The notes beneath the pieces were generated by a model, which saw only the letters and a list, made by a program, of their open reading frames with translations, was not told the DNA's origin and made no database searches. Below are positions 1 to 64,000 of a DNA stretch of 64,000 nt, piece after piece. How positions within the stretch are numbered: position 1 is the stretch's first letter; each line of letters begins with the position of its first letter. Origin of the DNA: Candidatus Gastranaerophilales bacterium (lineage in GTDB: Bacteria > Cyanobacteriota > Vampirovibrionia > Gastranaerophilales > Gastranaerophilaceae); assembly GCA_944326545.1 (NCBI GenBank), contig CALVEH010000005.1, positions 1 through 64,000 of the forward strand, written 5' to 3'. Both the position numbers and the translations under genes were made by a program.

Positions 1-2870
1 AGGTCTTTTGATGCTATGTAGTTGTCTGTTGTTCTGAAAGTGAAGTTACGTTCGTTTTCAGATTCTTTTGTTGTTATCAAATCTAATGTGTTGTAGATTT
101 TTTCTTTTTGAATGATTACAGAATCGTGATAGGTCTCTGTTGTACCTAAAGATATACCTTCTTCTTGTGCATAAATTGAATCATTGAATACTTCATTAGG
201 TATTATTTTTTCAAGAAAGTTTTCAACCAGTTCTGTATCCAAGTCAGAATCAATTGTAATAATGTTTATATTTTCACCCAAAGCAAGCTGTAATGATGAA
301 GAAACATCATTATTCTTTATTATCTGGAAGGTTGTTGGCTCGCTAGGGTCTGATTGGGTACCGATAAAATTAAGCATGTTAAGAGTAATTGTACCAGTTG
401 AAGTGTTTTGAGTTGTTATTGTGTCTGAAGTTTTTGCAGAAAGGTCAAGGTCAATATTAAGTTTTAAACCTTCATTTGCTGTCATTGAAACAAAATTGTA
501 GTCACGGGTTTCGTTGTTGGCTAGGTCAACTGTCACGTTTTTCGCTGTAACTTTTGCATTTTCTACATCGTTGTACAACGATACTGTGCCTGTACCGTCA
601 CCTGTTAAGGCTAGGTTATATGCATGGTCTGAGGTTTCCCAGAATTTATTTGATGATGAGTAATATGACCCGCCTGAGATTGTGTCATCTATTTGAATTT
701 TTCCGTTGTTTACAGCATTAAGTGTTAGTGCTGTATTACGTTGAATAGTTCCTGATGAATCAGCTAAGTTAGCTACATATATTGCGTTATTTTCTTTTAC
801 TCCGTTAGATTCAGTATAGTTACCTGAGATTAAAGAATTAGCATTATCGGCATTTAAGGTAAGGTCATAGTTAGTAAATATTGCCCCGCCTTTTGCCTTA
901 TCTGTACCTGTTTTAGATATAGCATGGTTGTTTAAGAAGTTATTATTTGTAAGACCGATTGTTGCTTTGCTGCTTGATGAATATATGTTGTTATATATAG
1001 CACCGCCTAGAGCGTAATTACTGTTTGATTTAGCATAGTTGCCTATAAAATCGCCTGTGATATCTCCGATTGTCACTTTATCATAACCATAGTGATAAAT
1101 CGCCCCGCCATAGGCATAAGAAGAATCAGATTGAACATAGTTGCCTATAAAATCACCTGTGATATTTCCGATTGTTCCATAGTTATAAATCGCTCCACCA
1201 GAACTACCAGCATAGTTGCCAATAAAATCGCCTGTGATAGATTCGATTGTTCCTTTATAGTTATAAATCGCACCGCCAGAGGCATATTTTGAAGTCGATT
1301 GAGCATAGTTGCCTATAAAATCGCCTGTGATATTTCCGATTGTTGCTGGTACATTAGAATCACTTGCAAAGTTATAAATCGCACCGCCAGAGGCATATTT
1401 TGAAGTCGATTGAGCATAGTTGCCTATAAAATCGCCTGTGACATTTCCTATCTCAGCAGAATTTCTGGAACCTGTTGATATATATGACGAGGAGTTTGAA
1501 ATCGCTCCGCCATAGGCAGAATCAGAATCAGATTGAGCATAGTTGCCAATAAAATCACCAACAATATCTCCTATTATTGCTGCATTCAATCTACTATCAT
1601 ATGATTTGTTGTAAATAGCTCCACCACCTACAGAATAAGAACTTTTAACATAGTTACTTATGAAGTCTCCTATGATTGTTCCGATTATAGCTGTTGAACT
1701 AGGAGAACCATAATTGTAAATAGCCCCACCACAGGTATTAGAATTAGCATAAACATTATTTGATAAGATGTGATTTCCAATAAAATCACCTATGATATTC
1801 CCGATTGTTCCATCGTAGTTATAAATCGCTCCACCATAAGTATAAATATTCTGAACTGTACCGTTTGTTAAAGCATAATTTCCTACAAAATCACCTGTGA
1901 TATTGCCGATTGTTCCATTATCATTATAAATCGCACCGCCATGGGCATAAGAAAACGAATCTGGGCCATTTGATTGAGCATAGTTGCTGATAAAATCAGC
2001 ATTTATATCGCCAAGTTTCGCACTACTACCGTTATTGTATATCGCACCTCCATATTGATTTCCTGAAGTACTGCCTGTTGTTTGACCTATAAACACACCT
2101 GTCGTAGTTTTAGAAGAATTATCCGTTGAATTGGTAAATCTTGTTTGTACATCTGATGAATTATACTTATATGTTATAGTTTGTCCTACAGGATTTGTCG
2201 GGTCTTGTTTAAATTCAAGGTTTCCATCAACATTCTTTTCCCAACCAAAGGTTAGCGTTGTATCTCCGTTTGGATTTCCGTATTCTGTTTGTTTTAATGA
2301 AACAGTATAGTACTTTGGTGTTGTTTCTATTGTTGTCACTTCTTTATACTCAACATCAGGCAATCTATCAGCTTCTGCTACTTCCTTGCCTGTTGTTGGG
2401 TCGTAATACTTTATTACCTCCTTTTTATCATAAAGAGTTATAATATTTGGTTCGTCTGCTGAGGCTGCTTCTGTCAGAGTATAAGCGGAATCTTTTAATT
2501 TGTTTGTATCATAGGTGTAGTACTTGCCCTCAGGTGTTGTATAAAGTGCTTTATCCTGTGTAGTTTCTATTAACGCTGTACTTCCTGTTGAAGAAAGCAA
2601 CTGAAGTACATCTTTGTTATCCGTTGGGGTATAGAAATACCCTTTACCACCAATTTTAACAATGATTGCGTCCTCAGGTGCTGTCACATCATCGGTGATT
2701 TCAGTTAAGTTATAAGTTGAATAATCAGTGTTCAAAAACGCTGACTGCTCCGATTTCACCCTATCCAATGTAGGCACAGGGATATCGGCAAATGCAGGCA
2801 TTGTCATCACTGACAAGACAAATGCTGCTGTTAATATCTTTGTGTTTAATTTGTTTACAAACGCGCTCAT
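1..2870 (-). CDS. Secreted Pmp-like repeat protein (partial, C-terminus beyond window)
   Basis: The frame opens at ATG 2870 after AAAGGG and runs off the left edge without a stop, so at least 956 residues are present. The first 28 residues form a signal peptide ending PAFA before Asp29. Residues up to about 275 contain short Tyr-rich modules such as KYYTYD and KYYDPTTG. A repeat region follows with 12 GGAI motifs (mostly GGAIYN) alternating with about 11 DFIGN-type FxxN motifs, in units of roughly 20-40 residues. FxxN with GGA(I/L/V) is the signature of chlamydial polymorphic membrane proteins and predicts a beta-helix passenger. A surface-exposed or autotransported adhesin is the likely role. 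No beta-barrel is visible because the 3' end is missing, so the export route is unproven. Confidence 0.8.
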   Translation of the reverse strand, partial: MSAFVNKLNTKILTAAFVLSVMTMPAFADIPVPTLDRVKSEQSAFLNTDYSTYNLTEITDDVTAPEDAIIVKIGGKGYFYTPTDNKDVLQLLSSTGSTALIETTQDKALYTTPEGKYYTYDTNKLKDSAYTLTEAASADEPNIITLYDKKEVIKYYDPTTGKEVAEADRLPDVEYKEVTTIETTPKYYTVSLKQTEYGNPNGDTTLTFGWEKNVDGNLEFKQDPTNPVGQTITYKYNSSDVQTRFTNSTDNSSKTTTGVFIGQTTGSTSGNQYGGAIYNNGSSAKLGDINADFISNYAQSNGPDSFSYAHGGAIYNDNGTIGNITGDFVGNYALTNGTVQNIYTYGGAIYNYDGTIGNIIGDFIGNHILSNNVYANSNTCGGAIYNYGSPSSTAIIGTIIGDFISNYVKSSYSVGGGAIYNKSYDSRLNAAIIGDIVGDFIGNYAQSDSDSAYGGAISNSSSYISTGSRNSAEIGNVTGDFIGNYAQSTSKYASGGAIYNFASDSNVPATIGNITGDFIGNYAQSTSKYASGGAIYNYKGTIESITGDFIGNYAGSSGGAIYNYGTIGNITGDFIGNYVQSDSSYAYGGAIYHYGYDKVTIGDITGDFIGNYAKSNSNYALGGAIYNNIYSSSSKATIGLTNNNFLNNHAISKTGTDKAKGGAIFTNYDLTLNADNANSLISGNYTESNGVKENNAIYVANLADSSGTIQRNTALTLNAVNNGKIQIDDTISGGSYYSSSNKFWETSDHAYNLALTGDGTGTVSLYNDVENAKVTAKNVTVDLANNETRDYNFVSMTANEGLKLNIDLDLSAKTSDTITTQNTSTGTITLNMLNFIGTQSDPSEPTTFQIIKNNDVSSSLQLALGENINIITIDSDLDTELVENFLEKIIPNEVFNDSIYAQEEGISLGTTETYHDSVIIQKEKIYNTLDLITTKESENERNFTFRTTDNYIASKD
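1260..1441. repeat. Exact 71-bp direct repeat inside the Pmp-like gene
   Basis: Bases 1260-1330 and 1371-1441 are identical over 71 bp, with a period of 111 bp (37 codons, in frame). Flanking units at about 1020-1240 and 1500-1960 are degenerate copies of the same module. In-frame recombination between copies could change the number of repeats in the protein. Confidence 0.85.
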
Positions 2871-3136
2871 ATTAATACCCTTTTTGATTTCAAGATATTT
2901 CGGCTAAACTAACCAAAAATAATAACCTATTTTTATAGTTCCCATTTTTTTGTTTTTTAAACAATAAAACTACTATATAATCTTGAATTAGTGTTCTTTT
3001 TAACCTATTAACAAGCTTTTACAGTTTTGTAACAGTTTTTTTAACTTATTTGTTTTAGAGAATAAATTTATTTTTACGTTTATTGAAAGATGTTTTTGTA
3101 CTAAAATTAATAGCAAAGATAATTAAGGGTAGATAA

Positions 3137-4573
3137 ATGGATAGCAATTGTCAACAGTTTACACAAAAATTTCCACAAAAATTTCATTTTATCGCAATAG
3201 GCGGTATAGGAATGAGTGGATTAGCCAAATATTTGCTTGAACTTGGCTGTCAAGTTTCGGGTTCTGATATAAAAGAAAGCAAATATACAAAAAAAGTCGA
3301 AGCATTAGGTGCAAAGGTTTATATAGGTCATGATGCAAAATATATTGAGCCGGATATGATTGTTGTTGCTTCAACAGCTATAAGAGAGGATAACCCTGAA
3401 AAGGTCAAAGCAAGAGAACTCGGGCTTGATGTTTTACACCGTTCAGATGTTTTAAAAATGATATCAGAAGGCCTTGGAAAAAAAGAAAATGAGATTCAGC
3501 AGTTTATAGGCTTTTCTGGAACCCACGGCAAAACTACAACTAGCGGTTTGTGTTCTTATGTTTTAGAAAAAGCCGGGTATGAGCCATCTTATTGTGTGGG
3601 TGGAATTATTCCTGATCTTGATACAAATGCAAAATCATCTAGCGGAAGATTTTTTGTTGCAGAATTAGACGAATCAGACGGAACAATTGTTAAATATCAT
3701 ACAAATGTGAGCGTTATTAATAACCTTGAAGTTGATCACGTAGATTTCTACAAAAACGGGTTTGATGACTTATTAAAAACTTTTCGTGTTCATTTAGACA
3801 ATATGGCAGAAGGCGGGAAAGTCATAGTAAATAAAGATTGCAACGGTATTAAAAAGCTTATTGCCGCAAATAGTGATATTAATTTCTTAACTTTTGGTAT
3901 TGATAGTTGGGATGTTGATTACACTGCAAAAAATATTCGTTTTACCGAGTTGGGGTCTGAGTTTGATGTGTATTATAAAACAACAAAGATTGTTTCAATA
4001 AAATTGAGTATCCCTGGTAAACATAATATTTATAATACTATTGCGGTTATTTCTGCTTTGCATCAAGAAGGTGTTGATTTAGAAAAAGTCAGACCACACT
4101 TTGAAACTTTCTCCGGTATGGGCAGAAGATTTCAAAAGGTCGCTGAGTTTGATGCAATAAGAATTTTTGATGATTATGCTCACCACCCAACCGAAATTAA
4201 GACAACTTTGGATAGTGCAAAACTTTGTGAAAAAAATCGACTCGTTGCGATATTCCAACCACACAGATACACGCGCCTTAAAGGTTTATGGGATGATTTC
4301 TTAAAGAGCTTTGATTCTGTTGATAAGCTTATTGTTGTTGATGTTTATTCAGCATCAGAAGATCCAATTGAAGGTGTTAATTCTAAAGCATTTGCACAAT
4401 GCTTTGAGAACAAAGATGTTACCTATGTTGGCGGAAGTATGGAAAATGCTGCACGCAAGATTTTGCCGTTATTAAAATCAGGCGATATGGTTATTACTCT
4501 TGGTGCAGGAGATGTTACGAGAATAGGTGGCGAGTTACTTAAGTTACACGAAGATACAACAGCAGGTATTTAA
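3137..4573 (+). CDS. murC: UDP-N-acetylmuramate--L-alanine ligase
   Basis: MurC is the cytoplasmic ligase that adds L-alanine to UDP-MurNAc using ATP, the first step of peptide stem assembly. The 478-residue length is normal. An N-terminal Gly-rich nucleotide motif (GGIGMSGLA) is followed by the Mur-ligase P-loop SGTHGKTTT near residue 127, then DESDG, NLEVDHVDFY and DDYAHHPTEI near residue 345. The start ATG follows AAGGGT. It is the first gene of a tight murC-murB-ddl-ftsQ run, with murB starting 3 nt after its stop, so translation is probably coupled. Identification is secure. Confidence 0.97.
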   Translation: MDSNCQQFTQKFPQKFHFIAIGGIGMSGLAKYLLELGCQVSGSDIKESKYTKKVEALGAKVYIGHDAKYIEPDMIVVASTAIREDNPEKVKARELGLDVLHRSDVLKMISEGLGKKENEIQQFIGFSGTHGKTTTSGLCSYVLEKAGYEPSYCVGGIIPDLDTNAKSSSGRFFVAELDESDGTIVKYHTNVSVINNLEVDHVDFYKNGFDDLLKTFRVHLDNMAEGGKVIVNKDCNGIKKLIAANSDINFLTFGIDSWDVDYTAKNIRFTELGSEFDVYYKTTKIVSIKLSIPGKHNIYNTIAVISALHQEGVDLEKVRPHFETFSGMGRRFQKVAEFDAIRIFDDYAHHPTEIKTTLDSAKLCEKNRLVAIFQPHRYTRLKGLWDDFLKSFDSVDKLIVVDVYSASEDPIEGVNSKAFAQCFENKDVTYVGGSMENAARKILPLLKSGDMVITLGAGDVTRIGGELLKLHEDTTAGI

Positions 4574-4575
4574 TT

Positions 4576-5484
4576 ATGGTTTGTGATTATATTGAAAATT
4601 ATGAATTAAAAAATCATACAACTTTTAAAATCGGCGGTTTGGCACAACGTGCATTTTTCCCTACTACTGTAGAAGAGCTGTGCGAACTTTTAGAGACTTT
4701 AAAAAATCCTATAGTTTTAGGTTGTTGCTCAAATGTTCTTATTTCTTCTAAAGGGGTAGAACAGGACGTCATATTAACATCAAAACTTAATAATTTTGAG
4801 TTTGAGAATAATATTGTTACAGCTCAATGTGGAGTTAAAGTTCCAATGCTGTCTAAAGCGGCAGAAGAGAAGTGCTTAAGCGGTTGTGAGTTTATGATAG
4901 GTTTCCCCGGTTCTGTTGGCGGCGCCGTTTACATGAATGCATCTGCTCATTCGCAGGCTCTTTCTGATACTTTTAAGACTTGTCGTGTTTTTGATATGGA
5001 TTCTAAAAAAGTTTTGGATTTGAACAAGGACGAGTTAAAGTTTGGGTACAGAAGTTCTGTTTTACAAGAGAAAAATTATATTTTGCTTGATGCGAAATTT
5101 GAACTCAGACCTTTGCCAAAGGAAGAAATTACTGCTGTAATGCAAAGAAATCTTGAGTTTAGAAAAGATAAGCAACCAAGTCTTGTTATGCCTAATGTGG
5201 GAAGTATTTTTAGAAATCCGCCAAACGATTCTGCCGGCAGGTTGCTGGAAAAAGCAGGTGTGAAAGGTTTGAAAGAAGGCGGTGCTCAAGTTTGGCTCGG
5301 CCATGCTAATTTTATTGTGAATGTGGAAAATGCTACATCTAAAGATGTTTCACTTCTTATAAATAAAATGTATAATATGGTAAAAGAAAAATATACCATA
5401 GAGCTTGTTCCCGAAGTCAAATATATTGGGTTAAAGAGTGAGGAAGAAGAAAAATTATGGGATACAATGTTGAACAAAAAATAG
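4576..5484 (+). CDS. murB: UDP-N-acetylenolpyruvoylglucosamine reductase
   Basis: MurB is the FAD enzyme that reduces UDP-GlcNAc-enolpyruvate with NADPH to UDP-MurNAc. Visible family signatures are NHTTFKIGG at the start, the FAD-site segments GCCSNVLIS and YMNASAH, the catalytic-Ser region GSIFRNPPNDSAGRLLEKAG near residue 209, and the C-terminal VPEVKYIG with the catalytic Glu. The 302-residue length fits the family. The next gene, ddl, starts 28 nt before the murB stop. Confidence 0.96.
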   Translation: MVCDYIENYELKNHTTFKIGGLAQRAFFPTTVEELCELLETLKNPIVLGCCSNVLISSKGVEQDVILTSKLNNFEFENNIVTAQCGVKVPMLSKAAEEKCLSGCEFMIGFPGSVGGAVYMNASAHSQALSDTFKTCRVFDMDSKKVLDLNKDELKFGYRSSVLQEKNYILLDAKFELRPLPKEEITAVMQRNLEFRKDKQPSLVMPNVGSIFRNPPNDSAGRLLEKAGVKGLKEGGAQVWLGHANFIVNVENATSKDVSLLINKMYNMVKEKYTIELVPEVKYIGLKSEEEEKLWDTMLNKK

Positions 5485-6407
5485 ATATTAATACAAAAAT
5501 AGCTGTTCTTATGGGCGGTCCTTCAAGCGAAGCTGAAGTTTCAAGACGTTCAGGCAAGAATGTGTTTAATGCATTGAAAAATCTTGGTTACAAAAATGTT
5601 GAGCTGATAGAAGTAGATAAAAATATCGCAAAAACATTACAAGACAAAGGTATAGAAATTGTTTATAACGCTATGCATGGAAGATATGGCGAAGATGGCT
5701 GTATTCAAGGAATGTTAGAGGTTATGGGAATATCATATACAGGATGTGGCGTTATGGCAAGTTCTGTTTGTATGAACAAGGAATACACCAAAAATATATT
5801 AAAAGAAGCCGGTATTCCTTTGATTAAATCAGTACTTGTTCGTAAAGACGAAGATTATAAAGATAAAATAAAAGAGCTTAAATATCCGTTTATGTTAAAA
5901 CCTGTATCAGAGGGTTCTAGCATTGGGATGTACAAAGTTAATAATCCGCAAGAGATGGAAGAGTGTTTTAAAAAAGCTCTCGAATGCGGACAAGATGTTA
6001 TGGTTGAAGAATACCTTCAAGGTAAAAGTGTTACCGTTGGAGTTTTAGAAAACGGTGATGACAAATTCGCCACTGAAATTTTAGAGTTCAGAACTAAAAC
6101 CGAGTGGTATGATTATGAGGCAAAATATACAGCAGGTATGACAGAGTTTATTTTGCCTGCAGAATTGTCAGAAGAAATGACAAAAAAAGTAAAACAAGTG
6201 GCTATTGATTCTTTTAATGCTTGTGATTGCAGAGGTGTTAGCAGAGTTGATTTTCTTGTTACAGAGGATGTTCCTTATGTGCTTGAAATTAATACAAGCC
6301 CTGGAATGACTGATTTGAGCGATTTGCCTGCTCAGTCAAAAGCTATGGGTATTGATTATGATACACTTGTTCAAATTATTTTAAACGGTGCAGGTTTAAA
6401 TAAGTAA
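5457..6407 (+). CDS. ddl: D-alanine--D-alanine ligase
   Basis: This ATP-grasp enzyme makes the D-Ala-D-Ala dipeptide for peptidoglycan. The 316 residues show the N-terminal GGPSSEAEVS, the ATP loop SEGSSIGM near residue 151, MVEEYLQGKSVTVG, and the metal/substrate motif EINTSPGMT near residue 277. The start ATG 5457 lies inside the end of murB and is preceded by GAGGAAGAAG. An internal start is possible but no better ribosome site was seen. Alanine racemase, which supplies D-Ala, is at 54230-55360. Confidence 0.96.
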   Translation: MGYNVEQKIDINTKIAVLMGGPSSEAEVSRRSGKNVFNALKNLGYKNVELIEVDKNIAKTLQDKGIEIVYNAMHGRYGEDGCIQGMLEVMGISYTGCGVMASSVCMNKEYTKNILKEAGIPLIKSVLVRKDEDYKDKIKELKYPFMLKPVSEGSSIGMYKVNNPQEMEECFKKALECGQDVMVEEYLQGKSVTVGVLENGDDKFATEILEFRTKTEWYDYEAKYTAGMTEFILPAELSEEMTKKVKQVAIDSFNACDCRGVSRVDFLVTEDVPYVLEINTSPGMTDLSDLPAQSKAMGIDYDTLVQIILNGAGLNK

Positions 6408-6416
6408 AACAACTGA

Positions 6417-7283
6417 ATGGAAAATGAAAACCAACAAAACCTAGGTGAAAACCTTAACATAGAGCGCAGGGTTAAGATAAACCAAATGCAGAGAAACGTA
6501 AGACGCAGCCAAATGGGTCTTAAGCGTTTGCGTGCTTTTTTGCGTTTTGTGATGGTTTGTTTGTTGGTTTTTGCTGCTTATAAAGTTTATAAGTTACCCC
6601 AGTGGTATTTAAATAAGAATGTGTTTAGTTCTGCAAGTAACAATGCTCTTTCTATTATTGGAAACAATATTACTCCTACTTACAGGATAATTTCTGTATT
6701 AAGACAGTATCCAGTGCCACAGCGTCCAATTTATCTTTTTGATACGACAAAGATAGAAAAAGAAATTGAAAAATTGCCTCCGGTAAAAAAAGTTTATATA
6801 AAAAGATTATGGTTCCCTGCACGACTTGGCATAATTATTGTGGAAAGACGTCCGATTTTGAGTATTTCTCCTGCTCCGGATGTTGCACCAATTGCTTTCT
6901 TTGCGGAAGGTGGTAAATTGATAGGCAGAGATTATTTACCATTAAAAAATATCAATGACACAATACTTGTTTTAACTTACGGTACAAAAGGAGATGACTA
7001 TCGTAATTGGGATGAAACAAAAATTAAGAAAATTGAAACTATTGTGCAGGCAATGGAACAGTTTTCTGGTCAAAAGGTTGAGTATATTGATATGAGAAAT
7101 CCTAAGGATATTTATATAAAAATTCCAGAGGTTAATGTTCGATTGGGAGAGCTGAACTATATGGCTTTATCCAGAATCAGAAATATTTCGGCTATACTTC
7201 CAAAATTAAAGACATTGGAAAAGAAAATTAAATACATCGATTTAAGATGGGAAGATACTCAATATATAAAATTGGAGGAATAA
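6417..7283 (+). CDS. ftsQ: Cell division protein FtsQ/DivIB family
   Basis: FtsQ is a bitopic divisome protein linking early and late division factors. The 288-residue protein has a basic cytoplasmic N-terminus (to about residue 40), one membrane segment (about 41-59) and a periplasmic region. Residues 105-150 look like a POTRA domain (LPPVKKVYIKRLWF, IIIVERRP), followed by the FtsQ-type beta domain. Its place after murC-murB-ddl is the classic position. ftsA and ftsZ do not follow, so the division cluster is cut short here. Confidence 0.85.
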   Translation: MENENQQNLGENLNIERRVKINQMQRNVRRSQMGLKRLRAFLRFVMVCLLVFAAYKVYKLPQWYLNKNVFSSASNNALSIIGNNITPTYRIISVLRQYPVPQRPIYLFDTTKIEKEIEKLPPVKKVYIKRLWFPARLGIIIVERRPILSISPAPDVAPIAFFAEGGKLIGRDYLPLKNINDTILVLTYGTKGDDYRNWDETKIKKIETIVQAMEQFSGQKVEYIDMRNPKDIYIKIPEVNVRLGELNYMALSRIRNISAILPKLKTLEKKIKYIDLRWEDTQYIKLEE

Positions 7284-7286
7284 AAA

Positions 7287-7754
7287 GTGAAAGAAAATTT
7301 TAATAGAAATAATAATCCGATAGTCCTGTTTGGAACAATGGGACGTTTGGGCTTTTTTGTTTCTAATAGTGTATTGTATATTTTGACTTCTCTTTTACTA
7401 TACTTTGGTTGTCCATCAGGTGTTGAGATGCAAAAAGAGCCGTTATTAACTCGTGATTATACGCAGCTTTTTTTAATGTTTAACAATGCACCGAAATTAG
7501 AGGTTGTAGTCTTTACTGCTGTTTTAATTGCATTGATTGTTTTTAAGTTTATTTTTGTAAAAAAGAGAATGTTGGATATAGAACAAAAAAATGTTAATGC
7601 ACTGAGAAATAGTTATGTTTTTGCTTTCTTAGTTGCTTGTATTCCTTTTTTGGCAAATTGTATTGTGCCGGTTGCCTCTAAAATGAACATGTTTTTGTTT
7701 TTTATATCTATTTTTATTACTGTATTTTTATTTTCAAAAAAAGGGGCACAATAA
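7287..7754 (+). CDS. Four-helix membrane protein, unknown function
   Basis: I do not recognise this 155-residue protein. It starts with GTG 7287, with GGAGGAA ending 6 nt upstream and the ftsQ stop 4 nt before, so it is probably co-expressed with ftsQ. Four hydrophobic stretches are visible (about residues 13-37, 68-91, 109-131 and 133-150), with little outside them. The position suggests an envelope or division accessory, but that is only inference. Confidence 0.75.
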   Translation: MKENFNRNNNPIVLFGTMGRLGFFVSNSVLYILTSLLLYFGCPSGVEMQKEPLLTRDYTQLFLMFNNAPKLEVVVFTAVLIALIVFKFIFVKKRMLDIEQKNVNALRNSYVFAFLVACIPFLANCIVPVASKMNMFLFFISIFITVFLFSKKGAQ

Positions 7755-7771
7755 AAATATAAGGTATTTTT

Positions 7772-8272
7772 ATGGTTGTCGATTGTAATTTTTTGGCATT
7801 AAATAATCCTGAAGATATATTGCCTTATCCAAGGTACAAGTCAGGTCTGTTAGATGAAGATAAAGGATACATAAAGTACGGCTATCCTTCGACTAATTAT
7901 CCTATACTTAATATGCCCTACGTTTTGGAGGATTATGAAGGAAACAAATTGCCTCCGGGACATTATCAGATAATACTTGCTCCAAACAGAAAAATGTTGT
8001 ACTTTGTTGAGTCAAATGAGATCAAGGCTTCTATTCCTGTTGCTTCGCTTGTGGAAAAAATGACATCAGAAGAAGAAGAAAGAAAAAGAATTCAGGAACA
8101 GGAAAAATTAGCTAAAAAATATAAAAATCGGCCAAGAAAACGTCCGCTTGATCAGACTGAACGTAAACGACAAGCCAGTATGGAAGCTTCTATAGATGAC
8201 TCAAATTCCAGATATTACATTTTGCACTACAAAAATGGTAATATTCAGGCTAAAGGTTATATTTTGAAATAA
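7772..8272 (+). CDS. Hypothetical soluble protein
   Basis: This 166-residue protein has no recognised family. It has no signal peptide or membrane segment. The N-terminal half is rich in Pro and Tyr (LPYPRYKSG, YPSTNYPILNMPYV). The middle is a charged helical stretch with poly-Glu/Arg (about residues 93-140), and the C-terminus has short beta-like segments (RYYILHYKNG). AAGG lies about 10 nt before the ATG. It is 17 nt after the previous gene and probably in the same transcript. Confidence 0.75.
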   Translation: MVVDCNFLALNNPEDILPYPRYKSGLLDEDKGYIKYGYPSTNYPILNMPYVLEDYEGNKLPPGHYQIILAPNRKMLYFVESNEIKASIPVASLVEKMTSEEEERKRIQEQEKLAKKYKNRPRKRPLDQTERKRQASMEASIDDSNSRYYILHYKNGNIQAKGYILK

Positions 8273-8347
8273 AGTTTATAGATTTTAACAATTCATTGTA
8301 CATCATTGTGCGATGTGAGAAAATTGCTCTTATGAAGGGGTGAGATT

Positions 8348-9064
8348 ATGCCAAAAAGATTACTTGTTGTAGATGATGATGATGAAATAAGAGAACTTTT
8401 AGAATTTGACTTATCTCATAGCGGATATCTTATAGATACAGCTTGTGACGGGATGGACGGCTTGAATAAAGCTGTTAGTAATAATTATGATTTGGTTCTT
8501 TTAGATGTGATGATGCCTAAAATGAACGGATTTGATGTTTGCAAAAATTTGAGAAAAGTTAATCCCGATGTTCCTGTTCTGTTGCTTACTGCAAAGGGTA
8601 CAATTGGTGATAAAACTCAAGGTTTTGATTGTGGTGCTGATGATTATTTGGTAAAACCTTTTGATATTCAAGAAGTTTTATTAAGAGTAAAAGCTTTATT
8701 GAGAAGAAATACTGACAATACACAAACAGATTCTTCTTTTAAACAAGAAATTTTAAAAATGGGTGATATTGAATTATTCCCTGAGTCTTTAGAAACTTCT
8801 GTTAGCGGCAAAAAAATAAAACTTACTCCAACAGAATTTGAAATATTGTATTGTCTAATGCAGCATTTTAATGATTCTGTTTCTTTGGCTGTATTGTTAG
8901 ATGAAGTTTGGGGCTATGATTCTGATGAAGACGTTAGGATGGTTAGAGTCCATGTTGGTGGATTGCGTCAGAAAATTGAACAAGATACTAAAAATCCAAA
9001 ATATTTGCATACAGTTACCAACGTTGGCTACAAACTTACTCCTATAAGTGCAACGGAAGAATAG
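8348..9064 (+). CDS. OmpR/PhoB-family response regulator
   Basis: This is a two-component DNA-binding regulator of 238 residues. The receiver domain (1-120) has the acidic cluster VVDDDDE, phospho-acceptor Asp53 in LLLDVMMP, Thr81 and Lys103 in YLVKPF. The C-terminal winged-helix domain (about 135-232) has LTPTEFEIL and VRVHVGGLRQKIE. A strong AAGGGGTGAG site precedes the ATG. The kinase gene begins 1 nt after its stop, so the two form a pair. It resembles the cyanobacterial RpaA/RpaB group, but targets cannot be deduced here. Confidence 0.93.
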   Translation: MPKRLLVVDDDDEIRELLEFDLSHSGYLIDTACDGMDGLNKAVSNNYDLVLLDVMMPKMNGFDVCKNLRKVNPDVPVLLLTAKGTIGDKTQGFDCGADDYLVKPFDIQEVLLRVKALLRRNTDNTQTDSSFKQEILKMGDIELFPESLETSVSGKKIKLTPTEFEILYCLMQHFNDSVSLAVLLDEVWGYDSDEDVRMVRVHVGGLRQKIEQDTKNPKYLHTVTNVGYKLTPISATEE

Positions 9065-9065
9065 A

Positions 9066-10754
9066 ATGAAAAAAATTCGAGAAATAAAAAGATTAAAGAT
9101 AGTTGAACAAATTATACTTGTTTTGTTGCTCGCTGTTATCACTCCGACTATAGTGAGTGCAATTATTGTTAACAATATTAACCAACATGCTGTAAGAAAT
9201 GAGTTGCAGTATTCTGCATTAAGTATATCAGAATCTATAGCATCTAATATAGAAACGTTTTCTCGTTCAGGTGAAGATGAACTTAACCAGATTGTATTGG
9301 CTTTAAAACATATTAACAATCAAAAAGCTAGAAAAGAATATCTCAATGATTTGTATGTTTCTTCTAAGTTAATATTAGATTTGTCTATAATAACAAAGAG
9401 TGATAAGTCTAAATATATAGCTTGGCAAGAGTATTCAACATACAACAAAGATAAAAAAGAAATTGAAATACTTAAAAAAATCAATGAAAATGAAGCTGTT
9501 CTCGCTACTGTAGACATACAAACATTCCAGGATCAAATCTTTAATATTTACAAAAATGATGACAGACAAATATATATTTTAAACAAAGATAAAACTCTTT
9601 TAGTTGCTCATAATTACAATGAAAAAGATTATCAACGTTTAACTTATGCTTTGCCTAAAAAACTTGTTGTCGATACTCCGACTTTATTCGGTAAGGTTAA
9701 AAACCAGCCGTTGGCTTATTTAAAATTGTCTGATCCAGATTTAACAATAATTGTAAATACAACGCATCATATTACAAAAACTACAATTAACAAGGCCAGA
9801 TATAAGATTATTTTGGCGTTGTGTATATCTGCATTTTTCATTATGTTTGTGGTTGGTATTTATACATCTTATTTGTATATAAACATCAGACAGCTATTTA
9901 AAGGTATTATTGCCTTATCTAAGGGAAACTACAACAGAAAAATCAGGTTGTTATCTAATATTTTTACTCCTTACGAAACAATATTTCTTGCCAATGAGTT
10001 TAATAATATGGCTGATGAAATTAATAACACCTATAGAAAGCTTAAACATTCTAACAAGGAGCTTAAAAAGCTTGACGAGTTCCGTTCAAACTTAATCGAT
10101 ACAGTTAGCCACGAATTTAGAACACCTTTGACAAGTATTAAGGGGTATACATCTAGATTGATGCGTCAAGATATAGAATTGGACGAAGAAACAATTCAAA
10201 AATCTCTAAAAATAATTAAAAATCAGTCTGAAAGATTGAGCAGAATGGTAGATGATTTGCTTGTTATTCCTGATATTGAGGGGGCAAAATTAAATCTTAT
10301 TATAGATAATGTTAATCTTGCTGATACGATAAATGATGCAATATTATCAACAAAACATAAAGCACAAAGAGAAATTATTGTTGATATTGAACAGGATTTT
10401 CCGGATGTTGCTGCTGATAATGATAGATTGGAACAGGTTTTTATAAATCTTATTGAAAATGCCTATAAATATTCTTACGAAGATACACCTATATATATAA
10501 ATGTTTCTCGAGAAAAGAATAACGCTGTTGTTAAAATAACAAATTCTTATGACTATATTCCACAAGAAAAATTGAATAAATTATTTGGCAAATTTATTAG
10601 AATAGATGATAAAACAACGAGAACGACAAGAGGTACCGGATTAGGTTTGTTTATTGTAAAAGGTTTAATCCGTGCTATGAATGGTTCAATTGAGTTGATG
10701 TCAACTAAAGATAACACTTTCAGCGTTATAATTAAACTACCAATAAAAGATTAG
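9066..10754 (+). CDS. Membrane sensor histidine kinase
   Basis: This is the partner kinase of the upstream regulator, 562 residues. Two membrane segments (about 14-36 and 245-272) flank a roughly 200-residue external sensor region. A HAMP-like linker, HisKA with SHEFRTPL (His349), and a HATPase domain with NLIENAYKYS and GTGLGLFIVKGL follow. The start chosen is ATG 9066, preceded by GGAAGA. An upstream in-frame GTG at 9048 would add six residues but has no ribosome site. The ligand is unknown. Confidence 0.93.
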   Translation: MKKIREIKRLKIVEQIILVLLLAVITPTIVSAIIVNNINQHAVRNELQYSALSISESIASNIETFSRSGEDELNQIVLALKHINNQKARKEYLNDLYVSSKLILDLSIITKSDKSKYIAWQEYSTYNKDKKEIEILKKINENEAVLATVDIQTFQDQIFNIYKNDDRQIYILNKDKTLLVAHNYNEKDYQRLTYALPKKLVVDTPTLFGKVKNQPLAYLKLSDPDLTIIVNTTHHITKTTINKARYKIILALCISAFFIMFVVGIYTSYLYINIRQLFKGIIALSKGNYNRKIRLLSNIFTPYETIFLANEFNNMADEINNTYRKLKHSNKELKKLDEFRSNLIDTVSHEFRTPLTSIKGYTSRLMRQDIELDEETIQKSLKIIKNQSERLSRMVDDLLVIPDIEGAKLNLIIDNVNLADTINDAILSTKHKAQREIIVDIEQDFPDVAADNDRLEQVFINLIENAYKYSYEDTPIYINVSREKNNAVVKITNSYDYIPQEKLNKLFGKFIRIDDKTTRTTRGTGLGLFIVKGLIRAMNGSIELMSTKDNTFSVIIKLPIKD

Positions 10755-10856
10755 GCTTCTTAACAAAAGTTAATATATTTAAAACAAAAGGCAATTATCT
10801 AAAGAGTATATACTTTATATAGATATAGAGAGTATAATTCTGAGGATAAAAAGAGA

Positions 10857-12032
10857 ATGAGCGCCGGAAACAGCAATGTACAAGTCAGTATAATTGATAA
10901 CGGATGGTTGTTAACAAAAACAGTTAATGGCAAAACAACATCTGTTAAATATATTGATGAAAATAAAAACGGAAACATTGATTCTGCAGATAAAAGAGAA
11001 GTTGTCTCTCTTGATGCCGGTGATTTAACAACAGCTGAATTTGATGCTGTAAGAAAATCTCTTTTTGAAAAGAATACTGAAACCGAATCTAATGTTGGAG
11101 ATTGGTATAAACAAAAGAAAACTATTGAGCAAGAAGAAGCTCGAGCAGAGGCTTTTGAAAAACAACAACGTTTGAGAAGAATTGAAGAATTAAAGGCTCA
11201 AAATGCACAGTTAGATAAGAAAAAAAGCTTTTGGGGTAAAGTTGGTACAATTGGTACAACTATCCTTGGCGGAATAAGCGCATTAGCCGGATTTGGTTTT
11301 GGATTTATGGGCAACTCTTGGCAATATAATAGCGGTAGCTTAAATGATTGGAACTTACGTTTGATGTCATCAGGCGTACAAGGCTTTGAAGGCTTAAGCA
11401 CAATGATGGCCGCAAATTATGGTAATCAATATAATGCTGCAAATTGGGCTAATTCAGGTTCTACAGGTTCATTTAATTTTGATGAAATGTTCTCTGCAGG
11501 TAGCGCAGATATGCAAAATTATCAGCAACAATTTAATGATATAATGGCATCTGCTGAAAAAGCAACTGCTGAACGAAAAGCTAAAGAGGATGCGCAAGCA
11601 ACAGCAAATGCAGCTGAAACATTATACAAAAAATATAACGATGAAGAAAACAGTAATGCTATAAGCAAATATAATAAAAGTAAATTAAATGAAATATATC
11701 AACCGTCAAAAGAAGCTGGTGATTATACAGCAGAAGACAAGGCTATGCTTCAAAAAATAGCAGCTTTCCCTATGATACCTTATGATGCTCTTGATGATAA
11801 TAATACTTTAGATAATGGAAAATTAAATAGTAAATTAGCTAAAGATGTTAATGATTTGGTTGCGGAATATATGGGTTGTGCGACAGATGAGGCAAAAGTT
11901 AATATAATGGCTAAAGAAAACTTTAGCAGTTTGAAGTCAATTGTTGCAAAAGCTCAAAAGGGTCAATTAACAGAACAAGATATTGCTTTATTGAATAAGA
12001 TTTTAAAGAATCCAAAAGAAAAACAGAGCTAA
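10857..12032 (+). CDS. Unknown protein with EF-hand-like loop and glycine-rich hydrophobic centre
   Basis: This 391-residue protein is of unrecognised family. Residues 34-45 (DENKNGNIDSAD) match the 12-residue EF-hand/dockerin calcium loop, with Asp/Asn at positions 1, 3, 5 and 9, Gly at 6 and Asp at 12. A coiled-coil-like stretch rich in Glu/Gln/Lys (about 80-120) precedes a hydrophobic Gly-rich segment (about 127-155) that could enter a membrane. The rest is Ala/Asn/Lys-rich and helical. A TATAAT at 10833-10838 and GAGGAT precede the ATG. The stop codon lies in the loop of its terminator. Confidence 0.75.
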   Translation: MSAGNSNVQVSIIDNGWLLTKTVNGKTTSVKYIDENKNGNIDSADKREVVSLDAGDLTTAEFDAVRKSLFEKNTETESNVGDWYKQKKTIEQEEARAEAFEKQQRLRRIEELKAQNAQLDKKKSFWGKVGTIGTTILGGISALAGFGFGFMGNSWQYNSGSLNDWNLRLMSSGVQGFEGLSTMMAANYGNQYNAANWANSGSTGSFNFDEMFSAGSADMQNYQQQFNDIMASAEKATAERKAKEDAQATANAAETLYKKYNDEENSNAISKYNKSKLNEIYQPSKEAGDYTAEDKAMLQKIAAFPMIPYDALDDNNTLDNGKLNSKLAKDVNDLVAEYMGCATDEAKVNIMAKENFSSLKSIVAKAQKGQLTEQDIALLNKILKNPKEKQS

Positions 12033-12046
12033 ACGCTCTGTTTTTT
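12024..12046. terminator. Bidirectional intrinsic terminator
   Basis: CAGAGC and GCTCTG form a 6-bp stem around a 5-nt loop, with a T-run after it on the plus strand and TTTTTC after it on the minus strand. It serves the convergent genes ending at 12032 and 12052. The plus-strand stop TAA is in the loop. Confidence 0.8.
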
Positions 12047-12051
12047 GTTAA

Positions 12052-12228
12052 CTATTTTTTTGCCATTTGAGTCTGCTTTTGCTTAATATCTAAAGCCGCG
12101 TTGTGGGCTAAAAGATAAACAGAGCAAGTTTTGTAGTTTTTTAAATACCAAGCGCATTTTTCTTGTGCACAAACTATTTCTATATTATTACCTGCGCTCA
12201 TCAAAGGGCAAATTGGAATTAAAGCCAT
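12052..12228 (-). CDS. Small four-cysteine protein (58 aa)
   Basis: This short gene has ATG 12228, preceded by GGAGA at good spacing, and ends with TAG at 12052. The protein begins MALIPICPLMSAG and has Cys at 7, 20, 25 and 35, in the pattern CPLMS...C-x4-CAWY-x7-C, which suggests a small metal or Fe-S binding fold. Similar short CxxxxCAWY-type proteins are, as I recall, scattered through anaerobes, without known function. It starts 15 nt after the stop of the NfnA-like gene and is probably co-transcribed with it. Confidence 0.75.
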   Translation of the reverse strand: MALIPICPLMSAGNNIEIVCAQEKCAWYLKNYKTCSVYLLAHNAALDIKQKQTQMAKK

Positions 12229-12243
12229 ATTATATCTCCATAT

Positions 12244-13089
12244 CTATTTTAGTGCTTCTGCTTGTTTAAATAAGTTGCAGTTTTCGCTGCGTTTCTTTTC
12301 GTAATCTTTATAAATTTTTGTACGGTTTATAACTTCGTCAAAATCAATTTTGTGTGCGTCAAAGTCAGGGCCGTCAACGCAAGCAAATTTAACTTCGCCG
12401 CCAACTGTAACACGACAAGCACCACACATTCCAGTACCATCAACCATGATAGGGTTCATGCTTGCTTCAGTTTTAATTCCTTTGTCACGAGTTAGTTCTG
12501 CAACTGCTCTCATCATTGGCATAGGACCAACTGCAATAGCATAATCAACTTTTTCTTCGTTCATTATGTTTTCCATAACGCCTGTTACGAAACCTTTGGT
12601 ACCTAATGAACCATCGTCAGTTGTTATAAATAGTTCTGTACAAGCATCTTTCATTTTATCTTGCCAGAAAATTAATTCTTTTGTTCTTGCACCCATAATC
12701 ATATAAACTTTGTTGCCAGCTTCTTTAAAAGCTTTTGCAATCAAGTAACAAGGAGCTGCACCGTATCCGCCTGCTAAGCAAACAACTGTACCGTATTTTT
12801 CTATATGAGTAGGTTGACCTAGCGGGCCTACAATATCAACAAGCTCGTCACCAACTTCTAATGTTGCGAGTTGTTTTGTAGTGTAGCCAACTGCCATAAA
12901 TACAATTGTTAATGCACCTGTTTCTCTGTTATAGTCAGCGATAGTAAGAGGAACTCTTTCACCATCTTCAGAAACTCTTAATATGATAAACTGACCTGCT
13001 TGAGCATTTTTTGTAATATATGGTGCATGAATTGTCAATTCATACTGATTTGTGCATAATTCTTTTTTGCTTAAAATTTTGTATCCCAT
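12244..13089 (-). CDS. NfnA/SudB-type FAD-[2Fe-2S] reductase subunit
   Basis: This 281-residue flavoprotein resembles the small subunit of NADH-dependent ferredoxin:NADP oxidoreductase (NfnA) and sulfide dehydrogenase SudB. An N-terminal FAD barrel carries RVPLTIADY. An NAD-binding domain follows (LAGGYGAAPCYLIAKA, ITTDDGSLGTKGFVT, AVGPMPMMRAV). The C-terminal [2Fe-2S] motif has Asp217, Cys222, Cys225 and Cys237 (DGTGMCGACRV...FAC). NfnA normally has a GltD-like NfnB encoded next to it. None is in this window; a small Cys protein follows instead. It lies 69 nt after atpG with no terminator visible between. Confidence 0.87.
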   Translation of the reverse strand: MGYKILSKKELCTNQYELTIHAPYITKNAQAGQFIILRVSEDGERVPLTIADYNRETGALTIVFMAVGYTTKQLATLEVGDELVDIVGPLGQPTHIEKYGTVVCLAGGYGAAPCYLIAKAFKEAGNKVYMIMGARTKELIFWQDKMKDACTELFITTDDGSLGTKGFVTGVMENIMNEEKVDYAIAVGPMPMMRAVAELTRDKGIKTEASMNPIMVDGTGMCGACRVTVGGEVKFACVDGPDFDAHKIDFDEVINRTKIYKDYEKKRSENCNLFKQAEALK

Positions 13090-13158
13090 TTTATTCCATT
13101 TCCGCTAAATACTATTACCTAGTGTAATTTTATATCAATAATCATATATGGTCAAAGA

Positions 13159-14097
13159 TTATTTTTTAAGCGCGTCTGCACCTGAAACAACTTCTAATAT
13201 TTCATTTGTAATTGCAGCTTGACGAGCTTTGTTATAATCAATTGAAAGAACTCTAATCATTTCTGCCGCGTTGTTTGTTGCTGCTGACATTGCTGTCATT
13301 CTTGCAGCTAATTCGCTGGCAACTGCTTCTAACAATGCTTGGTAAATAATATTTGTAATAAACATAGGTACAATTTTTTGCAAAATGCTGTCAGCATTTG
13401 GTTCAAAATCCATTAGAGGATCTATTTTTGCTGACTCTGTTTTTGTATCTCCAAGTGCTTTTTGTACATCGTCAACAGGAAGTATTTTCCAGTCTTCTAC
13501 TTTGTATGACATCATATTTTTAAAACGAGTTGTTACTATTTCTATGCTGTCGATATCTCCGTTAACGAATGATTGAGCCATATCTTCCGCAATGACAATT
13601 GCATTTGATGAGTTAGGCTCTTGTGAAATTTTGTTGTATGTATTAACTATTTCAAAACCTAAGCTTTCTGCTCTTCTTTTTAATGAGCTTGTTCCTTTTA
13701 AGCCTACGATAAATAGTTTTACAGCTATTCCTTTTTCTTTGTATTCTTCAATTTTTTTCAGCGTAAATCTTATAACGTTTGCGTTATATGCACCTGCTAA
13801 ACCTCTGTTAGATGTTACAACAAGAATACCAGCTGTTTTAATGTCTCTTTTTTCCATTAATGCAGGATAATTATCAATTGCTCTGTCGATTTTTAAACCC
13901 GCTGAACTGTAACCTTCAACAGAAGACAGAACTTTTGCAAATGCTTCTCCTAACGCTCTGGCAAATGGTCTGGCTGAAATTACTTTAACTTGCGATTTCT
14001 TTACCTTTGCTGCTGCAACCATTTTCATTGCTTTAGTAATTTTTTGTGTGTTTTTAATACTGTTTATTCTTGCTTTAATATCTAATAAATTTGGCAT
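13159..14097 (-). CDS. atpG: ATP synthase F1 gamma subunit
   Basis: Gamma is the rotor shaft of F1. N-terminal MPNLLDIKARINSIKNTQKI and C-terminal ELAARMTAMSAATNNA and NKARQAAITNEI are diagnostic. The length is 312 residues, near cyanobacterial length, but the extra residues are not where the photosynthetic insertion lies. Between TRFKNMMSY and the C-terminal helix the segment has roughly bacterial length. The surplus is around residues 60-90. The redox hairpin insertion of photosynthetic cyanobacteria therefore appears absent. It is the last atp gene of the operon. Confidence 0.96.
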   Translation of the reverse strand: MPNLLDIKARINSIKNTQKITKAMKMVAAAKVKKSQVKVISARPFARALGEAFAKVLSSVEGYSSAGLKIDRAIDNYPALMEKRDIKTAGILVVTSNRGLAGAYNANVIRFTLKKIEEYKEKGIAVKLFIVGLKGTSSLKRRAESLGFEIVNTYNKISQEPNSSNAIVIAEDMAQSFVNGDIDSIEIVTTRFKNMMSYKVEDWKILPVDDVQKALGDTKTESAKIDPLMDFEPNADSILQKIVPMFITNIIYQALLEAVASELAARMTAMSAATNNAAEMIRVLSIDYNKARQAAITNEILEVVSGADALKK

Positions 14098-14125
14098 TGT
14101 ATTACCTTTTTACCTGAATTTTATT

Positions 14126-14152
14126 ATGCTTCAGGGCTAAGCCCTGAAGCAT
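14126..14152 (-). other. Perfect 12-bp hairpin with triloop between atpA and atpG
   Basis: ATGCTTCAGGGC (14126-14137) and GCCCTGAAGCAT (14141-14152) are perfect inverted repeats around 3 nt. On the transcribed (minus) strand no T-run follows, so this is not a normal terminator. It sits 5 nt after the atpA stop and 28 nt before the atpG start. An RNA-processing or stability element, or a partial attenuator, is plausible. Confidence 0.75.
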
Positions 14153-14157
14153 ATAAC

Positions 14158-15675
14158 TTATGAAAATAATGAACTTTTAAATGTTTCAAGACTTTTCTTG
14201 AGTTCTGTTTTGTCTTCGTCTGATAGTGCATTACCTGCGTTAAGTTTATCAGCGAGTGATGACATATTGGCATCAAAATATTCAAACCATTCTTTTTTGA
14301 ATCTTTGAATTTTTGTGTTGTCTATATCATCAAGCATTCCTTCGTTTGCTGCAAACAAGATACTTACTTGTTTAGCTACACTTAAAGGAGAGTATTGAGG
14401 TTGTTTCAATACTTCTGTAAGTTTTTGACCTCTTAAAAGTTGGTCTTGTGTAGCTTTATCAAGGTCAGAAGCAAACTGAGCAAATGCTTCTAATTCTCTG
14501 AACTGAGCAAGGTCAAGTCTTAATTTACCGCCAACTTGTTTTGTTGCTTTAGTTTGGGCAGCACCACCTACACGTGATACAGATATACCTGCGTTGATAG
14601 CCGGTCTTATACCTGAGTTAAACAGACCTGTTTCTAAGAATATTTGTCCGTCAGTAATAGAAATTACGTTTGTCGGAATATAAGCTGAAACGTCGCCTGC
14701 TTGTGTTTCGATAATTGGTAATGCTGTGATAGAACCGCCACCAAGTTTATCGTTCAATTTACAAGCTCTTTCAAGAAGTCTTGAGTGTAAGTAGAAAACG
14801 TCACCTGGATAAGCTTCACGTCCTGGTGGTCTTCTAAGCAACAAACTCATTGCACGGTAAGCTTGAGCGTGTTTTGTAAGGTCATCGTATACAATCAAGA
14901 CATCTTTGCCTTGTTCCATAAATTCTTCTGCAATAGCAACACCTGCAAACGGTGCAATAAATTGTAGCGGAGCAGATTCATCAGCTGTTGCTGAAACGAT
15001 TATTGTGTAATCCATTGCGCCGAAATCTTCGAGCTTTTTAGCTAACTGAGCAACAGTAGATGTTTTTTGACCTATTGCAACGTATACACAAATTACGTTT
15101 TGACCTTTTTGGTTAATGATTGTGTCTATTGCAATAGCTGTTTTACCAGTCTGTCTGTCACCGATAATAAGCTCACGTTGACCTCTACCAATTGGAGTTA
15201 ATGCGTCAATAGCCGTTAAACCTGTTTGTAAAGGTTGGTGTACTGATTTTCTTGAAACAATACCAGGAGCTACTCTTTCTACCGGTCTTGTTTTTTCGTA
15301 GTGAATTTCACCTTTACCGTCAACAGGTTGTCCTGTCGGGTTTACAATTCTTCCGATAAGGCCGTCACCAACAGGAACAGAAGCAATTCTGCCTGTAGTT
15401 TTAACAGTCATACCTTCTTTGATGTGTTGATATTCACCAAGAATAACAACACCAACGTTGTCTTCTTCAAGGTTCAGAGTAATACCTAGTGTACCTTTGC
15501 CGTCTTCAAATTCAACAAGTTCGTTAGACATTGCGTTACGCAATCCGTACACACGGGCAATACCGTCGCCGACTTCTAAAACAGAACCGATATTGGAAAT
15601 CTCCATCTCTGTGGAGTAATTTTCAATTTTGGCTTTAATTATAGAAGTAATTTCTTCCGGTCTTATTGTTGCCAT
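14158..15675 (-). CDS. atpA: ATP synthase F1 alpha subunit
   Basis: Alpha is the non-catalytic nucleotide-binding subunit of the F1 hexamer. The 505 residues are the standard length. They include the P-loop GDRQTGKTA, the family signature region [17 protein letters not shown] and the arginine-finger context. The beta subunit that pairs with it is not in the window, as in cyanobacteria where atpD-atpC (beta-epsilon) is a separate operon. It begins 28 nt after atpH. Confidence 0.98.
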
Positions 15676-15703
15676 CTTACTTTCCTTTATTGTTCTTACT
15701 TGC

Positions 15704-16261
15704 TTACCTTAATATTTTTTTGAACCCTTCGATTTTTGCAGCCATAGAGCCGTCAATTGTTTTATCTTGGATTTTTAGTATCAATCCTGCGATTACATCA
15801 GGGTTTATATCAAAAACAAATTTAACTGCTTTGTGCAATTTGTTTTCAAGTCTTTCTTTGAGGCTTTGTTTTAAGTCTCCGTCTATTTCAACAGCTGACA
15901 CAACACCCACTTTAACGATGCCTTTTGCTTCGTCCATTGATTCTTCGTAGCAATATTTGAGTGTATCAAGCAAATTTATTCTGTTTTTTTCAAGAAGAAT
16001 AAATAAAAGACTTAGTGTTGAGTCTTTTACTCTACCTTGAAATACAGATTTAATCATATCTTTCTTTTCTGCAAAAGGAATTACAGGATGTGTTAGAAAA
16101 TCTTTCATTTGTTTAACCATGTCAAGTGATTCTGACACTGTAGTTAAATCTGTAAAAACCTCATCTACCTCGCCTCTGTCTTTGGCTACAGAAATAATTG
16201 CATCTGAATATCTTTTAGCCAGTGGTAATAATTTATTATCTATTCTTGTTTTTAATGCCAT
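15704..16261 (-). CDS. atpH: ATP synthase F1 delta subunit
   Basis: Delta (OSCP-type) joins the peripheral stalk to the top of F1. At 185 residues it has the expected helical N-terminal domain ([33 protein letters not shown]) and the conserved C-terminal [12 protein letters not shown] signature. It lies 14 nt after atpF and 28 nt before atpA. Confidence 0.95.
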
Positions 16262-16275
16262 ACTATATCCGTTAT

Positions 16276-16779
16276 CTATACATCAATCTTATCTATACTG
16301 TTAATAAAGTCTTCTATATACTTTCTGTGTAATTGTTTATCGTTTTCCAGAGCAGACTTAATTTGTTTTTGAGCAATTTCAATTGAAGAATTTGAAAAGC
16401 TTTTTATAACTTCACTTTGTACATGATTTTTTTCTGAAGCCAGTTGTTTTTCTGCATTTTGTTTGAGTTGTTCAACTGATTTATCTAATTCTTCTCTTGT
16501 TTTTTGTTCAAAAGACTTTGCTGTTTCTTCAGCTTTTTCAATGATTGCATTTATCTCTTCTTCAACATTGCCAAGAGATTCACTTACTTTTTGCAAATCT
16601 GCTTCAGCATCCTTTTTAAGCTGGTCAGAGTCTTCTACTTTTTTTTGCACAGAAGCTCTCATGTCTTCGATTTTTGTCATAATCTCGAGTTTGTATGCAA
16701 GGAATGCAAAAAATGCAATCATGATAGCAAAGTTGATTATGTTAGAGTGCAATATATTTGCAAAACTGAAATCAAACAT
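16276..16779 (-). CDS. atpF: ATP synthase Fo subunit b
   Basis: Subunit b is a membrane-anchored peripheral stalk helix. The 167-residue protein has one N-terminal membrane segment (about 12-30) followed by a long charged coiled coil to the C-terminus. Its start lies 8 nt inside the end of the other b-type gene, giving coupled translation. Two unlike b genes in tandem are typical of cyanobacteria and other lineages with b/b' heterodimers. Confidence 0.93.
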   Translation of the reverse strand: MFDFSFANILHSNIINFAIMIAFFAFLAYKLEIMTKIEDMRASVQKKVEDSDQLKKDAEADLQKVSESLGNVEEEINAIIEKAEETAKSFEQKTREELDKSVEQLKQNAEKQLASEKNHVQSEVIKSFSNSSIEIAQKQIKSALENDKQLHRKYIEDFINSIDKIDV

Positions 16780-17248
16780 TTTTTCTAATTACCTCATCAA
16801 CTTCTTGCTCTGTTAACGGGTTAAAAGCGACTCCTTCTCCCATTAGTTTTGTAGTCAGACGATTGGCTACATCAGCAACATCAAATCTCATGTTCGATGT
16901 TGTTTCTTCTTTTTGGTGAGCAAGATTTTGTTTTTGTTCGCTAAAGTATTTGGCTACATTTGTTTTTGTATCGTTTAATACTTTAGTTCTTTCTTCTTTT
17001 AGCACATCTGCCTTAGACGCAACTATATCCCTTGATTGCTTTTGAGCTTCAGATATTTTTTGATTTTTATCTTGAATCAAGGCTTCAGCTTTTTTTTGGC
17101 TATTCAAAGCTTCGTTTTTATTTGAATCAATATAATTTTGTCTTTTTTCCATGATTTCCAGCACGGGGTTGTACAAAATCTTGTTCATTATAAAAATGAA
17201 AACAAGAAAGCTTAGTGCTGATATCAATATAGTTGCGTTAATTTCCAT
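16772..17248 (-). CDS. atpF2: ATP synthase Fo subunit b'
   Basis: This is the second b-type stalk subunit, 158 residues. It has one N-terminal membrane segment (about 5-25), then the conserved NPVLEIMEKRQNYID junction and a long coiled coil. Its place between subunit c and subunit b matches cyanobacterial atpG (b'). It is divergent from the neighbouring b, so the stalk is likely a b-b' heterodimer. Confidence 0.92.
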   Translation of the reverse strand: MEINATILISALSFLVFIFIMNKILYNPVLEIMEKRQNYIDSNKNEALNSQKKAEALIQDKNQKISEAQKQSRDIVASKADVLKEERTKVLNDTKTNVAKYFSEQKQNLAHQKEETTSNMRFDVADVANRLTTKLMGEGVAFNPLTEQEVDEVIRKNV

Positions 17249-17306
17249 TAATTTGTCCTTTAACAGATACCTAAGTATTTTACGTTAGGGTTTGCTGTGT
17301 AAATCC

Positions 17307-17552
17307 TTATCCGAGTAATTGTAATGCTATGAATAAAGCATAGATAGCACAAGCTTCTGCAAGACCGGCACCAATGATGAAGTAAATTAATGCTTTACCT
17401 GCAATTTCAGGTTGTCTTGATATAGCATCTAATAAACCTTTTGTTGCAACACCCAAACCAATTCCGGCACCGATTGCACCAAAACCTATTGCAATACCTG
17501 CACCCAATTTAGCCATTGATGCAACTTCAACTGCTACTTGTTCTACTGCCAT
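17307..17552 (-). CDS. atpE: ATP synthase Fo subunit c
   Basis: Subunit c forms the proton-carrying ring. The 81-residue hairpin has the Gly motif GAGIGLG in helix 1 and the carboxylate Glu66 in GLAEACAIY in helix 2. The residues that mark sodium-coupled rings (Gln in helix 1 and Ser/Thr right after the Glu) are replaced by Leu33 and Ala67, which points to protons. SD AAGGAG precedes the ATG. Confidence 0.97.
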   Translation of the reverse strand: MAVEQVAVEVASMAKLGAGIAIGFGAIGAGIGLGVATKGLLDAISRQPEIAGKALIYFIIGAGLAEACAIYALFIALQLLG

Positions 17553-17591
17553 AATTTTCTCCTTTTTATTATCCGTATTTACTTATTACTG

Positions 17592-18281
17592 TTATGAATG
17601 TTCTTCTTCCTGAGCTGCCATTGCTATGTAAGCTGTTGAAAGAAGCATAAATACCAAAGCTTGTACAAATGCTACAAATACCTCAAATAACATAAACGGT
17701 AACGGTAGCAAATATGCGCAAAGTCCGACAAATGTTACAATCAAAAGTTCTCCTGCCAATATGTTGGCAAAAAGACGGAGAGCCAGTGAGAAGGGTCTTA
17801 CAACCATTTCTAACAGTTCGATTAGTGCCATTATGATACCAACTGCGCTAAACTCGTGTAAGAAGTATTTCAAACCTTTTGCTCTTACGCCTTGGTATAC
17901 ATAATAAATTAAAACCATTATTGCCATTGCGGCTGTCATATTTATATCATTAGTTGGTGAAGCTAGTTCTCCTGTTTTAAGATGATACAATCTCCACGGC
18001 AATTGACCAATGAGGTTCGCTGTTAATATGAAAAGAAACAGTGTTGCCAAAAGTGGTATATGTTTGCGTCCGTTTTTGCCGATCATTGATTCTGTCAACC
18101 CGACAAACGCGCCCATTATTCCTTCTGCCACTGCCTGAAGTTTAGTAGGTATTATTGAAAGTTTTCTTGTTGCCAGAAAAGAAAACGCTATTAATATCCC
18201 CATCGTAATCCACATTGTAATAATGGTATCTACGTTAAAAGCAAATTGACCAAAATGTGCAATTAAATGACCTTCTGACAC
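17592..18281 (-). CDS. atpB: ATP synthase Fo subunit a
   Basis: Subunit a provides the proton half-channels. The 229 residues contain five to six membrane segments, TANLIGQLPW in the first half and the essential Arg in LALRLFANILAGELL. The start is GTG 18281 with AGAGGTAGG upstream. It is the first gene of the operon. No atpI lies before it. Confidence 0.95.
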   Translation of the reverse strand: MSEGHLIAHFGQFAFNVDTIITMWITMGILIAFSFLATRKLSIIPTKLQAVAEGIMGAFVGLTESMIGKNGRKHIPLLATLFLFILTANLIGQLPWRLYHLKTGELASPTNDINMTAAMAIMVLIYYVYQGVRAKGLKYFLHEFSAVGIIMALIELLEMVVRPFSLALRLFANILAGELLIVTFVGLCAYLLPLPFMLFEVFVAFVQALVFMLLSTAYIAMAAQEEEHS

Positions 18282-18323
18282 CGTACCTACCTCTTTTTAT
18301 TTCATATCCTTCTGTAATATATC

Positions 18324-18352
18324 ACTATCAGTTTTAAATTACAAATTGACAA
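18324..18352 (-). promoter_or_regulatory. Candidate promoter of the ATP synthase operon
   Basis: On the minus strand TTGTCA (18352-18347) and GATAGT (18329-18324) are separated by 17 bp, about 40 nt before the atpB start. The -35 is good and the -10 only moderate (4 of 6). It is the best match found upstream of this operon. Confidence 0.4.
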
Positions 18353-18437
18353 AATAGTGAATATTTTAATATTAATTGTTAAATTTTTGAGCGCTATCGC
18401 TCATATGAATTATTTTTTTTCTTTTGTTTTTGTGAAC

Positions 18438-18471
18438 AAAAAAAAGCCCTTTTTATTTAAGGGCTTTTTTT
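18438..18471. terminator. Intrinsic terminator after rpmB
   Basis: A-rich flank, AAGCCCTT and AAGGGCTT arms, a 7-nt loop and T-runs on both strands make a symmetrical intrinsic terminator. It lies just after the rpmB stop and separates rpmB from the atp operon, which reads in the same direction. Confidence 0.85.
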
Positions 18472-18485
18472 AATTCTTTAATCTC

Positions 18486-18677
18486 TTATACAGCTCTTTG
18501 TACTTTGCCTGCTCTGATGCAAGAAGTGCAAACATCAATTCTTTTTACTGTACCGTTTTGGTTAACTTTTACAGATTGCAAGTTAACTTCTTGTCTGTGT
18601 ACATGTTGTTTATGTGAAAAAGAAATTTTAGCTGCTTTAAGCTTTGTTTTTCCGCATATTGCACATTGTTTTGCCAT
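18486..18677 (-). CDS. rpmB: 50S ribosomal protein L28
   Basis: L28 is a small protein of the large ribosomal subunit. MAKQCAICGK at the start and TSCIRAGKVQRA at the end give two CxxC-type pairs (CAIC and CTSC), so this is the zinc-binding form. The 63-residue product starts at ATG 18677, preceded by AAAGGAA. A longer frame upstream (to 18728) adds 17 residues unlike the family and was rejected. It has its own terminator. Confidence 0.95.
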   Translation of the reverse strand: MAKQCAICGKTKLKAAKISFSHKQHVHRQEVNLQSVKVNQNGTVKRIDVCTSCIRAGKVQRAV

Positions 18678-18809
18678 TTTTATATTCCTTTCAAAGATTA
18701 GTTTCTTACTATACACTACTTTAAACATACTATGATATCAAGTAGTGATTGAAAGTTTCTTAACATTTAGGGTAAAAATTTTTAAATTTCAATATAAGAT
18801 GTTTTAATC

Positions 18810-18824
18810 TATAATAATTATATG
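18810..18824 (+). promoter_or_regulatory. -10 box 12 nt before the mnmA start (probable leaderless mRNA)
   Basis: TATAAT at 18810-18815 begins 12 nt before ATG 18822. Transcription should begin at or next to the ATG, and there is no Shine-Dalgarno sequence. The -35 region is weak. Confidence 0.55.
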
Positions 18825-19883
18825 AATTCACATGTTATGAACAAAAAAGTAGCTGTAGCGCTTTCAGGCGGATTAGACAGCAGTGTAACTTGTCATTTAT
18901 TAAAACAGCAAGGGTATGATGTTTGTGCTGTTACAGTAAAAATGGTAAACGATGACAAGTTTGATGGAATTGTTCAAAATGCACGTGCTGTTGCTCAGAA
19001 AATAGGCATCCCTATTTATGTGTTGGATTTGAGCAATGAATTTAAAAAAGACGTAATAGATTATTTTGAAGATTCTTATCGCAAAGGTAAAACACCTAAC
19101 CCTTGTATACTGTGTAACAGAACAATAAAATGGGGAAGACTTTTTGATTATGCTATAGACACGCTTGGGTGTGACTATGTTGCTTCAGGCCATTATGCAC
19201 GAATTGTCGATGACAATGGTATTAAAAAGATGTATCCCGCAAAGGACGAAAAAAAAGACCAGCAGTATTATCTTTTTGAGCTTAATCAAAGACATCTTAG
19301 CCGAATTTTGTTTCCGCTTTGTGATTATGTAAAAGAAGAAATTAGACAAATTGCAATTGATAATGATTTGCCTTCAAAATCATCAAAAGAAAGTCAGGAC
19401 ATTTGTTTTATTACAAAACCAATGACAACAAAAAAATATATAACCGAAAAGCTTGGACATAAAAAAGGTGATTTTATATATATAAAAGATGGCCGAAAAT
19501 TGGGAGTTCATGATGGATTTTATCAATATACAATCGGTCAAAGAAAAGGTATCGGTATTGCCTTTGAAGAACCTTTGTATGTTGTAAAACTCGATGCTGA
19601 AAAAAACATCGTTTATGTTGGAACTAAAGAAGATTTGTACGAAAAATCCTGTCATATCAGTGATGTTAAGTTTCAGTATCCCTGTGAAACTTTAGAGTTT
19701 GATGCTTTAGTTAAAATAAGATATAACATGCAGGCACAAAAAGCTCGTGTCGTTTTGACAACGGATAAAAGCTGTGCAGAAATATTTTTTGATGAGCCGA
19801 TTACCTCCGTTACATCAGGTCAGGCTGCTGTTTTTTACGATGTTTTTGACAAGCACTTAATTGGCGGAGGTTGGATTGACTGA
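18822..19883 (+). CDS. mnmA: tRNA-specific 2-thiouridylase MnmA
   Basis: MnmA thiolates U34 of tRNA-Lys, Glu and Gln using ATP and a persulfide relay. The 353 residues show the PP-loop ALSGGLDSS, the first catalytic Cys region NPCILCNRTIKWG, SGHYAR, DQQYYLF and the second Cys in SQDICFI. A second in-frame ATG at 18837 is possible. ATG 18822 is preferred because a TATAAT lies 12 nt upstream. The end overlaps the start of hydE by 8 nt, so the two are co-translated. Confidence 0.95.
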   Translation: MNSHVMNKKVAVALSGGLDSSVTCHLLKQQGYDVCAVTVKMVNDDKFDGIVQNARAVAQKIGIPIYVLDLSNEFKKDVIDYFEDSYRKGKTPNPCILCNRTIKWGRLFDYAIDTLGCDYVASGHYARIVDDNGIKKMYPAKDEKKDQQYYLFELNQRHLSRILFPLCDYVKEEIRQIAIDNDLPSKSSKESQDICFITKPMTTKKYITEKLGHKKGDFIYIKDGRKLGVHDGFYQYTIGQRKGIGIAFEEPLYVVKLDAEKNIVYVGTKEDLYEKSCHISDVKFQYPCETLEFDALVKIRYNMQAQKARVVLTTDKSCAEIFFDEPITSVTSGQAAVFYDVFDKHLIGGGWID

Positions 19884-20910
19884 GCTTAATGAAATAATTG
19901 CTGAATCTGCGAATACTCATACTTTGACGAAGACTCAAATTATTTCAATATTGAAAGATGATTCAATAAACGAATTTTTGTTCAAAACAGCAGACAATGT
20001 TCGTCAAAAATATGTTGGAAATGAGATTCACCTGAGAGGTTTGATTGAATTTTCAAATATATGCAGATGCAATTGTTTTTATTGCGGGTTAAGAAAGGAT
20101 AATTTATCAGTTTCTCGATACAGAATGTCTTTTGAAGAAGTATTGCACTTGGCAAATGTTGCAAAAACTCTTGATTATAAGACTGTTGTTTTGCAGTCAG
20201 GTGAAGATTCTTTTTTCAGTGCAGATAAGATGTGTGAAATCATAGAAGCAATCAAAAAATTGAATTTGGCTGTTACTTTGAGTCTTGGGGAAAAAACTTT
20301 TGAAGAATATAAATTATATAAAGATGCAGGTGCTGACAGATATTTGCTCAGGATAGAAACTACGGACAAGGATTTGTATAAATCTTTGCACCCTAATATG
20401 AGTTTTGAAAATAGAGTTAAGTGTCTTGAAAATTTGAAAGAAATAGGGTTTGAAATAGGTACGGGGTGTCTTGTCGGTTTACCTAATCAGAGTATTGAAT
20501 CATTGGCTGATGACATTTTATTTTTCAAAAACATTGATGCTGATATGGTAGGCTTGGGACCTTTTATTCCTTGCCCTCAAACTCCTTTGCAAGATAGCAA
20601 AATGGGTAGCTTTTACCTTGCATTGAAAGTTATGGCTATAACAAGGATTTTGTTGCCTGATATAAATATTCCGGCTACAACTGCAATGGAAACAATTCAA
20701 TCAAACGGTCGTGTTTTGGCATTGCAAAGCGGGGCAAATGTTGTTATGCCAAACGTAACAAGTGATGAGTGTAAACAAAAATATTCAATATATCCGGGCA
20801 AATCCGGAGAACACGCTTCTGTGGAAGATTATAGAAAGTTTTTATCCGAGAAATTTTCTTCCATCGGTAGATCTATTTCCGGTGATTTTGGCTTTAGAAA
20901 TAAAAAGTAA
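19876..20910 (+). CDS. hydE: [FeFe] hydrogenase maturase HydE (radical SAM)
   Basis: HydE is a radical SAM enzyme that helps make the dithiolate-bridged diiron part of the H-cluster with HydG and HydF. The 344 residues contain the CxxxCxxC cluster at Cys63, Cys67 and Cys70 (followed by GLRKDN), VLQSGED, RIETTD, and the HydE-like GPFIPCPQTPL. The start is TTG 19876 with GGCGGAGG 5 nt upstream, inside the mnmA end. BioB is related but has different motifs. HydA, its client, is 20 kb away at 40504-42288. HydF and HydG are not in the window. Confidence 0.9.
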   Translation: MTELNEIIAESANTHTLTKTQIISILKDDSINEFLFKTADNVRQKYVGNEIHLRGLIEFSNICRCNCFYCGLRKDNLSVSRYRMSFEEVLHLANVAKTLDYKTVVLQSGEDSFFSADKMCEIIEAIKKLNLAVTLSLGEKTFEEYKLYKDAGADRYLLRIETTDKDLYKSLHPNMSFENRVKCLENLKEIGFEIGTGCLVGLPNQSIESLADDILFFKNIDADMVGLGPFIPCPQTPLQDSKMGSFYLALKVMAITRILLPDINIPATTAMETIQSNGRVLALQSGANVVMPNVTSDECKQKYSIYPGKSGEHASVEDYRKFLSEKFSSIGRSISGDFGFRNKK

Positions 20911-20917
20911 TTTTATT

Positions 20918-21334
20918 TTACGTAAGAGCTGCTTCTGCATTTTTAATAAAGTCTTTGAAAGCTGTTTTAAGTTTAGGATTTTTTAATGCAGACTCTATTG
21001 CAAATTTATTCCCGTTAGCTATTGTTACATCGTGTATTTTACCTGCTTCTGTTGGAGAATATGCTACAAAAGATATTGTTCTTGTTCTAAAGTCATTTTT
21101 ATTTGCCAGTGGTTCTATTATTATAGAAGCTTTTTTTATTGTTGAATCTTTTAACGGCTCACTTATATCAGCTTTTATCGGTTTAAATTTACCTATTTCA
21201 ACCACTTGAGCAAATGCTTCTTTTAGTTGTTTTATTGCTGCATCCATCTTTTGTGAATAGCTTGGAGCTGTAGCATTGGGGATTCTATGTCTTAATATTC
21301 TTTGCGTAGTTGTTGTTAGATTTAACTTGTTCAT
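20918..21334 (-). CDS. Hypothetical protein downstream of RelA/SpoT-like gene
   Basis: This 138-residue soluble protein is of unrecognised family. It begins MNKLNLTTTTQRILRHRI, has a helical stretch (about 28-48), then mixed beta segments (ASIIIEPLANK, RTRTISFVAYSP), and ends in a helix. GGAGAT precedes the ATG. It starts 28 nt after the stop of the synthetase-domain gene and is surely in the same transcript. An antitoxin or accessory role for that protein is only a hypothesis. Confidence 0.75.
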   Translation of the reverse strand: MNKLNLTTTTQRILRHRIPNATAPSYSQKMDAAIKQLKEAFAQVVEIGKFKPIKADISEPLKDSTIKKASIIIEPLANKNDFRTRTISFVAYSPTEAGKIHDVTIANGNKFAIESALKNPKLKTAFKDFIKNAEAALT

Positions 21335-21362
21335 TTTTATTTATCTCCGGTATTAATTGTTA

Positions 21363-22814
21363 TTATTTTTTTTCTTTCAAGCCAGTGTGTGTCGGTTTTC
21401 CGTATTTTGCTTTTAAAAGTGTAGCTGTTTCGTCAATTCTGTCTAGTGATTCAAAGCTCAAAAGATGTTCGTATTCACCTAGTCCAAATTCAGTAAGAAT
21501 TGGTTTGTCGTAAGAAAGTATTGCTTTTGATTTTGGATTTTCATTGTGTCTTATCCAAGAATACATTGCTCTTTCGTAGTCAACGTAAGCATTTTCTTTT
21601 GTAGGATTACCAAAAACTTCTTTTACAGCTTTTTCGATTCCTATTGTTTCGTAATATTTTTCCAGTTCAGGAATATTTTTGCCTATGTTTTTATTAGCCA
21701 AAATGTCATATATCAAGTGCTCAATTTGTCCTATTTTATTCAATTGTTCACTTCTTATTTGCAATTCTACCCAAACAGGTCTTACTTTGCCGTTTTTGTC
21801 TTTTATTTCATGCAATATATTCATCTGGGTTGTTGTATAACCATTTTTCTTTCTTATTGCATTTGATTGTACAAGCTCGATACCCGGGACTGATTGTTTC
21901 CACAATTTTACGGTATCTTGGCTAATGTATGGATAAATGTGTTTTGAGTGATAATTGCTAACTCTTGTTACGTTAAGCTTGCCTGATAAAATAGCTTTTG
22001 TAAGGTATTCTGCAGCTTTGTTCATGTCTGCATCTTCCGGAATAATCATTCTTAATCCGATTAAGTCTTTTATCCAGTTTACTGCTTCTTCGTAATCTTT
22101 TTTAGAAGTACCTAAAACCTTTTCAAGAACTTTGTAGTCTCTTGAATCAAGTTTTACATCTCCATCCATTATGGAAAGTTTTACGAGTTCTTTTTCTGTT
22201 TTATCCAATAATTTATACGGCTTTTGATATAAACGTTTTGCAAAAATGTTCATAACTTCGCCGTTGATTTTTTTGTCTAAGAACTCTTTTGTTATTTTGT
22301 TGTATATTGAAACAGCTTCTTTTGAAGTTGGTCTACCATTTTTACTTCTTGCTTTGAGGTATTTTCCGTAATTTTTTTCGCCCCCAAAGACTGTTTTTAT
22401 ATCTTTTATTACTCTTTCGATAGACTCTGTGCCTGATACTTCAAGCCTTTTGGCAATGCCTTTATAAAAAGAAATTTTCTTTGCAGCAAGATTTATTATT
22501 TTTGTTTGATTTGGTGTGAATGTTTTTGAACCGTTTGCTGTTGTTTTGGGTTGTAAAAGAAAGAGCAGTTCGTCATTAAATAATCCCTCTTTTTTTACAA
22601 GTTCGTAGTCTCTTAGCGTTTGAGCTTGTGTTAAGGCGTCTGCTTTTTTAGCTTTCGCAATTGATGCAGTTTCAACAGACGGAACAAAAGTATCTGTTGA
22701 AGGTGTTCTCTCAAGCGTACTAGGTGTGGTTGTTGTTTTGACTTTTTCTGTATTTTTATCTGATTCTTTTTGAGGAATACCTCTAAAAGAGATGTGTGAA
22801 AATAATTTAATCAT
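21363..22814 (-). CDS. RelA/SpoT-type nucleotidyltransferase-domain protein
   Basis: This 483-residue protein carries the motifs of the (p)ppGpp synthetase fold: GRPTSKEAVSIYNK (160-173, like the GRxKxxxSIxxK motif), DLIGLRMII (Asp250), NGYTTTQMNI (Tyr326 at the G-loop) and VELQIRSEQ (Glu350). The His normally following the G-loop Tyr is Gln330. About 75 residues separate the first two motifs, far more than usual. There is no N-terminal HD hydrolase and no TGS/ACT regulatory domain. The first 60 residues are low-complexity Thr/Ser/Pro with ISFRGIPQ. It may make alarmones, modify another target, or be inactive. Confidence 0.78.
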   Translation of the reverse strand: MIKLFSHISFRGIPQKESDKNTEKVKTTTTPSTLERTPSTDTFVPSVETASIAKAKKADALTQAQTLRDYELVKKEGLFNDELLFLLQPKTTANGSKTFTPNQTKIINLAAKKISFYKGIAKRLEVSGTESIERVIKDIKTVFGGEKNYGKYLKARSKNGRPTSKEAVSIYNKITKEFLDKKINGEVMNIFAKRLYQKPYKLLDKTEKELVKLSIMDGDVKLDSRDYKVLEKVLGTSKKDYEEAVNWIKDLIGLRMIIPEDADMNKAAEYLTKAILSGKLNVTRVSNYHSKHIYPYISQDTVKLWKQSVPGIELVQSNAIRKKNGYTTTQMNILHEIKDKNGKVRPVWVELQIRSEQLNKIGQIEHLIYDILANKNIGKNIPELEKYYETIGIEKAVKEVFGNPTKENAYVDYERAMYSWIRHNENPKSKAILSYDKPILTEFGLGEYEHLLSFESLDRIDETATLLKAKYGKPTHTGLKEKK

Positions 22815-22943
22815 TTGTTATTCCAAAATTTCTGCTAGTAATAATTATTAAAGCAGTAAATAAAAAAATTTGTTACTTTTAGTGAAAAAATTTTTTTATT
22901 GAAATATTTTGTTACAACGGTAATTTTGTTTTTTGATTCGTGT

Positions 22944-22958
22944 TAAAATATTTGCATG
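22944..22958 (+). promoter_or_regulatory. Extended -10 box 12 nt before lptC start (probable leaderless mRNA)
   Basis: TGT plus TAAAAT (22944-22949) makes an extended -10 element. The ATG at 22956 is 12 nt from its first base. No Shine-Dalgarno sequence precedes the ATG. Confidence 0.55.
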
Positions 22959-23537
22959 TCTAAACGAAAGATAGCATATATAGTAATTTTACTTACGGTA
23001 GTTATAGGTTGTGCTTGGGCTTTTATTGCTGCAGGTGTTATTACAAGAAACTTTAAAAAAGAGGCGTTGCACAGTGCAGGAGAAAAGCAGGAAGTTAACG
23101 TCAAAAATTTGATAATTACCGAAACAAAAGAAGATAAAAAATATTGGGAATTATATGCTGAAAAAGGCTATTATGATAACCAAAATAAGGTTGTTATATT
23201 GTATAACGTAATTGGTAATTTTTACGATAAAGGTGAAGTCGTTCTCAGCATGGAATCTTCTATGGGAACATACAGTGAAGAAAAGAAGAAAGTTGTTCTT
23301 TACGATGATTCTTATTTTATTTATAAAGACGGTACTGATGTCAGAGCTGATCGTTTTGTTTGGCAAGGCAGCGACAAGGATATTACAGCTCAAGGTAATG
23401 TTGTAATAAGAAAAAGCGGAGAAATAAAAACTTACAGTAATGAAGCTGCTTTGAGTAATCAAATGACACAAGTGAAAATAAAAGGTCGTTCAAGAACCGA
23501 ACTATACAGCAAGGGGAATTTTGATGGAAAGATTTAA
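22956..23537 (+). CDS. lptC: LPS export protein LptC family
   Basis: LptC is the bitopic inner-membrane protein that takes LPS from LptBFG and passes it to LptA. The 193 residues have one N-terminal membrane segment (about 7-28) and a periplasmic beta-jellyroll with the LptC pattern (YWELYAEKGYYDNQNKVV, MGTYSEEKKKVVLYDD, VRADRFVW, ITAQGNVVI). The lptA-like gene overlaps its last 14 nt. Together with lpxI and lpxB nearby this supports a lipid A-bearing outer membrane. Confidence 0.85.
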   Translation: MSKRKIAYIVILLTVVIGCAWAFIAAGVITRNFKKEALHSAGEKQEVNVKNLIITETKEDKKYWELYAEKGYYDNQNKVVILYNVIGNFYDKGEVVLSMESSMGTYSEEKKKVVLYDDSYFIYKDGTDVRADRFVWQGSDKDITAQGNVVIRKSGEIKTYSNEAALSNQMTQVKIKGRSRTELYSKGNFDGKI

Positions 23538-24495
23538 AAAAGTATTTATATCATTCGGTTTATTGTTTGCATTAACCGGTATAGCTATTGCGGCTGATTT
23601 GTCTATTGAATCAGACCGACAAACTTTTAAAATGGAAGAAAATAAAGCTAAATTTGAAGGCAATGTTAGAGTAAAAATGGATGATATAAATGCAAAATCT
23701 CCAAGAGCTGAGGTTTATATTGATCCTAAAACAAAACAATTAACAGATGCTGTTATGTATGATAAACCTTATGTCGTACAAGTAAAGCAAGATAAAACAA
23801 ATGAGATTAAGGCAAATATTTTAAAAATGTCTTTGCTTAACAAAACAATAAGAGCAGAAGGTAATACCCAAACAACAGTAATTCCCAAAGATGGAATGAA
23901 ACCTACTGTTATAATTACTGCTGATACACAAGCTTATGACACAAAGACAAAAACTCTAACTGCTCACGGTGGGGTAATTATATATTATAAAGATGTTGAA
24001 ACTTTTTCTGATTCAGCTGTGGCTAATTTAAATAAATCAGGTGATTTGCAAAAAATTACGTTAACAGGTCACGGTCGCCTTAAACAAAAAGACAGCGTGA
24101 TTACAGCAGATAAATTTATTTATGATGCAGTGAAAGAAATTGCTTACGGATTAGGAAACGCTCACAGTGATGTTGATATGGACGGTACTCGTATAAACGT
24201 TTGGTCAGATCGTCAAGAGTATTACAAAGCTACAAATGTTATTCAAGCATCAGGCAAGGTTCACGTAATATACAAAGATTATGACGCAAAAGGCCCTAAA
24301 GCAACTGTTTATCCTGATCCAAAAACAAACAAACCTAACGAGATTGTGTTCATTGGACGTTCTACAATTGTTGAACAAATGCGTTCTATAGAAGCTGATA
24401 GAATTAAGATGTTTATCAATCCTAAAAATTTCTTTGCTGAAGGTAACGTAAAAACTGTTATAAGAAATATTCAAAACAAACAAAATGATATTTAA
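23524..24495 (+). CDS. lptA: LptA/OstA-family periplasmic LPS transport protein, double length
   Basis: LptA proteins form the periplasmic bridge for LPS. The 323-residue product has a signal peptide (MERFKKV...GIAIA before ADLS) and repeated beta-jellyroll motifs: FKMEENKAKFEGNVRV, TADTQAYDTKTKTLTAHGGV, ITADKFIYDAVKEIAYGLGN, IEADRIKMFINPKNFFAEGN. Typical LptA is about 185 residues. Here segments near residues 50-110 and 245-315 (AKSPRAEVYIDPKTK versus AKGPKATVYPDPKTN) look like an internal duplication. The start is ATG 23524 after AAGGGG. Confidence 0.83.
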   Translation: MERFKKVFISFGLLFALTGIAIAADLSIESDRQTFKMEENKAKFEGNVRVKMDDINAKSPRAEVYIDPKTKQLTDAVMYDKPYVVQVKQDKTNEIKANILKMSLLNKTIRAEGNTQTTVIPKDGMKPTVIITADTQAYDTKTKTLTAHGGVIIYYKDVETFSDSAVANLNKSGDLQKITLTGHGRLKQKDSVITADKFIYDAVKEIAYGLGNAHSDVDMDGTRINVWSDRQEYYKATNVIQASGKVHVIYKDYDAKGPKATVYPDPKTNKPNEIVFIGRSTIVEQMRSIEADRIKMFINPKNFFAEGNVKTVIRNIQNKQNDI

Positions 24496-24519
24496 CAGTT
24501 TTTTATAAAAAGGCAATTT

Positions 24520-24564
24520 CTTACCTAAACTTTATTTTATATAAATAAGTGAAGTTTAGGTAAG
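24520..24564 (+). promoter_or_regulatory. Perfect 13-bp inverted repeat covering the ribosome site of the next gene
   Basis: CTTACCTAAACTT (24520-24532) and AAGTTTAGGTAAG (24552-24564) are perfect inverted repeats around 19 nt. The 3' arm contains TAAGG, the only Shine-Dalgarno candidate of the gene at 24573, 7 nt before its ATG. Only GTTTATTT follows, so it is a poor terminator. It could block ribosome access or bind a dimeric protein. Confidence 0.7.
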
Positions 24565-24572
24565 GTTTATTT

Positions 24573-24929
24573 ATGACAACAATTTCTCCTGTTTATGCAA
24601 ACAGTTATTATACTATCAGACCAGAGGCCACTCAGGCTGACAAGTCTCAAACTCAATATTATGAACGGTATGAGCAAACAGAAGAACAGCCTAAACTTTT
24701 AGTAGATCACAGGATGCTTGGTGCCGCAAAAATGCCAAAACCTTCTACTATTAAAAGGGTTTGGAATAATTTGATGGCGAAATTTGAACAATGGCTAGAC
24801 AGATATTCTTCTAAACCTCATAAATATGATGTTGATAAATGGCAAGATAATGCAGACAAGTTTATTGATTTTGTAGATACAGGTTCTGATAATAATCCAC
24901 AACCTGTATCTACAGAAATTTATGCTTAA
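24573..24929 (+). CDS. Hypothetical 118-aa protein
   Basis: This protein is not recognised. It starts MTTISPVYANSYY, is rich in Tyr, Gln and Lys, and has no signal peptide or membrane segment. The second half is amphipathic (RVWNNLMAKFEQWLDRY) with an acidic tail. Its ribosome site sits in the 3' arm of the 24520-24564 hairpin. The stop codon overlaps the convergent sugar-kinase stop by 4 nt. Confidence 0.7.
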   Translation: MTTISPVYANSYYTIRPEATQADKSQTQYYERYEQTEEQPKLLVDHRMLGAAKMPKPSTIKRVWNNLMAKFEQWLDRYSSKPHKYDVDKWQDNADKFIDFVDTGSDNNPQPVSTEIYA

Positions 24930-25969
24930 ACAATTTCTACTCTGAAAGCCGGAGTTTGTTTTAGTCTTTGTTCCATTTGTTCAAATGTTAAAAATCCTTC
25001 TTGCGCACCAAAATTTGAAACAACAGATGCTGCGTTTACGGATGCTAACATGAGCGATTTTTCAATATTCCAATTTGTATATTCAAGTGCAGCTGTGAAT
25101 GTAGAAGATAATGCATCACCAGCGCCAAGAGTGCTTACAACTTTTGCAGGAAATTCAGGACATCTGTAGTATTTTGTTCCGTCAAAAGCATATACACCGT
25201 GTTTTCCGTCCGTAATGATTACAACTCTTGCATCTGTTGATTTTAATTTATCAAGCATTGTTTTTATATCAGGGTGGATTGTTTCTTCAGAAAAGCATTC
25301 TGTTTTTGTATCCGGTCTGACGTCTATTTTTGTTACCAGCGAAGCTTCTTCTTTATTCATTACTACAACTTCTGCAGTTGCAAGGATTTTTTCAAAATAT
25401 TTTAACCCTTTTTTCAAACTTGAACTTCCGGGATTTATTGCAACATTTGTATTATGTTCTTCTGCAAAGTGGGCAATTTTGTCTAACACTGCACCTGATT
25501 CTCCGTTTAGTGGTGCAATATAAAGCCATTTTGAATTTTTTATGGCTTCGTAATCGATTTCATCTTCTTTTATTGTTCCGTTGGCACCTCTGTAAGCAAG
25601 AACTGTTCTGTTGCCTTCAAAGCTTAAAAGGATTACAGAGGAGCCGGAATTTTCTGTTTTACTTTTTATTATGCAAGAGGTATTTACTCCTGAATCTTCA
25701 ACCTTTTCTAAGATGTTTTTACCTTGAAAATCTTCACCTATTTTAAAAATAGCAGCTGTTTTAGCTCCAAGGTGTGCAAAGTTTGCTGCGGCGTTGAGCC
25801 CGCCGCCACCGACGGCAGTTTTATAGCTTTCTACTTCAACTTTTGCACCGTATGGGTAGGACATAAAATCTATGCTGTGTTCTTTTGTGCTCACTGATAC
25901 TACATTAGCTGCATCAGATTCAACAAAAGAATCTATTGTTGCGCTACCGATTGTTATAAAATCATACAT
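24926..25969 (-). CDS. PfkB-family carbohydrate/nucleoside kinase
   Basis: This ribokinase-superfamily enzyme has 347 residues. The first PfkB signature region is GGGGLNAAANFAHLG near residue 53. The second has the catalytic Asp in STLGAGDALSSTFTAAL near residue 285. VVMNKEEA and VVIITDGKHGVYAF support the fold. The substrate could be adenosine, ribose or another sugar and cannot be set from the sequence. SD GAGGAGA precedes the ATG. It lies 23 nt downstream of the XerC-like gene in the same direction. Confidence 0.88.
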   Translation of the reverse strand: MYDFITIGSATIDSFVESDAANVVSVSTKEHSIDFMSYPYGAKVEVESYKTAVGGGGLNAAANFAHLGAKTAAIFKIGEDFQGKNILEKVEDSGVNTSCIIKSKTENSGSSVILLSFEGNRTVLAYRGANGTIKEDEIDYEAIKNSKWLYIAPLNGESGAVLDKIAHFAEEHNTNVAINPGSSSLKKGLKYFEKILATAEVVVMNKEEASLVTKIDVRPDTKTECFSEETIHPDIKTMLDKLKSTDARVVIITDGKHGVYAFDGTKYYRCPEFPAKVVSTLGAGDALSSTFTAALEYTNWNIEKSLMLASVNAASVVSNFGAQEGFLTFEQMEQRLKQTPAFRVEIV

Positions 25970-25992
25970 TCCTAAATCTCCTCTTAAAATAT

Positions 25993-26907
25993 TTATGCCC
26001 GTGGGTGAGTACTATCATACACCGCTTTAAGTCTTTCTGTCGATACGTGTGTATAAATTTGTGTGTTAGATATAGATGCGTGCCCCAAAAGTTCTTGCAC
26101 AACCCTAAGGTCTGCTCCGTTTTCCAAAAGCTTTGTTGCAAAGCTGTGTCTGAATACGTGAGGCGTTACTTTTTTAGGCAGTTCTATTTTTTTTACTATA
26201 TCGTTTAGTGCTGTTCTAATGCTTTGCGGCTGAAGTCTAAAACCTGTTTTGTTTATGAAAATCGGGCTGTTTTCGTTTTCTTCTATTTTAGTTCCTTCTT
26301 CCGGTATCATAAAACGCACGGTTCTTAGATATTTTTCTAAAAAGTCTTTGGCTCTTGATGAAACAAGTACAATTCTTTCTTTTGCGCCTTTACCCATTAC
26401 CGTTATTTCATTTTCTGCAAGGTTAAGATTTCCAAAATTTAAGTTGCTTAATTCAGATACACGCATACCAGTAGCGTAAAGTAGTTCTAAAATAACTCGA
26501 TTTCTGTAGCCTGCTGGGGTATCGATTTTTATGTTGTTTAGAATTTGTTCAATTTCTTGTCCTGTTAAAAATTTAGGCAAACTTTTATTTCTTTTTGGTG
26601 CATGGACACTGTTTGCAGGGTTTGTTTCTATAATTTTTTCTCTGTATAAAAATCTATAGAATGTTCTTATCGCCGCAATTTTTCGAGACAGTGTTGTTTT
26701 TGAGTAATTAAACCGTTGTATAAAAACAAGATAATCTTTTAATTTTGTATGGTTGGTTTCTTCTATTGGTGTGTTATCTAACCAAAGAAGAAAACTTAAA
26801 ATATCTGACTGATATGCACGGATAGTGTGTTTGGAAAAGTTTTTTTCCACTTCCAGATAGATTAAAAAATCTTTTAAATATCTTTTTGTAATCTCACTTA
26901 GTCCCAT
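25993..26907 (-). CDS. xerC: Tyrosine recombinase XerC/XerD family
   Basis: Site-specific recombinase of the type that resolves chromosome dimers at dif. The 304 residues have a SAM-like N-terminal domain (ending near 105) and the catalytic set Arg149 (TGMRVSEL), Lys173 region (GKGAKER), His250 and Arg253 (HVFRHSFAT), His276 (LLGHASI) and Tyr285 (TQIYTHVS). No att-like repeats or phage genes are near, so a housekeeping role fits. The start ATG 26907 was chosen because TATAAT lies 12 nt before it. A longer frame from 26922 would begin upstream of the expected transcript start. Confidence 0.9.
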   Translation of the reverse strand: MGLSEITKRYLKDFLIYLEVEKNFSKHTIRAYQSDILSFLLWLDNTPIEETNHTKLKDYLVFIQRFNYSKTTLSRKIAAIRTFYRFLYREKIIETNPANSVHAPKRNKSLPKFLTGQEIEQILNNIKIDTPAGYRNRVILELLYATGMRVSELSNLNFGNLNLAENEITVMGKGAKERIVLVSSRAKDFLEKYLRTVRFMIPEEGTKIEENENSPIFINKTGFRLQPQSIRTALNDIVKKIELPKKVTPHVFRHSFATKLLENGADLRVVQELLGHASISNTQIYTHVSTERLKAVYDSTHPRA

Positions 26908-26919
26908 AGAATGATTATA
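26905..26919 (-). promoter_or_regulatory. -10 box 12 nt before xerC start (probable leaderless mRNA)
   Basis: On the minus strand TATAAT (26919-26914) is followed by 6 nt and ATG 26907. No Shine-Dalgarno sequence is present. Confidence 0.55.
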
Positions 26920-26945
26920 CAATTTATTTAATAAAATTAAAGAAT

Positions 26946-26976
26946 TTGAAAAAAAAAGTTCTTATTGTATTATAAT
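26946..26976 (+). promoter_or_regulatory. Candidate promoter of lpxI-lpxB
   Basis: TTGAAA (26946-26951) and TATAAT (26971-26976) are 19 bp apart, upstream of the lpxI TTG start at 27031. The spacing is long, but the -10 is perfect and preceded by TTGTAT. It is divergent to the xerC promoter. Confidence 0.45.
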
Positions 26977-27030
26977 CATACGGGTCTTTTGTATCGTGAC
27001 TCTGGTATAGGATAAAAAAAGGAGAGGAAA

Positions 27031-27846
27031 TTGTCTATCGTACTTGATAAAAAGCAGTGTCTTATTGCAGGCGACGGTGAATTACCTGTTGCAATGGCAG
27101 AATCTGCACAGAAAAACGGGTTTGATGTTGTAGCTATTTCCTTATCTTCTGATAATAGAAACAGACTTAAAAAGTTCTGCACAAAGGTTTATAATTTTGG
27201 CCCCGGTGAAGTTTTAAAAATCAAAAAAACTTTGCAGGAGGAAAAAATTACTCAGGTAACTTTTATCGGTAAAGTTCACAAAGGCTTGTTGCTTAGACGC
27301 CCAAAGCTTGATATGGAAGCTTTGCGTCTTATGAAAGAAGCTCAACGCTTAAATGATGACGCTGTTATGTTGATTATCGTTGATCAGCTTGAACAAATGG
27401 GCATAAGAGTTTTGGATCAAACTATTTTTATCAAAAATCTTATGGCTCCTCCGGGGGTTCTTGGTGCACATGAACCTGATGAAGAACAGGCTCTTGATGT
27501 TGAGTACGGATATTGGCTTGCTAAAGAAATGGGTAAACTTGATGTAGGTCAATCTGTAGTTATTAAAAATAAAATGATTATGGCAGTAGAAGCCATCGAA
27601 GGTACTGATAAATGTATCGAAAGAGGTTGCAAACTCGGCGGTAAAGGTATTACTGTTGTTAAGGTTAGCAAACCTACTCAAGATAAACGTTTTGACATAC
27701 CTGCAATAGGTTTAAATACTTTAAAAACAATGGACAGATTCGGGGCAAAAATTCTTGCAATCGAAGCTAATGAAACAATTATAGTTGACCAGAAAAAGGT
27801 TATTGAATTTGCCGATAAAAAAGGCATCATTGTTATGGCAATATAG
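27031..27846 (+). CDS. lpxI: UDP-2,3-diacylglucosamine pyrophosphatase LpxI
   Basis: LpxI hydrolyses UDP-2,3-diacylglucosamine to lipid X in lipid A synthesis and replaces LpxH in many bacteria. The 271 residues fit the family (formerly DUF1009): N-terminal GDGELPVAMAESA, then DDAVMLIIVDQLE, TIFIKNLMAPPGVLG and VEAIEGTDKCIERG. It starts with TTG 27031 after the strong GGAGAGG. It lies 11 nt before lpxB, the next enzyme of the pathway. Confidence 0.93.
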   Translation: MSIVLDKKQCLIAGDGELPVAMAESAQKNGFDVVAISLSSDNRNRLKKFCTKVYNFGPGEVLKIKKTLQEEKITQVTFIGKVHKGLLLRRPKLDMEALRLMKEAQRLNDDAVMLIIVDQLEQMGIRVLDQTIFIKNLMAPPGVLGAHEPDEEQALDVEYGYWLAKEMGKLDVGQSVVIKNKMIMAVEAIEGTDKCIERGCKLGGKGITVVKVSKPTQDKRFDIPAIGLNTLKTMDRFGAKILAIEANETIIVDQKKVIEFADKKGIIVMAI

Positions 27847-27857
27847 GCGAAGAGCTT

Positions 27858-28994
27858 ATGACTAAAAAAATATTTATTATAACAGGCGAATTGTCAGGCG
27901 ATAAGCATGCGTCTCTTGTTGTGCAAAATTTACTTGCACAAAATAATGACGTTGAAATAGAAGCAATTGGCGGAGAAAATCTAAGAAAGCTTGGTGTAAA
28001 GCTTTTTGTTGATCATTCGCAAGCACATATGTCTGCTATGGGGTTAACTCCTAAAATTTTGTTTGACCATTTGACTCTTGGTAAAAGAGTTGTTGATTAT
28101 TTAAAAAACGAGTATAAACCTGATTTGGTTTTGCTTATTGATTATGGCGGGTTTAACTTAAATATTTCAAAGTTTTTAAAAAAAGCAGGGATAAAAGTAT
28201 TTTATTATATTCCTCCTCAAATTTGGGCTTCTCGTAAGTGGAGAATTAAAACCGTTAAAAAGAATATTTCAAAAGTGATGACCATTTTTCCTTTTGAAAA
28301 AGAAATGTATGAAAAAGAAGGCATAGATGCTCAATTTGTCGGACATCCTTTGATTACGCAAATGCCTGCACCTGCAAACAAAGATGAAGTTTTTGAAAAA
28401 TATGGTTTGGATAAAAATAAAAAACTCGTTTCAATATTCCCTGGCAGCAGGGTGTTTGAGTTGCAGTATTTAATGAAGACTTTTCTTGAGTCTGCAAAAA
28501 TTATTAAAGAGAAAAATAAAGATGTTCAGTTTGTGATAGCTCAAGCTGATAGTTTAAAAGACAAAATCTTTAAAAAGTATCTTGGTGAAACTGACATTAA
28601 AGTTGTTAAAAATGCAAATTATGAACTGTTGAGTGTATCTGATGCGTTGATGCTTGCATCAGGGACTGTGGCTCTTGAGGCGGCGTTATATAACACTCCA
28701 ATGATTATAAGCTATAAAGGACCTTGGTTTGCATATTTCGTTTATAGAATAGTACGTTGTATAGATAGAGTTTGTTTGCCTAATATAATTATGGACAAGG
28801 ATATTGTTCCTGAATTGTTACAAGCTGATTCTAATCCTAAAGTTATTTCTGATGCAATTTTAAAAATATTGCAAGACGATAGCTATAGACAAAATATGAT
28901 AGATGATTTGTCTAAGGTAAAAGCGATTTTATCTAAACATGAAGCTGCAAAGGAAGTTGCTAATATTATAGCTAATGAGTTAAAAGATGAATAA
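27858..28994 (+). CDS. lpxB: Lipid A disaccharide synthase
   Basis: LpxB is the GT19 glycosyltransferase that joins lipid X to UDP-diacylglucosamine. The 378-residue protein has ITGELSGDKHASLV at the N-terminus, LIDYGGFNLNISKFLKKAG, YYIPPQIWASRKWR, FVGHPL, FPGSRVFELQ and ASGTVALEAAL. All are typical of LpxB. The next gene starts 8 nt inside its end. lpxA, lpxC, lpxD and lpxK are not in this window. Confidence 0.96.
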   Translation: MTKKIFIITGELSGDKHASLVVQNLLAQNNDVEIEAIGGENLRKLGVKLFVDHSQAHMSAMGLTPKILFDHLTLGKRVVDYLKNEYKPDLVLLIDYGGFNLNISKFLKKAGIKVFYYIPPQIWASRKWRIKTVKKNISKVMTIFPFEKEMYEKEGIDAQFVGHPLITQMPAPANKDEVFEKYGLDKNKKLVSIFPGSRVFELQYLMKTFLESAKIIKEKNKDVQFVIAQADSLKDKIFKKYLGETDIKVVKNANYELLSVSDALMLASGTVALEAALYNTPMIISYKGPWFAYFVYRIVRCIDRVCLPNIIMDKDIVPELLQADSNPKVISDAILKILQDDSYRQNMIDDLSKVKAILSKHEAAKEVANIIANELKDE

Positions 28995-29589
28995 TAAAAT
29001 AGGTTTATTAAAATTATTCTGGATTTTTTTTAAAATAGGATTGGTTCTATTTGGCGGCGGTTATGCAATTTTACCTTTCTTAAAAAGCGAGATGGTTGAT
29101 AAAGAAAAAATTTGTACAATGGAAGAGTTGACTGATTTTTATGCTTTAAGTCAATGTTTTCCGGGGTTGGTTGCAGGTAATGTTTCCATGTTTACTGGGT
29201 ATAAAGCAAGAGGAACATTAGGCGCAATAGCGGCTGTTAGTGGGGTTTGTTTACCTGCATTTTTGAGTATTGTTATAATTTTTTCTTTTTTATCTGTTAT
29301 AACTCATTATCCGATTGTTCAAAATATTTTTTCAATTCTTGATATTGCGGTTTGTGTTTTGATATTTTTGACAATACTTGAGTTATGGGGATTTTCTGTA
29401 TTTGATAAGTTTTCTGCTTTTATATTTGTGTTGGCATTAAGTTGTGCAATTTTAAATGTATCACCTTTTATTATTGTAATCTCTGCAGGCATGCTTGGCT
29501 TGATAAGACATTTCTTATTCCCTAAAGAAAAAGCACCTTGTGCACCTTGCATATTGAATGAAAAAAAGCAAGGAGGCGAAGATGTATAA
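28987..29589 (+). CDS. Chromate transporter family, first half-size subunit
   Basis: This 200-residue membrane protein of the CHR family has the N-terminal signature FFKIGLVLFGGGYAILPFL and five or six hydrophobic segments. Half-size CHR proteins are encoded in pairs and act together as an oxyanion transporter. The pair partner overlaps its 3' end by 8 nt. The true substrate in anaerobes is unclear. It overlaps the lpxB stop by 8 nt, so it is translated in the lipid A operon. Confidence 0.85.
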   Translation: MNNKIGLLKLFWIFFKIGLVLFGGGYAILPFLKSEMVDKEKICTMEELTDFYALSQCFPGLVAGNVSMFTGYKARGTLGAIAAVSGVCLPAFLSIVIIFSFLSVITHYPIVQNIFSILDIAVCVLIFLTILELWGFSVFDKFSAFIFVLALSCAILNVSPFIIVISAGMLGLIRHFLFPKEKAPCAPCILNEKKQGGEDV

Positions 29590-30148
29590 TACATTAATTC
29601 TTGCTTGGGAATATATGAAAATAGGTGCAGTTGCTATTGGCGGCGGTTACACTGTTATTCCGTTTTTGTATTATCTGGTTGAAAAATACAAATGGTTTAA
29701 CGTTTCTGAAATAACTCAGATGATAGCAGTATCGAATTTAACCCCGGGACCTATCGGGATAAATATGGCAACATTTGTCGGAATTAAAGTAGGTGGAGTT
29801 TTGGGAGCTGCTCTTACGACAGTTGCTTTTATGATTCCTTCTGTAATAATAATTTGTTCTTTATCAAAATTTTTAAAAAACAATAAAGAAAATCGCTACA
29901 TTTCTCATATAATGTATGGTCTTCGTCCTGCGGCTGTTGCATTGATTGCTGTAGCTGGTTTTAAAATAATGAGTACTACGTTTTTTCACTTTGATAAGTT
30001 TAAAGTTTCTCACAAGTTTTTTGACATAATTTCTTTAAAAGCATTAATTTTGTTAGTTATCTTTACTGCAATAGGTGTCAAAATGAAAAAAAATCCGATG
30101 ATTTTGATTGTCTTGGCAATAATTTTGGGGCTTTTTATAAAAATCTAA
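29582..30148 (+). CDS. Chromate transporter family, second half-size subunit
   Basis: This is the second half of the CHR pair, 188 residues, with KIGAVAIGGGYTVIPFL and SNLTPGPIGINMATFVG plus further membrane helices to the C-terminus. ATG 29582 is chosen because AAGGAGG ends 5 nt before it. An upstream ATG at 29558 lies before this site. The two subunits have the inverted relationship common in the family. Confidence 0.85.
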   Translation: MYNTLILAWEYMKIGAVAIGGGYTVIPFLYYLVEKYKWFNVSEITQMIAVSNLTPGPIGINMATFVGIKVGGVLGAALTTVAFMIPSVIIICSLSKFLKNNKENRYISHIMYGLRPAAVALIAVAGFKIMSTTFFHFDKFKVSHKFFDIISLKALILLVIFTAIGVKMKKNPMILIVLAIILGLFIKI

Positions 30149-30154
30149 AAATGT

Positions 30155-30169
30155 TAAAATAAAATTATG
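30155..30169 (+). promoter_or_regulatory. Extended -10 box 12 nt before the 30167 start (probable leaderless mRNA)
   Basis: TGT plus TAAAAT (30155-30160), identical to the lptC element, is placed 12 nt before ATG 30167. No Shine-Dalgarno sequence is present. Confidence 0.55.
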
Positions 30170-30892
30170 GCTAAATTTATCAATAAAATTGTTAATTATA
30201 TACTTGAACGAAGGAAACAAAAGCTTGCCCAGACGATGGAAAAGCTCAAACCTCGTACATATACAAATTCGACATCTAAAACTCATATTAACGCATCAGA
30301 AACTTTAACTTTAACAACAGAAACAGAAAAAATTCTTGAGACGATGGATGCGGAATTAAAAAATATCGTAAAATCTTGTTTAACAAATCCTGACAAGCTC
30401 CTTGATTTTGTAAAAGAACAGGGCACTCCTGTTTATAAAATGAAAAATGCAGATAAAATTCTTGCAAAAATAAAAGAAGAAGAAGGCTTTATAACACCAT
30501 TAAAAGGAAGCAAAGCATTTTATTTGAATTTTATGATAGGTTTGCTTGTTGAAAAGAAGTTAAAATTTTCTTTTGAAACAAGAGAAATGTTTGTGCTAAG
30601 AGACTTGGATATAAATATATATTTTATGCTGCATCAATTTCATCTGTGGTACGGATTTAAAAAGAATTTGCCCGGTTATGATATGAAAGCTCAAGAGTTG
30701 TTTAAAGAAAATCTTGAGGAAATGTCAGATGATGATGTTAAAGAAATGAGTGTAGAAGAAATCTTGGCACTAAAAGAGGCTATTGCACGTGATGCAGAGG
30801 CAGCTGATTTTGTAATAAATCTTGCTAAAGAAAGTTCTGGTGCTAAAAAAGCTCTAGAAAAAATGAAAAAAGACGGTGGCGCTAATATATAA
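30167..30892 (+). CDS. Hypothetical helical protein (241 aa)
   Basis: No family was recognised. The N-terminus is basic (MAKFINKIVNYILERRKQK). A Thr/Ser-rich stretch (about 30-60) follows, then a mostly helical body. Residues around 118-150 are more hydrophobic with many aromatics (FYLNFMIGLL, MLHQFHLWYGF). The acidic and Ala-rich C-terminal third (about 175-235) is likely helical. No signal peptide is seen. It is likely transcribed from its own extended -10 box. Confidence 0.7.
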   Translation: MAKFINKIVNYILERRKQKLAQTMEKLKPRTYTNSTSKTHINASETLTLTTETEKILETMDAELKNIVKSCLTNPDKLLDFVKEQGTPVYKMKNADKILAKIKEEEGFITPLKGSKAFYLNFMIGLLVEKKLKFSFETREMFVLRDLDINIYFMLHQFHLWYGFKKNLPGYDMKAQELFKENLEEMSDDDVKEMSVEEILALKEAIARDAEAADFVINLAKESSGAKKALEKMKKDGGANI

Positions 30893-31001
30893 TTTGACAA
30901 CTGATAGTTGTTTTGTTTGTCTTTTGAGTTTTTGTTATTTCTTTGTCAGACAAGATTTTTAGGTGCGGTTAATTTTTATTAAGCGTTAAACATTTAGTAT
31001 G

Positions 31002-31007
31002 TATAAT
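31002..31007 (+). promoter_or_regulatory. Candidate -10 box of the autotransporter gene
   Basis: A perfect TATAAT preceded by TATG lies about 105 nt before the autotransporter ATG, giving a long 5' leader. No convincing -35 was found. The rest of the 220-nt gap shows no gene. Confidence 0.35.
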
Positions 31008-31112
31008 CTATTTCTAAAAATTTTTCTTAGAGTTATAATTTAGGTACTAAATGGAATTAAGATTTTTTGTGTAACTAAGGAATAATTTTAAATAGACATA
31101 AGGAGAGTATGA

Positions 31113-34100
31113 ATGAGTAAAACAAAAACAAAGCGCATGGTGGCGTCTTTTTTGCTTCTGTGTGCAATGTCGGGGACGAGTGCTTTTGCAGATCCTTTAA
31201 ACTGGAAACCAGGTGATTATTTAACAAATTATATAGATTCTAAAGATGAGGTCATTTTTGATACTAGAAACGAGTTTTCTGGTCTTACCGGATCTACTAC
31301 CAGTAATATTGCTATTCCATACAGTAATGATAGTGCTATTAATGTGATATTTAAAGGTGAAGATAAAACGTTTAAGTTTTATAACAATGTTACTCCCGAT
31401 AGTGGTGCTGCGATGTACTTATTTGGTGATAAAGCGAGTGTTACCATAGAAGGGATATCAGAGTTTGTAAATAATCGAGCAGAAAAAGGCTACGGTCCAT
31501 ACAACGGTGGGGCTATATATTCCCATTTGGCTTCTATAAATTTTTTGAAGAAAGCTGTTTTTCGAGAAAATATTGCGAATGATGGTAATGGTAGAGGTCG
31601 TGGCGGTGCAATAAGCTCAAATGGAGTCACTAATTTTAATGGTGGTGTTGACTTTATTAATAATAATTCAGCTACTTTGGGCGGAGCTGTTTTTGTTGGA
31701 AAAGATGGGAAGTTAAATATTTTTGGCGGTGAAGTTTTATTTAACGGTAACACTTCTGGAGATAAAGGTGGTGCTATTTATAGCGAAGGCCAAATTTCAT
31801 TAAATTCAAATGGCGGAGCTATAACATTTGAAGGTAATAAGGCAAATAACCAGAATAATGATGTTTATTTAGCTGCTGGTTCTTTGATGTTGCAAGGTTC
31901 TAATGCTATTACTTTTAACGGTTCAATTTTAGGTGAAGCGGCTACTACAATAACTAATGAGGCTGCTAACCTTGTTTTGAATGGAGATAATAGCGACTAT
32001 CAAGGTACTTTTACTCAAGCATCAGGAAAAACAACAGTTAAAGGCAAGTTCTTTGGCGGTAGCAATATTCATCAAATTAATGGTGGAGAATTGGTTCTTG
32101 CTGCAGCAAACGCAATAGACGGTTCTAAAATTGCCATCAACAATGACGCTAATATTAACGTTGATGTTGATACCACAATGAACGGAAATATAAGCGGAAA
32201 CGGAAATATTACTCTGGATAATAAAGATGTTACGTTGACGTTGTTGAATGATCAGAGTATTTTTGACGGTACTTATTCTCAGTCATCAGGTAATTTGGTG
32301 ATAGGTGACGGTACTGTAGAAACTAAATCTTTTAGCGGAAATAATAATATTTCCGGTGGTAAAGTTACTGTAAAAAATAATGCTACTTTGTCAGGTACAA
32401 ATAACGTATCTGGTGGTACTGTCGAAGTACAAGGTGGCGGTTTGTTGAACGGTGCTAGTACGACATTGTCTGATGCAGGTAAAATTGTTTTAACAAGCAA
32501 TGCTGTATTAGATGGACTTAAAGAAATGACCAATGGCACATTAAGTGCAACAGGTGCTACTTTTAAGGGAACTTCAAATATCTCAGGCGGTAATGTTACA
32601 ATTGCAGGCGGTAGCTCTATTTCTCAAGGGGCTAGTCTAAATATTGCAGGTGGTAATGTTAACATTAACCAAGATTTGAACTTAACTAATGGAAATATTA
32701 CTGGTAATAATTCTTCAGCAACTATCACAATGAATGGTAGTTCTCTTGGAATTTCTGGTGACCAATCAGGTTTTGATGGCAACTTTAATATGACAGGCGG
32801 AACAATCAATATTGGTCAGGCCGTTGATGCTTCTGTTGATGCTGCTGATGTAACAGGAGGCAAGTTCTTCGGTGGCAACAGCAATCTGACTGACACAACT
32901 GTTAATATTTATGATAAAGGACAGATTGTTGTTGAGGGTGGCAAAGAACTTAATTTAGACAATACAACTATTAATATTTCTAACAATGGTTTGTCTGATA
33001 ATGTTGACCAGTATGGTGTTCCTATTTCAAACGGTAAAGAATCAACAATTTCAGGTACAGTTGTTGGAGACATTGATTCATCTATTATTGTAGATGGTGA
33101 GAAAACATATCTTGTTGTTAATGGAGATATGTCCGGTTATATTGGCGATTTTATCCAAAATAACGGTACTACTGAAGTAACCGGTGGTACATTCTTTGGT
33201 GGTGATAATGAAATTAAAAATGGTAATTTTATTTTCAGAGATGACGCCAAACTTTCTTCTGACGTAGAAATTATTGGTGAAGATGTTAAATTAACTATCG
33301 GTAATGGTGATAAAGGCTATACAATTACTGATGGAAACAAAGTAGCCGTAGATGGTGGTAGCTTTGTTCTTACGAATGTAAGAATGACAGAAACCATTTT
33401 TGATAATGGTACAACTGACACACCTATCACGATAAATAATTCTAATTTGAAATTAGCAGAAAAAGCCGGTTTTGCTGGCTCTGCTCATTATGAATTGGGA
33501 GCCGGACAAGGCAAAGATGCTCACATAACAATGGAAGACGGATCAGTTGCAGCTGACGGTTCTACATTGACTATAAACAAAGGCTCTGATTTAACAATAG
33601 ATGCAGACACTATGTATGAATTAGGCCATGACGGAAGCGGATATACTTATACGTCAGGCGGAAAATTCGAAATGGATTTAATCGGTGACGGTAATATATA
33701 CGTTAACAGAAAATCAAATACGACAGATGCTGATTATTCTGAAACATTAGTGTTTACATCTGATAATAGCGGTTTTGTTGGTCAATATCTTCAAAGTAAC
33801 AGAAAAACTAAATTTGAAGGCGGTAAATTCTTTAACGGACAAAACCTGATTACTCAAAACAGCTCTGTTGACTTTGATAACGGTGCTGAAATTTTAGGAC
33901 AAAACCAAATAGATGCAGGTTCTTCTTTTAACATAAACGACGCTGTTATAGGTGAAACTGATAAAACAAGAATTGTCTTAAATGGCGGTGATTTAAATAT
34001 CAATGATACGGATTTTGATTTAAATATTGGTATTAAAAACACTATTGAAGGCGGTAATATTAATAAAAAAGCTGACGGAAGTTTAACTATATCCGCTAAT

Positions 34101-37100
34101 CAGCATAATTATACTGGCAACTATAACCAGACAGGTTCCGGTACAACTACTGTTAATGCAGGCAATTCTTTCTTTGGCGGTAAGAATACAATTTCTGCTG
34201 GTATTGTTGATGTAACAGCAGGTGATTCTGTTGACAATGCTGTAATGTTAGCAGGGCAAAATATTATAGATGGTACGGGTACTATTAGAATCGGTGATTT
34301 TACCAATACTGATAACTTAAAAGATAATAAAATTACTATAAATTCAGATGCTGCAACATTGGAGTTATTTTCTGAAGAAGGTAACAATAAAAACACTGAT
34401 GTTACTTTTGCAATAGAAGGGCAAGGTTTGGTTCTTCACTCTGGTGAAGGTTCTTTAAACCTTATAAATGCAGGAGAAAACGATTTATTCGAAAACTTTG
34501 AAGGAACTTTCAAACAAGAAAATATTTCTTTGGGTGCTGATGAGAAACTTATTACTAATGTTTTTGGTAAATTCTTTAAAAATAGTGAAATAAAAAATGG
34601 TACGTTGAACTTAAAAGACGGTGCTGAACTTGTAGAAGCTTCTACAACTAAAATTGCTGCAGGTGCTAATCTGAACATCGGTACTATTGCTGATGATACA
34701 ACAGTTAATCCTGAAAAATTTGATAACAATTCCAAAGTAACTATTTCCGGTAGTATAGAAGGAAATGGTGCTGTAAATATTTCTCAAGGAAATGTGACTC
34801 TTGCTTCAACAAGCGATAATTCAGGCTTTACAGGAAAATATCACCAAACAGGCGGTACTGTTATTGCAGAAAATGGTTCAAAATTTTTTGGTGGCGGCGT
34901 TATAAGCAGCCTTATTGAGCATGGTAAATTGTTGTTCAAACAAGGAGCAAAACTTGCTGAAGGCAAAGATGTTGAATTATCAGGAAATCAGTACTTGTCA
35001 TCAGGTGATTTAAAAACTCCTGTGTTGAATTTGGATGGCAGAACAAATGCTAGATTTGACGGTAGTAACAAACTTGTATTGGATGATGAACGAGAAAGTA
35101 ATGAAGGCTTTGTCTTTACTAACGGTATTTTAGAAAATGCAATATTGCATGGCGTTCAAGATATTGTTGGCAACGGTAATGGTGTTGATGATAAAGACGC
35201 AGTAATTACTTTAAGAACAGGATCTGGTCTTGCTTCTGATGCTGTTGTATCTGTTTCAAACGGGGCTGAGCTTGTTTTTGGTACAGGTTCTGTTGCCGAA
35301 AAAGGCAGTGAAATAGATGTTAAAGAAGATGGCTATTTGGGTCTTGTTTCTCAAAATCTTGATTGGCATACAATCGTAACAGGCGATGGTTCTATAGCTG
35401 TTATGAAAGATGATAGAGAAACAGGTTCTCCAAACATAAATATATATGGTGACCAATCAGGCTTCAAAGGTGACTTTGTTCAAGCGGCAGGCCGTGTAAC
35501 TGTTAAGTCTGGAGCTACTTTATTTGGTGGAACAAATGATATTACCGGTTTTATAGATGTTGATGACAATGATCCTAACAAAATTATTAAAGAAACATCA
35601 GGTGACTTATACTTAGAAAAAGGTTCTTTGTTGGGCTCTGATATAACAGTTACAAACTTTGATAAAACAGCAAATGCAGGTGTTTCAACTCCACACGGTA
35701 GAGTTTTTGTAGAAGATAAAATCTTTACTCAAGATGGCGTTGAGCTTGTTGATATTGATGAGTTAATCAACCAAAACAACTTGTATTACAATAACATCTT
35801 AAAAGCGGATGGTACTGTTGATGTTGACTCTTTAAAACAAATCAATATCAATAATGGTGGTTTGATTCTTTCAAACGGAACTATTTTTGAAACACCAAAT
35901 GGTACAGCTGTATTTGAAAGAAAAGAAAACGGTATTATTGATATCGGTTTCAGTAACAATACAGGTGTTAACGGTGATATCTTGCTTAAGAGAGACACAA
36001 TGCTTTCTTATGGCGATAACGCATTTATCAAAGATGATTCAACTTTGACAATGGAAGACACTGCAATTTTGAATTTCATTAATGATAATGCCGTTGTTAA
36101 CTATAACCCAACAATCGTTGGCGGTGGTTCTATCTATAAAGAAGGACTTGCTGCAACAAATATTTCTTCTGCTATTGATATGACAGGGGAAGTAAATGTT
36201 AAAGAAGGAACTTTGAACTTTACAAACAAAGACAAAGTTATTTTCAAAAAAGGTGACGATTTAAGACAAACAGGTAATTTGACTGTCGGCTCTAATTCTG
36301 CAAATGCTAATTTGAGTATTGTTGCAAAAGAAACTCAATTTGACGGTAATGTAGTTGCTAATGCACAAGAAGGAACTCAGTCAGGTTTATACTTGTTAGG
36401 TAAAAATACAAATATTGGCGGAAACCTTGATGTAAATAATACAATTACTTCTATTACCGGTAATACATCTATTGGTGGTAATTGGAATATTGATGGTAAT
36501 TCGTCTCTCAATTTGATTGGTAATTACGCTAATACAATTGATGTTGCAGGTGATTTGATATTGGGTGAAAACCTAAAAGATGGCAAATTGCCTATTGCAT
36601 TTGATTATGATCCTCATCGCAATAAAATGGATACAATTATTGTTGATAGCTTTATCAATGACAAAAACTCTCCATTGTTGATTACAGGTATTAACTTTGT
36701 TACATCACCTGCTGACAGAACATTTAGTTTAGATGCAGACAGATTGATTCAACAAAGAAATCCTCAAGATCAACCATACTATGACCCGACTGCATTTTAT
36801 GCAAATACAGCAATGGGTCGTTATTACCTAACTAACGGTTCAGCTGGCGGACCTAACTTAACTGGTTCTCTTGTTTATCTCAACCCTCAACAATATAGAG
36901 GTCAGGTTGCAACAATTGCATCTTGGCAAAACCAATTGGTTGTTAACAATATGTTATTCGACCATATGGATGTTATAACAAGACAGTTAATGGATGATCA
37001 AAAAACTGCAAACAAATATGCTTCTGCTCAACCACAGTTTGCACCTTATCAATATGATTTAAAAGGTGGAAGCCTCTGGTATAAAGCTTATGGTAACTTT

Positions 37101-37850
37101 GAACGTCTTTCAATGACAAGAGGTTTGAGCGTAGGTAACAACGCATACGGTTCTTTAATTGGTGCTGACTTCCCGCTTATCAAACTTAAAAACGGATGGA
37201 ATTTAGTTCCTACAGCTTATGTTGGTTATAATGGTGCACACCAACACTTTAGAGGTGTTAGTATGTATCAAAATGGCGCTCAATTGGGCTTAATGGGTAC
37301 AGCTTATAAAGGTAACTTCATTACTTCATTATTAGCTTATGGTGGAGGCTATGCTAATGATATGTCAATGAGCGGTGAATTTGGTTCAGGTAGCGACAAT
37401 ACAGGCAACTGGTTTGCAGGTGTTGCTTCTAAAACAGCGTACAATATTCACTTGCCTGCTGATTTCATTTTCCAACCAACAATAATGGCTGCTTATAATG
37501 CCTTTGGCTCTCAAAATTGGGGTTCTGATTTTGGGGTATTGAGTATGAGTTCAGGTATGCTTAACGGTATTAACGTTGCTCCTGGATTTAACTTGATATG
37601 GCAAAAGAAAACATTTAACATCTATGCAACAGCTCAAATGGTTTATAACATTATGGGTGGTGTAGATGGCAGAGCTGGTAATATTGATCTTGGGTATGTA
37701 AGAATGAGACATTCATACTTTGAATATGGTTTGGGTGTTTCTAAAACCTTTAAAGATCGCTTTAACGGATTCTTGCAGTTCACAATCAGAAATGGCGGTA
37801 GAACAGGTATCGGATTCTCTGGCGGTTTACAAATTAAAGTTGGTAAATAA
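31113..37850 (+). CDS. Giant repeat-built autotransporter (2245 aa)
   Basis: A signal peptide ends TSAFA before Asp27. Residues 95-260 carry five Pmp-like FxxN/GGAI units (FVNNRAEKG...GGAIYS, FINNNSATLGGAVF). From about 290 to 1460 a long-period module recurs about nine times, consensus SGFxGxYxQ-x(2)-GxTxV-x(2)-GxxFFGGxNxI, like autotransporter-associated beta-strand repeats. Residues about 1930-1960 look like a helical linker, and about 1960-2245 an autotransporter barrel of alternating aromatic/Gly strands. The last residues are GGLQIKVGK, so the usual terminal Phe/Trp is absent. AAGGAGAG precedes the ATG. A surface adhesin is likely; the ligand is unknown. Confidence 0.9.
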   Translation: MSKTKTKRMVASFLLLCAMSGTSAFADPLNWKPGDYLTNYIDSKDEVIFDTRNEFSGLTGSTTSNIAIPYSNDSAINVIFKGEDKTFKFYNNVTPDSGAAMYLFGDKASVTIEGISEFVNNRAEKGYGPYNGGAIYSHLASINFLKKAVFRENIANDGNGRGRGGAISSNGVTNFNGGVDFINNNSATLGGAVFVGKDGKLNIFGGEVLFNGNTSGDKGGAIYSEGQISLNSNGGAITFEGNKANNQNNDVYLAAGSLMLQGSNAITFNGSILGEAATTITNEAANLVLNGDNSDYQGTFTQASGKTTVKGKFFGGSNIHQINGGELVLAAANAIDGSKIAINNDANINVDVDTTMNGNISGNGNITLDNKDVTLTLLNDQSIFDGTYSQSSGNLVIGDGTVETKSFSGNNNISGGKVTVKNNATLSGTNNVSGGTVEVQGGGLLNGASTTLSDAGKIVLTSNAVLDGLKEMTNGTLSATGATFKGTSNISGGNVTIAGGSSISQGASLNIAGGNVNINQDLNLTNGNITGNNSSATITMNGSSLGISGDQSGFDGNFNMTGGTINIGQAVDASVDAADVTGGKFFGGNSNLTDTTVNIYDKGQIVVEGGKELNLDNTTINISNNGLSDNVDQYGVPISNGKESTISGTVVGDIDSSIIVDGEKTYLVVNGDMSGYIGDFIQNNGTTEVTGGTFFGGDNEIKNGNFIFRDDAKLSSDVEIIGEDVKLTIGNGDKGYTITDGNKVAVDGGSFVLTNVRMTETIFDNGTTDTPITINNSNLKLAEKAGFAGSAHYELGAGQGKDAHITMEDGSVAADGSTLTINKGSDLTIDADTMYELGHDGSGYTYTSGGKFEMDLIGDGNIYVNRKSNTTDADYSETLVFTSDNSGFVGQYLQSNRKTKFEGGKFFNGQNLITQNSSVDFDNGAEILGQNQIDAGSSFNINDAVIGETDKTRIVLNGGDLNINDTDFDLNIGIKNTIEGGNINKKADGSLTISANQHNYTGNYNQTGSGTTTVNAGNSFFGGKNTISAGIVDVTAGDSVDNAVMLAGQNIIDGTGTIRIGDFTNTDNLKDNKITINSDAATLELFSEEGNNKNTDVTFAIEGQGLVLHSGEGSLNLINAGENDLFENFEGTFKQENISLGADEKLITNVFGKFFKNSEIKNGTLNLKDGAELVEASTTKIAAGANLNIGTIADDTTVNPEKFDNNSKVTISGSIEGNGAVNISQGNVTLASTSDNSGFTGKYHQTGGTVIAENGSKFFGGGVISSLIEHGKLLFKQGAKLAEGKDVELSGNQYLSSGDLKTPVLNLDGRTNARFDGSNKLVLDDERESNEGFVFTNGILENAILHGVQDIVGNGNGVDDKDAVITLRTGSGLASDAVVSVSNGAELVFGTGSVAEKGSEIDVKEDGYLGLVSQNLDWHTIVTGDGSIAVMKDDRETGSPNINIYGDQSGFKGDFVQAAGRVTVKSGATLFGGTNDITGFIDVDDNDPNKIIKETSGDLYLEKGSLLGSDITVTNFDKTANAGVSTPHGRVFVEDKIFTQDGVELVDIDELINQNNLYYNNILKADGTVDVDSLKQININNGGLILSNGTIFETPNGTAVFERKENGIIDIGFSNNTGVNGDILLKRDTMLSYGDNAFIKDDSTLTMEDTAILNFINDNAVVNYNPTIVGGGSIYKEGLAATNISSAIDMTGEVNVKEGTLNFTNKDKVIFKKGDDLRQTGNLTVGSNSANANLSIVAKETQFDGNVVANAQEGTQSGLYLLGKNTNIGGNLDVNNTITSITGNTSIGGNWNIDGNSSLNLIGNYANTIDVAGDLILGENLKDGKLPIAFDYDPHRNKMDTIIVDSFINDKNSPLLITGINFVTSPADRTFSLDADRLIQQRNPQDQPYYDPTAFYANTAMGRYYLTNGSAGGPNLTGSLVYLNPQQYRGQVATIASWQNQLVVNNMLFDHMDVITRQLMDDQKTANKYASAQPQFAPYQYDLKGGSLWYKAYGNFERLSMTRGLSVGNNAYGSLIGADFPLIKLKNGWNLVPTAYVGYNGAHQHFRGVSMYQNGAQLGLMGTAYKGNFITSLLAYGGGYANDMSMSGEFGSGSDNTGNWFAGVASKTAYNIHLPADFIFQPTIMAAYNAFGSQNWGSDFGVLSMSSGMLNGINVAPGFNLIWQKKTFNIYATAQMVYNIMGGVDGRAGNIDLGYVRMRHSYFEYGLGVSKTFKDRFNGFLQFTIRNGGRTGIGFSGGLQIKVGK

Positions 37851-37867
37851 TCATAAAACCATAAAAG

Positions 37868-37899
37868 AAAAAGCTCCTTTTAAAAAAGGAGCTTTTTTT
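37868..37899 (+). terminator. Intrinsic terminator after the autotransporter
   Basis: A-run, GCTCC and GGAGC arms extended by A/T pairs, a short loop and a 7-T tail lie 18 nt after the stop codon. Confidence 0.85.
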
Positions 37900-37942
37900 G
37901 TTGCTAATTAAAGTAAAACAGTAAAAATCATGTATAAATTGC

Positions 37943-37971
37943 TTGAAAAAATAGTGACTTTCTTGTATTAT
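37943..37971 (+). promoter_or_regulatory. Promoter of the hydrogenase operon
   Basis: TTGAAA (37943-37948) and TATTAT (37966-37971) are 17 bp apart, about 93 nt before hydC. This is one of the best sigma-70-type matches in the window. Confidence 0.6.
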
Positions 37972-37984
37972 ATTGCCTGTAATA

Positions 37985-37998
37985 GTGATTAATATCAC
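37985..37998 (+). promoter_or_regulatory. Palindromic operator candidate (GTGA-N6-TCAC) at the hyd promoter
   Basis: The perfect palindrome GTGATTAATATCAC lies about 8-20 nt after the expected transcription start. Its GTGA-N6-TCAC core fits both the CRP/FNR superfamily and the centre of Rex sites. The position suggests repression. No regulator gene is nearby. Confidence 0.5.
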
Positions 37999-38063
37999 GA
38001 TTGATGGTCTATTGACTGTTAGTAAGGGTTAAAAACAGACAATTTTGTGTAAAGGAGATTTTA

Positions 38064-38567
38064 ATGAGCCCACAGACTCACGCAGGAATCGACTACTCAA
38101 AGGTAGATGAAATTTTATCTACTTTTGAATATAAGAAGTCGAATTTAATTGCAATTTTGCAAAAAGTACAGGAAGTATTTAGATTTTTACCTTTAGATGT
38201 TATGACATATATCGGTACCAAAATAGAAGGTCTCTCACCGGCTACCGTATATGGTGTTGCAACTTTCTACGCTCAATTTAGCTTAGAACCTAAAGGTAAG
38301 TATGAAATAAAAGTTTGTGACGGAACAGCATGTCACGTAAGAGGCTCAATGCCTGTATTGAATGCTGTTTATCAATGTTTGAATTTAAAAGATGGTGTTT
38401 ATACATCTGAGGATGGTTTGTTTTCTGTTGAAACTGTGAGCTGTTTGGGTGCATGTGGCCTTGCCCCTGTTGTTGTTGTTAACGATAAAGTTTATCCGCA
38501 AATGACTGCGGATGCTATAAAAATCGTTATAGCAACTATTATGAACGAAGAAGAAGAGGGCAAATAG
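38064..38567 (+). CDS. hydC: NADH-linked [FeFe] hydrogenase subunit HydC (NuoE-like)
   Basis: This is the thioredoxin-fold [2Fe-2S] subunit of the trimeric, probably electron-bifurcating hydrogenase. The 167 residues have the NuoE pattern of cluster cysteines: CDGTACHVRG near residue 91 and SCLGACGLAP near 130. The strong SD AAAGGAG precedes the ATG. hydB begins 1 nt after the stop. Confidence 0.93.
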   Translation: MSPQTHAGIDYSKVDEILSTFEYKKSNLIAILQKVQEVFRFLPLDVMTYIGTKIEGLSPATVYGVATFYAQFSLEPKGKYEIKVCDGTACHVRGSMPVLNAVYQCLNLKDGVYTSEDGLFSVETVSCLGACGLAPVVVVNDKVYPQMTADAIKIVIATIMNEEEEGK

Positions 38568-38568
38568 T

Positions 38569-40425
38569 ATGACATCAACATTAATAAATATAAAAGCAGA
38601 ACAGGAAAAAGTTAAAGAAGCTATAAAAGCACAAGGTCTTAGAGTTCTAGTATGTGCAGGTACGGGATGTGTAGCAAACGGTTCTTTAAAAGTTATTGAA
38701 AAATTTAAAGAACTTGGCGCAGATGTACGTCCTATGACACATCAAGATAAAGTTACAGTAGTTCCGACAGGTTGTCACGGTTTTTGTGAACAAGGCGTAC
38801 TTGTTGTTATTCCTGATTTGGATGTTACTTATGTAAAAGTTCACGTTGAAGATGTGGAAGAAATTGTAGAAAGTCACATAAAAGAAGGTAAACCAGTTGA
38901 AAGACTTCTTTACGTTGACCCAAAGACAAACGAACACGTTTTCAAAAATGAGCATATTAATTTCTATGCTAAACAAACAAGAACAACATTGGCTAACTGC
39001 GGTGAAATAAACGCAGAATCTCTTGATGAAGCTTTAGCTGTTGGTGCTTATCAAGCATTACATAAAGTTTTAGAAAAAGGCGATTCTGATTGGGTAATCG
39101 ATGAAATTACAAAATCAGGCCTAAGAGGCAGAGGCGGCGGAGGATTCCCAACCGGTATGAAATGGAAATTTACTGCTGCAAATAAAGGTGGAAAAAGTTA
39201 TGTAGTTTGTAACGGTGACGAAGGTGACCCGGGCGCTTTCATGGATAGAAGTGTTATGGAAGGTGACCCGCATAAACTTCTTGAAGGTATGGCTATTGCA
39301 GGCTATGCAATTGGTGCAGATGAAGCTTATATCTACGTAAGAGCTGAATATCCGCTTGCTATCCATCGTTTAAGAGTTGCTATTGACGAAGCAGAAAAAA
39401 GAGGCTATCTTGGCAAAAACATTATGGGCTCTGACTTCAACTTTACTATACATATTAAAGAAGGTGCCGGTGCATTTGTTTGTGGTGAAGAAACAGCTCT
39501 TATCGCTTCTATCGAAGGTGAAAGAGGTATGCCAAGACCAAAACCGCCATTCCCTGCTAATAAAGGTTTGTTTGGCAGACCTACTTTGATTAACAACGTA
39601 GAAACTCTTGCCAACGTGGCTCCAATTATCCTAAAAGGTGCTGATTGGTTCAGCTCTATGGGTACAGAAAAGTCTAAAGGTACAAAAACTTTTGCATTAA
39701 CAGGTGAAGTTAATAATACAGGTCTTATAGAAGTTCCAATGGGAACAACTTTAAGAGAAATCGTATTTGATATAGGCGGCGGTATAAGAGGCGGTAAGAA
39801 ATTCAAAGCCGTACAAATCGGAGGTCCTTCAGGCGGTTGTTTGACAGAAGAACACTTAGACTTACCTATGGATTACGATAACTTAATCGCTGCAGGCGCA
39901 ATGGTAGGTTCAGGCGGTCTTGTTGTTATGAACGAAGACACTTGTATTGTTGAAGTAGCAAGATTCTTTATGAACTTCACTCAAAACGAATCTTGCGGTA
40001 AGTGTGTTCCTTGCCGTGAAGGTACAAAAAACATGTTAAAAATCTTGGAAAGAATAGTAAAAGGTAAAGGTGAGATGAAAGACCTTGATACCCTTGAAGA
40101 ATTGGCTGTTGCTGTAAAAGACGGTTCTTTATGCGGACTTGGTAAAACAGCTCCTAACCCTGTTCTTTCTACATTAAAATATTTCAGAGACGAGTATATC
40201 GCTCACATTAAAGACAAGAGATGTCCTGCAGGTGTTTGTGAAGCAATGAAAACAATTCATATTGTTGAAGAGCTTTGCAAAGGCTGTACAAAATGTGCAA
40301 GAAATTGTCCTGTTGGCGCAATTGAAGGAACAGTCAGAAATCCTCACCACATTGATCAATCTAAATGTATTAAATGCGGTGCTTGTTTGAGCGCTTGTCC
40401 GTTTAAAGCAATTAAACAAAATTAA
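38569..40425 (+). CDS. hydB: NADH-linked [FeFe] hydrogenase subunit HydB (NuoF-like)
   Basis: HydB is the NADH- and FMN-binding subunit, where bifurcation between NADH and ferredoxin is thought to occur. The 618 residues have an N-terminal [2Fe-2S] thioredoxin-like domain (CAGTGC, GCHGFC), the NuoF core with GRGGGGFPTG near residue 187, the 4Fe-4S site SCGKCVPCREGT near 476, and a C-terminal two-cluster ferredoxin domain (CKGCTKCARNCP, CIKCGACLSACP) from about 570. The extra ferredoxin tail separates HydB from plain NuoF. Confidence 0.95.
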   Translation: MTSTLINIKAEQEKVKEAIKAQGLRVLVCAGTGCVANGSLKVIEKFKELGADVRPMTHQDKVTVVPTGCHGFCEQGVLVVIPDLDVTYVKVHVEDVEEIVESHIKEGKPVERLLYVDPKTNEHVFKNEHINFYAKQTRTTLANCGEINAESLDEALAVGAYQALHKVLEKGDSDWVIDEITKSGLRGRGGGGFPTGMKWKFTAANKGGKSYVVCNGDEGDPGAFMDRSVMEGDPHKLLEGMAIAGYAIGADEAYIYVRAEYPLAIHRLRVAIDEAEKRGYLGKNIMGSDFNFTIHIKEGAGAFVCGEETALIASIEGERGMPRPKPPFPANKGLFGRPTLINNVETLANVAPIILKGADWFSSMGTEKSKGTKTFALTGEVNNTGLIEVPMGTTLREIVFDIGGGIRGGKKFKAVQIGGPSGGCLTEEHLDLPMDYDNLIAAGAMVGSGGLVVMNEDTCIVEVARFFMNFTQNESCGKCVPCREGTKNMLKILERIVKGKGEMKDLDTLEELAVAVKDGSLCGLGKTAPNPVLSTLKYFRDEYIAHIKDKRCPAGVCEAMKTIHIVEELCKGCTKCARNCPVGAIEGTVRNPHHIDQSKCIKCGACLSACPFKAIKQN

Positions 40426-40443
40426 TATACAGAACTTTCAAAA

Positions 40444-40473
40444 CTGTCGGAAGGCATTCAGTGCATACGACAG
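40444..40473 (+). other. Hairpin between hydB and hydA
   Basis: CTGTCG (40444-40449) and CGACAG (40468-40473) form a 6-bp stem around an 18-nt loop that itself can fold (GCA/TGC). It lies in the only sizable gap (78 nt) in the operon. No T-run follows. Confidence 0.45.
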
Positions 40474-40503
40474 ATAAGTTAGAAGATAAAAGGAATAAAA
40501 AAA

Positions 40504-42288
40504 ATGAGCGATAAAAAAACACTTATAATAAATGGCAAAGAGGTTGAGTTCACAGACGAACCTAACCTTCTTGAAGTCATCAGAAAAGCAGGCTTTAACG
40601 TTCCGACTTTTTGTTATCGTCCGGACTTAACACAATACGGCGCTTGCAGAATGTGCGTTGTGGAAGTTGAATATCCTAACGGAAGAACTTTAATCAACTC
40701 ATCTTGTACAATGCCACCTGAAGCAAACATCAAAGTTAAAACAAATACAGAACGTACAAGAAGAATCAGAAAAACAGTTTTGGAATTGCTTTTAGCTAAC
40801 CACGACAGAGAATGTACAACTTGTGATAAATCCGGCAAGTGCGAACTTCAACAGTACGCTGAAGAGTACGGAATTAAAGATGTTTCTAAGTATGTGGAAA
40901 AGAGAAAAGAAGATTTTCTGCCTATAGACAACTCAAACCCTGCTCTTGTTCGTGACCCTAACAAATGTATCTTGTGCGGTGCTTGTGTAAGAGCTTGTAC
41001 TGAGTTTCAAGGCCATTCTGTGTTGGGCTTTGCTAACAGAGGTTCTAAAACTCTTGTTCAACCTATTGCAGGAAAAGCTCTTTCTAAAGTTGACTGCGTA
41101 TTCTGCGGTCAATGTCAGGCAGTTTGTCCGACAGGCGCATTAACAATTAAAAACGAAGTTAATGACGTATGGAGCCTTATTACTGATCCAAATAAAAAGG
41201 TTTTGGCTCAAATTGCACCTTCTGTTCGTGTTGCTATTGGTGAAGAATTCGGACTTGAGCCTGGAGCAAACTCTATCGGACTAATTAACGCTGCTTTAAA
41301 AGAAATAGGCTTTGATTTAGTATTTGATACAAACTTCTCTGCAGATTTAACAATTATGGAAGAAGCTCACGAGTTTGTAGAACGTGTAAGCAAGGGTGAA
41401 AATCTTCCTTTATTCACTTCTTGTTGTCCGGCTTGGGTAAGATACCTTGAAACACAACATCCTGAAATGTTAAATCACCTTTCAAGCTGTAAATCTCCAC
41501 AAGGAATGCTTTCTCCAATATTAAGAGAGCTTGTACCACAGTACTTTGAAGGTTACACAAGTGAAAATATTAACATTGTATCTATAATGCCTTGTACAGC
41601 TAAAAAAGTTGAAGCAAAACGTGCGCAATTAAGAAAAGACGGCAAGTTTGAAACAGATTATGTTTTAACAACTCAAGAACTTGCAAAAATGATTAAGAGT
41701 GCAGGTATTGATTTCAAATCTTTAGAACCGATTGAAGGCGATTCACCATTTGCTCAATACACTGGTGCCGGTACTATCTTTGGTGCATCAGGTGGTGTTG
41801 CTGAAGCTGCTGTTAGAACAGCTTATGAATTTGTGACAGGAGAGCCACTTTCTGATTTAGACATCAAAGGTATGAGAGGTGTTGATAAAAACCACAGATG
41901 CAAAGATGTTGAAATTGACATAAAAGGAACAAAAGTAAAAGTAAGAGTTGTTTCTACTTTAAAAGAAGCTGAAAAATCTTTGCAAGAAATTAAAAACGGC
42001 ACAGCTGATTTCCATATGTTAGAAGTAATGGCTTGTCCTGGTGGTTGTATCAACGGTGGTGGTCAACCAAGAAGCTGTGATGATTCTCATATTAAAGAAA
42101 AAAGAGCAGCTGGCCTTTATAAAGAAGATACAGAACTCACTTACAGACGTTCGAATGACAACCCTGATATTAAAAAACTTTATAAAGAGTTTTTAGAAGC
42201 TCCTGGATCTCACAAGGCTCATGAACTTTTACATACAGCTTATCAAGACAAATTTAAAGGCTCTTATAAAGATGTAGTAAAAAACTAG
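40504..42288 (+). CDS. hydA: [FeFe] hydrogenase catalytic subunit HydA
   Basis: HydA reduces protons to H2 at the H-cluster. The 594 residues have an N-terminal [2Fe-2S] domain (GACRMC), the His-ligated 4Fe-4S motif HDRECTTCDKSGKC, two 4Fe-4S ferredoxin motifs (CILCGACVRAC, CVFCGQCQAVCP), then the H-cluster signatures TSCCPAW near 305, MPCTAKKVE near 362 and MACPGGCINGGGQP near 509. All three H-cluster motifs are intact, so the enzyme should be active if matured. With hydC and hydB it makes an NADH-dependent, probably ferredoxin-coupled complex. Confidence 0.96.
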   Translation: MSDKKTLIINGKEVEFTDEPNLLEVIRKAGFNVPTFCYRPDLTQYGACRMCVVEVEYPNGRTLINSSCTMPPEANIKVKTNTERTRRIRKTVLELLLANHDRECTTCDKSGKCELQQYAEEYGIKDVSKYVEKRKEDFLPIDNSNPALVRDPNKCILCGACVRACTEFQGHSVLGFANRGSKTLVQPIAGKALSKVDCVFCGQCQAVCPTGALTIKNEVNDVWSLITDPNKKVLAQIAPSVRVAIGEEFGLEPGANSIGLINAALKEIGFDLVFDTNFSADLTIMEEAHEFVERVSKGENLPLFTSCCPAWVRYLETQHPEMLNHLSSCKSPQGMLSPILRELVPQYFEGYTSENINIVSIMPCTAKKVEAKRAQLRKDGKFETDYVLTTQELAKMIKSAGIDFKSLEPIEGDSPFAQYTGAGTIFGASGGVAEAAVRTAYEFVTGEPLSDLDIKGMRGVDKNHRCKDVEIDIKGTKVKVRVVSTLKEAEKSLQEIKNGTADFHMLEVMACPGGCINGGGQPRSCDDSHIKEKRAAGLYKEDTELTYRRSNDNPDIKKLYKEFLEAPGSHKAHELLHTAYQDKFKGSYKDVVKN

Positions 42289-42322
42289 TGTAAAAATTAG
42301 TTAGTATTTCAAGTAAAAAATG

Positions 42323-42368
42323 CAATCCTTGTTCTTTAGGTTATTTAATAAGAGCAAGGATTGTTTTT
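42323..42368 (+). terminator. Terminator-like hairpin ending at the next start codon
   Basis: CAATCCTTGTTCTT (42323-42336) pairs with AAGAGCAAGGATTG (42350-42363) over 14 bp with one G-U pair, loop 13 nt, followed by TTTTT. ATG 42369 comes directly after the T-run. It should end the hyd operon, yet it also holds the AAGGA ribosome site of the next gene in its 3' arm. Confidence 0.75.
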
Positions 42369-43538
42369 ATGGACTTCAAAATAAAAAGTAAGGCAGAATA
42401 TACCTATAGACCACAAATTAATAAACCTGAAAAAACAGATAAGGTTGAAAAAAAAGATAATAAAAACATAAAAAGAGTTTTTATCTCAACTGTATCCGCA
42501 ATTGCTGCATTGGGAGTATGTTTTGTTGCAAGAAAAAGCTTTGGGAAAAACTTTATAAAAAATCATGTGGATAGTAAAGTTAATAGTATGGCAAACGCAT
42601 ATTCAAACATTACAAATACAGAATCTAAATTGTCAGGAATAACTGATTTAATTAGCATATTCTTAAAAGGTTCTGATGCTGAAATAGAAACAGTCTTTAA
42701 AACACATGATTTTTCTCAATACGGAAGAAATGGAATCCCTCTAAAATATCCAAGAGAAAAATTTATTGAAGATATTAATAATGTTTTAAAAACTTTGCCT
42801 GAACAAAAGCAAAACGAAACGTTGAAACAGTTTAACCTCGTTAGAGGCTATAAAGATATAGACGGAATTCCTGTTTTGTCAAAACAACTTGACGGCTCTA
42901 AAGAGTCTGACGAAATCAAAAAAATAATAGAAAATTTTTATTATAATAACGAAAGTGTGTCTTCTGACCCTAAAGTAAAAAAAGCTTTTGACTGTATTAT
43001 CAAAGGTTTTCCAGAGTTTAATATGGCGATTGGAAAAGTTCAACACGGAACTCACCTATATTCAGTTGATATCCATTCATTGACGGTTTTACAAAAGTCT
43101 ATGCAAAATCCTGCTTATCAAAAACTATCAGAAGAAGGTAAAGAAGTTTTAAAATTAACTGCTCTAATTCATGATTTTGGTAAAAAAGGTAATGTAATAA
43201 CAAAAGGACATGCAACAACAAGCTGTGAATATGCAAAAATGTTTATTGACAATTACAACTTGTCTCAAAACATAAAAAACAGAGTGCTACGTCATATCGA
43301 AAATCATCACTGGTTTGAATTTTTTAATAAAGGGCTTTTAAAAGTGCAAGATGTATTAAACATTTTCAAAACACCAGAAGACGTAGAAATTGCTAAAATA
43401 TTAGCTAAATCTGATTTTGAGAGCGTTAGCCCTGATTTTCACCTTTATATGATGAATCGTTTTAAACCACTGACTCAAGCTGAATTTGATAATGAATTTT
43501 TACAAAAAACAGCTCAAATTACGGCATCAAAATCATAA
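42369..43538 (+). CDS. HD-domain protein, membrane-anchored, unknown substrate
   Basis: This 389-residue protein has a basic N-terminus, one hydrophobic segment (about 36-53, STVSAIAALGVCFVA) and a C-terminal HD-type phosphohydrolase domain. The metal motif is LIHDFGKKG with His268-Asp269, preceded by DIHSLTVL and followed by HATTSCEYA and RHIENHHW. Most HD proteins act on nucleotides or cyclic nucleotides, but the substrate cannot be assigned. The only ribosome site (AAGGA) lies inside the upstream hairpin. Confidence 0.8.
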   Translation: MDFKIKSKAEYTYRPQINKPEKTDKVEKKDNKNIKRVFISTVSAIAALGVCFVARKSFGKNFIKNHVDSKVNSMANAYSNITNTESKLSGITDLISIFLKGSDAEIETVFKTHDFSQYGRNGIPLKYPREKFIEDINNVLKTLPEQKQNETLKQFNLVRGYKDIDGIPVLSKQLDGSKESDEIKKIIENFYYNNESVSSDPKVKKAFDCIIKGFPEFNMAIGKVQHGTHLYSVDIHSLTVLQKSMQNPAYQKLSEEGKEVLKLTALIHDFGKKGNVITKGHATTSCEYAKMFIDNYNLSQNIKNRVLRHIENHHWFEFFNKGLLKVQDVLNIFKTPEDVEIAKILAKSDFESVSPDFHLYMMNRFKPLTQAEFDNEFLQKTAQITASKS

Positions 43539-43542
43539 CAGT

Positions 43543-44043
43543 CTATTTAAATTTGTCCTTGATTTTTATTATTGCACCTTCTCTTTCAGCATTTGTTCCG
43601 CCTTCACATTTTATGCTGATAAGTTTTTTGTTTTTCCAGATATACAGCGCTTCGCAGTTTGTTGTGTTAGTTTCTATTATTTCTTTACCAACCTGTTTGC
43701 ATTTGCCGCTTGTATACATTTTTTTAGTTTCGTTAGAGTATATTTGCTTGCATTGTTCATATTTTTCAGGGGTTAAATTTCCGTTAAAATCTCTTCTTTT
43801 ATACGCACATATATCATTAACGTTACTTTTTGGATTATAGAGATATTCTTTGGAATAATAATCAACAATACTTACGGTATTGTCATTATAGAAAAAAGCA
43901 GATTGTATTTCAGGTTCACATAAATACATTTCCATCTTGATCCCGCTGTTTGTGAGATTAAGAACCGTAAATAGACCGGAAAATGCAAAAATAATAACGC
44001 CTGTTACTATTATGATGAGAGGTAATTTTCTATAATCAAACAT
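43543..44043 (-). CDS. Hypothetical membrane-anchored protein
   Basis: This unrecognised 166-residue protein has one N-terminal membrane helix (about 8-30, LIIIVTGVIIFAFSGLF), then a likely external domain with six cysteines (including LCEPEI, DICAYKR, YEQCKQ, SGKCKQV, NCEALY, IKCEGG) that could form disulfides. The start ATG 44043 has AAGGAG upstream. It is convergent with the HD-domain gene, which ends 4 nt away. Confidence 0.72.
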   Translation of the reverse strand: MFDYRKLPLIIIVTGVIIFAFSGLFTVLNLTNSGIKMEMYLCEPEIQSAFFYNDNTVSIVDYYSKEYLYNPKSNVNDICAYKRRDFNGNLTPEKYEQCKQIYSNETKKMYTSGKCKQVGKEIIETNTTNCEALYIWKNKKLISIKCEGGTNAEREGAIIKIKDKFK

Positions 44044-44119
44044 TTAAAACTCCTTGCAATATTATTATAACAAATAAAAATGAATTGCCTAATTTGTACA
44101 CTGTTTGTCGTATATTTAA

Positions 44120-44146
44120 TTGTCATAGTTGCTTTTATGCTAGAAT
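44120..44146 (+). promoter_or_regulatory. Candidate promoter of dgt
   Basis: TTGTCA (44120-44125) and the extended -10 TGC plus TAGAAT (44141-44146) are 15 bp apart, about 45 nt before the dgt start. Confidence 0.4.
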
Positions 44147-44190
44147 GTACTTGACTATCACCTATTTAAAATAAGCAAAAGAGATAATAT

Positions 44191-45273
44191 ATGACAAATA
44201 CAGAGAATAATAATCTTAATTTGAGAGAGTTACAAGAAAAAAGAGAATTGGAAGAGCTTAGCCCTTATGCTGCTAAAAGTGCTACTTCTCGCGGCAGAGC
44301 AAGAAAAGAAGAACCCTGCCCATTACGAACGGAATATCAAAGAGATTGTGACAGAATTATTCACTCCAAGGCTTTTAGAAGACTAAAACACAAAACTCAG
44401 GTATTCTTTTCTCCTACAAACGATCATTTTAGGACAAGAATGACCCATACAATTGAGGTTTCTCAAATAGCAAGAACTATAACAAGAGCACTCAATTTAA
44501 ATGAAGATTTAGCAGAAGCTATTGCGTTAGGGCACGATTTGGGGCATACTCCGTTTGGTCATAGTGGAGAGGATGTTCTTAATGAAATTATGGATGCGGG
44601 GTTTCGTCATGCAGAGCATTCCGTTAGAGTTGCTACTATTATTGAAGATTTGAACCTTACAGAAGAAACCCTTGATGGTATATTGTATCATTCAGGCTCT
44701 TTGAAAAAAGAAAGCAAGGCTTATACTCTCGAAGGGAAAATAGTTAAACTTTCTGACAAAATTGCGTATATAAACCACGATATTGACGATGCAATGCGAG
44801 CAGGAATCATAAAAGAAAGTGATCTTCCTCAAGATTGTATAAAATATTTTTCTTTGGATAGAAGTGAACGTATTACAAAAATGGTACTTGATATTGTTCA
44901 AAATTCTATGGGAAAAGACCACATTTGTATGTCAGAAGATGCCTTTTATCATATAGACAAGCTTAGAACTTGGATGTTTAAAAATGTTTATACAAATTCT
45001 TTGGCTAAAAAAGAAGAATCAAAGGTACAAGGAATTGTGTATGGTTTATTTAATCACTATGAAGCATTACTCAAACAAAAGTTGCCAAATACTAATGAGG
45101 AAGAAATTAAAAGAACGGTTTGTGATTATATTTCTGGTATGACAGACAGATATGCCGTGCAAAAGTACAAAGAAATTTATATTCCACAGTCTATACAAAA
45201 TGTTTCAAATGACGATTTTCTTTTTACTTTGGCAAAGATTAATAATCTAAGTGTGCAGTTGACGGTATTATAA
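44191..45273 (+). CDS. dgt: dGTP triphosphohydrolase-like protein
   Basis: This HD-domain enzyme hydrolyses dNTPs to nucleoside and triphosphate and tunes dNTP pools. The 360 residues contain the family start region SRGRARKEEPCPLRTEYQRD, AFRRLKHKTQVF, THTIEVSQIAR and the metal motif GHDLGHTPFGHSGE near residue 114, with AYINHDIDDA later. Length matches the short (type 2) Dgt group. Confidence 0.92.
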   Translation: MTNTENNNLNLRELQEKRELEELSPYAAKSATSRGRARKEEPCPLRTEYQRDCDRIIHSKAFRRLKHKTQVFFSPTNDHFRTRMTHTIEVSQIARTITRALNLNEDLAEAIALGHDLGHTPFGHSGEDVLNEIMDAGFRHAEHSVRVATIIEDLNLTEETLDGILYHSGSLKKESKAYTLEGKIVKLSDKIAYINHDIDDAMRAGIIKESDLPQDCIKYFSLDRSERITKMVLDIVQNSMGKDHICMSEDAFYHIDKLRTWMFKNVYTNSLAKKEESKVQGIVYGLFNHYEALLKQKLPNTNEEEIKRTVCDYISGMTDRYAVQKYKEIYIPQSIQNVSNDDFLFTLAKINNLSVQLTVL

Positions 45274-45370
45274 GATATTCAACTAAAGTGAATGTTTGAA
45301 AGTGACACTTTTATATTTTATTAGGCATAATTTTATTATGAATTTTCTCTCGGAAAATCATAACAAATGC

Positions 45371-45411
45371 TTGATAAATGTATTATAGCCCTATATAATT
45401 AATACATTATG
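45371..45411 (+). promoter_or_regulatory. Strong promoter placing transcription start at the glycosyltransferase ATG
   Basis: TTGATA (45371-45376), a 17-bp spacer and TATAAT (45394-45399) form a near-consensus promoter. The ATG at 45409 is 10 nt after the -10, so the leader is about 3 nt or none. No Shine-Dalgarno sequence is present. Confidence 0.65.
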
Positions 45412-46170
45412 GAATGTATGCAAAGAATAACTGAACCGATTTTGGGGTTCGAGGTTGATTTATTTAATTTTGAAGAAGCACTGGTTTTTACTCATTTACA
45501 TCTTAAAGAGAATAAAGGGCTTCATATAGTTACGATTAATCCCGAAATGATTGCTTTGGGGTCTAAAAATGATGAATTTGGCCGTGTTTTAAATGAGGCT
45601 GATTTGTCTATTCCTGATGGGGTAGGTATTAAACTTGCTCTTAAGATAAAAGGTATTAAACAAGAAAATATTCCCGGAATAGAGTTCTCTAAAAAACTCA
45701 TTGGCCTTTGCGCACTAGAGGGCTATACAATCGGACTTTTAGGTGCAAAAGAAGAAGTCGTGAACAATGCGGCTAACAATCTTCGTAAAGAGTTTGAAAA
45801 TTTAAATATCACTTATGTTCATAATGGCTATTTTGATTCTCAACAAGAAGAAATAATTTGCGAAGAGATAAAAAATATCGCGCCTCGTGTGCTATTTGTG
45901 GCATTGGGGGCTCCAAAACAAGAGATGTTGATTTCAAAACTTAAGCAAGAAATGCGTAATACTATATTCATTGGAGTAGGCGGTAGTTTTGATGTATGGT
46001 CTGGTGCTGTGCAACGTGCTCCTGAAATTTACCAAAAATTGGGTCTTGAATGGCTGTATCGAACTATAAAAGAACCATCAAGGTTTAAGCGTATTTTTCC
46101 TGCTTTGCCATTGTTTCTCATTCGGGTTATAATGGAAACAGTACACGAAAGTTGGGTAAAGTTAAGATGA
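45409..46170 (+). CDS. WecG/TagA/CpsF-family glycosyltransferase
   Basis: This GT26 family enzyme adds a ManNAc-type sugar to a polyprenyl-linked acceptor in envelope polysaccharide synthesis. The 253 residues show VTINPEMIALG, DLSIPDGVGIKLA, GLLGAKEEVV, LFVALGAPKQEMLI and GVGGSFDVWSGAVQRAPE. The exact polymer is unknown. An LCP-family protein that could attach polymers to peptidoglycan is at 60098-61402. The ftsE start overlaps its stop as ATGA. Confidence 0.9.
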   Translation: MECMQRITEPILGFEVDLFNFEEALVFTHLHLKENKGLHIVTINPEMIALGSKNDEFGRVLNEADLSIPDGVGIKLALKIKGIKQENIPGIEFSKKLIGLCALEGYTIGLLGAKEEVVNNAANNLRKEFENLNITYVHNGYFDSQQEEIICEEIKNIAPRVLFVALGAPKQEMLISKLKQEMRNTIFIGVGGSFDVWSGAVQRAPEIYQKLGLEWLYRTIKEPSRFKRIFPALPLFLIRVIMETVHESWVKLR

Positions 46171-46841
46171 TTCAGTTGCGCGGTGTAACAAAAAAATATA
46201 AAAATAATTATGCACTGAAAAATGTTAATCTGGACATTATGTCAGGGGAGTTTGTATTTATAACAGGCTCTTCAGGTGCTGGTAAATCTACACTTATGAA
46301 GTTGCTTTATAAAGAGGAAACTCCTACATCCGGCAGTGTTATGATTGGTGGTATAAATATTGCTAATCTTCCTTCTGAAAAAGTGCCAAATCTCAGAAGA
46401 TGTATGGGAATTGTCTTTCAAGACTATAAGCTCTTGATGAACCAAAGTGTTTATGATAACTGCGCATACGTTATAAGAACTTTAGGAATGAGTTCTAAAG
46501 AAATAGAAGCAAGAGTTACCGGTGCGCTCAAGGTTGTTGGTCTTGTTGATAAAATGAAGGCTAAGGCTTCTGAGTTATCAGGTGGAGAACAACAAAGAGT
46601 TTCTATCGCAAGAGCTATTGTAAATGGTCCGCCTCTTTTAATTGCTGACGAGCCAACAGGAAACTTAGACCCTAAAAACTCAATGGAAATTATGCAGATT
46701 CTTGAACAAATTAATCAAAAGGGTATTACTGTTCTTGTTTCAACACACGATCATGCGATGGTTGATTATTTTAGAAAAAGAGTACTAACTCTTGAAAACG
46801 GACAAATTATCAGAGATGTTCAAGCTGGCACTTATGAGTAA
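46167..46841 (+). CDS. ftsE: Cell division ATP-binding protein FtsE
   Basis: This ABC ATPase pairs with FtsX to activate septal peptidoglycan hydrolases. The 224 residues have Walker A GSSGAGKST near residue 33, a Q-loop in VFQDYKLL, signature LSGGEQQR near 138, Walker B LLIADEPTG near 158 and the H-switch STHDHAM. ATG 46167 overlaps the previous stop by 4 nt. A longer frame from TTG 46152 lacks support. Confidence 0.95.
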   Translation: MIQLRGVTKKYKNNYALKNVNLDIMSGEFVFITGSSGAGKSTLMKLLYKEETPTSGSVMIGGINIANLPSEKVPNLRRCMGIVFQDYKLLMNQSVYDNCAYVIRTLGMSSKEIEARVTGALKVVGLVDKMKAKASELSGGEQQRVSIARAIVNGPPLLIADEPTGNLDPKNSMEIMQILEQINQKGITVLVSTHDHAMVDYFRKRVLTLENGQIIRDVQAGTYE

Positions 46842-46874
46842 ATGTTTTGACACAAAGTATTTGAGAGCAAAATA

Positions 46875-47789
46875 ATGAGTGATGAATCTACTAAAGCAAT
46901 AATAAAGAAAAAAGTAAAAGCACATATTCCCAAGGATTGGTTAAAAGAACTTAGGATTGTGTATAGAATAGCTTTGGAAACCATATATGGTATAAAAAGA
47001 ACCGGTTGGATTAATATTGCCATAATTACAACAATGGCTGCTATTTTGACAATTTTTGGTTCTTTGTTTAGAACTACTCTTTCATTGACCTCTTTTGTTC
47101 AAGAATTGGGTAATGTTCTCGAAATTTCTGTTTATCTAAAAGAATCTGCTCCTACAGATTCTATCGCAAAGGAAATTAGAGGGCTTGATCATGTCGAAAG
47201 AGTCAAGATTATTCCTAAAGAAAAATCTTGGGCTGACATACAAAGAGAAATAGATGTTCCTGATATGGAAAATCCTTTGCCTGATACTTTGCATGTTAAA
47301 GTTGATAAACCGGAGAATATAACTGATGTATTTAATAAAATAAAAACATTTTCCGGTGTAGAAGATTTAAATTATGCACAAGATATAGCGAAAAAAATGC
47401 AAACGTTTAATAATGTTGTGCATTCGATTACCCTAATTGTCGTTGTATTGGTGGCAATTTTGACAATTACCATAATAAATAATACAATACAGTTGGTTAT
47501 TCAATCTAGGAAGGAAGAGATTGAAATCATGCGCCTTATGGGGGTAAGTAACTGGTATATTAAAATTCCGTTAATTCTTCAAGGTGCAATATATGGCTTT
47601 TTAGGGGCTTTGATTTCATTGATTCCTTTGAATGCAGTAAATAATGGTTTATTAAAAGTACATGAGTTTTTTGTAGTTGCGTCTCCAGTTTTGGCAAACA
47701 ACACAGTTATTTTGGTTCTTTTTATTATTGCTGTTGGATTTGGTGCCGGTGGAAGTAGGATATCTATTAAAAAACACTTACAAGTATAG
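46875..47789 (+). CDS. ftsX: Cell division protein FtsX
   Basis: This is the membrane partner of FtsE, 304 residues with the FtsX layout: a cytoplasmic N-terminus, one membrane helix (about 50-72), an external loop (about 80-170) and three C-terminal helices. Conserved pieces are LTSFVQELGNVLEISVYLK and the cytoplasmic RKEEIEIMRLMGVSNWYI loop. GAGAG precedes the ATG. It follows ftsE by 33 nt. Confidence 0.94.
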   Translation: MSDESTKAIIKKKVKAHIPKDWLKELRIVYRIALETIYGIKRTGWINIAIITTMAAILTIFGSLFRTTLSLTSFVQELGNVLEISVYLKESAPTDSIAKEIRGLDHVERVKIIPKEKSWADIQREIDVPDMENPLPDTLHVKVDKPENITDVFNKIKTFSGVEDLNYAQDIAKKMQTFNNVVHSITLIVVVLVAILTITIINNTIQLVIQSRKEEIEIMRLMGVSNWYIKIPLILQGAIYGFLGALISLIPLNAVNNGLLKVHEFFVVASPVLANNTVILVLFIIAVGFGAGGSRISIKKHLQV

Positions 47790-47800
47790 AGGATATTTTG

Positions 47801-48601
47801 ATGACTAGTGCTCAAGATCTTATAGATAAAATAAAAGATATACCTGCTATGCCAAATGTTATTGTTAAAGCATTGGGTATTATTAAAGATGGTCAATCAG
47901 GAACTAAGGAACTTGGTGAGATAATGTCTTATGACCAGGCTTTAACATCACAGGTGTTGAAGTTGGTGAATTCAGCATATTATGGATTTGCTCAAGAGAT
48001 TACATCTGTATCAAAGGCATTAGCCTTGTTAGGTATGTCTCAAACTCGTAATATTATCATTACAGTTGCGATGAAACCCATGTTAACATCTAACGGTGGT
48101 AGAGAAATGTGGAAACACTCTCTTAGATGTGCAGTTGCTTGCGAATATCTTGCTGATAAGGTGGTTGTTGCTGATTCCAGTGATGCTTTTACTATCGGAT
48201 TTTTGCATGATATCGGAAAAATTTTATTAAATATCTGCAATGTCTCTGCTTATCATAGAGTAAAAGAAATGGTTAAAAACGGAGAAGATATTATTGAAGC
48301 AGAAAACTCTGTTTTTATGACAAATCACGCAGATATTGGCTTTTTATTGGCGAAAAAGTGGAAACTATCTGTTTTGTTAGCTAATTGTATAAAGTATCAT
48401 CACGATCCTTTGGCTTCTTCCATGCCGGAGATCACTACTCTAGTTTATCTGGCAAATGCAATTTCTCATGATGAGATTGCTCCATTTGACGAGAAGTTAG
48501 TTAAAGAGCAACTTGGTTTAGAAAAAAATGAGATAATGGCATATAGAGAAGAAATTCTAGAGAAAGCTAATACTTTATTTTCAAATTTAAATGCAGGTTA
48601 A
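47801..48601 (+). CDS. HDOD-domain protein
   Basis: HDOD proteins are HD-related signalling scaffolds, often lacking enzyme activity. The 266 residues begin SAQDLIDKIKDIPAMPNV, with LKLVNSAYYGF, LLGMSQTRNIIITVA and FLHDIGKILL near residue 143. The His-Asp pair is kept here. AGAGGA precedes ATG 47801. It is 11 nt after ftsX and is probably in the same transcript. Its role in division or motility is unknown. Confidence 0.88.
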   Translation: MTSAQDLIDKIKDIPAMPNVIVKALGIIKDGQSGTKELGEIMSYDQALTSQVLKLVNSAYYGFAQEITSVSKALALLGMSQTRNIIITVAMKPMLTSNGGREMWKHSLRCAVACEYLADKVVVADSSDAFTIGFLHDIGKILLNICNVSAYHRVKEMVKNGEDIIEAENSVFMTNHADIGFLLAKKWKLSVLLANCIKYHHDPLASSMPEITTLVYLANAISHDEIAPFDEKLVKEQLGLEKNEIMAYREEILEKANTLFSNLNAG

Positions 48602-48623
48602 TTAAATTAAGATTGGATAGAAT

Positions 48624-49271
48624 ATGAAAAAAATGAAAAAAATTAATGCTTTTACTCTTGCAGAAACTCTTATTACTCTTATGGTAATAGGTGTTATTGC
48701 TGTTATGACTGTTCCAACATTGAAAGAACATGCTGATGAAGTAAAATATGTAACAGCAGCCAAAAAAGCTTATTCAACAGTTAGTTCATCAACAACTGCA
48801 ATCGAGGTTAAGCACACAGAATCTAATTTTTGGAATTTTGGTGATGCTAAAACTATAAGATGGTACAGTGAAGTAGTTAATGCTATTCCTAATCCTGTTC
48901 CTAGTGAACCTTCTTGGGAAATTGTTTCAATAGATGGTTCGTCAGCAGGCACATTTACTCCTTCTTTGTGGTTGGCAGATGGTATGGCTTGGCAAATAGG
49001 TAGTTCTGGCGAATGTGGTAAGTGTGGTCAGGTTTTGGTTGATACAAATGGTGCTCAACAACCTAATACTATTGGTATAGATGTTCACGGATTTTTGATT
49101 GGTAATAAATCAGGTAAATCTGTAGATTTTGGCGTTTTCCCGATGGGTGATGGTCAAAATAGCGACAATGCAACATATGCTTGTACTTCTTATGTTGTTC
49201 AACACGGAGAAATGCCTTGGTTCAGAGAAGTCGGTAAATATTCAAGCTGTGCTTCTTTTGTTGGACAATAG
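48624..49271 (+). CDS. Type IV pilin / pseudopilin-like protein
   Basis: The 215-residue product has a class III (prepilin) leader: basic MKKMKKINA, cleavage after Ala9, then FTLAETLITLMVIGVIAVM with Glu at mature position 5. The rest is a globular domain with cysteines in CGKC and near the C-terminus. It could be a minor pilin or type II secretion pseudopilin. No pilus assembly gene is adjacent. GGATAG precedes the ATG and a strong terminator follows. Confidence 0.87.
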   Translation: MKKMKKINAFTLAETLITLMVIGVIAVMTVPTLKEHADEVKYVTAAKKAYSTVSSSTTAIEVKHTESNFWNFGDAKTIRWYSEVVNAIPNPVPSEPSWEIVSIDGSSAGTFTPSLWLADGMAWQIGSSGECGKCGQVLVDTNGAQQPNTIGIDVHGFLIGNKSGKSVDFGVFPMGDGQNSDNATYACTSYVVQHGEMPWFREVGKYSSCASFVGQ

Positions 49272-49294
49272 GTTTTGTTTAAGCTATTTAGCAA

Positions 49295-49326
49295 TAAAAA
49301 AGACTCGGTTCAACCGAGTCTTTTTT
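49295..49326. terminator. Bidirectional intrinsic terminator
   Basis: GACTCGGTT and AACCGAGTC arms around a single C (about 3-nt effective loop), flanked by A- and T-runs. It terminates the pilin gene and the convergent gene ending at 49348. Confidence 0.9.
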
Positions 49327-49347
49327 ATATTAGGTTTGTTTTTTATT

Positions 49348-50037
49348 CTAATGTTTATCAGTCATTACAAAAAGACTAATAAGGTCATTTAATGCCACAG
49401 CTTGTCTCTTGTAATCTTGAACTTGTTTTTCAAGATTTTTGATATTGTTTCTGTATTCAGCAATAGTTGTCATACAAGCTTTTGCATTTGCTGTTATGCT
49501 GTCTTGACCTTGTTGTGCTTCTTTTAGAACACTGTTCATTGAAATTCCAAGAGCTTCCATTGTTTGTCTTATGATTTGAGCACCTGTTTGCTTAGAAACT
49601 CCTTGAGGAAGTTGCATTATAAGTCTTTTTAATACCGCAACGTTAGCCGGCATTGTATAATTGCTTGTTTGTGGCTGGCTAGGCATTTGTGGTATATTGG
49701 GTAACTTGTTAAATGTTTCTTTTTCTTCAAACATTGGAATTTCAGTTTCTTCAAAATTTAAACTTGATGTATTAAATGTGTCATCGATAGAAGACTCGTT
49801 CAATGATAAATCTAGATCATTGTCATTGTTAACTTGTAAATCAGAAAAACCATCGTCAAGGCTTACGTTATCACTAACAACATTTTCATAAATTTCAGGT
49901 TGGATAACTGCTTCATCTTCTAAAGACACAATTTTTTCATTGTTTTCAGATACAGGTTGTATTTCAATTTCAGCTTGCTTTTTAAGCGCCTGAACAATTT
50001 TCTTGCCAACACCTGAAGGAAGTTTATTTTCTGCCAT
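49348..50037 (-). CDS. Hypothetical acidic/coiled-coil protein
   Basis: This 229-residue protein is not recognised. The N-terminus is short and basic (LPSGVGKKIVQALKKQA). Residues 30-120 are acidic, Ser/Asp/Glu-rich and probably disordered. A Pro/Gln stretch follows (LPNIPQMPSQPQT). The C-terminal 90 residues form helices ending in a coiled coil (IKNLEKQVQDYKRQ). AAGG precedes the ATG. It lies 104 nt after the paralogue pair on the same strand. Confidence 0.72.
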   Translation of the reverse strand: MAENKLPSGVGKKIVQALKKQAEIEIQPVSENNEKIVSLEDEAVIQPEIYENVVSDNVSLDDGFSDLQVNNDNDLDLSLNESSIDDTFNTSSLNFEETEIPMFEEKETFNKLPNIPQMPSQPQTSNYTMPANVAVLKRLIMQLPQGVSKQTGAQIIRQTMEALGISMNSVLKEAQQGQDSITANAKACMTTIAEYRNNIKNLEKQVQDYKRQAVALNDLISLFVMTDKH

Positions 50038-50141
50038 TTTTGTAACCTTTTCTTTTAATTTATTTATTCTAAATTATATATAAAATATAAAATTATTACA
50101 AAAACCTTTACAAATTATTAATGTTTTTCAGTTATTTGCTT

Positions 50142-51911
50142 TTACATTGCATTATAAAATGCGCCAAATGTTTTTGATTCTGTATTTTTTTGAATAAACT
50201 CGTTTGAGAGTTTCATTTTGTCAGCTTGGTTGTTTGTATCAACTGGTGTTGTATTTTTAGCTGATTTTTTATTTTCGTAATACTTGGTTATTGCAATATT
50301 TAACTTAGGTATACCATACCCGAGCACTACGCCTGAATATATGTAGCCAAGCATTTGAGCAATGTTTTTGTATTTTAATCTGCTAAGAGTTTCTTTAACC
50401 AGTTTTTTAGTTTCAGGTGTTGCACCTTCTTTTATTGCTTCTTGTTTCAATGCTGTAATTAGTTTTCTAAACGGTAATGCTTTTCCGTTTTCTCCGATTG
50501 TACTAATGCCAAGTTTTTGTAATGATGGCATTAATATTTCTTCGTGAGTTTTTTCAACAGATTTTTGGATATACTTCCAAATGCCGTTTCCGTGAGTTTT
50601 TGCATCATAGTTTACTATATCTTTGTTGAATGCTTTTGCTGCTAATTTAGAAACAAAACCACCCAAAATAAGCCAGTTAACAAAGCCTAAAGAATCTTTT
50701 ATTGCAGATTCTCTCATTTCGTTTTTGTCACGAGCTGCAAATATACGGCTCATGATTGTCATACCGTATATAAATTTAAATTGGTTGATAGTAGGAACCA
50801 TTCCTTTATATTGCAAGTTAGAAATAAGTTCTTTTGCAGCTTTAGGAAATTTTGTATATAACTCTGTCGGCTTTTTCAATATGGTAGCAATCATTGCACT
50901 ACCCATACCAACACCAAGTATAAGTTTTGCAAGTTTAAATCCATTTGAATGGTCAGGTTGACGGCCTTCTACACCAACAAATCCGTCAGAACCTGTACGT
51001 TTTTTAGTAAGGTATCTGTTAAGAGGTTGGGCAGACATACCTACTGCAATCGGTACTGCAAGACCTGCAGCAACTGTTGCAACTTTTTTATTTTTGATTC
51101 CTTTTAAGAATTTTTCTAAATCAGTAACAACTGCTGTTTTGTCATTTTTTGCTTTATCTATAACAGCTTTGAGCATTGAGTTTGCGTTGCTTGTAAGATC
51201 TTGTATAGAACCTTCTACATCTGTTATGAATTTCTTAGGTTGATTGTTCTCTACCTTGTCTAATACTACTCTGAAAGTAGAACCAGCGCCTGTTTCGCCT
51301 GTTATAAGTTCTGAAATTTGAGCCATTGTTGAATCAGCAACTTTGTATTTCTTTGTTCCTGCATCCAACATTATTTTTGTAGCTTTGTTTACTGTTTCAT
51401 CAGAGAGGTTTTTCCAAACTTTTTCTCCATTTGTCGTGTTGAAACCTTCAATGCTTCTGAAAAATGTGTTCCAATATTTTTCTTTATTGTAGCCGTTAGC
51501 TTCGGCGCTTACGTTAACAAAATCCTTAAATGTGTCGATTGTGTTACCGTCCATAAACATCAAATGTGCTTTTACACCGTTAGATTTGTTAAAAGCAGAT
51601 GATACAGCGTAGCCTGCACCAAGACCGACAATACCGGCAAGAGCGTGGTTAAGGGTTCCTGATGATTCTCTAAAACCTGTTTCCATACCGGCGTCTTTAG
51701 AACGTCCAAAATCAACAAGTGTTCTTGGCAGAACCATAGAAAAGAAGTCTACAAAACAAGCTCCAATAGCCGGGCTTGTGTTTAATGAATTAAGAACACC
51801 TGTACTTATTGCACCAAGACTTTTAAAACTTGGGTTATTATTATCTTTGTTGTTTAGTTGTTTTTTATAAGTTAATGATTTCGGTTGTACTTGTGTAATT
51901 TGTGATAGCAT
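50142..51911 (-). CDS. Unknown protein, member 2 of a tandem paralogue pair (589 aa)
   Basis: This product is of unrecognised family. Several Gly/Ala-rich hydrophobic stretches (for example near residues 90-110, 275-295 and 335-350) could be membrane-associated. It shares ordered blocks with the upstream neighbour at 51928: LPRTLVDF, FRESSGTLNHAL, AQPLNRYLTKKRTGSDG, MSRIFAARDKNEMRESAIKD. The N-terminal 30 residues contain NPSFKSLG. AGGAAA lies before the ATG. The gap to its paralogue is 16 nt, so they are one transcript. Confidence 0.8.
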   Translation of the reverse strand: MLSQITQVQPKSLTYKKQLNNKDNNNPSFKSLGAISTGVLNSLNTSPAIGACFVDFFSMVLPRTLVDFGRSKDAGMETGFRESSGTLNHALAGIVGLGAGYAVSSAFNKSNGVKAHLMFMDGNTIDTFKDFVNVSAEANGYNKEKYWNTFFRSIEGFNTTNGEKVWKNLSDETVNKATKIMLDAGTKKYKVADSTMAQISELITGETGAGSTFRVVLDKVENNQPKKFITDVEGSIQDLTSNANSMLKAVIDKAKNDKTAVVTDLEKFLKGIKNKKVATVAAGLAVPIAVGMSAQPLNRYLTKKRTGSDGFVGVEGRQPDHSNGFKLAKLILGVGMGSAMIATILKKPTELYTKFPKAAKELISNLQYKGMVPTINQFKFIYGMTIMSRIFAARDKNEMRESAIKDSLGFVNWLILGGFVSKLAAKAFNKDIVNYDAKTHGNGIWKYIQKSVEKTHEEILMPSLQKLGISTIGENGKALPFRKLITALKQEAIKEGATPETKKLVKETLSRLKYKNIAQMLGYIYSGVVLGYGIPKLNIAITKYYENKKSAKNTTPVDTNNQADKMKLSNEFIQKNTESKTFGAFYNAM

Positions 51912-51927
51912 ATATTTTCCTGTTTTT

Positions 51928-53571
51928 TTATTGTTTTGCTTTTTCCATCATCATACCAAACGCCTGAAAAGTTTTTTTGTTGCTATTTAAATTTAATGAA
52001 GGATATGTGTGGAAGCTTCTGAATTTTTCTTCCAATTCTTTTTGAACTTTTATTTCTGTTTGTTTTCTTACGTACCAAGGAACTAACATACCTAAGATTA
52101 ACATTGAAAATCCTAATGAACTTCCTTCGCAAACATATCTCAGGTTTCTTGCTTTGTTGGAAACTTTAGCAGCTTCTGAGAAAGTTTTTAGTTCTGTTCC
52201 TGTTGCCCAATGAGCAATTTTCTTTCCAAAACCGACGATAGCATTTTGGGCTTTTTGAGGTACTTCTTTAGTATAGTTCAAAAGTGGAACTTTTGTTGCT
52301 TTTTGTAATAAAAGACCTACACCTTTCGCAACATAATCACCAAGGAAGTATAAACTTGCGAATGTAGCTATATCTCTCCAAGTTACTTCGTGGAGCTCGT
52401 TTTTATCTTCTGATGCTAACATTCTGCTTGCAAATGTTGAAGTTGCAATCCATCTGCATTGATCCATTGATGGCATATTTTTTGTAAATTGCAAGCCTTT
52501 AAGGATATTTGACAGGCTTGATTTGTCCTTTAATGATGCATAAGCAACACCTACCATCAATGCAGCTGCGCCAAGTTTATGCAAGAAGAAAGATGATTTT
52601 TCTTTTGCACTCATCTCTTTTTTCTTTTTATGAGTACCAAAGTCTTTGTATATAGGTGCACCTTCTTGACCTGATGTTTTTCTTGTAATCCATCTGTTGA
52701 TAGATTGCATAGATGCTGCAAGTGGAATTACAATTGCCAAACCAATAAAGCTTTTTTTGTTTATAAAGCTTTTTGATTCTTTAAAGTATGTATTTAGCTC
52801 TTTAACAACAGCATCTGCTACTGCTTTTGAACGTGAACCTTGGATTTTACCAGCTGCAAATTCTTGTTTTACTGCTCTGATTGCAGTGCGTTTGTGTTCA
52901 AGGAAGTCTTGGCCAACATCCATTGCATCTCTAAGTAAAGTGCTTAAATCTGCGTGATAAGCTTTGCCTTCAATTTGTATATGTTTTGTTCCGCCTGTCA
53001 TTTCGAGAACTTTTTTCTCTAAGTTTTTGACGGCTGCTGCTTTTTCTTTTTTAGTAGCAAGCTTATTTGCCATTGTCTTGGCAAATTCCATACGTTCATT
53101 TTCAAGGTTTAGTCCTTTTAGGCTTACCCAGTTGTGACCGTTTAATACACTTATGTCGTTAAGCAGTTTGTTTGTAAAACTTCTTGAACCACCTTTTGCT
53201 TCAACAAAATGTTTGTTTAAAGTTGTAATTGCATCTTGGTTAGCCCATTTTGATGCCATACCCTTATTTTTAGGGTTCAACATTTCAAGAACTTTGGCCA
53301 CACCATAGACAATAAATCCAGGGATAAGGCAGTTTACAATAAGCCCTGATGATTCTCTTCTAAAAGTTTCTGCTGCAGCAAAACCGTTTGTTTTTGCATC
53401 AACGTATGTTCTTGGCAAAATAGCAGTTGCCAAGTCAATAATGGAAACGTTGATAATTTCCGGAGGAATCCCTTTAAACGCAGGCTGTGAGTTTTGGTTA
53501 TCTATTTTTGCTGCTCGGATATTTGTATATGTATTTCTATAAACTTCTGAATGTCTAATGTCGTTTATCAT
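51928..53571 (-). CDS. Unknown protein, member 1 of a tandem paralogue pair (547 aa)
   Basis: This product is paralogous to the next gene: LPRTYVDA, FRRESSGLIVN, MQSINRWITRKTSGQEG and ASRMLASEDKNELHEVTWRD match its blocks in the same order. Hydrophobic Ala/Gly/Leu stretches occur around residues 80-95, 275-290 and 330-345. The N-terminal QPAFKGIPP resembles FKG/FRG motifs of other unknown proteins here. No clear ribosome site precedes the ATG. Function unknown. Confidence 0.8.
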   Translation of the reverse strand: MINDIRHSEVYRNTYTNIRAAKIDNQNSQPAFKGIPPEIINVSIIDLATAILPRTYVDAKTNGFAAAETFRRESSGLIVNCLIPGFIVYGVAKVLEMLNPKNKGMASKWANQDAITTLNKHFVEAKGGSRSFTNKLLNDISVLNGHNWVSLKGLNLENERMEFAKTMANKLATKKEKAAAVKNLEKKVLEMTGGTKHIQIEGKAYHADLSTLLRDAMDVGQDFLEHKRTAIRAVKQEFAAGKIQGSRSKAVADAVVKELNTYFKESKSFINKKSFIGLAIVIPLAASMQSINRWITRKTSGQEGAPIYKDFGTHKKKKEMSAKEKSSFFLHKLGAAALMVGVAYASLKDKSSLSNILKGLQFTKNMPSMDQCRWIATSTFASRMLASEDKNELHEVTWRDIATFASLYFLGDYVAKGVGLLLQKATKVPLLNYTKEVPQKAQNAIVGFGKKIAHWATGTELKTFSEAAKVSNKARNLRYVCEGSSLGFSMLILGMLVPWYVRKQTEIKVQKELEEKFRSFHTYPSLNLNSNKKTFQAFGMMMEKAKQ

Positions 53572-53948
53572 AGCTGTTTAGTCTAACTAGTGTCTTTTTT
53601 TATCTCATAATTAAAACAGGAAAGGTGATTTCTGTTCTTATATGATATGAAAGACCTGATATAAATACAAATCACGTCAAAAAAAAATTTGCTATTTCAG
53701 TTTGTAAAAATTTTTAAACCTCTTTTCAAAAAGATGATTTTTTATTTAATAATATAAATATTTAATGATTAAGTGTTTATTTTACCTTTATTTTGTTTTT
53801 TAAAGCATTCAAACTTGCAATAAATTCATATTTACAAAAGTTAACATAATTGTTTGTAAAATTTTGTTTACAAACCACATAAAATCATTAAAGTTTATAA
53901 AAGTGTAGGTCGATATAAAACCTGTAAGCAATAACAGGGGTAATGCAA
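53572..53948. other. A+T-rich intergenic region with palindromes
   Basis: No gene was seen in this 377-nt divergent gap. It holds a perfect 9-bp inverted repeat (GTTTGTAAA 53852-53860, TTTACAAAC 53867-53875, 6-nt spacer) and a small hairpin next to the downstream start (CCTGT 53921-53925, ACAGG 53934-53938). No confident promoter was identified for either flanking gene. Confidence 0.6.
53852..53875. promoter_or_regulatory. Perfect 9-bp inverted repeat, operator candidate
   Basis: GTTTGTAAA and TTTACAAAC flank ATTTTG. The spacing (one turn and a half overall) suits a dimeric DNA-binding protein. The TTTACA half also resembles a -35 box. Confidence 0.4.
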
Positions 53949-54209
53949 ATGACAGAAAACTTTTTTAAACAACCTTTTGGAATGAACATAAAAGTTCCGG
54001 TTAAAACAATCAAACAGGTTGAAAAAACTGCAGAAGGTACTGTCAGTGGTATTTTTGAACCCTTATTTAATTTTATTGATTCAAATCAACAAGTTTTTAA
54101 CGGCAATGTTGCAAATGAAATTGAAAAATACAATCTTATGCAATACAACATTGGCGCAGCATTAAGAAGAGATAAGGTAAACGGTATCGACTTTGACGTA
54201 AAAGGTTAA
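53949..54209 (+). CDS. Hypothetical small protein (86 aa)
   Basis: This product is not recognised. It is an amphipathic mix with TIKQVEKTAEGTVSGIF in the first half and EIEKYNLMQYNIGAALRR in the second, with no membrane segment or signal. An earlier ATG at 53943 is only 2 nt from the AGGGG site, so ATG 53949 (8 nt) is preferred. The site borders a 5-bp hairpin. The gene is convergent with alr. Confidence 0.62.
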   Translation: MTENFFKQPFGMNIKVPVKTIKQVEKTAEGTVSGIFEPLFNFIDSNQQVFNGNVANEIEKYNLMQYNIGAALRRDKVNGIDFDVKG

Positions 54210-54229
54210 AAGTTTTTGGTGGGTTAGTT

Positions 54230-55360
54230 TTATCTTGTGTAAACTCTCGGTAATCTCACTCTAAGAGCGCAGGTTAGCTCATAGTGGATTGTATTGAGCG
54301 TTTCTGCCCACTCATCTATTTTTATACATTCATTACCGTCTTGACCTATTAATGTTATGATGTCACCTTCTTGTGCTTCACAGTCGGTTATATCAAACAT
54401 CATTTGGTCCATTGTTATGTTGCCTATTTGTTTTACTTTTTTGCCGTTTATTATTCCGTAAATTCTGTTTGATAAACCTCTAAATACACCATCAGCATAT
54501 CCTATCGGTATAGTTGCTATTTTTGTTTCTTTTGCTGTTTCAAAGGTATGACAATAGCTTACACCCTCATCTTTATGGGCTGTATGTATATTAGTTATTC
54601 TTCCTTTAAGAGACATTGCCGGTTTTAAGTTCGGTTGATTTGTTCCTTCTGTAAGATCCGGCTGTAGCCCATAGATACCAATACCTACTCTGGCCATATT
54701 GTAATCAAAATCTTTGTAGCATACTGTAGCTGATGTATTGCAGCAATGGATAAGCAAGCCTTTTGTATCAACCGAATCCACAACACTTCTGAATTTATTG
54801 TATTGTTCCAGAGCGTAGGATTCTGTTTCTGCTGTTGCAAAGTGGGTAAATATGCCCTCAAGCTTGATGAAGTTACAATCTTGGATTTTTTTGATAAATT
54901 CAGTTGCATCTTCAGGTCTTACCCCTATTCTATTCATACCTGTATCAATTTTTACGTGAACTTTTGGTTTAATACCAAGCTTGTTGTAAGTTTGTTTGCA
55001 GGCTTCAATGTGTTCGTCTGAGAAAACGGAGATTGAAATATTGTTTTGAGCAGCTCTGTCAAAAGACCATACCGGAACTGCTCCTAATACGAGTATAGGT
55101 GCTGTTATTTCAGCTTCTCTGAGTTGCAGACCTTCGTCTATTGATGATACTCCTAAAAAATCTACTCCTGACGCAAGCAATATTGGCGCTATCATAACAG
55201 CACCGTGCCCGTAAGCATCAGCTTTTACTACTGCAAAAAGTTTTGCACCTTTTTTTAAATATTTTTTAAATTCCAGAATATTATGTTCGATACAGTCTAA
55301 ATTTACTTCTACCCAAGCATCTCTGTGAGTGTTGAGAAAAGATTTTCTGTTAAATTTCAC
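54230..55360 (-). CDS. alr: Alanine racemase
   Basis: This PLP enzyme makes D-alanine for Ddl. The 376-residue product has the PLP-lysine motif AVVKADAYGHGA, the barrel segment LEGIFTHFATAE, and the catalytic Tyr region DEGVSYCHTF, with ALRVRLPRVY at the end. The GTG 55360 start was chosen: GAGG lies 5 nt upstream and the resulting N-terminus (KFNRKSFLNTHRDAWVEVNL) fits family length. An upstream ATG at 55432 would add 24 residues unlike the family. Confidence 0.93.
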   Translation of the reverse strand: MKFNRKSFLNTHRDAWVEVNLDCIEHNILEFKKYLKKGAKLFAVVKADAYGHGAVMIAPILLASGVDFLGVSSIDEGLQLREAEITAPILVLGAVPVWSFDRAAQNNISISVFSDEHIEACKQTYNKLGIKPKVHVKIDTGMNRIGVRPEDATEFIKKIQDCNFIKLEGIFTHFATAETESYALEQYNKFRSVVDSVDTKGLLIHCCNTSATVCYKDFDYNMARVGIGIYGLQPDLTEGTNQPNLKPAMSLKGRITNIHTAHKDEGVSYCHTFETAKETKIATIPIGYADGVFRGLSNRIYGIINGKKVKQIGNITMDQMMFDITDCEAQEGDIITLIGQDGNECIKIDEWAETLNTIHYELTCALRVRLPRVYTR

Positions 55361-55463
55361 AATTGCCTCGCGTAATTTTGTATTTTCTCTCCTGTATTTT
55401 ATATCAAAAAAACATATACATGATAAAATCATTTTATTGGGTTTAAAATATTGAGGATTTTTT

Positions 55464-56213
55464 ATGAAATACGCTGTAATCTCAGATATTCACGGAAATA
55501 TGGAAGCATTGAATGCTGTTTTGGCTGATATTGAAGAAGTAGAAAAGGCTGACAAAATTTTGTGCTTAGGCGACCTTGCAATGGCAGGACCTGAACCGGG
55601 GGCTGCTATTGATAGAATAAAATCTTTGGTAGAAGCTGAAAAAGTTATTTGTATTCAGGGTAATACAGATAAAATGATTGCAGATTATAATGAAAACATT
55701 CTTGATTCATTGCGTGAAAAAAATGAAGTTATGGCCAACGCTTTAGAAGCTGATGTTAAAATTTTGACTGATTCTCAAAAAGAGTTTTTGAAAAATTTGT
55801 CTGTTAATAAAAAAGTTGAGTATTTGAAGAACAAAATACTGATGGTGCACGGTTCTCCAAGAAGAAATGACGAAAATATTTTTCCTGAAATGCCTATTTC
55901 AGAAATTGAAGAGATGGTTAAAGATACCGATGCTGATATTATTTTGTGCGGTCATACTCATGTACCTTGCGGGTATCAGACAGAAAGCAGAAAAACTATC
56001 GTGAATGACGGTAGCGTGGGCAGACCGTTTAGTGAAGAGCCTAAGGCTTGTTATGCGATACTTGATATTGGTATGGGGTGTATTTCTGTTCGTCACAAAC
56101 ATATTGAATATGATGTAAACACTGCATCTAAAAAGTTATTAGAAAGAGGATATGACGGGTGCGAGAAGTTGGCTAAAATGCTTCTTCACGCTACTTCCAG
56201 ATATCCGCAATAA
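55464..56213 (+). CDS. Calcineurin-like metallophosphoesterase (YfcE/MJ0936-like)
   Basis: This phosphoesterase has 249 residues. The metal-binding motifs are in order: ISDIHGN near residue 6, LGDLAMAGP near 36, GNTDK near 67, VHGSPRR near 127 and GHTHVP near 158. Members act on phosphodiesters or phosphomonoesters and the substrate here is open. GAGGA precedes the ATG. purB follows after 14 nt. Confidence 0.88.
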   Translation: MKYAVISDIHGNMEALNAVLADIEEVEKADKILCLGDLAMAGPEPGAAIDRIKSLVEAEKVICIQGNTDKMIADYNENILDSLREKNEVMANALEADVKILTDSQKEFLKNLSVNKKVEYLKNKILMVHGSPRRNDENIFPEMPISEIEEMVKDTDADIILCGHTHVPCGYQTESRKTIVNDGSVGRPFSEEPKACYAILDIGMGCISVRHKHIEYDVNTASKKLLERGYDGCEKLAKMLLHATSRYPQ

Positions 56214-56227
56214 GAGGTTTTTTGATT

Positions 56228-57523
56228 ATGATAGAACGTTACAGTTTGAAAGAAATGAAAGACTTATGGGAACTTGATTCTAAGTTCGGTTTCTATTTGC
56301 AGGTAGAGCTTGCTGTTTGTGAAGCTTATAACTCTCTTGGCAAAATAAGTGATGCAGACTTACAAACAATAAAAGAAAAAGCTTCTTTTTCTGTTGAACG
56401 TATTGATGAGATAGAAAAAGAGGTCGGGCATGATGTTATCGCTTTTTTAACTAACGTAAATGAAAATGTTGGAGAGCCATCTCGTTTTATACATATGGGG
56501 ATGACAAGCTCTGACGTCATTGATACGGCTTTTGCTTTGCAAATAAAAAAAGCTTCTGAAATCATTTTAAAAGATTTAAATTCTGTTATCGAAACTATCA
56601 AAAACAAAGCCAAAGAACATAAAGATACTGTTTGTATTGGTCGTTCTCATGGAATACACGCTGAACCTATGACTTTTGGGGTTAAGTTGTGCAGTTGGTT
56701 GGATTTGTTTGAAAGAGCTAAAAAAAGATTTGAAACAGCTCTTGAGGATATTTCCGTAGGCCAAATTTCAGGCCCTGTAGGTACGTATAGCAATATTTCT
56801 CCGGAAATAGAATCTATTACGTGTGAAAAATTGGGACTAAAACCTGCAAAAATTTCTACTCAGGTAATAGCTCGAGACAGACACGCTTATTATATGCAGG
56901 CTTTAGCTTTGATTGCTGCTTCTATAGAACAATGTGCCGTTGAGGTAAGACATCTGCAACGTACGGAAGTTTTAGAAGTTGAAGAAGCTTTTAAAAAGGG
57001 GCAAAAAGGCTCTTCTGCTATGCCTCATAAAAAGAATCCTATTTCTTCAGAAAACCTTTCAGGTCTTGCAAGAGTTGTAAAAAGCAACGCTGCTGCAGCA
57101 TTGGATAACATTGCTCTTTGGCACGAAAGAGACATTTCTCATAGTTCAGTAGAAAGAATTATTTTCCCCGATTCAACCATACTTGTTGATTATATGTTGA
57201 ATCGCTTTAACAGATTGGTTGAAGGACTTGTCGTTCATAAAGATAATATGTTGAAAAATTCTTCATTATTTGGGGGAATAGTTTATTCTCAAAGAGTTTT
57301 GCTAGAGTTAACAAACAAAGGCTTGTCCAGAGAACAGGCATATTATCTTGTTCAAAAGAATGCTTTGGCTGCATTTAATAATCAAGACGGTGATTTTAAA
57401 AAGAACTTATTACAAGACAGTGAAGTTACTTCTGTTTTAAGCGAAAGTGAAATTGAAAATTGTTTTGATTCGTCATATTATTTGAGAAATATTCATAAAA
57501 TATATGAAAGATTTTCTATTTAA
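56228..57523 (+). CDS. purB: Adenylosuccinate lyase
   Basis: PurB cleaves SAICAR and adenylosuccinate in purine synthesis. The 431 residues begin IERYSLKEMKDLWELDSKF and contain HMGMTSSDVIDTA, GRSHGIHAEPMTFG and the superfamily signature GSSAMPHKKNP near residue 263. AAGAGG precedes ATG 56228. An earlier TTG at 56222 was not chosen. Confidence 0.96.
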   Translation: MIERYSLKEMKDLWELDSKFGFYLQVELAVCEAYNSLGKISDADLQTIKEKASFSVERIDEIEKEVGHDVIAFLTNVNENVGEPSRFIHMGMTSSDVIDTAFALQIKKASEIILKDLNSVIETIKNKAKEHKDTVCIGRSHGIHAEPMTFGVKLCSWLDLFERAKKRFETALEDISVGQISGPVGTYSNISPEIESITCEKLGLKPAKISTQVIARDRHAYYMQALALIAASIEQCAVEVRHLQRTEVLEVEEAFKKGQKGSSAMPHKKNPISSENLSGLARVVKSNAAAALDNIALWHERDISHSSVERIIFPDSTILVDYMLNRFNRLVEGLVVHKDNMLKNSSLFGGIVYSQRVLLELTNKGLSREQAYYLVQKNALAAFNNQDGDFKKNLLQDSEVTSVLSESEIENCFDSSYYLRNIHKIYERFSI

Positions 57524-57535
57524 ATGAGGTAATTA

Positions 57536-58195
57536 ATGGGTTGCTTAAAACTACTAATTAAAATAGTTATTCTTGTTTTTGCCGTTATCGGTTTTAAATC
57601 TGTAGGCGGTTGGGATTGGTGTGTAAAAACTTTTCACCTTAATGAAAAACCGTCACAAGAATCAATGATTGAAAAAAGCAAAGATGTTGCTGATTTTTCT
57701 TCTATTCCAGATGAATATGAACTTGCTAAGTCAGCTAATATTCTTGGTTATAGAGCAGTTATTGCCGAACATTCTGCTACCGGTCAAAAATTTGCAGTTG
57801 TTAATGAAAATAAGGGCATAAAGCTTTCTAAAAAAGATTTTAAAGACGGCTCTCTCAAAAAAAAAATCGATGGTATAAACGAAAAACTGAGTTATCAGTA
57901 TATCCATGTTGAAAATTTTAAAATTTTAAAACAGGGCACAATGAAATCAATGGGACAATCTGTTCCTTATGCTCAGTTTCAAGCTGATGTAACCAATCTC
58001 CCAGTTAAAACATTAAAAGGGGTAATTGCTGTTGCAGAGGATAAGGATGGCAAGAGCAAGATTCTTGTGTCTGCAAATGAAAATGGCAAGTATTCTCAAA
58101 TAATTGCGGAGCAATTTTTTAAAAAGGTTAAATTAACCGAGCCTGAACAAAAGCAAAATAAAAAAGAAGCACCTAAAAATGACAAATCAAAATAA
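57536..58195 (+). CDS. Hypothetical protein with N-terminal membrane anchor
   Basis: This 219-residue product is unrecognised. One N-terminal hydrophobic helix (about 4-24, LIKIVILVFAVIGF) is followed by an external mixed alpha/beta domain and a Lys/Gln-rich tail. GAGG lies before the ATG. ribD starts 17 nt inside its end, so the two are co-translated, though no functional link is evident. Confidence 0.75.
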   Translation: MGCLKLLIKIVILVFAVIGFKSVGGWDWCVKTFHLNEKPSQESMIEKSKDVADFSSIPDEYELAKSANILGYRAVIAEHSATGQKFAVVNENKGIKLSKKDFKDGSLKKKIDGINEKLSYQYIHVENFKILKQGTMKSMGQSVPYAQFQADVTNLPVKTLKGVIAVAEDKDGKSKILVSANENGKYSQIIAEQFFKKVKLTEPEQKQNKKEAPKNDKSK

Positions 58196-59294
58196 ATTTT
58201 ATGAAAAATATATGAAAAGGTGTCTGACCTTAGCAAAAAAGGGTGAAGGCTTTGTTTCTCCAAACCCTCTAGTTGGGGCTGTTATTCTCGATAAAAACGG
58301 TGTTGTTGCAGGCTATGGCTGGCATAAAAAATATGGAGAAGCTCATGCGGAAGTTAATGCTGTTAGAATAGCCCAAAAAAATGGTGTGGATATTAAGGGC
58401 GGTACAATTTTTGTTAGTTTAGAACCTTGTTCGCATTATGGAAAGACCCCGCCCTGTGCCGATTTAATAATTGAAAAAGGTTTAAAGACTGTTGTTGCAG
58501 GTTGTGTCGATCCAAACCCAAAAGTTGCGGGTAAAGGACTTGAAAAACTCAAAAATGCAGGGATTAATGTTGTTTCTGGTGTGTTAGAAGATGAGTGTAA
58601 AAAATTAAACGAAATTTTTATAAAAAATCAGACAGAAAAAAAAGTATTTGTTGCAATAAAAACAGCAACAACAATGGACGGTAAAATTGCTACAAGAACA
58701 GGCAGTTCAAAGTGGATTACTTCTGAAAAAGCTCGTGTGGAAGTTCAAAAATTAAGAAACAAGTACGATGCTATCTTAACCGGTTCAGGAACAGTTTTGG
58801 CTGATAATCCTTCTTTAACTTGCAGATTGAAAAACGGTCGTAGTCCTGTTCGAGTTATAGTTGATTCTTGTGCTGTTACCAGTGCTGATTCTAATGTGTA
58901 TAAAAATGACGGGACAAGAGTTTTTATTGCTGTTAAAGAAGATATTGATGATTCATTAATTAAAAAATACCCCGCAAATGTTGAAGTATTAAAATGTCCC
59001 ATTTGTAAAAAGTCAGGAAAGATTGATATAAATTTTCTTGCTGATAGATTGTTTGATTTTGGTATAAGAAGTATTCTTGTTGAAGCTGGCGGACTTTTGA
59101 ATGCAGCTTTTCTTTCATCAGGGCTAGTTGATAAAGTTTATCAATTTATTGCTCCAAAAGTCTTGTGTGACAACAATGCTAAAAGTTTTGTTGACGGTTT
59201 ATGTATTGAAAAGATTGATGAAGGTTTCAAGTTTGAAATAGAATCAGTTAAATCTTATGAACCCGATATTTTGGTTATAAGTAAGGTTTTATAA
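58179..59294 (+). CDS. ribD: Bifunctional riboflavin biosynthesis deaminase/reductase RibD
   Basis: RibD deaminates and then reduces the pyrimidine intermediate of riboflavin synthesis. The N-terminal deaminase has SPNPLVGAVI, HAEVNAV near residue 56 and the zinc Cys motif EPCSHYGKTPPC near 82-93. The C-terminal reductase has KTATTMDGKIAT, SKWITS, DAILTGSGTVLADNP and VEAGGLLNAAFL. The 371-residue length is normal. No other rib gene is adjacent. The end overlaps convergent mazG by 6 nt. Confidence 0.95.
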   Translation: MTNQNKFYEKYMKRCLTLAKKGEGFVSPNPLVGAVILDKNGVVAGYGWHKKYGEAHAEVNAVRIAQKNGVDIKGGTIFVSLEPCSHYGKTPPCADLIIEKGLKTVVAGCVDPNPKVAGKGLEKLKNAGINVVSGVLEDECKKLNEIFIKNQTEKKVFVAIKTATTMDGKIATRTGSSKWITSEKARVEVQKLRNKYDAILTGSGTVLADNPSLTCRLKNGRSPVRVIVDSCAVTSADSNVYKNDGTRVFIAVKEDIDDSLIKKYPANVEVLKCPICKKSGKIDINFLADRLFDFGIRSILVEAGGLLNAAFLSSGLVDKVYQFIAPKVLCDNNAKSFVDGLCIEKIDEGFKFEIESVKSYEPDILVISKVL

Positions 59295-60095
59295 ATTTTC
59301 TTTTACAGCTTTTTTAGCTTGTTTCCAAAGGTTGTCGTATTCTTCAAAAGAATAGTTTTCCATTGGTTTTTCAGGAGTTTTGGCAGCAATTTCTTCCATT
59401 TTTCTAAAACGTGCCATAAACTTTCTGTTGGCTTTTAACAAGGCTTGTTCTGCATCGATTTTATTCCATCTTGCTAGGTTAACCGCTGCAAAGAGTATAT
59501 CGCCAAGTTCTTCTTCTGCATTTTCTTTGTCGCCTTTTGCAATTGCGTCTTTAAACTCTTGCGCTTCGGAATTGAAACATTCCCATAAAGAGTCTTCATT
59601 AGGCCATTCAAAACCTTTTTTAACCGCGTTTTTACTGATTTTTTGGGCGCTCATAAGGGCTGATTGAGCTTTTGATATTCCATCCATTGCAGATTTGCGG
59701 TGTTTCTTTTCTTCTGCTTTTAGTTTTTCCCAGTTATCAAGGATGTCAGCTGTACTGCTTACTTTAGTAGAGCCAAACACGTGAGGGTGTCTGTGGACAA
59801 GCTTGTCTGATATCCCTTTTGCTACATCATCAATATCAAAGGCTTTTTCTTCTTTTGCTATTTGAGAGTGCAATACAACCTGCAGAAGTACGTCTCCCAG
59901 TTCTTCTTTAAGGTGAACCATATCGTTGTCTTCTATTGCATCGACAGCCTCGTAGGCTTCTTCTATCATATTCTTTTTTAAAGAATAGTGAGTTTGTTCT
60001 CTGTCCCAAGCGCATCCGTTTTCACCTCTAAGGGTTTCAAGAATTCCTATGAGTCTTTCAAGATTAGGATATTTGGGTTGTCCTTGTTTTTCCAT
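59289..60095 (-). CDS. mazG: Nucleoside triphosphate pyrophosphohydrolase MazG
   Basis: MazG is a house-cleaning all-alpha NTP pyrophosphatase that hydrolyses NTPs to NMPs. The 268 residues have both repeats of the family: EELGDVLLQVVLHSQIA in the first domain and EEELGDILFAAVNLARW in the second, plus CAWDREQTHYSL near the start. It follows the LCP gene by 2 nt. Confidence 0.94.
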   Translation of the reverse strand: MEKQGQPKYPNLERLIGILETLRGENGCAWDREQTHYSLKKNMIEEAYEAVDAIEDNDMVHLKEELGDVLLQVVLHSQIAKEEKAFDIDDVAKGISDKLVHRHPHVFGSTKVSSTADILDNWEKLKAEEKKHRKSAMDGISKAQSALMSAQKISKNAVKKGFEWPNEDSLWECFNSEAQEFKDAIAKGDKENAEEELGDILFAAVNLARWNKIDAEQALLKANRKFMARFRKMEEIAAKTPEKPMENYSFEEYDNLWKQAKKAVKENL

Positions 60096-60097
60096 TG

Positions 60098-61402
60098 TTA
60101 GCTGCCTGATACGATAATTGTAAAGTCACTGTGTACACAGTACATTCTGACTGGATCATATACAAATTGAGATGATTTTACTTCCGGAACTTGTTTTTTT
60201 AACCAGCCGACAAAGTCACTTGTTACAGCTGCGTTGTGACCAATTATTTGAGAGTGCGGAAGTTGAGCTCTGCCTATGCAGTTAACTTCGTATCCTGAAC
60301 TTTCAAGCTGGTCTTTTATTTTCATTGCTTCGTCTTCTTTGTCGAATGCGTACATAATACCTGCAACAAGTTTTTTATCCGTTGGAGATGGTTTTGTTCT
60401 GTAAACCATTCTGTCGATAACTTCTTGTGTTTTTTCAGGATCTAATATCCAGTAGCTTATGTAACCTTTTTTAGATGGAGCACCCGGAAGTGTTGCAAAT
60501 TCTACGTCGCTCATATCTATATTTCTCAATGCTGCTGCGATGTGAGACATTTCGTATAAAGAAAGGTTTGTTTTTACATAAGCTGAAGCAATGTTCAAAA
60601 CTTCTGGAATCTTTGGTATTACTGATGGTGATTGAAGCTTTTCAAGTACGGCTTTTACAAACCATTGTTGTCTTGAAGTTCTTCCTATATCACCAAGTCC
60701 GTCTTTTCTGAATCTTAAGTATCCTTCAACTTGTTCACCGTTTAATACGTGCAAACCTTTTGACAAGTTTATGTGTAATTTGCCTGCGTTGTCGTTATAA
60801 TACATATCTTTTTCAATATATACAGGCACACCGCCTAATGCGTCAACGAGTTTTTTTACACCGTCATTGTTAACAACAACATATTTGTTTATTTTTATTC
60901 CAAGAGTATCTTCAACAGTTTTGATTGTTAAATCGATACCGCCCAATGCGTGAGCTGCGTTAATCTTTTGTACACCGTGATCACCGGCAAGATAAACTTT
61001 ACTGTCTCTTGGAATTGAAATTGCGTTAATTGAATGGCTTGCAGGATCCAAATTAACAAGAATCATTGTGTCAGAACGAGTGCCTTTGAACTTATCGGCG
61101 TTATCTCCGTTTGAATCAACACCAACGATAAGGATATTTTGTTTTTGTTGAAGTATCGGCAAAGAAAATCCTTTTTGTTCTTTAGGGTTAATGTCTTCAA
61201 CAAAACTCAACAACATTTTTGAGTATTTGTTATCAACACCGGCATATCCGATAAACGCAAATGCTGCTGCTATTACAACCATTATTGTCAGTAACAAGCC
61301 GACTATCATTTTTCCAAAACTGTTTTTTGCTTTTGAATTTTTTCTGCTGTGTCTGTACAGATATTGATTGTATTGCTCGTTTTTATCTTTTAATTCTTTC
61401 AT
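60098..61402 (-). CDS. LytR-CpsA-Psr (LCP) family protein with LytR_C-like tail
   Basis: LCP proteins transfer polyprenyl-linked polymers to peptidoglycan. The 434 residues have a cytoplasmic basic N-terminus, one membrane helix (about 31-52), the LCP domain with RSDTMILVNLDP, ISIPRDSKVY, KINAAHALGG and DIGRTSRQQWF, and a C-terminal domain (about 345-434) like LytR_C. LCP genes are known in cyanobacteria, so this fits a diderm here. AAGGATAGAG precedes the ATG. Confidence 0.9.
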   Translation of the reverse strand: MKELKDKNEQYNQYLYRHSRKNSKAKNSFGKMIVGLLLTIMVVIAAAFAFIGYAGVDNKYSKMLLSFVEDINPKEQKGFSLPILQQKQNILIVGVDSNGDNADKFKGTRSDTMILVNLDPASHSINAISIPRDSKVYLAGDHGVQKINAAHALGGIDLTIKTVEDTLGIKINKYVVVNNDGVKKLVDALGGVPVYIEKDMYYNDNAGKLHINLSKGLHVLNGEQVEGYLRFRKDGLGDIGRTSRQQWFVKAVLEKLQSPSVIPKIPEVLNIASAYVKTNLSLYEMSHIAAALRNIDMSDVEFATLPGAPSKKGYISYWILDPEKTQEVIDRMVYRTKPSPTDKKLVAGIMYAFDKEDEAMKIKDQLESSGYEVNCIGRAQLPHSQIIGHNAAVTSDFVGWLKKQVPEVKSSQFVYDPVRMYCVHSDFTIIVSGS

Positions 61403-61529
61403 TTCGACTCTATCCTTGTAATAAATTAAAAAAAACTAACCATTCAACTTAATAAATATATTACTTCAAAAAAATAATTTTATATACTGCAAAATAAAAA
61501 AAAATAAAGATTTTTTATGTTTTTTTGCT

Positions 61530-61545
61530 TATAATATGTGTTATG
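61530..61545 (+). promoter_or_regulatory. -10 box 13 nt before proB start (probable leaderless mRNA)
   Basis: TATAAT (61530-61535) begins 13 nt before ATG 61543. No Shine-Dalgarno sequence is present. The -35 is not convincing. Confidence 0.5.
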
Positions 61546-62712
61546 AGTTACGAAGAAATACGCAATAAACTTAAAGAATCTAAACGTATAGTTTTTAAAT
61601 TTGGTACAAATGTTTTAAGAAATGACTTTAAAGAAATTTCTTTGTCCAGAATTTATACGTTTATTGAAGACATTGCCCTTTTGAAAAAAGAAGGGAAAGA
61701 ACCTATTATTGTTACCTCAGGTGCTGTGGGTTTAGGTGCAAAAAGATTAAATGTTGACTCTTCAGAAAGTATGTCTGTAAAGCAGGCTTGCGCTGCAGTC
61801 GGTCAGTCAAGGTTGATGTCGATATATGAAGATGGGTTTGATAAGTATGGTATTATTACTGCGCAAATTCTTTTAACAGAAGAAGATTTCACCCACAGAA
61901 GAAAATATTTAAGTCTGCATGATACTTTAAACACATTGATTGGTCTTGGAACTATTCCTGTAATTAATCAAAATGATACTGTTTCTACAGAAGAGCTTGA
62001 TTTTTATCAGGACGCATTTGAAGTTTGTTTTTCAGATAACGATAAATTGTCTGCACTTGTTGCAAGTGAATTAGACGCTGATTTGTTAGTCGTTCTTTCT
62101 GATATAGAGGGGCTGTATAACGATAATCCGAAAATCAACCCTGATGCTAAAAAGATTGATGTTGTTGAAAAAGTAACAGATGATTTTGAAGATTTCACTC
62201 GTAATGCTCTTAGCCCTGTCAGTGGCGGTCGTGGCGGTATGAAAACAAAATTGTCGGCAATGAAGGTTGTTACTCGTTCTGGTGGTATGGCTGTTATAGC
62301 TAACGGAAAAACACCTCATATTATAAGAAGACTTTTTGATAAAGACGAAACAGAAAAACTCGGCACAATTTTTCTTCCTACCGAAAATCTTGCTAACAAA
62401 AAACGTTGGATTGCTTATGCTACAAATATTCAAGCAAGATTGGTCGTTAATGATGGCGCTAAAAAAGCTCTTAGTAAAGAGTTTAAAAGTCTTTTGCCTA
62501 TAGGGATAATTGATATTGAAGGCGATTGTCAAAAAGGTGATATTGTAAGCATTGTTGATTCTCAAGGTAATGAGTTTGCCAGAGGTATGGTGAACTACAA
62601 TTGCTCTGATTGTAAACGAATTATGGGACATCATTCTGACGAAATTCTTGGTATTTTAGGGTACAAGAATTATGATGCAGTTATTACTCGTGATAATATC
62701 GCATTGCTTTAG
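61543..62712 (+). CDS. proB: Glutamate 5-kinase
   Basis: ProB phosphorylates glutamate in proline synthesis. The 389 residues comprise an amino-acid kinase domain (FGTNVLR, VTSGAVGLGAKRL, INQNDTVS, SDIEGLY, GRGGMKTKLSA) to about 265 and a C-terminal PUA domain (from about 285). ATG 61543 is preferred. An upstream TTG frame at 61525 overlaps the -10 box and cannot be transcribed from it. proA follows after 26 nt. Confidence 0.95.
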   Translation: MSYEEIRNKLKESKRIVFKFGTNVLRNDFKEISLSRIYTFIEDIALLKKEGKEPIIVTSGAVGLGAKRLNVDSSESMSVKQACAAVGQSRLMSIYEDGFDKYGIITAQILLTEEDFTHRRKYLSLHDTLNTLIGLGTIPVINQNDTVSTEELDFYQDAFEVCFSDNDKLSALVASELDADLLVVLSDIEGLYNDNPKINPDAKKIDVVEKVTDDFEDFTRNALSPVSGGRGGMKTKLSAMKVVTRSGGMAVIANGKTPHIIRRLFDKDETEKLGTIFLPTENLANKKRWIAYATNIQARLVVNDGAKKALSKEFKSLLPIGIIDIEGDCQKGDIVSIVDSQGNEFARGMVNYNCSDCKRIMGHHSDEILGILGYKNYDAVITRDNIALL

Positions 62713-62738
62713 TTTCTATTTTTTAAGAGGGTCTAAGT

Positions 62739-64000
62739 ATGGTCATAAATTTAGAACAAATTGCACAAAATGCTAAACTTGCATCTTATACATTGGCTTC
62801 TTTGCCAACTTTAACAAAAAATCAGGCGCTTCTTGCTATTGCAAAAAAATTGGAAGACAGTAAATTACTTATCCTTGAAGAAAATGCTAAGGATTTGGAA
62901 GAAGCTAAAAAACTTGTTGAATCAGGTGAAATTAATCAAAGTACTTTTAATCGTCTTAAGCTTGATGATAATAAGATGAGGGATATGGTTAAAGGTATCA
63001 GAGATGTTAAAAAGCTGGAAGATCCCGTAAACAAAAAACTTTGGGCAATGGGTATGGATACAGGATTGGACTTGTATCGAGTTAGTTGCCCTATAGGTGT
63101 AATCGGTGTTATTTTTGAAGCCAGACCAGATGTTATTCCTCAAATATCGGCTCTTGCAATAAAAAGTGCCAATGTGGTACTTTTAAAAGGCGGAAAAGAA
63201 GCTCATCATACTAACGAAATTTTGGTAAAACTTATAAAAGAGGCATTAAGTGAAGTCCCTGGCTTCCCTTTAGATACAATTAACTTGTTGTATTCCAGAG
63301 AAGACGTATCAAAAATGCTTTCTATGGATAAATATATTGATTTGATTATCCCAAGAGGCGGAAATGCTCTTGTTCAATATATTAAAAATAATACTAAAAT
63401 CCCTGTAATGGGTCACGCTGACGGTATTTGTCATATTTATATAGATGAAGAAGCCGACGTGAAAAAGGCTACAGATATTTGTGTCGATGCAAAAACACAG
63501 TATCCTAGCGCTTGTAATGCTGTAGAAACAATACTTGTTCATGAAAGCTTGCTGGAAAATTATCTTCCTCAACTCGTTATAGAGCTAGAAAAAGCTCAAG
63601 TTAGGGTAAAAGGTTGTGAGGCTTGTAAAAAATATGTTCCACACCTTGAACTCGCAACAAAAGAAGATTGGGCAACAGAATATGGTGACAAAATTGTTTC
63701 TATAAAAGCAGTAAAAGATATTTTTGATGCTATAGCACATATAAATATTTATGGTTCAGGACATACTGATTGTATAATTTCTGAAGATAAGCAAGCTATT
63801 GAAACGTTTATGAATCTTGTTGATTCTGCAGGGGTTTTTGCTAACGCTTCTACTCGTTTTGCAGACGGATACAGATATGGTTTGGGGGCTGAGGTTGGAA
63901 TATCTACATCCAAAACTCATGCAAGAGGCCCTGTCGGTTTAGAGGGGCTTGTAATATACAAGTATAAATTGTTTGGCTCAGGTCAAACGGTTGCACCTTA
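62739..64000 (+). CDS. proA: Gamma-glutamyl phosphate reductase (reaches window edge)
   Basis: ProA reduces gamma-glutamyl phosphate to the semialdehyde with NADPH, the step after ProB. GAGGG precedes ATG 62739. The aldehyde-dehydrogenase fold is shown by IGVIFEARPDVIPQI, LLKGGKEAHHTN, LIIPRGG, the catalytic Cys in YPSACNAVETI, and RFADGYRYGLGAEVGIST. 420 full codons are visible and the window ends on TA of codon 421, at normal family length. The stop is therefore probably within a few bases of the edge. Confidence 0.94.
   Translation, partial: MVINLEQIAQNAKLASYTLASLPTLTKNQALLAIAKKLEDSKLLILEENAKDLEEAKKLVESGEINQSTFNRLKLDDNKMRDMVKGIRDVKKLEDPVNKKLWAMGMDTGLDLYRVSCPIGVIGVIFEARPDVIPQISALAIKSANVVLLKGGKEAHHTNEILVKLIKEALSEVPGFPLDTINLLYSREDVSKMLSMDKYIDLIIPRGGNALVQYIKNNTKIPVMGHADGICHIYIDEEADVKKATDICVDAKTQYPSACNAVETILVHESLLENYLPQLVIELEKAQVRVKGCEACKKYVPHLELATKEDWATEYGDKIVSIKAVKDIFDAIAHINIYGSGHTDCIISEDKQAIETFMNLVDSAGVFANASTRFADGYRYGLGAEVGISTSKTHARGPVGLEGLVIYKYKLFGSGQTVAP

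Follow-up and report, generated by a model that had tools for sequence, protein, structure and literature searches.

We describe here a pair of adjacent genes from Candidatus Gastranaerophilales, gut bacteria related to the cyanobacteria, one encoding a 483-aa protein with a RelA/SpoT-type synthetase domain and the other a 138-aa partner (partner-A), in which the presence and the kind of the partner follow a single residue in the G-loop of the enzyme. That the partner is so strictly linked, and that the linkage depends on the G-loop residue, suggests a potentially toxic enzyme restrained by its own antidote, and we consider the chance somewhat better than even that the pair combines an ATP-dependent pyrophosphokinase whose acceptor site is altered and a dedicated inhibitor. 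The finding bears on the question of what makes a RelA/SpoT-fold enzyme yield a regulator or a poison. The window, i.e. the whole stretch of 64,000 nucleotides that was analysed, belongs to a genome of 2.19 Mb (G000), and the genomes compared with it are metagenome assemblies.

A stand-alone RelA/SpoT-type synthetase domain

The coordinates bear out the layout given in the first-pass annotation, namely two ORFs of 483 and 138 aa on one strand with 28 nt between them (Table 1). RelA_SpoT (PF04607) was the sole Pfam match above cutoff in the larger product, with 31.1 bits against a curated cutoff of 27 over residues 230-367 (32.4 bits in a search of its own genome), and the annotated absence of HD hydrolase and regulatory domains is thereby upheld. 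When a profile of diverse family members was compared with the PDB by sequence only, 17 of the 18 matches were RelA/SpoT-type proteins (best E 3.3e-7). Both genes are under strong purifying selection, with dN/dS values of 0.037 (enzyme) and 0.048 (partner) between the window and locus L033. Judged by the Pfam score, the PDB matches and the low dN/dS, the family resemblance exceeds chance, and the 483-aa protein is, on profile evidence, a stand-alone RelA/SpoT-type synthetase domain. A long Rel with HD, SYNTH, TGS and ACT domains is encoded separately in the same genome; the 483-aa enzyme is therefore not the housekeeping one. Its N-terminus is of low complexity, as first described, being rich in Ser, Thr and Pro, and no hydrophobic stretch was seen there by eye. 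The AlphaFold2 model of the enzyme, built on 9 close alignment rows only, had a mean pLDDT of 40.

Table 1. Positions, in the window, of the gene pair, its neighbours and the sequence motifs of the enzyme
Feature	Positions	Strand	Basis
RelA/SpoT-like synthetase-domain protein, Q-type, 483 aa	21363..22814	-	ORF; Pfam PF04607 above cutoff; RSH/SAS structure profile matches
Partner-A, 138 aa, undescribed family	20918..21334	-	ORF directly downstream of the enzyme, same strand
28-nt intergenic gap between enzyme and partner-A	21335..21362	-	Coordinates
Divergently oriented lptC and lptA/lptD_N-like genes next to the pair, markers of the fixed locus	22956..24495	+	Pfam LptC and LptD_N
N-terminal linear motif LERTPSTDTF, residues 34-43	22686..22715	-	Translation; L, E, R, T, P, D and F invariant in genus orthologues
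Motif 1, R156-S-K158, predicted pyrophosphate-donor ATP site	22341..22349	-	Translation; R-x-K in 69/69 aligned relatives; equals FaRel2 R64/K66
Insertion NGRPTSKEAV, residues 159-168, one clade	22311..22340	-	Missing from L061, L062, L064-L066 and most relatives
Motif 1 continuation, S169-I-Y-N-K173	22296..22310	-	Translation; equals FaRel2 S70/K74
Asp250, predicted metal-binding catalytic Asp	22065..22067	-	Conserved in 69-member alignment; equals FaRel2 D90
Arg255, predicted donor-site Arg	22050..22052	-	Invariant in 69; equals FaRel2 R95
N287-Y288 to Y296, family-specific NYxxxxxxPY, precedes the G-loop	21927..21956	-	Conserved in nearly all members
G-loop (K322 to Q330); contains Tyr326, and Gln330 replaces the canonical His	21825..21851	-	Translation
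E350-x-Q352, predicted donor-site Glu and Gln	21759..21767	-	Translation; equals FaRel2 E145/Q147

A complete ATP donor site and a changed G-loop

In FaRel2 the ATP donor site comprises R64, K66, S70, K74, D90, R95, E145 and Q147 (PMC11782079). The counterparts in the window enzyme are R156, K158, S169, K173, D250, R255, E350 and Q352, and these are invariant or nearly so among 69 relatives, in which the G-loop Tyr is also conserved. All four motif regions of the fold had been annotated at first pass; Asp250, Tyr326 and Glu350 are indeed present and conserved, but the GRxTSK stretch then read as motif 1 has to be rejected, because its Arg gives way to Lys, Val, Gln, Ile or Ala in orthologues of the genus whereas R156-x-K158 (within ARSK) is invariant. 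The stretch is part of the ten-residue insertion NGRPTSKEAV, which directly follows R156-S-K158 and is restricted to one clade. The extra residues reported between motifs 1 and 2 are real, with an Arg-to-Asp span of 94 residues against 23 in the genome's own long Rel; outside the genus, most of the relatives linked to a partner have a span of 32-35 residues. The G-loop His of the SxH motif, a hallmark of (p)ppGpp small alarmone synthetases, is not present in the window enzyme. Position 330, which equals RelSeq His312 by register with canonical sequences, carries instead the Gln already noticed in the first reading, and this Gln is invariant among Q-type members.

The complete donor site leads us to infer that the larger protein works as a pyrophosphokinase of the RelA/SpoT fold, one that would take pyrophosphate from ATP. 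The pyrophosphate would be passed to the 3'-OH of an acceptor which, since an invariant Gln occupies the place of the acceptor-side His, is probably other than the GTP or GDP of ordinary alarmone synthesis. Harm in the cytoplasm may then arise from the product, or from depletion of ATP or the acceptor. The 138-aa partner, whose gene apparently shares an operon with that of the enzyme, would act by binding to the synthetase domain, keeping the enzyme inactive until needed.

The partner follows the G-loop residue

Partner-A matched no known family in Pfam, PADLOC or PHROG searches, and its profile had no credible match in the PDB, where structures of Tis1 and ATfaRel2 are expected. Its AlphaFold2 model was weak (pLDDT 61), with a topology of one helix, three strands and two helices, and a Foldseek search with this model returned no match below E 0.1. 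By these comparisons partner-A is an undescribed family. It lies directly downstream of the enzyme in 29/29 loci of the first set and 22/40 of the second, always on the same strand and at a median distance of 27 nt (n=51 loci). The enzymes without partner-A in the 40-locus set fall into two groups, one with another small gene, partner-B, and the other partnerless. Partner-B was found at eight loci, one of them a second module in the window genome (G000:C4), and a distant relationship to partner-A is probable (hhalign probability 63%; weak cross-matches). Weak partner-A matches inside two His-type enzymes aligned to the enzyme body and were discarded as chance.

At position 330 of the 69 members, Gln went with partner-A in 51/51 cases and Asn with partner-B in 8/8, and a partner accompanied His in 0/10. 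The same pattern held out of sample at 60 loci picked by enzyme match alone (33/33, 2/2 and 0/25, respectively), a set in which L158 comes from the genome of L036 in the first set and L183 is a decayed copy. Conversely, eight loci picked by partner match alone had a Q-type enzyme upstream in five cases, were cut by a contig end in two, and lacked the enzyme in one. Over all ~134 sites, Gln occurred with partner-A in 89/89, Asn with partner-B in 10/10 and His with a partner in 0/35, but as the three G-loop types correspond roughly to three clades, the rule goes back to a small number of evolutionary changes, and these counts cannot be taken as independent trials. In a tree rooted with the genome's own long Rel, the Q- and N-types together form one clade (support 0.82) and the N-type by itself forms a clade (1.0); in this tree, support was weak both for Q alone (0.38) and for an H grouping (0.11). 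The divergence of the partners parallels that of the enzymes (Mantel r 0.82, 0/2000 permutations).

The identity of the G-loop residue has a precedent in acceptor choice, (p)ppGpp synthetases having His at this site (SxH) and the (p)ppApp synthetases of the Apk group Asn (GxN) (PMC12226406), for example N370 of Apk1 and N169 of SaEAS (PMC12691689). In toxSAS enzymes, moreover, the mechanism of neutralisation is coupled to acceptor specificity (PMC11782079). A bolder reading is that the Gln-type represents a new acceptor class of RelA/SpoT pyrophosphokinases, with products other than (p)ppGpp and (p)ppApp. The acceptor residue and a new inhibitor family would then have evolved together, and the outcome would be a lineage-wide set of enzyme-antidote modules, found alone and inside giant proteins; we put this forward tentatively, as possible but on balance doubtful. 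One bacterial family holds His, Asn and Gln versions with partners accordingly, so the link between acceptor and antidote can be tested through sister enzymes. In the library searched, alarmones and Melainabacteria do not appear together in any paper.

Comparison with known systems

The pair resembles the toxSAS systems (FaRel2/ATfaRel2, FaRel, CapRel and PhRel) in its predicted stand-alone synthetase fold without hydrolase, its apparently intact ATP donor site and its small, adjacent and dedicated partner gene in a bicistronic arrangement. A toxSAS-like pair had been proposed for this locus. Linkage strongly supports the dedicated partner in that proposal, but membership of the known toxSAS is not borne out: neither protein had a PADLOC match, the enzyme is larger (483 aa) with its long motif 1-2 span and invariant G-loop Gln, the partner lies downstream and belongs to an unrelated, undescribed family, and the locus is chromosomal and fixed in the genus. 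With the exported or polymorphic alarmone-synthetase toxins (Apk1/Tas1, MuF-phage Apk2 and EAS) the family shares the occurrence of the domain in large modular proteins, an antidote-like gene downstream and a replaced G-loop His. Unlike the Apk enzymes, which have Asn, the window enzyme has Gln, Asn being restricted here to the partner-B clade, and, in contrast to the Apk and EAS toxins, it was missing from the phage and plasmid collections searched. The donor site and motif order are also those of the (p)ppGpp small alarmone synthetases YwaC/SasA, RelP and YjbM, and the partnerless His-type relatives match YwaC and RelP best (1.3e-11); these synthetases differ from the window enzyme, which lacks the G-loop His and has a partner gene, an extra N-terminal helical region and insertions. 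The genome's own long Rel shares the SYNTH motif order, but it has HD, TGS and ACT domains as well and retains the canonical His, whereas the window enzyme has SYNTH only.

A fixed locus in two genera, with relatives found in one bacterial family

Relatives were found by single-sequence search in 79/146 genomes of the family and by profile search in 99/292 genomes of the phylum, all of the same family among the matches listed. A scan of a large species collection with short peptide patterns, which reaches close relatives only, gave eight loci, seven of them labelled Gastranaerophilales. The earlier description of the protein as lineage-specific thus holds within the phylum sample searched, where relatives occur only in the family of the host. 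The enzyme was present in 9/9 genomes of the genus with a recorded search result, and in two genera whose enzymes share 28-30% identity, all 14 loci have lptC/lptA next to the module. No relatives were found in plasmid, phage or viral-contig collections; a mobile origin is therefore not supported. A mobile toxin-antitoxin pair would not be expected to show such presence across the genus, such strong purifying selection and a constant site next to lptC.

These same features make a stable pair the main rival, and a serious one, to the enzyme-inhibitor reading, in which the larger protein would be a lineage-specific nucleotide-signalling enzyme and the partner its regulatory subunit, an activator or sensor, both in constant use and with no role as weapon or defence. 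The low dN/dS of both genes and a site common to such divergent enzymes fit this well. We nevertheless think it unlikely, because the domain brings its partner even when embedded in many different giant multidomain proteins, because the His-type enzymes do without a partner, and because an orphan partner exists. This orphan partner-A (L221:1654-2070, G013:C2) is intact, has no enzyme remnant upstream and sits in a genome with another complete pair, as expected for orphan immunity genes.

Host proteins and possible export

Proteins carrying the synthetase domain range from 320 to 4355 aa, and some are giant multidomain proteins in which peptidase, GNAT, HD and EF-hand domains are matched weakly or in part. 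Pfam reported no Rhs, PAAR, MuF or LXG domain in the proteins scanned. In the proteins at L068:8958-10745, L071:9872-11479 and L032, the synthetase domain is preceded by a hydrophobic, Gly-rich hairpin and by an EF-hand-like sequence, DxxxDGKxSxxEA. Giant ORFs of 916-2705 aa (L141-L148), a family of modular proteins, match the synthetase giants in their N-terminal sequence and have no synthetase domain. The window itself contains a further ORF of 2245 aa (31113-37850) with no Pfam match.

None of the eight domain-less giants had a partner (0/8). The partner is present across host proteins of all these sizes and missing from the domain-less giants, and therefore tracks the Q- or N-type synthetase domain whatever its carrier. 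This bears on whether the enzyme is an exported or injected effector whose small partner is a secretion chaperone escorting it to the export apparatus. Giant modular relatives, a disordered N-terminus that is rich in Ser, Thr and Pro and bears a short conserved motif, and the topology of the weak partner model would all suit an effector, as would the presence, in most genomes of the genus, of two full FHIPEP export-gate genes, the second of which, with an EscN-type ATPase, lies three genes from the N-type paralogue and partner-B in several genomes. The N-terminal sequence of the giants is, however, common to domain-bearing and domain-less forms and comes with a partner only in the former, which argues against a chaperone of the carrier domain; the window enzyme has no such N-terminal domain. 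Secretion chaperones of this type are usually acidic, but the partners are mostly basic (median pI 8.7; 9.9 for the partner in the window, a value that also counts against the enzyme-inhibitor reading). In addition, G137 has its N-type paralogue apart from the export genes, and the window pair itself adjoins lptC/lptA. Taken together, we regard an effector and its chaperone as improbable. It is very improbable that the protein is a catalytically dead RelA/SpoT fold binding nucleotide or RNA for another purpose: the large motif 1-2 insertion, the ten-residue insertion in motif 1 and the changed G-loop residue might point that way, but the donor-site residues, catalytic Asp and G-loop Tyr are conserved across extreme divergence and selection is strongly purifying.

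Export genes and N-terminal motifs in the window genome and its relatives

The window genome has a second type III-type export operon (L149:14810-19998 and L101:1-1776, G000:C4) with YscJ/FliF, a gene of no assigned function, FliH, FHIPEP and an EscN-like ATPase, as well as a FliF/FliG-like cluster on G000:C1; genomes of the genus also encode flagellins. The second module of this genome, an N-type enzyme of 337 aa with partner-B (L101:3381-4849, corresponding to G000:C4:156381-157849), is three genes from that operon, and the two are likewise close in G098 and G309 and separate in G137. VirB4 and contractile-sheath routes were considered and were absent from the genome.

Short motifs recur near the N-termini of family members. 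A universal SFxG signal was rejected, as the motif is two- to fourfold enriched near N-termini and not confined to the module, and its DTVSF version was absent from the window genome; SFxG-type motifs are a candidate lineage-specific N-terminal signal. The first ~60 residues of His-type enzymes (L106-L112, L127, L135 and L139) contain NLxPLxxDTVSFSG, and an unrelated-looking ORF (L108:6667-8025) has the related HDTVSFGA. Variants of the type SFxG, NFKG or NFKA lie near the N-termini of many partners, and the window enzyme has ISFRG.
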